Source: Gammaproteobacteria bacterium (GTDB lineage Bacteria; Pseudomonadota; Gammaproteobacteria; Enterobacterales; Aeromonadaceae). Taken from it: DNA of 34,738 nucleotides. A program made the position numbers and the translations under genes. Every line of letters starts with the position of its first letter. The first letter of the stretch is position 1. The stretch covers positions 1 to 34,738 of the forward strand of contig JAAEZO010000013.1 in NCBI GenBank assembly GCA_018222825.1. Direction: 5' to 3'. This document shows positions 1 through 34,738 of the stretch, one piece after another. The notes beneath the pieces are model-generated. The model did no database searches. It worked only from the letters and a program-made list of their open reading frames with translations, and was not told the DNA's origin.

Positions 1-47
1 ATGATAGTGTGGCAGCTGCCATGTGAAAGTAGGTCACTGCCAGGCAC
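1..47 (+). rRNA. rrf: 5S ribosomal RNA, 3' end (partial)
   Basis: Sequence atgatagtgtggcagctgccatgtgaaagtaggtcactgccaggca matches the conserved 3' portion of gammaproteobacterial 5S rRNA (…GAGAGTAGG..ACTGCCAGGC); immediately followed by a tRNA-Asp. Confidence 0.85.
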
Positions 48-77
48 CCAATTTAGTCCCGTACTATCAAGCTTTGC

Positions 78-154
78 GGAGTGGTAGTTCAGTTGGTTAG
101 AATACCGGCCTGTCACGCCGGGGGTCGCGGGTTCGAGTCCCGTCCACTCCGCCA
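78..154 (+). tRNA. tRNA-Asp (anticodon GTC), CCA encoded
   Basis: GGAGTGGTAGTTCAGTTGGTTAGAATACCGGCCTGTCACGCCGGGGGTCGCGGGTTCGAGTCCCGTCCACTCCGCCA: complete cloverleaf, GTC anticodon, GGTTCGAGTCC T-arm, terminal CCA. Confidence 0.97.
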
Positions 155-164
155 TTATTAGAGA

Positions 165-196
165 AGCCCTTAGCTTGTGAAAGCTAAGGGCTTTTT
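165..196 (+). terminator. Rho-independent terminator of rRNA/tRNA operon
   Basis: AGCCCTTAGCTT-GTGA-AAGCTAAGGGCT followed by TTTT. Confidence 0.9.
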
Positions 197-997
197 ACTG
201 TCTGTCGTTCAGCAAACTCGTCTTTTCCCATGTTGTAAAACCACCTTTCGTGACCAAATCGTGACCATTTGGCGTCCCTTCACTATTTTGACCGTTATTC
301 AAAACAGCTCGTGTGGCTGCCCCGGAGAAAATCGGGAAGCACTATATTCGGTGAGCTACACTAGGTAATGATTTTCCTGCCTTTATGGCCAGTTATGGTC
401 AGTTTTTGTATATCAGCCGAATAAGTTGCTTAAAATATACCCGAGAAGGCTAATAAATGAGCGGGAACATCGAAGTTGTGTCACAGTCTACGAATTTCAT
501 CATAGCTATACGCTTTATCTATACACAGATCCTAAGGTTGTGCAGAGGTCGGTTGTATCCGTTGGGCTAGGGTACTTTCGGCCAGTTTCATATCGTGCTG
601 CTTTCCCCTGTGGCCGTCATCGTCCAAGAGATCCCTTTTGCATTAGTCAATAGACTTCACTTTACATCGTCTTTGCCTCGGTTTGAGGACTGGGCTCTAT
701 TTTCCCCCCAGAGGCACCTTGATTTGAGCATCATCCAAGGATTGCTAATCCCAATCGATCATACTTTATTCGTCTTTTATATCAGAATTCCTCGAATACC
801 CCGGTTTCATTTCACTCACCGGAAGCGGTGATAAGCAGAGGTACTATGAAATATCACTGAGGTATTTAAGACAGGCCATTGAACCCCCGTACGTAGAATC
901 AACAAAATAGCATTTATTGCATTGCGATCAGACCCCTTTGGGTTATGAAAGCCCAAATAGTCGGTTTACTTGGAGGCTAATGTAATTGTAATCGGGT

Positions 998-1025
998 TTG
1001 TATTAAGGTTTCGTATGGGTATAAT
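998..1025 (+). promoter_or_regulatory. Putative sigma70 promoter of the CHASE2 cassette
   Basis: TTGTAT (998-1003) - 16 bp - TATAAT (1020-1025). Confidence 0.55.
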
Positions 1026-1035
1026 TTGGTAATTG

Positions 1036-1050
1036 CGTCAATATTTGACG
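1036..1050. promoter_or_regulatory. Putative operator palindrome
   Basis: CGTCAA-TAT-TTGACG perfect inverted repeat just downstream of the -10 hexamer; TTGCGTC also occurs as a direct repeat at 1033-1039 and 1052-1058. Confidence 0.4.
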
Positions 1051-1085
1051 TTTGCGTCGTGGGTAAATATACAAGGGAACAAGTA

Positions 1086-2543
1086 TTGGCAAGGGAACTG
1101 CTTAAACTACCCAACTGGATTCGGCGTCTGTTTCATGCTTTTTTGCTGACATTATTGATGTGGGCAGTCTTGGTTGTTTCGCCTTTCGGCTTTGGCGAGC
1201 ACCTGGATAAGTATGTCCAGGATCTTATCAATACCCAAGCGGGGCACTGGATTTATCCTGATACCCGGCAGGATGAAGTGGTGGTATTGCTTCTGACGGA
1301 TGAGATAGTCGATGCCGTTCTGCGGGGACAATGGCCCGCGCCTTACTCTTTTCATGCTTCAATTCTGGATGATCTGCTTGTTCATCAACCACGCGCCCTG
1401 TTTATCGACTTTTATTGGATGAACCAGCTCAAGCCCGGCGCTAAAGAGCTGGTTGATGTGCTGAAAAACTACCGGGCAGCCGGGATTGAAGTATACCTTT
1501 CGGCACCGTCACTGGGATGGTTGAAGAATTTTTGGCCGGAGCTGGTCGGATTGGTAACTCCGGTATTACCTCAAATCGTTATGGATCCCATGGACTTCGT
1601 TGCGCGGGCCTATACACAGGGTAATAACGAGCTGCCATCGGCGGCTTTCGCGATCGTCAACGACTTGAATCATGAGCTCGAGAACACAGAATCTCGTGGA
1701 GATATGAATATCTTCTGGGGCACGAAAAATAATATTCGTAATCAGGCCTGGATGACACCAGATACAGCACAGGATTATAATTTTCTCGACAGCCTGTTGC
1801 GTGGTTTCACACAAGTCGAGACGCCAGTACCTTATTCAACAACCGTTTTTGTCCGGGATCTTATCAACCCGGTCGGCCGTACCGAAGATGAAGCCCTTGC
1901 CGAGCTGGATGATCACCTAAAAGACAGGGTCGTTGTTTACGGTGCCAGCCTGACCGGTATTCAGGATGTGGTATTTACTCCGACCCGGGAGATTCTTCCG
2001 GGCGCCTATTATCACGCCATGGCGCTGGACAATCTGCTGACCTGGGGGGAGCAGTTCAAGGCGGCTACTCCACGCTGGCCTGACGGTATGGAAGGGTTGT
2101 CGCTGCCATGGGTGCAGTTTTTTTTGCTGCTGCCTATTGCCTGTTTTGTGTGTTTTCGTAAAACAAACAACGAAGATTCCCTGCGTGAAGATAACGATTA
2201 CCTCCGTTATTCGACTTTCTTCGGACGGCTGTGTGGCTTTGCAGTCAGCCGGATCCGCCTCTCTTACCCGGCCCTTCGTTTTTGGCTGGCTATCTTATTC
2301 TATGTCGCCTTAGTGTGTTGGGTTCAGTTCAGCTTACTTGATTTATCGGTAGCAACCTGGGCGGGTTTCATCGAAATTTTTGGCGCGGGTATCGTCCTCG
2401 AGCGTCTTAGCCTAGTCGAACGCATCACCTCATTTCCAAAACGTCTATACCGATTCTATCAACCACCGGAAGGAGTACGCAGTGCAGAGAATAACAATAT
2501 TTCTGATGCTTTCACTGACAATACTGGCCGCACAGGCAAGTGA
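1086..2543 (+). CDS. CHASE2 domain membrane sensor protein without recognisable output domain (ORF track start 1026; TTG at 1086 preferred)
   Basis: N-terminal TM, periplasmic region with CHASE2-like signature (…DDHLKDRVVVYGASLTGIQDVVFTPTREILPGAYYHAMALDNLLTWG), then three C-terminal TM segments; no GGDEF, kinase or cyclase domain. SD-like AAGGGAA precedes TTG 1086. Confidence 0.8.
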   Translation: MARELLKLPNWIRRLFHAFLLTLLMWAVLVVSPFGFGEHLDKYVQDLINTQAGHWIYPDTRQDEVVVLLLTDEIVDAVLRGQWPAPYSFHASILDDLLVHQPRALFIDFYWMNQLKPGAKELVDVLKNYRAAGIEVYLSAPSLGWLKNFWPELVGLVTPVLPQIVMDPMDFVARAYTQGNNELPSAAFAIVNDLNHELENTESRGDMNIFWGTKNNIRNQAWMTPDTAQDYNFLDSLLRGFTQVETPVPYSTTVFVRDLINPVGRTEDEALAELDDHLKDRVVVYGASLTGIQDVVFTPTREILPGAYYHAMALDNLLTWGEQFKAATPRWPDGMEGLSLPWVQFFLLLPIACFVCFRKTNNEDSLREDNDYLRYSTFFGRLCGFAVSRIRLSYPALRFWLAILFYVALVCWVQFSLLDLSVATWAGFIEIFGAGIVLERLSLVERITSFPKRLYRFYQPPEGVRSAENNNISDAFTDNTGRTGK

Positions 2544-2832
2544 TGTCATCAAGGTTACGGAATTCAGGAGGGCACAAATAAATCTGTTTGACCCTGTCAG
2601 CCTTGAGCGAGTGAAGAAGGTGGATGCCGGGACGCTTGCATTACCGTTGAATATACTCGAAGTAAAACCGAGTGGGCACTACGTTGTGGAGATTGAAAAT
2701 GAGCGCTATTCAATAAAAAAAAGAATGGTTCGTACAGATAGAACCTATGAATTGAACAGTTCCTGTAAAAATGTGCTGGCTGCCAATCTTGATGCTGCGA
2801 CACGTGGACTCGGCAATGGAGAATGCAAATGA
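2482..2832 (+). CDS. Small secreted protein, possibly SH3-like fold
   Basis: GTG start with strong SD (GGAAGGAG); signal peptide MQRITIFLMLSLTILAAQAS; overlaps the CHASE2 gene by 62 bp and the M48 gene by ATGA. Confidence 0.75.
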   Translation: MQRITIFLMLSLTILAAQASDVIKVTEFRRAQINLFDPVSLERVKKVDAGTLALPLNILEVKPSGHYVVEIENERYSIKKRMVRTDRTYELNSSCKNVLAANLDAATRGLGNGECK

Positions 2833-4352
2833 GACTGTTAACTTCAGCTCTTGTTGTCATTACCATGTTGCTGTCGGGATGTAGCTCTAGCGTACTGCCT
2901 AGTCGCCTGAATGCGGATAAAACGCTACTGTCTCAAACCGGCGAGCAGTATTCCAGCGGTCTGCTCGGCATAGGGGAGGAGCAGGATCGCTATCGTAATC
3001 AAAGTCTCGGGTTGGGACTGATCAGTCACCCTGCCGCAGAGACCTATATTAACGAGCAGTTGGAGAAACTGAAACAGGCCTCCGGTATTAGTGATCTTCC
3101 CGGCCGAGCCTATTTGTTCGCGGATACTGCTCTCGGTGCCAGAGCGAGTGCCGACGGCAACATTTATATTCCCTATGCCATGTTGAAGGATCTGGAAACC
3201 ACCGATGAGCTGGCAGCACTACTGGCTCACGAATTGGCTCACACCATACGTAACCATAACAGCAGCGATGTTTTCGTAAAATTCCAGAAAAAAGCGGTGG
3301 TGGCTGCGGCTCTGTTTGCCAATTTTAAAAGTAATGATACGGGAGTCATCCGCAGTGAAGATGAACGTCGAATAGAGAATGCATTTACGGCGTTGATGGT
3401 CTCGGATGGCTTTATTAATCCAGGATGGACGCGGAGGCAGGAAGAAGAAGCCGACAAGTTGGGACTGGATTTGATGATAGCAGCAGGTTACAACAGTGAG
3501 GCCATGTTTACCCTGCTGGACAAGTTGACTTCCTGGGAGGAAATGAACAAGCAGCGGCAGTCCAGTGATAACGAACTTGTTAAAAATGCCTTGGCATCCG
3601 TCAATTTGAATGCCGAAAGTATTCCCTTCGGCGAGACTGTGAGTGGAGTACTTGAAAAATCCGCCGGCAAGATGGATTCCTTGTTGAGTCGTTTCAACAA
3701 GGATCATGACTCGGCCGAGGATCGTTATAACATGCTGCTTGACTACGCCGACAAACACTACCCCGATGTTTCCAGTCCTGTTCAGGAGCGTCGTCACTGG
3801 CAAAAAATCAGTAAAAGTCGACAAACAGACAATATATGGCGTGGTTTGCAGCATATCGTTGATGCCAGAGAATCCATGGCCAGGGGAGAGCTGGCATCTG
3901 GCGAACTCAGTATTCGGGGCGCCGTCAATGTGCATACCCGGCACCAGAACTTTGTCAGACAATCCTACTATGAGCTACGTTCTGCTCAGGGTAAAACATC
4001 CAGCATGGAGCAAAACCTGCAACTTGGTTTGAAGGGGGAATATCCCTCCTTGATGATGCATGTTGAGAAGACTCGATTATTGACGGACAAGGGTGATAGC
4101 AACAATCAGCGGCAGGTTTTGTCACTACTCGACATATTTGATGGCTATGGTCGGCCGCCCAGTTATTACCATAAGGTTATTGCTCTGGCCGAAGGCGCAG
4201 GCCTGAGCGCCAAGGTGACGACACTCCTGGCCGACTGCTTTGCACGCTATGCAGGAGAAGGAATCAGCTGTACCGACGAAAGCAAGGAAAAAGAGGAAAA
4301 TACTGACCTTTCATACGGTAATTTCATAAGCGGGCTTTTTAACAAGGAATAA
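2829..4352 (+). CDS. M48 family metalloprotease, lipoprotein
   Basis: Lipobox (MLLSGCSS), HExxH motif in LAALLAHELAHTIRNH, downstream Glu ligand region RRQEEEADKLGLDLM; ATG overlaps previous stop. Confidence 0.9.
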   Translation: MRLLTSALVVITMLLSGCSSSVLPSRLNADKTLLSQTGEQYSSGLLGIGEEQDRYRNQSLGLGLISHPAAETYINEQLEKLKQASGISDLPGRAYLFADTALGARASADGNIYIPYAMLKDLETTDELAALLAHELAHTIRNHNSSDVFVKFQKKAVVAAALFANFKSNDTGVIRSEDERRIENAFTALMVSDGFINPGWTRRQEEEADKLGLDLMIAAGYNSEAMFTLLDKLTSWEEMNKQRQSSDNELVKNALASVNLNAESIPFGETVSGVLEKSAGKMDSLLSRFNKDHDSAEDRYNMLLDYADKHYPDVSSPVQERRHWQKISKSRQTDNIWRGLQHIVDARESMARGELASGELSIRGAVNVHTRHQNFVRQSYYELRSAQGKTSSMEQNLQLGLKGEYPSLMMHVEKTRLLTDKGDSNNQRQVLSLLDIFDGYGRPPSYYHKVIALAEGAGLSAKVTTLLADCFARYAGEGISCTDESKEKEENTDLSYGNFISGLFNKE

Positions 4353-4641
4353 CGTAAATTTGCCTTCCGGGTGACGTTAACTCACGGCTGCTGATAGTGC
4401 GACAGAGTTCAGGCCGAGAACAGATTTCCGTGGGCCAGGTCATTTGCCCGTACAGGTGCGGATAATTTGCTCTGGCCTTTGTCTCGAATGGCGTTGCCTG
4501 GGGATCGGTTATTTAATTTTCTTGCCGGTTGAATGGACGAAAGGTATGTCACTCCATTTAACCAGGCCGTTTCGGTGCTTAGCGGCTGCACAGCATCATT
4601 AAAATTCCGTACAATGCTCGCCTTATTACAAAGGGGGCGCT

Positions 4642-5340
4642 ATGCCGATTCAATACAATAAACTGGTGTTCTGGAACCTGGTGGCAATAGCCGTGCTGGG
4701 CAGCTGGTTCTGGCTGCCGAATCATGGTTTCTGGTTCGATATCGATAAAGCCATTTTTTATTATTTTAACCACAAGATTGGCGCGAGTGATGATTGGGTC
4801 ACGGCCGTTGCCATTGCCAATAATCGAGCCTTTGATGGAGTGGCCCTGCTGGCGATGGGCGTGGTCTACTACAGCTATTATCGAGCAGCCAGCAAGGAGC
4901 AAAAGCGCCAGCTGTTGATTATCGGTTTGATGATGCTGCTGACGGCGATTGGTCTCAACCAGCTGGGCCGAGCCATTCCGGTAGAAAGACCGAGCCCGAC
5001 TCTGACCTTTGATAATGTTTATCGTCTGACCGAGTTGGCCAGTTTCAAGACCAAAGACGCTTCCGGAGACAGTTTTCCCGGTGATCACGGCCTGATGCTG
5101 ATGATCTTTACCGCCTTTGTCTGGCGCTTTCTGTCCTGGAAGGCGGGGCTCTGGGGCTGTGTCTTTGTGGTCGTTTTCTCCGCACCTCGGGTCATGGGCG
5201 GTGCACACTGGTGGAGCGATATTTATGTGGGCGCTTTTTCGGTAGCCTGTTTTGGCATGGCCTGGCTGATGCACACCGGTGTGTTTGATATGGTGCTTGG
5301 CTGGTTGGATCGTCATCTGCCCCGTTTCAGTCGAGGCTGA
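4642..5340 (+). CDS. PAP2 superfamily phosphatase (membrane)
   Basis: Motifs VERPSPTL, GDSFPGDHG, APRVMGGAHWWSD (PAP2 C1-C3 like), multiple TM helices. Confidence 0.85.
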   Translation: MPIQYNKLVFWNLVAIAVLGSWFWLPNHGFWFDIDKAIFYYFNHKIGASDDWVTAVAIANNRAFDGVALLAMGVVYYSYYRAASKEQKRQLLIIGLMMLLTAIGLNQLGRAIPVERPSPTLTFDNVYRLTELASFKTKDASGDSFPGDHGLMLMIFTAFVWRFLSWKAGLWGCVFVVVFSAPRVMGGAHWWSDIYVGAFSVACFGMAWLMHTGVFDMVLGWLDRHLPRFSRG

Positions 5341-5349
5341 TCCGAGCCG

Positions 5350-6252
5350 CTATTTACCCTGAGCGAACAGGGCCGGGATCTGGCGAATCAACCAGCTCTT
5401 GGCCTTGCCCATCGCATTTCTTCGCCAGGCCAGTACTACGTCGGTCGTCTCTCGGTTGCTTCCTGCCACTTCCTTTAATTCTCCCCGTTCCAGCATATCG
5501 CCCAGCCAGTGTTGTGGCACCGATGAAATGCCGAGCCCGGCTTTCAGGGCAATAATCTTGTCCTGCATGGTATCAACGGTCAGCCGCGACTGTTTGTCGA
5601 ATAATTTGAAAGTCAACGGTGGCTTGAAACGGGCGCTGTCTGCGACGGCGATGGCTCGGTAACGGCTGAGTACCTCTTCGGTCAGTGGCCCTGTTTCCTG
5701 ATGAATCGGGTGCTGTGGATGAGCCACGTAAATGAAGGTTTCCCGGTACAGAAACTGGGTTTTGATGCCGGGGCTGGCGATGGCATCTTTGCGCAGGGGC
5801 GTAATGGCCATATCGGCCCGCTCGGTTTCCAATGCTTCCCAGGTGCCGGCCAGCACTTCGTGGGCCAGCTTGATATCGGTGTCTGTCTGTTGTGACAAGG
5901 CGTCCAGCGCGGGGAACAGCAGCTGGCTGGGCATGATGGCGTCGATGGCCAGAGTGAGTTGGGTTTCCCAGCCCAGTTCCAGCGAACGGGCATCTTCCAC
6001 CAGGCGGCTTGCTGCCAGCAGCAGCTGCCGCCCCCGTTCCAGCACGAGCCGGCCAACCGGGGTAAATTGGGTTTTGTGTCCGGAGCGATCGAATAGCGCC
6101 AGATCGAGCTCATCTTCCAGTTTCTGCATGGTATAGCTGAGTGCCGAAGGCACCTTGCCCAATTCATCGGCGGCGGCGGCAAAACTGCCTCGGCGCTCAA
6201 TGGCGTCGAGCACGCGCAGTGCCTCCAGAGTCAGGGCTTTTTCTCTCGACAT
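5350..6252 (-). CDS. LysR family transcriptional regulator
   Basis: N-terminal HTH MSREKALTLEALRVLDAIERRGSFAAAADELGKVPSALSYTMQKLEDELDLALFDRSG. Confidence 0.93.
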   Translation of the reverse strand: MSREKALTLEALRVLDAIERRGSFAAAADELGKVPSALSYTMQKLEDELDLALFDRSGHKTQFTPVGRLVLERGRQLLLAASRLVEDARSLELGWETQLTLAIDAIMPSQLLFPALDALSQQTDTDIKLAHEVLAGTWEALETERADMAITPLRKDAIASPGIKTQFLYRETFIYVAHPQHPIHQETGPLTEEVLSRYRAIAVADSARFKPPLTFKLFDKQSRLTVDTMQDKIIALKAGLGISSVPQHWLGDMLERGELKEVAGSNRETTDVVLAWRRNAMGKAKSWLIRQIPALFAQGK

Positions 6253-6322
6253 GATATTTGGCTCTACCTGTGTGATTACAGCAACCATAACCCAGTCGGA
6301 ATCGTGTTGCATGCGGTCGTGC

Positions 6323-7279
6323 TTAAAACCAGCCGATCCCCTTCAGCAGGGCGGCACCGAGGCTGGTGCTCAGCAATGAGCCTAGGGTGGTAACCGCAAT
6401 AATATTGGCGGCCAGCACGGCATTCCCACCCATGGCACGCACCATGACGTAGCTGGCGGCGGCGGTGGGCGAAGCGTTGATAAGAAACAGAATGGCCAGT
6501 TCAAAATCACGAAAACCGACCAGATAGCCGCCCAAGGTAATCAGTGCAGGAATCGCCAGTAACCGCAGCAGGGTAACGGCAGGCAGCAGCCTGTTTTCTG
6601 CGTTGCCACCCTTCAGACTCAAACTGGCGCCGGTGCAGAGTAATGCCAAAGGCAGCGTCATTTGTGCCAGGTACTGGCCGGTTTTCATCAGCGCATCCGG
6701 CACCGTCCAATCGCCGGCGGCAAAGGGCAGGGCGGCGACAATACCGAGAATCAGTGGATTTTTGACAATCCCCTTGAGTACCTTTTTTACCGGCAGGCTT
6801 CCGTCCTGGTTCAGGCTGCGGTTCAGCGTGATCACGGCCAGAATATTGAACAGTATGGTCAGGCAGGCCACGTACATGGCTGCCGCTGCGACTCCCTGGC
6901 TGCCGTAGGCATTATTGACGTAGGCGAGACCGACTATGCCCATGTTGGCACGAAAGGCGCCCTGCACCAGAATACCGCGCACGCGTTTGTCGGGCGTCAT
7001 GCGAATGGCCAGCCACTCCAGCAATACAAAGGCCAGCAGAGTTGCGGCAATACCATAAAAAATGAGCGAAGGACTGGCCATTTGGCTGAAGTCGGTTTGA
7101 GCGATACTGGTAAACAGCAACATCGGCAGGGCGATATTGAATACCAGCTTGCTGGCTCCGTCGATAAAGCCTTCATTCATCATCTGGCTTCGGCGCAGGC
7201 CAATACCCAGTAACAGTAACAGGCAGATAGGGCCGGTAATGGAAATAGAAAACAGGACGCTGTTAATAAGCTGGTTCAT
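6323..7279 (-). CDS. AEC family (auxin efflux carrier-like) transporter
   Basis: 10-TM protein, LLLLGIGLRRSQMMNEGFIDGASKLVFNIALPMLLF… typical of AEC/Mem_trans family. Confidence 0.88.
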   Translation of the reverse strand: MNQLINSVLFSISITGPICLLLLLGIGLRRSQMMNEGFIDGASKLVFNIALPMLLFTSIAQTDFSQMASPSLIFYGIAATLLAFVLLEWLAIRMTPDKRVRGILVQGAFRANMGIVGLAYVNNAYGSQGVAAAAMYVACLTILFNILAVITLNRSLNQDGSLPVKKVLKGIVKNPLILGIVAALPFAAGDWTVPDALMKTGQYLAQMTLPLALLCTGASLSLKGGNAENRLLPAVTLLRLLAIPALITLGGYLVGFRDFELAILFLINASPTAAASYVMVRAMGGNAVLAANIIAVTTLGSLLSTSLGAALLKGIGWF

Positions 7280-7361
7280 TCAGTCTGGAATTAGGGGCTG
7301 GGGAGAATCAGCATGCCTCGGGCAGCGATGATGAGCAATAGCGGTATTAACTTCGTTTTCC

Positions 7362-7406
7362 CATAAATAGAAAAAGGCGCATCAACGGCGCCTTTTTCTA
7401 TTTATG
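7362..7406. terminator. Terminator (19-bp perfect inverted repeat) after rnk
   Basis: CATAAATAGAAAAAGGCGC-7 nt-GCGCCTTTTTCTATTTATG. Confidence 0.85.
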
Positions 7407-7809
7407 ACTGGTAATCGCCAGCACGCTCCGGCTGGTAATCGATGGCCGTAATGGTGACCTGCAGCGTCTTGCCGCTAGGCCCGGGCCATTCGATGCTTTG
7501 GCCAATCTCCAGACCGAGCAGGGCCGCGCCGATGGGCGCCAATACCGAGATTTTTTCTTTGGAACCATCCATATCCCGTGGGTAGCACAGTGTCTTGGTA
7601 AAGGAGTCTTTGCTGCCGGCCATGGTAAAGGTAATGATGGAATTCATGGTCACGATATTGTCGGGAACCTCGGTGGGCGGCACGACTTTGGCCCGATCGA
7701 GTTCATTTTCCAACCGTCTGACAGCCTCCGAGTCGGGCTGCTTTTCAAGCAAGGCCTCGAGCCGGGCCAGATCTAAAGTAGATACAGTAATAGGTGGCAA
7801 CTGGGCCAT
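7402..7809 (-). CDS. rnk: Nucleoside diphosphate kinase regulator (GreA/GreB C-terminal domain)
   Basis: MAQLPPITVSTLDLARLEALLEK… ISVLAPIGAALLGLEIGQSIEWPGPSGKTLQVTI; matches the Rnk domain layout. Confidence 0.9.
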   Translation of the reverse strand: MAQLPPITVSTLDLARLEALLEKQPDSEAVRRLENELDRAKVVPPTEVPDNIVTMNSIITFTMAGSKDSFTKTLCYPRDMDGSKEKISVLAPIGAALLGLEIGQSIEWPGPSGKTLQVTITAIDYQPERAGDYQS

Positions 7810-7963
7810 ATAAACCTCCATAAAAAAGCAGGCAACGCCAAAAGCGCTGCCTGAACCCGATCATTAAGATATACCGCAAGCCGGACACTTTAGCCAGCGG
7901 CGGTGCGGGCTATTTTCAGCAGATATGAAAAAGTTCCCGACTTTGTTAAAAACGGACCTTAGT

Positions 7964-7977
7964 TTGCGTTAAATCAA
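7964..7977. promoter_or_regulatory. Putative FNR/CRP-type site upstream of ompW
   Basis: TTGCG-TTAA-ATCAA versus FNR consensus TTGAT-N4-ATCAA. Confidence 0.4.
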
Positions 7978-8049
7978 AAAAGTTCCGCACCGAATACGGC
8001 AGACTGGTCCCAGTTGAAACTTTCAAGCATAAATATTTAAGGACTGAAT

Positions 8050-8661
8050 ATGAAAAAAGTCGCTTTACTGGTTGCCGCCGCCCTGATGGCCCCTTCTGCC
8101 TTTGCTCACCAGGCCGGTGATATTCTGGTTCGTGGTGGTGCTGCTACTGTTACACCTCACAGCAGTGGTGATCCGGTTGGTACGGGCCATCTCGAGCCAA
8201 ATTCCAACACTCAGTTGGGCCTGACTTTTTCCTATATGGTCACCGATAACTGGGGTGTCGAGCTGCTGGCTGCCACACCGTTCTCTCACTCCGTCAGCAC
8301 AGCCGGGTTTGGTGAGGTCGCCAAGATCAAGCATCTTCCGCCGACCCTGATGGGCCAGTACTACTTCGGTAATGCCCAAAGCAAGGTACGCCCCTATGTA
8401 GGTGCCGGCGTGAACTACACCTTCTTCTTCGATGAAGAAGGCCGTGGTGCTTTGGCTGGTACGGATGTAGAAGCCGATGACTCCTGGGGCTTGGCGGCCC
8501 AGGCCGGCATCGATATGAACGTAACCGATAACCTGTTTGTTAACGCCTCTGCTTGGCTGATAGATATTGATACCGATGTTACTTCAAAAGCCTTGGGTAA
8601 AACTTACCAGACCAATATCGACCCTGTTGTGCTGATGGTCGGCCTGGGTTATAGCTTCTGA
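8050..8661 (+). CDS. ompW: OmpW family outer membrane protein
   Basis: Signal peptide, HQAGDILVRGGAATVTP…, C-terminal VLMVGLGYSF (terminal aromatic), OmpW beta-barrel pattern. Confidence 0.93.
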   Translation: MKKVALLVAAALMAPSAFAHQAGDILVRGGAATVTPHSSGDPVGTGHLEPNSNTQLGLTFSYMVTDNWGVELLAATPFSHSVSTAGFGEVAKIKHLPPTLMGQYYFGNAQSKVRPYVGAGVNYTFFFDEEGRGALAGTDVEADDSWGLAAQAGIDMNVTDNLFVNASAWLIDIDTDVTSKALGKTYQTNIDPVVLMVGLGYSF

Positions 8662-8714
8662 TTGTTTTGATTTGCAATGTGGGTTGAGAGGCATTGAGCC
8701 TCGGCAGTGTTTTT

Positions 8715-8742
8715 GGGCAGACCCTTTGGTCTGCCCTTTTTT
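8715..8742 (+). terminator. Terminator after ompW
   Basis: GGGCAGACC-CTTT-GGTCTGCCC followed by TTTTTT. Confidence 0.9.
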
Positions 8743-8889
8743 CCTTATCGATCCCTATCCCTCGAGTAGTACTCACCATCCTATCGACTTCCTCCGGTCT
8801 CAATATGCTTTTTTCATACTAATAAATCAGTGGTTATCACTTTTTCCGAAGAAAACCTTGCCTCTGAATGTCTGGCCGTGCAAATATAA

Positions 8890-8913
8890 AGCCATGTAGA
8901 CGTCTAAGTGTCT
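8890..8913. promoter_or_regulatory. MetJ operator (tandem met boxes)
   Basis: Perfect met box AGACGTCT at 8898-8905 flanked in register by AGCCATGT and AAGTGTCT (each 5/8 to consensus). Confidence 0.75.
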
Positions 8914-8946
8914 CTGGGGCCACGAAGAGCGCGGAGAAAATAGAAG

Positions 8947-9446
8947 ATGGCTTTATTACACAACCTGGGATTTCCACGCGTCGGCAATTGCCGTTAGCTG
9001 AAATTTGCACTCGGAAAGGGCAGTCCGCTGCAGATGAACTCGACACCATAGCGCCGCCGGCCCGTAATGCGGTACGCGAGTTATGCACTAACCCCTAACT
9101 CAGCTGAGGACGGATTATGTCTAGGGATAGGCCGTTCTCTACGTTACGAAGTACCACCGGGAATTTCGTCATTTCTGGCCGCTGGTGCGCTCAAACTCAG
9201 GGGTGGCGCGGCTCATATGAAGGGATTGGCAAGGCAGCGGACAGCACTCAGATCTACACACACATGTGTTATTCTGAGTTCAACGAAATTATCGAGTCCA
9301 TTGCTCGCCTGCCCAGGGAACGTATCTGGGTTAACCCCGACTACGGTCTCAAGACTCGTAACGGGGAAGAAACTCGTGCAGCCCTGGCCAACATGGTGGC
9401 GGCCACGCAGGAATTGCGTAAGGCTTATGCCGAAGCCAAGGCATAA
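8947..9446 (+). pseudogene. metE: metE (cobalamin-independent methionine synthase) relic, frameshifted and with large internal deletions
   Basis: N-terminal MetE-like MALLHNLGFPRVG then stop/frameshift, LKFAL / SADELDTIA fragments in different frames; C-terminal ADSTQIYTHMCYSEFNEIIESIA joined directly to RLPRERIWVNPDYGLKTRNGEETRAALANMV; about 500 bp versus about 2.3 kb for intact metE. Confidence 0.9.
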
Positions 9447-10385
<939 letters not shown>

Positions 10386-10407
10386 GCATTTTCTTATGAA
10401 TACCGAA

Positions 10408-10439
10408 AGCCCCCGCAACACCGTTGCGAGGGCTTTTTT
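10408..10439 (+). terminator. Terminator after metF
   Basis: AGCCCCCGCAAC-ACC-GTTGCGAGGGCT followed by TTTTT. Confidence 0.88.
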
Positions 10440-10597
10440 CATTTGTGAGTAGTGCAGGATGAGAACTGGCGGTTAGGCCTCTAACCCGGATTGATGATTG
10501 ACTTGCCCACCGTCTTCATTTCACTATTGCCCTCGTTTGTTCTCAGTTGGCTCTATTGTCTGGCTGAATGGATCCCTCATCATCAAAAGGACTTCTT

Positions 10598-11605
10598 ATG
10601 CGTATCAAACCGCTGGCGTTCGCCTTGACCGCGGCCTTCGGCATGACCCTTGCCGCTCCCGTTTTTGCTCAGGAAACCCGTGAGTTTTCTGTTTCCACCG
10701 TATTGTCTGATGCCTTTCCCTGGGGGCAGGCGGCAGAAAAATGGGCCGAGCTGGTCAATGAGCGTTCCGACGGGCGTCTCACCCTCAAGGTGTATCCCAA
10801 TGCGCAGCTGGTATCCGGCGATCAGACCCGTGAATTTTCTGCCATGCGTAGCGGCCTCATCGATATGGCGGTCGCCTCCACCATCAACTGGTCGCCCCAG
10901 GTACCCGAGTTGAACCTGTTTTCGCTGCCTTTCCTGATGCCGGACGAGGCGGCCATCGACGCCATTACCCAGGGCAGCTCCGGTGAAAAAATCTTCGCCG
11001 CCATCGACAAAAAAGGCGTCATGCCGCTGGCGTGGGGCGAAAACGGCTTTCGCGAGCTGTCCAACTCCAAGCACACCATCGACAGCCCGGAAGATGTGCA
11101 GGGCCTCAAGGTACGGGTAGTGGGCTCGCCGCTGTTCCTCGATACCTTCAGTACGCTGGGTGCCAACCCGACCCAGATGAGCTGGGCCGATGCCAAGCCG
11201 GCACTGACCACGGGCGCCATCGACGGCCAGGAAAATCCGCTGTCGGTGTTTGACGTGGCTCGGGTGGATCAGGTGGGCCAGAGCTATCTGACCCTGTGGC
11301 ATTACATGGCCGATCCGCTGGTGTTTGGGGTGAACAAGAAGGTATGGAAATCCCTGACGGAGGCAGACCGGGAATTGCTGCAACAGGCGGCCATCGATGC
11401 GGGTGCCTGGGAAATCGACAAATCCCGTAGCGAGTTGAGCCAGACCCTGGCCGCCATCAAGGAGCGGGGCGTCGAGGTGACCGAGTTGACGCCGGAGCAG
11501 CATCAGGCCTTCGTCGATGCCACCGCCGAGGTGTACCAGAAATGGACGCCGCGCATCGGTGCCGATCTGGTTGCCGAAGCCCAGGCTGCCATCGCCGCCC
11601 GTTAA
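10598..11605 (+). CDS. TRAP transporter substrate-binding protein, DctP family
   Basis: Signal peptide, EKWAELVNERSDGRLTLKVYPNAQLVSGDQ, followed by DctQ- and DctM-type permeases. Confidence 0.95.
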   Translation: MRIKPLAFALTAAFGMTLAAPVFAQETREFSVSTVLSDAFPWGQAAEKWAELVNERSDGRLTLKVYPNAQLVSGDQTREFSAMRSGLIDMAVASTINWSPQVPELNLFSLPFLMPDEAAIDAITQGSSGEKIFAAIDKKGVMPLAWGENGFRELSNSKHTIDSPEDVQGLKVRVVGSPLFLDTFSTLGANPTQMSWADAKPALTTGAIDGQENPLSVFDVARVDQVGQSYLTLWHYMADPLVFGVNKKVWKSLTEADRELLQQAAIDAGAWEIDKSRSELSQTLAAIKERGVEVTELTPEQHQAFVDATAEVYQKWTPRIGADLVAEAQAAIAAR

Positions 11606-11679
11606 GGCGCTTTTTATCTGGCCCGGCTGCGATGCCGGGCCGTATTAGTTGAGTTGACCCCCTGCCGAGAGCTGTACCC

Positions 11680-12174
11680 ATGTCCAAATCTGCCCCCGAT
11701 GCCCGCCCCGAGCGCTGGCTGGCGGCCCTTGCCCTGCTGATCATCTGTGTCATCAGTCTGGGGAATGTGGTGGTGCGTTACACCACCGATGCGTCTTTTG
11801 CCTTTACCGAAGAGTTTTCCGTGTTTTTGCTGGTGGTGCTGACCTTTGCCGGCGCCGCTCTGGCCGCCCGCCGCCATGTTCATATTCGTATAGAGCTGGT
11901 GGAAGAGCTGCTGCCGATCCGCCTGCGACCGGCGCTGTATTTGTTGCAGTGGGCTGCCAGCGTGCTGTTGCTGGGGCTGGTGGTCTGGTACGGCGCCTTG
12001 CTGAGCTGGGAGGAGTACAGCTGGGAATCGCTGTCGCCCGGCCTGGGCTATCCCACCTGGATTTATCTGATCTGGCTGCCTTTGCTTTGCCTGGCCATTA
12101 TCTGGCGCCTGACCCAGAGCCTGATGGAGCGTTGTCGGGCCTGTACGGCAATCGGAGGTCGTCATGAGTCCTGA
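11680..12174 (+). CDS. TRAP transporter small permease, DctQ family
   Basis: 4 TM protein, NVVVRYTTDASFAFTEEFSVFLLVVLTFAGAALAARRHVHIRIE. Confidence 0.93.
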   Translation: MSKSAPDARPERWLAALALLIICVISLGNVVVRYTTDASFAFTEEFSVFLLVVLTFAGAALAARRHVHIRIELVEELLPIRLRPALYLLQWAASVLLLGLVVWYGALLSWEEYSWESLSPGLGYPTWIYLIWLPLLCLAIIWRLTQSLMERCRACTAIGGRHES

Positions 12175-13468
12175 TCTCCTGATGTTGCTGGTGTTTGGCG
12201 GTGCCATGCTGCTGGGGATACCGGTGGCCTTTGCCCTCGGGTTGGGCGGCGCCGCCGGCATTGTGGTCGGCCTGTCGCCGGACATGCTGGCGACCCTGGG
12301 TACCAATACCTACAACAGCATCGCCAAGTATCCGCTGATCGCCATACCGCTGTTTATTCTTACCGGACTTATCTTCGAGCGTGCCGGGGTAGCGGCCAGC
12401 CTGGTGCGCTTCGCCCAGGCGCTGATTGGCCCGCGTCACGGTGGCCTGGGGCTGGTGGTGGTGCTGGTGTGTCTGATCATGGGTGGCATGAGCGGATCCG
12501 GCCCGGCGGATGCCGCCGCCGTGGCCATGGTGATGCTGCCCAGCATGACCAGGGCCGGATATCCCAAGCCGTTTTCGGCGGCGCTGATCGCCTCGGCATC
12601 CTCTACCGCCATTCTGATCCCGCCGTCCATCGCCCTGATCCTCTATTCGATCGTGGTGCCGGGGGTGGATCTGCGGGCGCTGTTTGCCGCCGGTTTGTTT
12701 CCCGGTTTGCTGGCGGGAATGTCGCTGCTGCTGCCGGTTTGGTGGCTGGCCAAACGCAACGGTTGGGAAGATCCGCGTCAGGGTGAGCGGCCCGATTTGA
12801 AAGATAGCTTTATCAAGGCATTGCCGGCGCTGTTTGCCCCCGTGCTGATTCTGGGCGGTTTGCGCTCTGGCCTGTTTACGCCGACCGAAGCGGCGGTAGT
12901 GGCGGTAACCTACGGCCTGATCGTGGGAATCTTCGTTTATCGTCAGCTCAGTCTGAAAGACGTATGGGGCCTGTTGGGCGAGGCGGGCATGGTGTCCGGC
13001 GTGGTGATGATCATCATTTCGCTGGCGGGTATCTTCGCCTGGGCCGGCACCACTTTGGGTACCTTCACGCATTTGGCCGAATCTTTGCTGTCGTTGTCGG
13101 ATCAGGGCTGGGTGCTGATGATCCTGATCATGGTGCTGGTGTTGCTGGCGGGCATGTTGCTGGATGCCATCTCCATTTACCTGATCATCACCCCGATTCT
13201 GATCCCGCTGATGCAACACTTCGGCTGGAACCCGGTGTGGTTCGGCATTCTGCTGGCGATGAACATCGCCATCGGTCAGTTCACCCCGCCGGTGGCGATC
13301 AACCTGATGGTGACGACCCAGATTGCCGGTATCCGGTTGGAGAAAACCTTCGGCTGGGCGCTGTTCTTCATGCTCACCATGCTGTCGGCACTGGTGCTGG
13401 TGATGTTGTTTCCGGGCATTGCCCTGTGGCTGCCGGAACGACTGGGGTTTGTGGTTGGCGAATGGTAA
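12164..13468 (+). CDS. TRAP transporter large permease, DctM family
   Basis: LLMLLVFGGAMLLGIPVAFALGLGG…; GMSGSGPADAAAVAMVMLPSM; overlaps dctQ. Confidence 0.95.
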   Translation: MSPDLLMLLVFGGAMLLGIPVAFALGLGGAAGIVVGLSPDMLATLGTNTYNSIAKYPLIAIPLFILTGLIFERAGVAASLVRFAQALIGPRHGGLGLVVVLVCLIMGGMSGSGPADAAAVAMVMLPSMTRAGYPKPFSAALIASASSTAILIPPSIALILYSIVVPGVDLRALFAAGLFPGLLAGMSLLLPVWWLAKRNGWEDPRQGERPDLKDSFIKALPALFAPVLILGGLRSGLFTPTEAAVVAVTYGLIVGIFVYRQLSLKDVWGLLGEAGMVSGVVMIIISLAGIFAWAGTTLGTFTHLAESLLSLSDQGWVLMILIMVLVLLAGMLLDAISIYLIITPILIPLMQHFGWNPVWFGILLAMNIAIGQFTPPVAINLMVTTQIAGIRLEKTFGWALFFMLTMLSALVLVMLFPGIALWLPERLGFVVGEW

Positions 13469-13552
13469 CGGGAGTGAGCGCTCGACGGGTTTGCCGGTGA
13501 AAGCACACTTTCAATAACCAGATGGCGGCAATTGCAGGCCGCTGATACAAAA

Positions 13553-13579
13553 AGGGCCCCGTATCATGCGGGGCCCTTC
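13553..13579. terminator. Bidirectional terminator-like hairpin between dctM and the small ORF
   Basis: AAGGGCCCCG-TATCATG-CGGGGCCCTT; T-run on the minus-strand transcript. Confidence 0.8.
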
Positions 13580-13582
13580 TCA

Positions 13583-13696
13583 TCAGTTTTTCTTCAGTGC
13601 TTTTTTCAGCTGTTTCAATTTATCCTGATGTTTGGCGATTTTCGCTTTACGTGACTTGATCGCTTTTTTCAGCTCTTTGGTATCTGCCTTGCTCAT
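13583..13696 (-). CDS. 37-aa lysine-rich small protein (not in ORF track)
   Basis: MSKADTKELKKAIKSRKAKIAKHQDKLKQLKKALKKN; GGAG Shine-Dalgarno 8 nt before ATG; followed by a terminator. Confidence 0.75.
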   Translation of the reverse strand: MSKADTKELKKAIKSRKAKIAKHQDKLKQLKKALKKN

Positions 13697-13757
13697 TATT
13701 ATTTCTCCTGGTGGTGGCGCGAACGCCCATTAACGGAACCGTGCGGTTCAATTCGTG

Positions 13758-13955
13758 CTATTCAGACTCTTGAGCGGGTGAGTGGCGAATGATGAAGTCG
13801 CGCATAAAACGGCGTACTTCGCGGGCGGCGCTGGTATCCAGCTCCTCGCACAGAGTAATAAAGGCATCTCGCTCTTCGCCATTAACACGCAGGATCAGCT
13901 GGCTGTCTTTCCTGCTTTTCTTGCGCCGTGTTTGCTTCTCGCTGCCGATCGCCAT
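13758..13955 (-). CDS. Small ribbon-helix-helix-like DNA-binding protein
   Basis: MAIGSEKQTRRKKSRKDSQLILRVNGEERDAFITLCEELDTSAAREVRRFMRDFIIRHS: basic N-terminus plus beta-strand/two-helix pattern of the RHH fold. Start at 13955 or 13976. Confidence 0.6.
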   Translation of the reverse strand: MAIGSEKQTRRKKSRKDSQLILRVNGEERDAFITLCEELDTSAAREVRRFMRDFIIRHSPAQESE

Positions 13956-13975
13956 GAATCTGATTTGTTGATGCA

Positions 13976-13998
13976 ATGTATATACACAAGGTATACAT
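13976..13998. promoter_or_regulatory. Putative operator palindrome upstream of RHH-like gene
   Basis: ATGTATA-9 nt-TATACAT perfect inverted repeat. Confidence 0.45.
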
Positions 13999-14052
13999 AT
14001 GGAGCTGCTATTGATAGTGAACCTTTTATGACGTTTCTATGACAGTCATGAT

Positions 14053-16353
14053 TTATATCCGTTTATTTTCAGTGTCTTGCATGAATACCTCCGCTGCGGG
14101 GGTAAACCGCAGCAGCCGCAGGGCGTTGATGGTTACCAGGGCGGTGGCGCCGGTGTCGGCCAGTACTGCCAGCCACAGACCCGTTATGCCGAGAATGCTG
14201 GTGACTAGAAACACCGCCTTCAACCCCAGCGCCAGGGCGATGTTCTGGCGAATAATCTGATGGGTGGCGCGGGACAGACGCACCGCATCGGCCAGGCCGG
14301 TAAGCCGGCTGTGGGTGAGGGCGGCATCGGCGCTGTCCAGCGCCACATCGGTACCCTGGCCCATGGCAATGCCAACGCTGGCCTGTTTGAGTGCCGGGGC
14401 ATCGTTGATGCCGTCACCCACCATGGCCAGCTGGCGGGTGTGGCCCAGGCGCACCAGTTGCTCCAGCTTGTCTTGCGGTTTGAGTTCGGCCAGGTAATCG
14501 ATACCCAGCTCGGCGGCGATGGGGGCAGCAGCGGCCCGGTGATCGCCGGTCAGCATCAGGCAGTCAATGTTCAGCGCCTGCAGGGCGGCGATGCCGGCCC
14601 TGGCATCCTTGCGCAATGAATCACTCAGGGCAAACAGGCCGGCAAGTTGTTCGCCCACCACCAAGGCCACCAGGGTATGCGCCTGGGCTCGTAGTTGATC
14701 GACGTCGGTTTGTTGCTCTGTGGTCAGCATGCTGGCAGCCAGGTGGGCCGGGGTACACATCAGCAGCGGCTGGCCCTGCCACTCGCTTTCGATACCGGCG
14801 CCGGGCAGGGTGCGGCGATAAGACAGAGGCTCAGGCGCTATGCCTTCGGCCTCGGCTGCCAGCACCAGGGCTTTGGCCAGCGGATGATGCGAGCCGGCTT
14901 CCAGCCCGGCGGTCAGCGCCAGTACCTGTTCGCGCTCGAAAGGTGAATAGATAATCACTTGCTGCAGCCGAGGTTCACCCTGAGTGAGGGTGCCGGTCTT
15001 GTCGAAGGCCATGGTGTCTATCTTGCCTAGTTGTTCGAGAGCGGCACCGCCCTTGATCAGTATGCCCAGCCGGCTGGCGCTGGCCAGCGCCGAGGTGACT
15101 GCCGCCGGGGTGGAGATCACCAGGGCGCAGGGGCAGCCGATCAACAGCAGCACCAGACCGCGATAAATCCAGGTTTGCCAGTCGGCGGCCAGTAACAGCG
15201 GCGGTGCCAGCGCCACCAGGGTGGCGGCCAGTATCATGGCCGGAGTGTACCAGCGGCTGAACCGTTCTATGAAACGGGCAATGGGCGCCCGGTTGGACTC
15301 GGCCTGTTCCATCAGATGCAGGATGCGATCTATGGTGTTGTTGCCGGGAGCGGAGGTGACTTTTACGCGGGCCGTTACGTCGACCAGCAGACTGCCGGCG
15401 GCCAGCGGCTCGCCCTTGTTGCGGTCGACCGGCAGCGACTCGCCGGTAATCGCGCTTTCATCAAATGCCGCCAGTTCACTCAGCAGCAGGCCGTCGACCG
15501 GCAGCCGGCCACCGGGATGGACTTCTATTTCATCACCCGGGCGCAGGCTGGTGGCGGCCACTTTTTCCAGTCCGGCGGCGGTGACCCGCAGTGCTCGGTC
15601 GGGCACCAGCGCCATCAGTGCCCTGACGCCCCGGCGAGCTTTGTTGGCGGCCAGGCTTTCCAGTTTTTCTCCCACCAGAAACAGCAGCAATACCATGGCG
15701 GCTTCGGGAGTTTCACCTAGCAGCAGGGCACCTAAGGCGGCGACCGTCATCAGGGTTTCGATGGAAAAAGGCGAGCCACTGCGCGCCAGTTGCAGCGCCT
15801 TGCGACCGATGGGCCACAGACCCCAGAGGGTGGCGAGGGTAAACAGCGGCGGGGCCGCGCCGGGGACAAACAGGCTGGCGGCAGCGGCGGCCAGCATCAG
15901 GGCCAGCAGCGTCAGTATCGGTGCGTACTCTGACCACCAGGAACCCGAGCCCTGTTCGGTGCCTTGCCCGGCCGAATGATCGCCAAGGGGAGTAAAACCG
16001 GCGGCACGGATGCTCTGCTCCACGGTATGGGTGGTGGTTTCGGGGGTCAGTATTACCTGCAGTCGCTCGGTGGCAAAGCGAACGTCGGCGCTCAGTACGC
16101 CGGGCAGGCGGCGCAGCGCGGTTTCAATCTTGCCCGCACAACTGGGGCAGTCCATGCCGCCGATACGCCAGTAATGGGTCTGGCTACAGTCGTTGTCATC
16201 GTCGGGGACAATATCATCCTCGGTTACCCTCCGGTCGTCGCTGGCCATGGCGAGCTGCTCGCCACCGGACTCGGCACTGGATGCACACCGATGATCATGA
16301 TGATGTTCTTTCTGCCCGGTCTTTGATCCGGTGTGATGGCAGCACTGCCCCAT
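14053..16353 (-). CDS. zntA: Zn/Cd/Pb-translocating P-type ATPase
   Basis: His-rich N-terminus, GMDCPSCAGKIE metal-binding motif, CPCALVISTPAAV, DKTGTLT, GDGINDAPAL. Confidence 0.95.
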   Translation of the reverse strand: MGQCCHHTGSKTGQKEHHHDHRCASSAESGGEQLAMASDDRRVTEDDIVPDDDNDCSQTHYWRIGGMDCPSCAGKIETALRRLPGVLSADVRFATERLQVILTPETTTHTVEQSIRAAGFTPLGDHSAGQGTEQGSGSWWSEYAPILTLLALMLAAAAASLFVPGAAPPLFTLATLWGLWPIGRKALQLARSGSPFSIETLMTVAALGALLLGETPEAAMVLLLFLVGEKLESLAANKARRGVRALMALVPDRALRVTAAGLEKVAATSLRPGDEIEVHPGGRLPVDGLLLSELAAFDESAITGESLPVDRNKGEPLAAGSLLVDVTARVKVTSAPGNNTIDRILHLMEQAESNRAPIARFIERFSRWYTPAMILAATLVALAPPLLLAADWQTWIYRGLVLLLIGCPCALVISTPAAVTSALASASRLGILIKGGAALEQLGKIDTMAFDKTGTLTQGEPRLQQVIIYSPFEREQVLALTAGLEAGSHHPLAKALVLAAEAEGIAPEPLSYRRTLPGAGIESEWQGQPLLMCTPAHLAASMLTTEQQTDVDQLRAQAHTLVALVVGEQLAGLFALSDSLRKDARAGIAALQALNIDCLMLTGDHRAAAAPIAAELGIDYLAELKPQDKLEQLVRLGHTRQLAMVGDGINDAPALKQASVGIAMGQGTDVALDSADAALTHSRLTGLADAVRLSRATHQIIRQNIALALGLKAVFLVTSILGITGLWLAVLADTGATALVTINALRLLRFTPAAEVFMQDTENKRI

Positions 16354-16383
16354 GAGTTACTCCTGTCTGAATGGCTTGTTCGG

Positions 16384-16415
16384 AGTTTAAACCCTGGATG
16401 TATCTCCAGAGTCAA
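16384..16415 (-). promoter_or_regulatory. MerR/ZntR-type promoter-operator of zntA, overlapping the argP 3' end
   Basis: On minus strand TTGACTCTGGAGATACATCCAGGGTTTAAACT: -35 TTGACT, imperfect dyad ACTCTGGA…TCCAGGGT, 19-20 bp spacer. Confidence 0.75.
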
Positions 16416-17310
16416 GGGGCGGCAGCACCTGCCGGGCGTAGTCGATCAGGCGGCGGGACAAGTCTTTGTGAATGCCTCGCTCCAGTAACCAGCGGTGCCA
16501 GTACAGCGGCTCGATGAGCCTTCCCTGCGGGTACAGCTCGATCAGGCGCCCGCTGTGCAGATCGGCTTCGATCATCAGCCGGGGGATCAGGCAATAGGCC
16601 GCGCCGGCGCGGGCGATGGCGACGAAGGCCTCGGCAGAACGCACCGCATGGCAGGGGTAGTCTCCGGGTGGCAGCCCGAAGTGTTGCTCTATATAGCGGG
16701 CATGCATGTCGTCGCGCTGATCGAACGCCACCGCCGGTGCCTGCTGCAGGGCGGTCAGGCTGAGGCCGGCGGCAAAATAACGTTGCCGAAATGCCGGGGT
16801 GGCTACCAGTATGTAGTCCATCTGGCCGAGGGCGTCGCTGCGACAACCGGGTGGCGGCTCGGCGTGCAGGCTGATGGCACCGAAGGCCTCACCGCGTTTC
16901 AGTCGTTCCAGGCTGCGGGACTCGTCTTCGATCAACAGATTGAGTTCTATCGGGTGGCTGTGCAGCAGGGGGGTGAGCGCCGGTATCAGCCAGGTGGCCA
17001 GGCTGTCGGCATTGGTCACCAGGGTTACGGTGAGGGGTTTTTGCGGCGCGTCCGGCAACAGGTCGGCCATGACGGCGCTTTCCAGCTGGCTGACCTGACG
17101 ATAATGGGCCAGCAGACGACGACCGGCTTCGGTGGGCTGGGGCGGCTGGCTGCGTACCAGCAGCGGCTGGGCCAGTCGCAACTCCAGCTGCTTGATGCGT
17201 TGCGACACCGCCGACTGGGTCAGATGCAGCAGCCGGGCGGCTTGCTCGAAGCTTTGTTCACTGACCACCTTGTCGAGGGCGGCCAGCAGCTTGTAGTCCA
17301 GTTCGCTCAT
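16387..17310 (-). CDS. argP: LysR-type regulator ArgP (IciA)
   Basis: MSELDYKLLAALDKVVSEQSFEQAARLLHLTQSAVSQRIKQLE, divergent from argO. Confidence 0.93.
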   Translation of the reverse strand: MSELDYKLLAALDKVVSEQSFEQAARLLHLTQSAVSQRIKQLELRLAQPLLVRSQPPQPTEAGRRLLAHYRQVSQLESAVMADLLPDAPQKPLTVTLVTNADSLATWLIPALTPLLHSHPIELNLLIEDESRSLERLKRGEAFGAISLHAEPPPGCRSDALGQMDYILVATPAFRQRYFAAGLSLTALQQAPAVAFDQRDDMHARYIEQHFGLPPGDYPCHAVRSAEAFVAIARAGAAYCLIPRLMIEADLHSGRLIELYPQGRLIEPLYWHRWLLERGIHKDLSRRLIDYARQVLPPLDSGDTSRV

Positions 17311-17423
17311 TCAGGCTTCCAGTTATTAATTATTCTTATGATGATGAAGTTTTATTAGTTTTACTTAACTCTAACCGCTCTTTAGTCTGGTCGCCATTCG
17401 AGTCGACAAGGTGAGCATGACTG

Positions 17424-18041
17424 ATGATGTACTGGTTACCCTGGGTACAGGGATTCACGCTGGGGGCGGGGTTGATTATTCCCATCGGGGCGCAGAACGC
17501 CTTCGTGCTCAATCAGGGCATGCGACGGCAATATCACCTGTTGGTGGCGGGTATCTGCAGCCTGTTCGATGTGTTGCTGATCAGTCTGGGGGTATTTGGC
17601 GGTGGCGCGGCCCTGCAGTCCCACGGCGTGCTTTACTGGGGGATCAGCCTGGCGGGCATGGCCTTTCTGCTGCTGTACGGTGCCCATTGCTGGCGCCGGG
17701 TGTTTCGCTCCGGGCAGAGCCTGGCCCTGTCGAAACAGGAGCGAGGCCTGAAGGCGGTGATCATCGGGGTGCTGGCGGTCACGCTGCTCAATCCGCAGGT
17801 GTATATCGAGACCGTGATGATACTGGGCTCGGTTGGCGGTGGCTTTGCCGAGCACGACAAGTGGGCCTTCGCCATCGGGTGTTTCAGTGCGTCACTGATC
17901 TGGTTTTTTACCCTGGCCCTGGCGGCGGCACGCATGAGTCACTGGCTCAACAAGCCGCTGGTGCAGAAGGGCATGGATGCCATTATCGGTACCTTGATGT
18001 GGCTGCTGGCGGCCAAGCTGGCGCTGGGGTTGACGGGGTAA
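17424..18041 (+). CDS. argO: LysE/ArgO family arginine exporter
   Basis: WVQGFTLGAGLIIPIGAQNAFVLNQGMRRQYHLLVAGICSLFDVLLI; LysE family. Confidence 0.94.
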   Translation: MMYWLPWVQGFTLGAGLIIPIGAQNAFVLNQGMRRQYHLLVAGICSLFDVLLISLGVFGGGAALQSHGVLYWGISLAGMAFLLLYGAHCWRRVFRSGQSLALSKQERGLKAVIIGVLAVTLLNPQVYIETVMILGSVGGGFAEHDKWAFAIGCFSASLIWFFTLALAAARMSHWLNKPLVQKGMDAIIGTLMWLLAAKLALGLTG

Positions 18042-18081
18042 ATGATGATGCCGTGAACCTTGGCGCATCCACGCAAAAAAT

Positions 18082-18110
18082 GGCCCCGTCGAACCTGGTT
18101 CGACGGGGCC
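18082..18110. terminator. Convergent terminator between argO and metY
   Basis: GGCCCCGTCGAACC-T-GGTTCGACGGGGCC; A-run upstream gives a T-tail on the minus strand. Confidence 0.88.
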
Positions 18111-18155
18111 TTGTCATTTACTGCTGTTTATTAGAAACCGGTTTTTCTTTCCGGA

Positions 18156-19424
18156 TCAGGCCTTCAGAGCCTGTTCCAGATCGGCAATGATGTCGTCGCA
18201 GTGCTCGATACCGATAGATAAACGGATCATCTCCGGCTTCACTCCGGCCTGAGCCTGCTCGGCTTCGCTCATCTGACGGTGGGTGGTGGAAGCCGGGTGA
18301 CAGGCCAGTGACTTGGCGTCACCGATGTTTACCAGCCGTTTGATGAGTTGGAGCGCATCGTAGAAACGCACGCCGGCTTCATAGCCGCCCTTGAGCCCGA
18401 ACGACAGTATGGCCGAGGGTTTGCCTTGCATGAAACGCTGGGCGCGTTCGAAGTCCGGATGGTCCGGTAGTCCGGCGTAGTTGACCCAGGCCACCTGCGG
18501 ATGATCTTTGAGAAAATTAGCCACCTTGAAGGTGTTTTCGACGTGGCGTTCCATGCGCAGCGGCAGGGTTTCCAATCCCTGCAGCAATAGAAAGGCGTTG
18601 AGCGGCGCCAGGGCGCTGCCGGTATTGCGCAGCGGTACGGTACGGGCGCGGGCAATAAAGGCGGCGGGGCCGAAGGCCTCGGTATACACCACACCGTGGT
18701 AGGCCGGCTCCGGGTTGTTGAACTGGGGGAAACGGTCCTTGTGTTCTGCCCAGGGGAAGCTGCCGCTGTCGACGATGATGCCGCCGAGCGAGTTGCCGTG
18801 ACCGCCGATGTACTTGGTGAGCGAGTGCACCACTATGTCGGCGCCGAATTCGATGGGTTTGCACAGCAGGGGGGTGGCCACTGTGTTATCCACGATCAGC
18901 GGCACGCCCTGGGCATGAGCCACATCGGCCAGGCCCTGAATGTCGGCCACGTTGCCGGCCGGGTTGCCGATGCTTTCGCAGTAGACCGCCTTGGTGTTGG
19001 CGTCGATCAGTTTGGCGATGGCTTGCGGGCTGGCGTCTTCGGCAAAGCGTACTTCTATGCCCAGGCTTGGCAGCATGTGCGCAAACAGGGTGTAGGTGCC
19101 GCCATACAGCTGTGGAGTGGTGATGATGTTGTCGCCGTTCTGGGCCAGGGTCAGAATGGCGTAATGAATGGCGGCACTGCCGGCCGAGACCACCAGACCG
19201 GCGATGCCGCCTTCCAGCGCGGCTACCCGCTGTTCCAGCACATCGTTGGTCGGGTTCATGATGCGGGTGTAGATGTTGCCCGGTACTTCCAGATTGAACA
19301 GATCGGCGCCGTGCTGGGCGCTGTCAAACTCGTAGGCCACGGTCTGATAGATAGGCACGGCCACGGATTTGGTGGTGGGGTCCGTGGTATAGCCGTGATG
19401 GACCGCCAGGGTTTCGTCTTTCAT
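18156..19424 (-). CDS. metY: O-acetylhomoserine aminocarboxypropyltransferase (sulfhydrylase)
   Basis: Cys/Met metabolism PLP enzyme; VVHSLTKYIGGHGNSLGGIIVDSG, ETLAVHHGYTTDPTTKSVAVPIYQTVAYEF typical of MetY rather than MetB/C. Confidence 0.93.
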   Translation of the reverse strand: MKDETLAVHHGYTTDPTTKSVAVPIYQTVAYEFDSAQHGADLFNLEVPGNIYTRIMNPTNDVLEQRVAALEGGIAGLVVSAGSAAIHYAILTLAQNGDNIITTPQLYGGTYTLFAHMLPSLGIEVRFAEDASPQAIAKLIDANTKAVYCESIGNPAGNVADIQGLADVAHAQGVPLIVDNTVATPLLCKPIEFGADIVVHSLTKYIGGHGNSLGGIIVDSGSFPWAEHKDRFPQFNNPEPAYHGVVYTEAFGPAAFIARARTVPLRNTGSALAPLNAFLLLQGLETLPLRMERHVENTFKVANFLKDHPQVAWVNYAGLPDHPDFERAQRFMQGKPSAILSFGLKGGYEAGVRFYDALQLIKRLVNIGDAKSLACHPASTTHRQMSEAEQAQAGVKPEMIRLSIGIEHCDDIIADLEQALKA

Positions 19425-19492
19425 CGAAAACTTTCCTTGTTATGAGGGAGGCCGTCCAATGTAGAAACTTTCATCCTGGCTGTAAAGCGGCG

Positions 19493-20860
19493 TCAGTGCG
19501 GCAATCGCACCTGCACCAGCAAGCCGCCCTGGGGATGATTGTCCAGGGTCAGCTCGCCACCGTGCTGATGAATGAGGGTGCGGGCAATGGCCAGCCCCAG
19601 GCCGATGCTGCCGTCGGTCAGATCGCGGGCCGAATCGAGCCGGGTAAAGGGTTTGAATACCTCTTCCAGCTGTTCTGGCGGTATACCTGGGCCAAAGTCT
19701 CGGATCAGTATGCGTATCTGACCCGGTTCGTCGAGCAGCCTGACTTTCACCTTGTCACCGTATTTGACGCCGTTTTCCAGCAGGTTCTGCAGGGCGCGGC
19801 GCAGGGCGGTGGAGCGACCCCGGTAGAGAATGGCGTCTCTTTCTTCCAGGCTGACATCGTGGCCGTTGTCCTGCAAATCGTCGCACAGGCTCTGTACCAG
19901 GCTGGACAGATCCAGATTCCGTACCGGCTCGGCCATGCCGTCTTCCCGGGCAAACTGCAGGGTGGCGTTGAGCATCTGTTCCATGCGCTTCAGGCCTTGC
20001 TGCAGTTTTTGCTTGTCTTCACCGTCGGGCAGAAACTCGCAGCGCAGCTGCAGGGTGGTGATGGGCGTGCGCAAATCGTGAGAAATGGCGGCCAGCATGC
20101 GGGTGCGATCGGAGACGAAGCGATCGAGTCGGTCCTGCATGCGGTTGAAGGCGGACAGGGTTTCACGAATTTCACTGGGGCCGCTTTCTTTGAGCGGCTC
20201 GGCGCTGTCTCCCCGGCCCAGTCGCTCGGCCTGGCGGGCCAGTTCTTTCAGCGGACGGGTGGTGCGCTGCAGCAGCCATATCATCAGCCCGGCCAGCAGG
20301 GCGGCGAGCAGAATAAAGGACAGGGTGGCCTTGATGGACCAGCCGGGTATTTCACGATCGTTTAATGAGGTAAAGCTCAGCCAGCGGCCGTCGTCGAGTT
20401 CGATCGCCCCGCGCAGGCGAATATCGGCCCGTCGCGGTGAATGCCGATGTCGTTGATGATCGGGTGGTGACCAGTCGGTCAGACCATGGCGGGATTCGGC
20501 GCTGATATAAATATTGAGCCGATCGGGATAGTCGAGTTTGCTCCGCACTATGCGTTCGAAGTTGCTGCTGCGCTCGTCGGGGGGCGGGGCACTGTCATCC
20601 AGCTTCAGACGCAGGGTTTCACTGCGGCTGGCGCGCAGAATTTCGGCGTGCAGGGCGGGTGGCGACTGATTGAGCAGGCTGGTAACGGCCACCAGTCGTT
20701 GCAGGGTAAAGCGGCTGTTGACCAGGCCCAGGGTTGCCTCGCGTTCCAGGCGGTAGATTTGCACCCCGGCCAGCTGGATAAGCAGCAGGGCAAACAGCGC
20801 AACCAGAATGACCTGGCCGGTCAGGCTGCCCAGCCAGTAGCGCAGTCGATCAAGCCTCAT
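19493..20860 (-). CDS. Sensor histidine kinase
   Basis: Two TMs, HAMP, H-box AISHDLRTPITTLQLR, N-box and G-boxes DFGPGIPPEQ / GIGLGLAIAR-like (GSIGLGLAIARTLI). Confidence 0.95.
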   Translation of the reverse strand: MRLDRLRYWLGSLTGQVILVALFALLLIQLAGVQIYRLEREATLGLVNSRFTLQRLVAVTSLLNQSPPALHAEILRASRSETLRLKLDDSAPPPDERSSNFERIVRSKLDYPDRLNIYISAESRHGLTDWSPPDHQRHRHSPRRADIRLRGAIELDDGRWLSFTSLNDREIPGWSIKATLSFILLAALLAGLMIWLLQRTTRPLKELARQAERLGRGDSAEPLKESGPSEIRETLSAFNRMQDRLDRFVSDRTRMLAAISHDLRTPITTLQLRCEFLPDGEDKQKLQQGLKRMEQMLNATLQFAREDGMAEPVRNLDLSSLVQSLCDDLQDNGHDVSLEERDAILYRGRSTALRRALQNLLENGVKYGDKVKVRLLDEPGQIRILIRDFGPGIPPEQLEEVFKPFTRLDSARDLTDGSIGLGLAIARTLIHQHGGELTLDNHPQGGLLVQVRLPH

Positions 20861-21575
20861 GGTGTACCTCGGCGGCGAGCATGTAGCCTCCGCCCCAGAT
20901 GGTTTTGATCAGGGTGGGATGGCGGGAGTCCGGCTCCAGCTTGCGGCGCAACCGGCTGACCAGGGTATCGATGGCCCGGTCGAAAGCCTGGGCCTCCCGG
21001 CCGCGGGCCAGATCCAGCAGCTGATCCCGGCTCAAGACCCGGTTGGGATGTTGGGTGAACACCCGCAGCAGATCGAATTCGGCGGTGCTCAGGCTGATGG
21101 TTACGCCTTGGCTGTCGATGAGTTCGCGTCGGGCCGTGTCCAGCGTCCAGTGCGCGAAGCGCAGTTGCTTCGGTGAATCGGTGACGGCAGGCTGCTCCGC
21201 CTGAGACTGACGGCGCAACACCGCCTTGATACGGGCCAGCAGTTCGCGCGGGTTGAAGGGTTTGGGCAGATAGTCGTCGGCCCCCATTTCCAGCCCGACG
21301 ATGCGGTCGGTTTCTTCACCCATGGCGGTAAGCATGATGATGGGCACCTGATTGCCCTGACCGCGTAGCTCGCGGCACAGGGTCAGGCCGTCGTCACCGG
21401 GCAGCATCAGATCCAGAATGATCAGATCGGGCAACTGACGGCTCAGGTACTGACGCATTTCCTGGCCGTCACGTACGCCTTGTACTCGATAGCCGTGCTG
21501 CTCCAGAAAACGCTTCAACAGATCGCGGATTTCTCCGTGATCGTCGACTACCAGTAAGTGTTTGCCCTTGTTCAT
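20850..21575 (-). CDS. OmpR/PhoB-family response regulator
   Basis: Receiver VVDDHGEIRDLL…LILDLMLPGDDGL, C-terminal winged helix VSRLRRKLEPDSRHPTLIKTIWGGGYML; overlaps the kinase gene. Confidence 0.95.
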   Translation of the reverse strand: MNKGKHLLVVDDHGEIRDLLKRFLEQHGYRVQGVRDGQEMRQYLSRQLPDLIILDLMLPGDDGLTLCRELRGQGNQVPIIMLTAMGEETDRIVGLEMGADDYLPKPFNPRELLARIKAVLRRQSQAEQPAVTDSPKQLRFAHWTLDTARRELIDSQGVTISLSTAEFDLLRVFTQHPNRVLSRDQLLDLARGREAQAFDRAIDTLVSRLRRKLEPDSRHPTLIKTIWGGGYMLAAEVHHEA

Positions 21576-21657
21576 GCGTTGTCCTCTCATTGTTACCGCA
21601 CCAGTATAAGCGCCTTGATTCGGGAAATAATGTCAAAGTATGGCAGCGGGCAAAGGC

Positions 21658-21672
21658 GTCACACTTTGTGAC
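21658..21672. promoter_or_regulatory. Palindrome in the divergent regulatory region
   Basis: GTCACA-CTT-TGTGAC; related TTTG(C)TGACAA at 21696-21706 and TGTCAAAG (inverse) near 21631. Confidence 0.45.
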
Positions 21673-21756
21673 AAAAAAGCCGGGCAACGACACAGTTTGC
21701 TGACAAGGAGCTGCTTTAATTGATAGCGAAACCACCACTCAGATTGAGGTCATATC

Positions 21757-22230
21757 ATGAAAACAAAACACAGTGCTCTGCTGCTCGCCGCGACCCTGCT
21801 GACGGCCCCCGTCCTGGTCAATGCCGCCTCTCATGGTGCAGAAGGCGCCGGACGTTCCGCCATGATGGAAGACTGTGACCGGGGTGACCACAGAGGCATG
21901 CATGGCCATGATCATCATGGCAAGCGAGGGCATGGCATGATGGGCGGCAAGATGATGAATGCCGAGCGGTTTGAGCAACACCTGAGCAAGCGGCTGGAAC
22001 AGCTGGATACTCCCGAGCTGAAGACCCAGTTCTTTGCCACCCAGCGTGCCCGTCTGGCTGCCGGCGAGCAGCAACAGCTGATGCATCGGATGATGGCTGA
22101 GAGCAAAGCGGCCGGCATCGAGGATGCGGAGCTGAAAGCCGCGACGCTGGAGAAAATTGCCGCCGACAGCAAGCTGAAGCAGCTGCGCCTCAAACTGAAG
22201 CAGCAGGCGCTGGACAAGCTGCAGGGCTGA
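21757..22230 (+). CDS. His/Met-rich exported protein
   Basis: Signal peptide MKTKHSALLLAATLLTAPVLVNAA, then MMEDCDRGDHRGMHGHDHHGKRGHGMMGGKMM and a helical C-terminus. Confidence 0.8.
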   Translation: MKTKHSALLLAATLLTAPVLVNAASHGAEGAGRSAMMEDCDRGDHRGMHGHDHHGKRGHGMMGGKMMNAERFEQHLSKRLEQLDTPELKTQFFATQRARLAAGEQQQLMHRMMAESKAAGIEDAELKAATLEKIAADSKLKQLRLKLKQQALDKLQG

Positions 22231-22264
22231 TATGACGTCAGTTGGCTGGTAAATAGTCTGCCAA

Positions 22265-22288
22265 TAAAGGGCGCTACGGCGCCCTTTA
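22265..22288 (+). terminator. Terminator after the His/Met-rich gene
   Basis: TAAAGGGCGC-TACG-GCGCCCTTTA. Confidence 0.75.
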
Positions 22289-22339
22289 TCGTTGCCCGCT
22301 GATCACCACAAGCGGGAACTCATGGCACCGGCCAGAGGG

Positions 22340-22813
22340 TTAGGGCGTGACATCCCTGTCTATCGGCTGCTGCAGCGAGATCAGGGTTTCGGTGGACTGA
22401 ATTTCGTCGATGGGCTGCAGCCGGTGGATCAACACCTGCTGCAGCTCGTCGATGGAGCGGGTCATCACCTTGATGAAGATGTTGTAGTGGCCGGTGGTGT
22501 AGTAGGCCTCGACCACTTCTTCCAGCTGTTCCAGCTTGGCCAGTGCCTGGGGATAGTCCCGGGCGCTTTTCAGTATGATGCCGATAAAACAACAGACATC
22601 GTAACCCAGCTTCTTGGGGTTCACCTGCACGCGGGTGCCTTCGATGATGCCCGCCTGCTTCATCTTCTCTACCCGCACATGAATGGTGCCGGGGCTGACC
22701 GAGAATCGCTTGGCCAGTTCGGCATAGGGCACGCGCGCATTTTCCATCAACGCCATCAGAATGGATTTATCCAGATTATCGATTCGATAATGAAGGTCGC
22801 TTTTTTCCATCAT
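22340..22813 (-). CDS. asnC: Lrp/AsnC-family regulator AsnC
   Basis: IDNLDKSILMALMENARVPYAELAKRFSVSPGTIHVRVEKMKQAGII; divergent from asnA. Start 22813 or 22810. Confidence 0.93.
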   Translation of the reverse strand: MMEKSDLHYRIDNLDKSILMALMENARVPYAELAKRFSVSPGTIHVRVEKMKQAGIIEGTRVQVNPKKLGYDVCCFIGIILKSARDYPQALAKLEQLEEVVEAYYTTGHYNIFIKVMTRSIDELQQVLIHRLQPIDEIQSTETLISLQQPIDRDVTP

Positions 22814-22952
22814 ATTTTGAATATCCTGCAAAAATAAGGCGGTATTTTGATGAATTTAAATTAAGTTTTCAGTTTTTGCCATTCAATGTTGAATTTAAAG
22901 TGATATTCCCTGAGTATTCATCAAAACCAATCAGCAACCTCAGGTGAATGAG

Positions 22953-23945
22953 ATGAAGCAGTCCTATATTGAACGCCAACGCCAGATCCGTTTTGTGAAG
23001 GAGTATTTCTCCGGTCAGTTGGCACAGCAGCTCAATCTGCTGGAAGTACAGGCGCCCATTCTCAGCCGTCTGGGTGACGGCATGCAGGACAACCTGTCCG
23101 GCTCTGAAAAAGCGGTACAGGTGAAGGTCAAGGCCATTCCCGCCGCTTCTTTCGAGGTGGTTCACTCTCTGGCCAAGTGGAAGCGTCACACTCTGGGACG
23201 TTTCGGTTTTGATGCGGGTGAAGGCATTTACACCCACATGAAGGCGCTGCGCCCGGATGAGGATCGTCTTAGCCCCATTCACTCCGTCTATGTGGATCAG
23301 TGGGACTGGGAGCAGGTGATGTCGGCGCAGGACCGGGATGTGGATTTTCTGGTCGGTACCGTTAACCGCATCTATGGCGCCATCAAGCGTACCGAGCAGG
23401 CGGCCGCCGCCGAATTCGGCCTGACGCCCTTCCTGCCCGAGCAGATTCAGGTGTTGCATGCCGAAGAGCTGCTGACCCGTTATCCGGATCTGGATGCCAA
23501 GGGCCGTGAACGTGCCATCGCCAAAGAACTGGGTGCGGTATTCCTGGTCGGCATCGGTGGCAAACTCAGCCACGGCGACATTCACGATGTGCGCGCCCCG
23601 GACTACGACGACTGGTCCAGTGCAGGTAAAGACGGTCTGGCCGGCCTGAACGGCGATATCCTGGTGTGGAACCCGGTACTGGAAGACGCCTTCGAAATTT
23701 CCTCTATGGGTATTCGGGTCGATCAGGAAGCATTGCGCCGCCAGCTGGCGCTGACCGGTCACGAAGACCGTGCCGGCCAGGAATGGCACCAGGCCCTGCT
23801 GGCCGGTGAACTGCCCCAGACCATCGGTGGTGGTATCGGTCAGTCTCGTCTTGCCATGCTGCTGCTGCAACTGTCGCACATCGGTCAGGTGCAGTGTGGC
23901 GTGTGGCCTGCCGAGCTGAGCGAGTCGGTTGACGGCCTGCTGTAA
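22953..23945 (+). CDS. asnA: Aspartate--ammonia ligase
   Basis: [50 protein letters not shown]; AsnA along the full length. Confidence 0.97.
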
Positions 23946-23967
23946 TCTACGGCCAGGGCACACAGCG

Positions 23968-23995
23968 AAAAGGGAACCCTCGGGTTCCCTTTTTC
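23968..23995. terminator. Terminator between asnA and the CBS gene
   Basis: AAAAGGGAACCC-TCG-GGTTCCCTTTTT. Confidence 0.88.
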
Positions 23996-24014
23996 GTATT
24001 CCACCATTCGGTAT

Positions 24015-24422
24015 TCAGTAACTGATGGAGCAGTTTTGCAGCTGTTTGTTGAGGAACAGCATGACCTGATGGCGGGTGACGATACCGGTGACCTTGCCAT
24101 CTTCTACCACCGGATAGAGTTTGGGCTTGGCGCCGCCCATGATGCGAGCCAGCTCGAATACATCGGCATCGGGGGTCACGGTCAACGGATCTTTACGCAT
24201 CAGATCATTGACCGTGACTCTGTTATCACAGTGATAGCTGGCGTTGATCAGCTTGGGAATGCAGTCCTGCTCGGAAAGAAACCCGACAATCTGCCGTTGC
24301 GAGTCGACCACCGGCAGGCCGCTCAACTCGGATTCCAGCAATCGGTCAAGGGCTTCCGTGATCGGCATCTCGGCTCTCAGTAACGGCAGGCTGTGCCGCA
24401 TTATTTCACTTACTGTTGCCAT
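24015..24422 (-). CDS. CBS-domain protein
   Basis: Two CBS repeats (PITEALDRLLESELSGLPVVDSQRQIVGFLSEQD; MGGAKPKLYPVVEDGKVTGIVTRHQVM); SD AGGAG before ATG 24422. Confidence 0.88.
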   Translation of the reverse strand: MATVSEIMRHSLPLLRAEMPITEALDRLLESELSGLPVVDSQRQIVGFLSEQDCIPKLINASYHCDNRVTVNDLMRKDPLTVTPDADVFELARIMGGAKPKLYPVVEDGKVTGIVTRHQVMLFLNKQLQNCSISY

Positions 24423-24648
24423 CGCCATTCTCCTTTTATTGCTCATAAACTGAGTGTGGCATTGTTACGCCCGGTAAGCCAATAGGTACAGCCTGAACCA
24501 TTGATAGCCAGGATTCTACCGTTGCAAATACAGCGGCCAGGCGTTGGCATGAACAATATGCCTTGGGGAGCGTTTTTGTTTCTGTAGTCTGCGTTTGGGG
24601 GCATTTTTGTTATCCTGCCCTGCCGATAACCGATTGAGTGTATGGATA

Positions 24649-26088
24649 ATGTCTAACGGGGTCAGGGGATTCGCCCCCCGCTCTTTACTACAACTGGTAC
24701 TGATTGCCTTTTCGCTGGTGTTGCTGCCGCTGATCCTGCTGGTTATTCAGAATGGCCGCAGCCTGGACCGGGTTAATCTGCTGGCGCAGGACGGGATTGA
24801 AAGCGCGGTTATCGATACCCGGCGCGCCTCCGACATGAACGACCTTGCCCTTGAAATGGAGCGCGCTATCCGCCGTTATGCGGTATTGGGCGATCCGGAG
24901 CTACGCCACTCTTATCTTCGGTTGCTGGAACGCTATCGGCTGGAGCTGGAGCAATTGCTGCTGGGTATCGATGGCGGCACCCTCGGCGATTCGTTACAAC
25001 ATCAGCTGGTCGATTTGGTGGATCTGGCCCAGGCCAGCAGTGAGCAAATTCGTGAACGGGTAGAGCTGTTCAATGCCTTCAACCGCGACACCCTGGCGCT
25101 GGACCAGCTGACCCGGGCGCAGATTGACGGACGCATCGAGCAGTTGCGTGAGCATGTGATACAGGTACGCCAGCAGCTGTGGATGCTGAGTGCGGCCCTG
25201 GGCGGAGCCAGTCTGTTGCTGGTGCTGCTGTTTACCTACCTCATTATTCGCCCGGTGCGACAGCTGGAGCGGCGTATTCTCAGCCTGGGTGCCGGGGTCG
25301 AGCCGGAAGAAAGGCCGGTACGGGGGCCGGCAGAACTGGTGGCGCTGGGCGACAAGCTGCAGTGGCTGCATCAGCGCCTGCGCGAACTGGAAGCCCAAAA
25401 GCTGCAGTTCTTGCGTCATCTGTCGCACGAACTTAAAACGCCGCTGGCCAGTCTCAGAGAGGGCGCCGACCTGTTGCTGGAACGAGTGACCGGCCCTCTG
25501 ACCGACGAACAGGCAGAAATCTGCGAGCTACTGGTTCATAACAGCTTTCGTCTGCAGGGGCTGATCGAACAGCTGCTCGATTACAACCGCATTCAGCAGG
25601 TGCAGGTCTATCAGGAGCCGGTGACGGTGCAGCCATTGCTGGAGCAAAGCCTGGAGGCCCATCGGCTGACCATAGAGAACAAGCGCTTACAGGTCAGCCT
25701 GGCGCTGAATGACGCATGCCCGCTGGCAGACCGGCACCTGCTCAAGCTGGTGTTGGATAATCTGATTTCCAATGCGGTAAATTACGCCGATGTGGCGGGT
25801 TTGCTGCGGGTAGAATCCCGAATCGACGCCGAAGATTATGTGCTGACGGTCGCCAACACCGGTCAGCCAATACCGGAGCGGGACAGAGAGCGTATTTTCG
25901 AACCGTTCGTACAGGGCAGTCAGGTGCGAAAAGGGGTGCTCAAGGGGTCCGGTATCGGGCTGAGTATCGCGCGGGAGGCCGCCGTCAGCATGGGCGGCCG
26001 CCTGATATTGAATACCACCATGGCAGAGCTGGTTTGTTTTGAACTGACTCTGCCCAAAAGTAAAGATCAAGGAACAAGAGATGACTAG
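24649..26088 (+). CDS. glrK: Sensor histidine kinase GlrK (QseE)
   Basis: TM-periplasmic-TM-HAMP, H-box FLRHLSHELKTPLASLREGADLL; gene order glrK-qseG-glrR. Confidence 0.9.
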   Translation: MSNGVRGFAPRSLLQLVLIAFSLVLLPLILLVIQNGRSLDRVNLLAQDGIESAVIDTRRASDMNDLALEMERAIRRYAVLGDPELRHSYLRLLERYRLELEQLLLGIDGGTLGDSLQHQLVDLVDLAQASSEQIRERVELFNAFNRDTLALDQLTRAQIDGRIEQLREHVIQVRQQLWMLSAALGGASLLLVLLFTYLIIRPVRQLERRILSLGAGVEPEERPVRGPAELVALGDKLQWLHQRLRELEAQKLQFLRHLSHELKTPLASLREGADLLLERVTGPLTDEQAEICELLVHNSFRLQGLIEQLLDYNRIQQVQVYQEPVTVQPLLEQSLEAHRLTIENKRLQVSLALNDACPLADRHLLKLVLDNLISNAVNYADVAGLLRVESRIDAEDYVLTVANTGQPIPERDRERIFEPFVQGSQVRKGVLKGSGIGLSIAREAAVSMGGRLILNTTMAELVCFELTLPKSKDQGTRDD

Positions 26089-26575
26089 AGTCTGGTGTTG
26101 CGGTGTGCTGGCATTGATGTTGTCCGGCTGTTCACTGCCTTTTTCGCTGCCTTATCAACAGAAAATCGATGCGGTCTGGAGTACGGGGTCCGACAGTCGG
26201 GAATTGCATGGCTGGCTGCAACTGTCGGCCGAGATGATGGACAGTGGTGAAAATACGCGTCAGCAAGCGTTGCAGCAACTGCAGAAAATGCCTGCCGGTA
26301 ACGAGTTGAAACTGGCCCTGTGGCTGAGTCATCCCCGGGCCAGCATCAGCCAGCGACAGCAGGCGCAGCAGCTGTTCAAGCAACATCTGCCGGCGGTGAA
26401 CACTCGGTTGCAGCAATTTTTTGGTGCCTATCAGAGCTATAATCAGGAGCTGTTGACCCTCAACCGGCAACTGGCGGAACGTCAGCAACATATCAATACC
26501 CTGACCCGCAAACTGAACGAGCTGGCCAGCATCGATCAGCAAATCAACGAACGTAAATTCCGAGAGACGCCATGA
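26081..26575 (+). CDS. qseG: QseG-like lipoprotein
   Basis: Lipobox (LMLSGCS), helical Gln-rich protein located between glrK and glrR with overlapping ends. Confidence 0.8.
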   Translation: MTRVWCCGVLALMLSGCSLPFSLPYQQKIDAVWSTGSDSRELHGWLQLSAEMMDSGENTRQQALQQLQKMPAGNELKLALWLSHPRASISQRQQAQQLFKQHLPAVNTRLQQFFGAYQSYNQELLTLNRQLAERQQHINTLTRKLNELASIDQQINERKFRETP

Positions 26576-27915
26576 AGCGCAAAGCCAGAATACTGCTGGT
26601 AGACGATGATGTCAGCCTGCTGAAGCTGTTGGGGCTGCGCCTGAAGAGCGAAGGCTTCGAGGTGAGCACGGCGGCGAGCGGCGCCGAGGCGCTGGAATGG
26701 CTGGAGCAGGAGCGGCCCGATCTGGTACTGAGTGATCTGCGTATGGATGGCATGGATGGCCTGGCGCTGTTCGACCGCATTCAGCGTCAGCATGTGGGGC
26801 TGCCGGTGGTGATCATGACGGCGCACGGCTCCATTACCGACGCGGTGACCGCCACCCGCTCCGGGGTGTTCGGTTTTCTGACCAAGCCCATCGACAAGGA
26901 AGCCTTGCGCAAGACCATCAACGAAGCGCTGTCGGTATCCTTGCCGGCGATGGAAGACGACTGGCAGCAAAGCATCATGACCCGCAGTCCGACCATGGTG
27001 GCCTTGCTGGAACAGGCCCGGCGCATGGCCCCGCTGGATATCAGCGTGATGCTGACCGGGCCTTCCGGCTCGGGCAAGGCATTGATGGCCGAGGTATTGC
27101 ACGATGCCAGCCCACGGCGGGATTACCCTTTTATTGCCCTTAATTGCGGCGCCATGACCGAGCAGTTGCTGGAGTCCGAACTGTTCGGCCATGTCAAAGA
27201 CGCCTTCGACGGCGCCATTTCCGATCATCCGGGCGTTTTTCTCGCCGCTCAGGGCGGAACCCTGTTGCTGGAAGAAGTGGGTGAGCTGTCGTCGACGCTG
27301 CAGATAAAACTGTTGCGGGCACTGGAGCAGCAGCAGGTGCGGCCACTGGGGGCCACGCGCAGCATCAAGACCGATGTGCGGGTGCTGTCTTCCACCAATC
27401 GGGATCTGGTCTCCGCCATGGAGCAGGGCGCCTTTCGGGAAGATCTGTTTTATCGACTCAATGTGGTGAACCTGAGCCTGCCGGCGTTGCAGCAAAGACC
27501 CGAAGATATTCCGCTGCTGGCGCGCCATGCGCTGGATCAGCTCAGGCAACGTCAGTCCACCCAGGTGACCGGTTTTGCTCCCGAGGCGCTGTCGATGCTG
27601 GCGGCGGCAAGCTGGCCGGGTAATGTGCGGCAATTGCTGAATGTGGTAGAGCAGGCGGTGGCGCTGGCTTCGGCCCCGGTCATCGGCCCGCAGCTGATTG
27701 AAAACATACTGGCGGGCAGCGGCGAACAGTTTCCTACCTTCAACGAGGCCAGGGCCGAGTTTGAACGCTTGTATCTGCACAAGATACTGCGCATGACCGA
27801 GGGCAATGTGAGCCAGGCGGCAGCGCTTGCCGGACGCAACCGGACCGACTTCTACAAGCTGCTCAACCGACACGGTATCGAGGCTGGCACTTACAAAGAA
27901 AAAAACAGGGAATGA
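26572..27915 (+). CDS. glrR: Response regulator GlrR (QseF) with AAA+ sigma54-activator-like domain and atypical motifs
   Basis: Receiver LVDDDVSLLKLLGLRL; AAA+ GPSGSGKA; SWPGNVRQLLNVVEQ; HTH GNVSQAAALAGRNRTDFYKLL. The GAFTGA position reads DAFDGA. Confidence 0.9.
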   Translation: MKRKARILLVDDDVSLLKLLGLRLKSEGFEVSTAASGAEALEWLEQERPDLVLSDLRMDGMDGLALFDRIQRQHVGLPVVIMTAHGSITDAVTATRSGVFGFLTKPIDKEALRKTINEALSVSLPAMEDDWQQSIMTRSPTMVALLEQARRMAPLDISVMLTGPSGSGKALMAEVLHDASPRRDYPFIALNCGAMTEQLLESELFGHVKDAFDGAISDHPGVFLAAQGGTLLLEEVGELSSTLQIKLLRALEQQQVRPLGATRSIKTDVRVLSSTNRDLVSAMEQGAFREDLFYRLNVVNLSLPALQQRPEDIPLLARHALDQLRQRQSTQVTGFAPEALSMLAAASWPGNVRQLLNVVEQAVALASAPVIGPQLIENILAGSGEQFPTFNEARAEFERLYLHKILRMTEGNVSQAAALAGRNRTDFYKLLNRHGIEAGTYKEKNRE

Positions 27916-27974
27916 AAGATTTATACACTTCACTCGCTCTTTGTACCCAATAAGCCAGTAACCACGGATTTCAC

Positions 27975-29000
27975 ATGCGGATACACCTCAAGAAAAAATC
28001 ACAACTGAGCGAAAACCAGGTTACCCCGGAATCGGTTTATCGCCAGCGCCGACAGATATTGCAAGGTCTCGGACTGGGACTTGGCGCCGCGGCATTGAGC
28101 GGCCCGGCCAGTGCCGGCCTGTTCGGCTCCCTGCTGGGGGATGAAAAAGCCACCCCCACCAAGGGAGCTGCCACCACCACACCGCTGACCTTCAATCGTC
28201 CCGACGCCTATCAAATAGCGGTGCCGCCAACGGCCGAACGGGTGGCCACCAGCTATAACAATTTTTATGAATTTGGCGCCGACAAGTCGGATCCGGCGCG
28301 TAATGCTCAAGGCTTCAAAACCAAGCCCTGGACGCTGACCATTTCCGGTGAAGTGGATAATCCCCAGACCATTGACGTCTGGTCGTGGATGGAAAAGCAG
28401 CAGCTGGAAGAGCGTATTTATCGTCATCGCTGTGTTGAAGCCTGGTCGATGGTTATTCCCTGGCTGGGGGTGCCGTTGGCAGACATCATCAAGGCGGCGG
28501 GGCCGACGTCCAAAGCCAAGTATGTGGCCTTTGAAACCCTGTATGACCCGGAGCAGATGCCCGGCCAGGCTTCTCGTTTTCTCGGTGGCGGCATCGATTA
28601 TCCCTATGTGGAAGGGCTGCGTCTGGATGAGGCCATGAACCCGCTGGCGATGCTGGCGGTGGGCATGTACGGCAAGACGCTGCCGCCCCAGAACGGTGCG
28701 CCGATTCGACTGGTCGTGCCCTGGAAATACGGTTTCAAGGGCATCAAGTCCATCGTTCGTATTCACCTGACCGACAAGCAGCCGCCCACCACCTGGAATC
28801 GGCTCGCTGCTTACGAATATGGCTTTTATGCCAACGTTAACCCCGAGGTGGATCATCCCCGCTGGAGCCAGGCCAGCGAGCGGGTGATCGCCGAAGGCGG
28901 CCTGTTCGGCAGCGAACGCCAGCCGACGCTGATGTTCAACGGTTATGAAGAAGAAGTCGCCAGCCTCTATCGGGGTATGGATCTGAGGAAGTTCTACTGA
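27975..29000 (+). CDS. msrP: Protein-methionine-sulfoxide reductase catalytic subunit (molybdopterin)
   Basis: Tat-like QRRQILQG leader, [50 protein letters not shown]. Confidence 0.96.
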
Positions 29001-29644
29001 TGAAACTGACCCCCAAAGGGTTGCTGTGGCTGAAGGTCTGTTTGCATACAGCGGCGGTGCTGCCGCTGCTGTGGCTGCCCTGGGCATTTGAGGTCGGGCG
29101 CTTCAGCGCCGACCCCATTCCCGAGTTGCTGCAGTTTCTCGGCGACTGGTCGCTGCGGCTGTTGCTGCTGACGCTTTGTATCTCGCCCCTGGCCAAAAAA
29201 CTGAAAAACGGCGGCCTGATCAAGGTGCGCCGGCTGCTGGGACTCTGGTGCTTTACCTATGCCAGCCTGCATCTGCTGGTGTGGTTGCTGCTCGACCTGC
29301 AGCTGGCCTGGGGCCAGATTGGCGAGGAGATCGTCAAGCGCGGCTTTATTACCTTAGGCATGGTGTCCTGGCTGGTATTGCTGTTGCTGGCGGTGACCTC
29401 TACCCGTGGCTGGCAGCGTCGGCTCGGCCCTCGCTGGCAGCGGCTGCATAACTGGACCTATCTGGCGGCGCTGCTGATACCGATACATTTCTGGTGGGGC
29501 GTCAAGTCCGGCTGGATGGAGCCGGCCTTCTATCTGACGCTCAGCCTGGGTTTGTTGTGGTGGCGGCGCGACAAACTGGGCCGCTGGTGGCGAGCCAGGC
29601 TGAAAGCGAAGAACGAGAAAAACGCGGTAAACAGCAAGGTGTAA
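29000..29644 (+). CDS. msrQ: Protein-methionine-sulfoxide reductase heme-binding subunit
   Basis: Multi-TM ferric-reductase-like; RRLLGLWCFTYASLHLLVWL, RLHNWTYLAALLIPIHFWW; coupled to msrP. Confidence 0.95.
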   Translation: MKLTPKGLLWLKVCLHTAAVLPLLWLPWAFEVGRFSADPIPELLQFLGDWSLRLLLLTLCISPLAKKLKNGGLIKVRRLLGLWCFTYASLHLLVWLLLDLQLAWGQIGEEIVKRGFITLGMVSWLVLLLLAVTSTRGWQRRLGPRWQRLHNWTYLAALLIPIHFWWGVKSGWMEPAFYLTLSLGLLWWRRDKLGRWWRARLKAKNEKNAVNSKV

Positions 29645-29727
29645 GGCAGCCTTGCTGCACGGCCCTCACATCTTTGTTGGCTATCGGGTAAACTGGCCGC
29701 TTTGTCGGGCAAGCAGCGGAGTATTGA

Positions 29728-30189
29728 ATGGATAACCGGTTATGGGGATTGTGTTTTCTGGATGAGGGCGTGGCGCTGTCGGTGATCAGCCGCAAAGAGA
29801 CCCGCTGCCAGTGGCTGAGTGACGAAGATCAGGCCCGCCATTATCTGCTGCATGATTACCTGGAGCATATTGCCGAGCTGGGCGAGCTGGATCAGCAGCA
29901 AACCACGGTCGCCCGCGAGCGGTTTGAATTGCTGATGGAGCAATATCCGGAGCCGGAAACCCTGGTGGAATACCTCAACGATCTCACCAGTGGCCTGACT
30001 CGCATTCTCTGGTTTGGCCCGCTGTCTGCCCTGGCCGAAGACTACGGCGATTTTCCGCTGGCGCTGCGCGCCTATTACTGGGAAGAGTATGGCGAAGGTG
30101 ACGAAGATCCGGTAACGCCGGTGGTGGAAGACGACTGGATTTATCTGGTGGAAGCCATGGACGACTTTCTACTGCAGGACGATTATTGA
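29728..30189 (+). CDS. Conserved-looking acidic hypothetical protein
   Basis: 153-aa ORF with acidic C-terminus; high-GC coding pattern and position between msrQ and topB. Confidence 0.75.
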   Translation: MDNRLWGLCFLDEGVALSVISRKETRCQWLSDEDQARHYLLHDYLEHIAELGELDQQQTTVARERFELLMEQYPEPETLVEYLNDLTSGLTRILWFGPLSALAEDYGDFPLALRAYYWEEYGEGDEDPVTPVVEDDWIYLVEAMDDFLLQDDY

Positions 30190-30256
30190 AGTCGATCCCG
30201 CCCTGCTGCTAACCTGTATCCATATACAGTAGCCATATGCAGCAACAAGCACCCCT

Positions 30257-32200
30257 ATGATCCTCTATATTGCCGAAAAACCCAGCCTGGGCCGCGCCCT
30301 GGCCGAGGTGTTGCCCAAGCCCCACCAGAAGGGCGATGGCTTTATTCGCCTGGGCAACGGCGACGTGGTCAGCTGGTGCATCGGCCACCTGCTGGAGCAG
30401 TCCCAGCCCGACGCCTATGATCCGGCCTTCAAGCAATGGCGGTTGGAACACCTGCCGATTATTCCCCGCGAGTGGAAGCTCGAAGCCAAGCCCAAGACCC
30501 GCAGCCAGCTGACGGTGCTGAAAAAACTGCTGAAGCAGGCCGATGACATCGTTCATGTGGGCGATCCGGATCGCGAAGGGCAGCTGCTGGTGGACGAGGT
30601 AATCAGTTTCTGCGGCGTGTCTGCCGCCCGGCGGGAGCGTGTGCAACGCTGTCTGATCAGCGATCTCAATCCGGCTGCAGTCAGAAAGGCACTGGCGGCA
30701 CTGCGGCCCAACCGGGACTTTGTGCCATTGTCGGTGTCGGCGCTGGCGCGGTCCCGGGCCGACTGGCTCTATGGCATCAACATGAGTCGGTTGTGCACCA
30801 TTCAGGGCCAGAAAATGGGTTACCAGGGGGTGCTGTCGGTCGGGCGGGTACAGACTCCGCTGCTGGGGCTGGTGGTGCGGCGGGATCAGGAGATTGGCGC
30901 CTTCACCGCCAAGCCCTACTTCGAGGTGCTGGCCCTGCTGCAGACCGAGGCCGACGAACGCTTCAAGGCCAAATGGCAGCCCAGCGAAGCCTGTCAGCCC
31001 TGGCAGGATGAAGAGGGTCGGGTACTGTCCCGCGCCCTGGCAGAAAACGTCATCAAGCGCATTCAGGGGCAGCCGGGGCGGGTGATCGGGGCCGAACGCA
31101 AGCAGCGCCGGCAGGCGCCGCCTCTGCCTTACAACCTGTCGACCTTGCAGATTGACGCCGCCCGTCGTTTCGGCCTCAGCGCCAAGCAGGTGCTGGATGT
31201 ATGCCAGACCCTGTATGAGCGGCACAAGCTGATCACCTATCCCCGTTCCGACTGCCGTTACCTGCCGGAAGATCATTATCATCAGGCCGGGTCGGTTACC
31301 GGTGCCTTGGCCCGTACCAGCCCCGAGCTGGCGCCGGCGGTAGCCGAAGCGAATTTAAGCCTGCGCAGCAAGGCCTGGAACGACAAGAAAGTCGAAGCGC
31401 ACCATGCCATTATTCCCACCGCCAAGGCGATGGACGGCGGCAAGCTGTCTGCGGCCGAGCAGCAGGTCTATCAGTTGATTGCCCGCCAGTATCTGGCCCA
31501 GTTCTATCCGCATTGGGAATATGACGACAAGCTGCTGGAGGTCGATATCGCCGGCGGGCGTTTTATCGCTCGCGCCCGCCAGCAAATGAAACCCGGCTGG
31601 AAAGCCCTGTTTGCCCGGCCGGACAAGAAGGAAGACGAAGATCCCGAGTTACAGCCAACGCTGCCGGCGCTGGCGGTGGGGGATGCGTTGTTGTGTCTCG
31701 AAGGCGAGCTGCTCGACAAGCTGACCCAGCCGCCCAAGCATTTCAGTGACGCCACCCTGCTGGCGGCCATGACCAATATCGCCCGTTATGTCACCGATGC
31801 CGAGCTGAGAAAGATACTGCGCGATACCGATGGTCTGGGCACGGAGGCAACCCGGGCCGGCATTATCGAGTTGCTGTTCAATCGCGGTTTTCTCACGCGT
31901 GAGGGCAAGCAGATTCGGGCTACCGAAGCGGGAACCAAGCTGATCGCCAGCCTGCCCGAGTCGGCCACCACCCCGGACATGACCGCCCGCTGGGAAGCGG
32001 TGCTCGATGCCATCAGCCGCAAGCAGGCCGCTTATCAGGGCTTTATGGCCGAGCTGGAAGCTTCACTGCCGGTGTTGATCAGCCAGGTGGATCCGGCGGC
32101 GTTCAGCGGGCTGCAGGGTGGCGGCAAGCCGAAGCAGTTTCGCAAGCGCAAGCCGCGCAAAGCGGCCACCGGGGCCTCGGCCAGGGCGAAAAAGCGCTAG
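30257..32200 (+). CDS. topB: DNA topoisomerase III
   Basis: [36 protein letters not shown], Tyr region [13 protein letters not shown], basic C-terminus. Confidence 0.97.
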
Positions 32201-32305
32201 GCGAGCAGCTGCACAGTTCGGCGGAATACTGCGTTGGCGGCCTGCTATGCTTAGGCTTTCAACTTGTCGGCGCCGTGGTTGTTGCGCCGCAGACGGAAGC
32301 CCATC

Positions 32306-33385
32306 ATGGACAAGACACTCACGCTGTTCGCCCTCGGCGCCCTGCTGCTCGCTGGCTGCGGCCTGAGCGGCGATGCCGAGTATCAGGCCGGCTATGCGGC
32401 CCGGCTCGCCGGAGATGACGACAAGGCCTTTGCGCATTATCTGGATGCGGCCCGAAACGATGATTACCCCGAGGCGCGCTTTGAGGTCGCCGAGATGTAT
32501 CTGGAGGGCAGGGGAACCCGGCAGGATACCGGCCAGGCAATCAGCTGGTTAACGCAACTGGCGAATGCCGATGATCCGCAGTGGAGCCGCCTGGCACATC
32601 GACAGCTGGGCCTCATCTACCGGGGTGATTACGGGGAAGAGTATCGAAATCGGCGCAAAGCGGCAGAACATTTTCGTCGTTGTGCCGGCCTGGGGGATGC
32701 GGACTGTGACCGCTTGCTGGCGTTGCTGAGCCCGCCTTCTCTGCAGGTGGTGGCTGCCGGGAACGAGCGCGGGGGTGCCGGCCTGCCGGGGGTAAACATC
32801 TATGCCCGCCATGCTGCCAATGTGTACAAGATAGTGGTGTACGAGCAACTGGGCGCGGACCTCGCGCCAATCAGCGTCGGCTCGGCCATTGCCATCGAAC
32901 CCTACCGAGCCATCACCAGTTATCACCTGCTGCAGGCCGGTGGCGTGCCCGTCAGCATAGACAGCCGCACCGGCAATGACGCCGTGCAGGAAGCGGATGT
33001 GCGGGTATGGCAAGTCACCCGGGTGGATCCCCGGCGGGATTTGGCGTTGCTGACCCTGGCCGAGCCGGTGCGGCCACTGAACTTCACCAATACCATGGCG
33101 TCGTTCGACCGGGTGCGGGTGGGCGAAAGGGTGTTCGCCATCGGCGCCCCGGCCGGGCTGGACAAGACCCTGACCGAGGGGATCGTCTCCGCGCTGAGAA
33201 CCGAAAACGGGGTGCGCGTGATCCAGACAACTGCCCCCATCACCTATGGCTCATCGGGTGGTGCTCTTTTTGATGCCGAAGGCAACCTGCTCGGCATGAC
33301 CATCAAGGGGGTGCAGGCCGGAGGCAACTTCAACTTCGCCCTGTCCATGGACGAGGTGCAGGCCTTTCTGGCCGAGCCGGAGTAA
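32306..33385 (+). CDS. Lipoprotein with Sel1/TPR-like repeats fused to a trypsin-like (S1C-type) serine protease domain
   Basis: Lipobox LLLAGCG; Sel1-like AEMYLEGRGTRQDTGQAISWLTQLA; catalytic candidates His (TSYHLL), Asp (RRDLALL), Ser (TYGSSGGALFD). Confidence 0.85.
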   Translation: MDKTLTLFALGALLLAGCGLSGDAEYQAGYAARLAGDDDKAFAHYLDAARNDDYPEARFEVAEMYLEGRGTRQDTGQAISWLTQLANADDPQWSRLAHRQLGLIYRGDYGEEYRNRRKAAEHFRRCAGLGDADCDRLLALLSPPSLQVVAAGNERGGAGLPGVNIYARHAANVYKIVVYEQLGADLAPISVGSAIAIEPYRAITSYHLLQAGGVPVSIDSRTGNDAVQEADVRVWQVTRVDPRRDLALLTLAEPVRPLNFTNTMASFDRVRVGERVFAIGAPAGLDKTLTEGIVSALRTENGVRVIQTTAPITYGSSGGALFDAEGNLLGMTIKGVQAGGNFNFALSMDEVQAFLAEPE

Positions 33386-33517
33386 CCACTCGAGCTTCAC
33401 TCGCGGCAACGAGCGGCCATCGGGGCGTCAGAACCGTGCCGGTGCCGTTGCGGCGCGGCTTAACCCGCTTCGGTACTTGGGGTACACTTGCCCGGCATTT
33501 ATTCAGGAACCGTAACC

Positions 33518-34552
33518 ATGCAGCCCACCCAGGCATCCCTTGCCCCCTATAACACCTTCTCCCTTACTCAGACCGCCGATCGCTTGACGGTACTGGAGCA
33601 GAGGGAACAATTGCTTGCCTTGTGGCAAAGCCGTCAGCATGAGCCTCTTCTGATCGTGGGTGAAGGATCCAACCTGCTGTTTACCGCGCCCTTTCATGGC
33701 CTGGTGCTGGTTAACCGACTCAAGGGGATTCAGGTTACCGAAACCGACGATGCCTGGCTGCTGAAGGTGGAGGGCGGCGAAAACTGGCATCGGTTGGTGT
33801 GCTGGACTCTGGAGCAGCGAATGCCGGGGCTGGAAAACCTGGCGTTGATCCCGGGCACCGTCGGTGCCTCGCCCATCCAGAATATCGGCGCCTACGGTGT
33901 GGAGCTGGCGCAATTCTGCGAGCAGGTGGAAAGCTTCGACTGGCAAACGGGTGAGACCCATCACTGGTCGGCGGCCGAGTGCGCCTTCGGCTACCGGGAC
34001 AGCGTGTTCAAACATCAGGCGCGTCATCACCTGATCCTGAGTGTGACCCTGCGACTGACCAAACGCTGGCAGCCGGTGCTGGGCTATGGTCCGCTGGCCG
34101 AGTTGGGAGATGCTGCCAAGGCACAGCAGATTTTTGACCGAGTCTGCGCCACCCGTCAGGCCAAGTTGCCGGATCCGGCGGTGCTGGGCAATGCCGGCAG
34201 TTTCTTCAAAAACCCCAAGGTGGTCACGGCCCAGGCCGAGGCGCTCAAGCTGGCCTGGCCGGCGCTGCCGGTGTTTGCTGCAGAAAGCGGACGGAGCAAG
34301 CTGGCGGCCGGCTGGCTTATCGACAAGGCGGGCCTCAAGGGAACCCGGGTTGGTGGTGCCGGGGTACACACCGAGCAGGCGCTGGTGCTGGTTAACCACG
34401 GCGGTGCCACCGCCGAAGATGTATTGCGGCTGGCGGCACTGGTGCGAGAGCGGGTAGAGCAGCTGTTTGGCGTACGGCTCGAGCCCGAGGTGCGCATGAT
34501 CGGTTCCAGTGGTGAAACCCATCTGGACGAGGCGCTGGCATGTCTGAACTGA
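33518..34552 (+). CDS. murB: UDP-N-acetylenolpyruvoylglucosamine reductase
   Basis: YNTFSLTQTADRL, GEGSNLLFTAPFHGLVL, IPGTVGASPIQNIGAYGVEL, NAGSFFKNP. Confidence 0.97.
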   Translation: MQPTQASLAPYNTFSLTQTADRLTVLEQREQLLALWQSRQHEPLLIVGEGSNLLFTAPFHGLVLVNRLKGIQVTETDDAWLLKVEGGENWHRLVCWTLEQRMPGLENLALIPGTVGASPIQNIGAYGVELAQFCEQVESFDWQTGETHHWSAAECAFGYRDSVFKHQARHHLILSVTLRLTKRWQPVLGYGPLAELGDAAKAQQIFDRVCATRQAKLPDPAVLGNAGSFFKNPKVVTAQAEALKLAWPALPVFAAESGRSKLAAGWLIDKAGLKGTRVGGAGVHTEQALVLVNHGGATAEDVLRLAALVRERVEQLFGVRLEPEVRMIGSSGETHLDEALACLN

Positions 34553-34738
34553 CCCCCCTGCGCGAAACTCTGCTCCGTCTGCTGGCCGATGGCCAGTTTC
34601 ACTCCGGTGAACAGTTGGGCGAGCAGTTGTCCGTCAGCCGGGCGGCGGTTGGCAAGCATGTGCAGGCGCTCAAGGCGTTGGGACTGGAGGTCTACAGCGT
34701 CAGCGGCAAGGGCTACCGGCTGGCGGTGCCGCTGCAAC
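34540..34738 (+). CDS. birA: Biotin--[acetyl-CoA-carboxylase] ligase/repressor, N-terminal part (truncated by window)
   Basis: MSELTPLRETLLRLLADGQFHSGEQLGEQLSVSRAAVGKHVQALKALGLEVYSVSGKGYRL; overlaps the murB stop. Confidence 0.92.
   Translation, partial: MSELTPLRETLLRLLADGQFHSGEQLGEQLSVSRAAVGKHVQALKALGLEVYSVSGKGYRLAVPLQ

Follow-up and report, generated by a model that had tools for sequence, protein, structure and literature searches.

CHASE2 is usually the input domain of cytoplasmic enzymes. What, then, does a CHASE2 protein act on when it carries no enzyme of its own? The question is raised by one stretch of DNA from an Aeromonadaceae gammaproteobacterium (34,738 nucleotides, hereafter the window), where a gene for an output-less CHASE2 protein (gene 1) overlaps a gene for a small secreted SH3-fold protein (gene 2), itself overlapping a gene for an M48 metalloprotease lipoprotein (gene 3).

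Layout of the locus

All three genes lie on the forward strand, with the overlaps given in the preliminary description. Position 998, where that description begins the cassette, is out of frame with gene 1. The open frame of gene 1 begins at a TTG at 1026 and ends at 2543. Its start is likely the TTG at 1086, which follows the sequence AAGGGAA (gene 1: 1086–2543; supported by comparison with locus L002); the GTG at 1059 is a possible start. In a near-identical Oceanisphaera copy of gene 1, a stop lies a few codons ahead of the match. Gene 2 (2482–2832) starts at a GTG preceded by AAGGAG, and its first 62 bp overlap gene 1. Gene 3 (2829–4352) is joined to gene 2 by an ATGA overlap at 2829–2832, and an alternative in-frame ATG is found at 2823. 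Promoter and terminator scans of the locus gave matches near the chance level.

Gene 1 encodes a CHASE2 protein without an output domain

The gene 1 product matches the Pfam CHASE2 model (PF05226, E 4e-19, 69.5 bits versus a cut-off of 26.3). Hydropathy analysis predicts four transmembrane (TM) helices: one N-terminal helix, followed by the CHASE2 domain and three C-terminal helices, after which 47 residues remain. Searches of Pfam and NCBIfam detected no second domain and no kinase, cyclase, GGDEF or HD-GYP output. The trio relatives that were checked likewise lack a cytoplasmic output: their CHASE2 proteins keep only 11–63 residues after the last predicted TM helix, with no evident conserved domain. 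Thus, gene 1 is a CHASE2 gene without output, as first described. A cryptic output, which the preliminary description had named as evidence against its proposal, was rejected on the empty Pfam and NCBIfam searches and the short, unconserved C-terminal tail. A PDB sequence search with profiles of genes 1 and 2 returned nothing useful.

Gene 2 encodes a secreted protein with a predicted SH3 fold

Gene 2 encodes a protein of 116 residues that is predicted to be secreted, and signal-peptide-like N-termini are found across its family. None of the 15 family members matched any Pfam family, SH3 models included. The AlphaFold core (residues 21–88) is all-beta with pLDDT mostly above 90; the tail is not confidently modelled. 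In a Foldseek search of the PDB, the top matches of this core were largely bacterial SH3 domains (probability 0.97–1.00), with TM-scores up to 0.70 for the isolated domain (TMt 0.70 to 2kyb). The E-values ranged from 0.02 to 0.3, none being below 0.001, and these model-based matches are good for the fold class, not for the family. They agree with the earlier view of a small secreted SH3-like protein. Profile comparison by hhalign matched the gene 2 family to the SH3_3 proteins of a second gene triad described below (84%, E 7.5e-6). A C-terminal Cys pair (C95 and C115 in gene 2) is present in 14/15 family members, most of which carry an [ST]RGLG-like motif directly before the last Cys.

Gene 3 encodes a BepA-like protease with a histidine plug

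Gene 3 encodes an M48 metalloprotease (PF01435, E 4e-18, 66.5 bits versus a cut-off of 20.3). The lipobox LSGC (2874–2885), the zinc motif HELAH (3228–3242) and the EEEAD segment with the third-ligand Glu, all noted previously, were confirmed; the HExxH motif and the third Glu are invariant in the alignment of relatives. The Ser at position +2 predicts sorting to the outer membrane. An LxGC lipobox is found in most relatives, the alphaproteobacterial ones having no clear lipobox. The best PDB match of the gene 3 product is BepA, both by sequence and by fold over the whole length (154 residues of the structure model fall below pLDDT 50). Its C-terminal region is TPR-like and carries a Cys pair that is nearly invariant in relatives.

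An H-x5-R motif (H293 and R299, positions 3705–3725) aligns with the THPLPTSR sequence of BepA. In BepA, the plug histidine switches the protease off (PMC8423444; PMC7950410). The His is kept in 13/14 and the Arg in 14/14 of the aligned proteins, most of which lack the Pro that follows the His; the M48 protein of the trio at L047 has a Tyr at the plug His position. Since M48 proteases in general have such a plug (PMC7950410), the motif indicates that the gene 3 product can be held off and is no evidence of special control by CHASE2.

Is gene 3 simply a housekeeping protease? It scored 52 bits against the BepA equivalog model of NCBIfam (cut-off 570) and 37 bits against the LoiP model (cut-off 365), and the host genome contains three further M48 genes, by sequence apparently HtpX, BepA and LoiP. 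A housekeeping BepA or LoiP copy is ruled out by these apparent separate copies. A search of PHROGs gave only a generic M48 family of unassigned function, and the reading as a phage gene was also discarded.

The BepA-like protease and the missing output domain would both fit a second view of gene 1, in which its product chiefly anchors an envelope quality-control protease at the inner membrane, or presents substrates to it as a scaffold, and senses nothing. The trio CHASE2 domains have also diverged from canonical ones (70 Pfam bits versus 177 for L053 and 176 for L049). However, their core motifs (D...P...LPG.YYHAMALDN) are strongly conserved across divergent taxa, and we consider a pure scaffold improbable.

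The three genes recur together

We wondered whether the trio recurs in other genomes. A first scan of genome contigs used gene 1 alone as the query and returned 8 loci. In all eight, gene 1 was followed first by a gene for a small secreted protein and then by an M48 gene; the hosts were Oceanisphaera, Pseudomonas saudimassiliensis, Marinobacterium, Photobacterium, Parvularcula, Caulobacter and two MAGs. Screening 398 genomes of the phylum with an HMM then gave 73 CHASE2 loci with 74 CHASE2 genes, several weaker matches being left out; the six strong-matching output-less genes outside the window were all part of trios. Four more loci, L154, L155, L157 and L158 (the small protein of L158 is too divergent for the HMM), came from 369 surveyed genomes of the class, as did L156, which is cut by a contig end and lies outside the assessable loci. 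A plasmid search produced a single record, from Caballeronia, and this too holds the complete trio; its annotations read CHASE2 protein, hypothetical protein and M48 metalloprotease. This betaproteobacterial trio (Caballeronia sp. M1242, L159) resides on a 0.9-Mb replicon.

Altogether, 20/20 assessable loci of this CHASE2 clade, window included, carry the same three genes in the same order, in Alpha-, Beta- and Gammaproteobacteria; gene 1 was the only one of the three used to find them. By contrast, none of the 63 other surveyed CHASE2 genes (those outside the trio and the second triad) has a same-strand M48 gene in the retrieved stretch. The trio was found in 7/398 genomes of the phylum and in 6/369 genomes of the class (including the cut locus), the window being counted in both. 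Absence of the trio from other genomes had been named beforehand as evidence for chance adjacency; HMM surveys and gene neighbourhoods revealed the opposite, and the recurrence far exceeds chance. No shared fourth gene is evident in the trio neighbourhoods listed. The trio had no significant match among the PADLOC defence models, and a role as an anti-phage defence system was set aside.

The trio is inherited as a unit

In quick trees, the trio CHASE2 proteins form one clade (SH-aLRT 100), and the trio M48 proteins make up a group of their own (support 80) that excludes BepA, LoiP and the M48 proteins of the second triad. Pairwise distances are correlated between the CHASE2 and M48 proteins (0.97), the CHASE2 and SH3 proteins (0.91) and the SH3 and M48 proteins (0.92), values to which shared phylogeny contributes. 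All three genes are under purifying selection, with dN/dS ratios between the window and L002 of 0.11 (gene 1), 0.18 (gene 2) and 0.11 (gene 3).

In the genus of the window, the trio is present in 2/23 genomes. Comparison with congeners placed it within an extra segment of about 4.3 kb (257–4583), between a tRNA-Asp gene (78–154) and a PAP2-family gene. In three congeners (L162–L164) the site is empty, the tRNA-Asp and PAP2 flanks adjoining within about 19–130 bp, showing that the trio arrived as an insertion. The inserted segment holds the trio alone and has no integrase gene.

It could be argued that three unrelated envelope genes became neighbors by chance, since envelope genes tend to cluster in general; nothing more speaks for this. 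The 20/20 recurrence refutes it, and the single insertion unit, the gene overlaps and the correlated divergence also argue against it: its likelihood is negligible. From the recurrence, it is very probable that the three genes work together.

A second triad retains a cyclase

To what end do they work together? The other CHASE2 loci bear on this question. Five genes encoding CHASE2-class III cyclase proteins (L050, L051, L053, L059 and L063) are followed by a gene for a secreted SH3_3 protein and then by an M48 gene. The SH3 protein of these cyclase triads has a conserved TG[VI]RG[IL]S tail motif. At L053 (G747:C9:202641-207271), the CHASE2-cyclase gene has an M48 gene on either side. Common descent of the M48 proteins of both triads is unsupported, as they do not group in the quick tree; a deep common origin is possible.

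FecR-domain genes occur in 38/73 survey loci, not beside the trio or the cyclases with SH3b and M48 partners. The CHASE2 genes that they accompany encode a kinase, cyclase or HD-GYP output, these classes being taken from motif searches that left many of the 63 genes without one. At L043, the FecR gene goes with a second CHASE2 gene (HD-GYP), which only faces the trio of that locus from the opposite strand. It is as if FecR and the SH3/M48 pair were alternative CHASE2 partners. Operons of FecR, OmpA-like lipoprotein and CHASE2 genes were seen at L049:4324-6945 (output-less) and L043:3100-6279 (HD-GYP). The recurring partners, FecR, FecR with an OmpA-like protein, or SH3b with M48, suggest that CHASE2 may sense envelope proteins.

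In the cyclase triad, a CHASE2 protein with its own output is encoded beside the same partners: the M48 protease need not be the output and, from this geometry, the SH3/M48 pair could equally serve in input or processing. In the trio, the protease and SH3 protein would then lie upstream: the protease would act on the SH3 protein or on a client in the envelope, and CHASE2 would sense the product or the freed SH3 protein and signal through its TM bundle to a putative partner. The frequent FecR genes are in line with this order of events, and so is the response of the S. meliloti CHASE2 cyclases, which runs through NsrA, a protein of the outer membrane (PMC13001267). However, the few residues that trio CHASE2 proteins keep after the last TM helix and the absence of an evident shared fourth gene speak against it. 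The CHASE2 TM bundle could have a small binding partner that escaped detection. We regard an input role of the protease as the less probable order, though a more serious contender than a pure scaffold.

A model for protease control within the envelope

We favor the converse, that the M48 protease is autoinhibited and comes under the control of the CHASE2 protein by way of the SH3 protein, because the trio CHASE2 proteins lack an output and the protease is the only catalytic member of the trio; on balance, this is somewhat more probable than its negation. The CHASE2 protein would lie in the inner membrane and expose its sensory domain to the periplasm, where the soluble SH3-fold protein would be its partner. 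The effector would be the M48 lipoprotein, which probably sits on the periplasmic side of the outer membrane and which, like BepA, would be blocked by a zinc-binding histidine plug of its own. On detecting a ligand or a state of the envelope, the CHASE2 domain would act via the SH3 protein, which would free or recruit the protease, and a periplasmic or outer-membrane client would be processed. The preliminary proposal of an envelope sensor-protease module is thus supported in part: composition, fold classes, the kept regulatory histidine and inheritance as a unit come from the data, whereas contact between the partners, their localisation, a signal running from CHASE2 to the protease, the client and the stimulus are what we infer.

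Comparison with known systems

The preliminary description knew of no system of this composition, and our search of the open-access literature (subscription papers were not covered) found no description of one. No open-access paper combined CHASE2 with M48, or CHASE2 with adenylate cyclase and SH3; CHASE2 with metalloprotease yielded one unrelated use only. As far as the open-access literature goes, the trio is a set of known families in an undescribed arrangement. It may tentatively be read, at somewhat less than even chances, as transmembrane control of a new class: an output-less CHASE2 protein would drive an envelope protease via an SH3 adaptor, a partner logic perhaps assembled twice, with and without a cyclase. 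In such a class, sensing and response both stay within the cell envelope. If true, CHASE2 can control envelope proteolysis without any cytoplasmic step, and M48 proteases gain a candidate for the regulation of their plug that is genetically linked to them.

The gene 3 product shares its M48 core, HExxH motif, third Glu and H-x5-R plug with BepA, YcaL and LoiP of E. coli outer-membrane quality control, its TPR-like C-terminal region with BepA and its lipoprotein signal with LoiP and YcaL. It differs from all three by its separate group in the M48 tree, a long insert before the His plug, the C-terminal Cys pair and an operon with CHASE2 and SH3 partners.

The gene 1 product resembles CHASE2 kinases and cyclases (S. 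meliloti CyaD1, CyaD2 and CyaK, Burkholderia BiofilmReg) in its N-terminal TM helix, periplasmic CHASE2 domain and three further TM helices. Such CHASE2 proteins often have the gene of an envelope partner next to their own, as the BiofilmReg kinase has FecR/LysM (PMC5192318). Unlike these signalling proteins, gene 1 has no output and is accompanied by an SH3-fold protein and an M48 protease in place of FecR.

Two further parallels come from our own survey. L049 also combines an output-less CHASE2 protein with envelope partners (FecR and OmpA-like neighbours), but its CHASE2 lies outside the trio clade and no M48 gene was found nearby. The cyclase triad has the same order of CHASE2 gene, small secreted SH3 protein gene and M48 gene, yet it keeps the cyclase, its CHASE2 proteins form a separate clade, its M48 proteins fall outside the trio group and its SH3 proteins end in a different tail.
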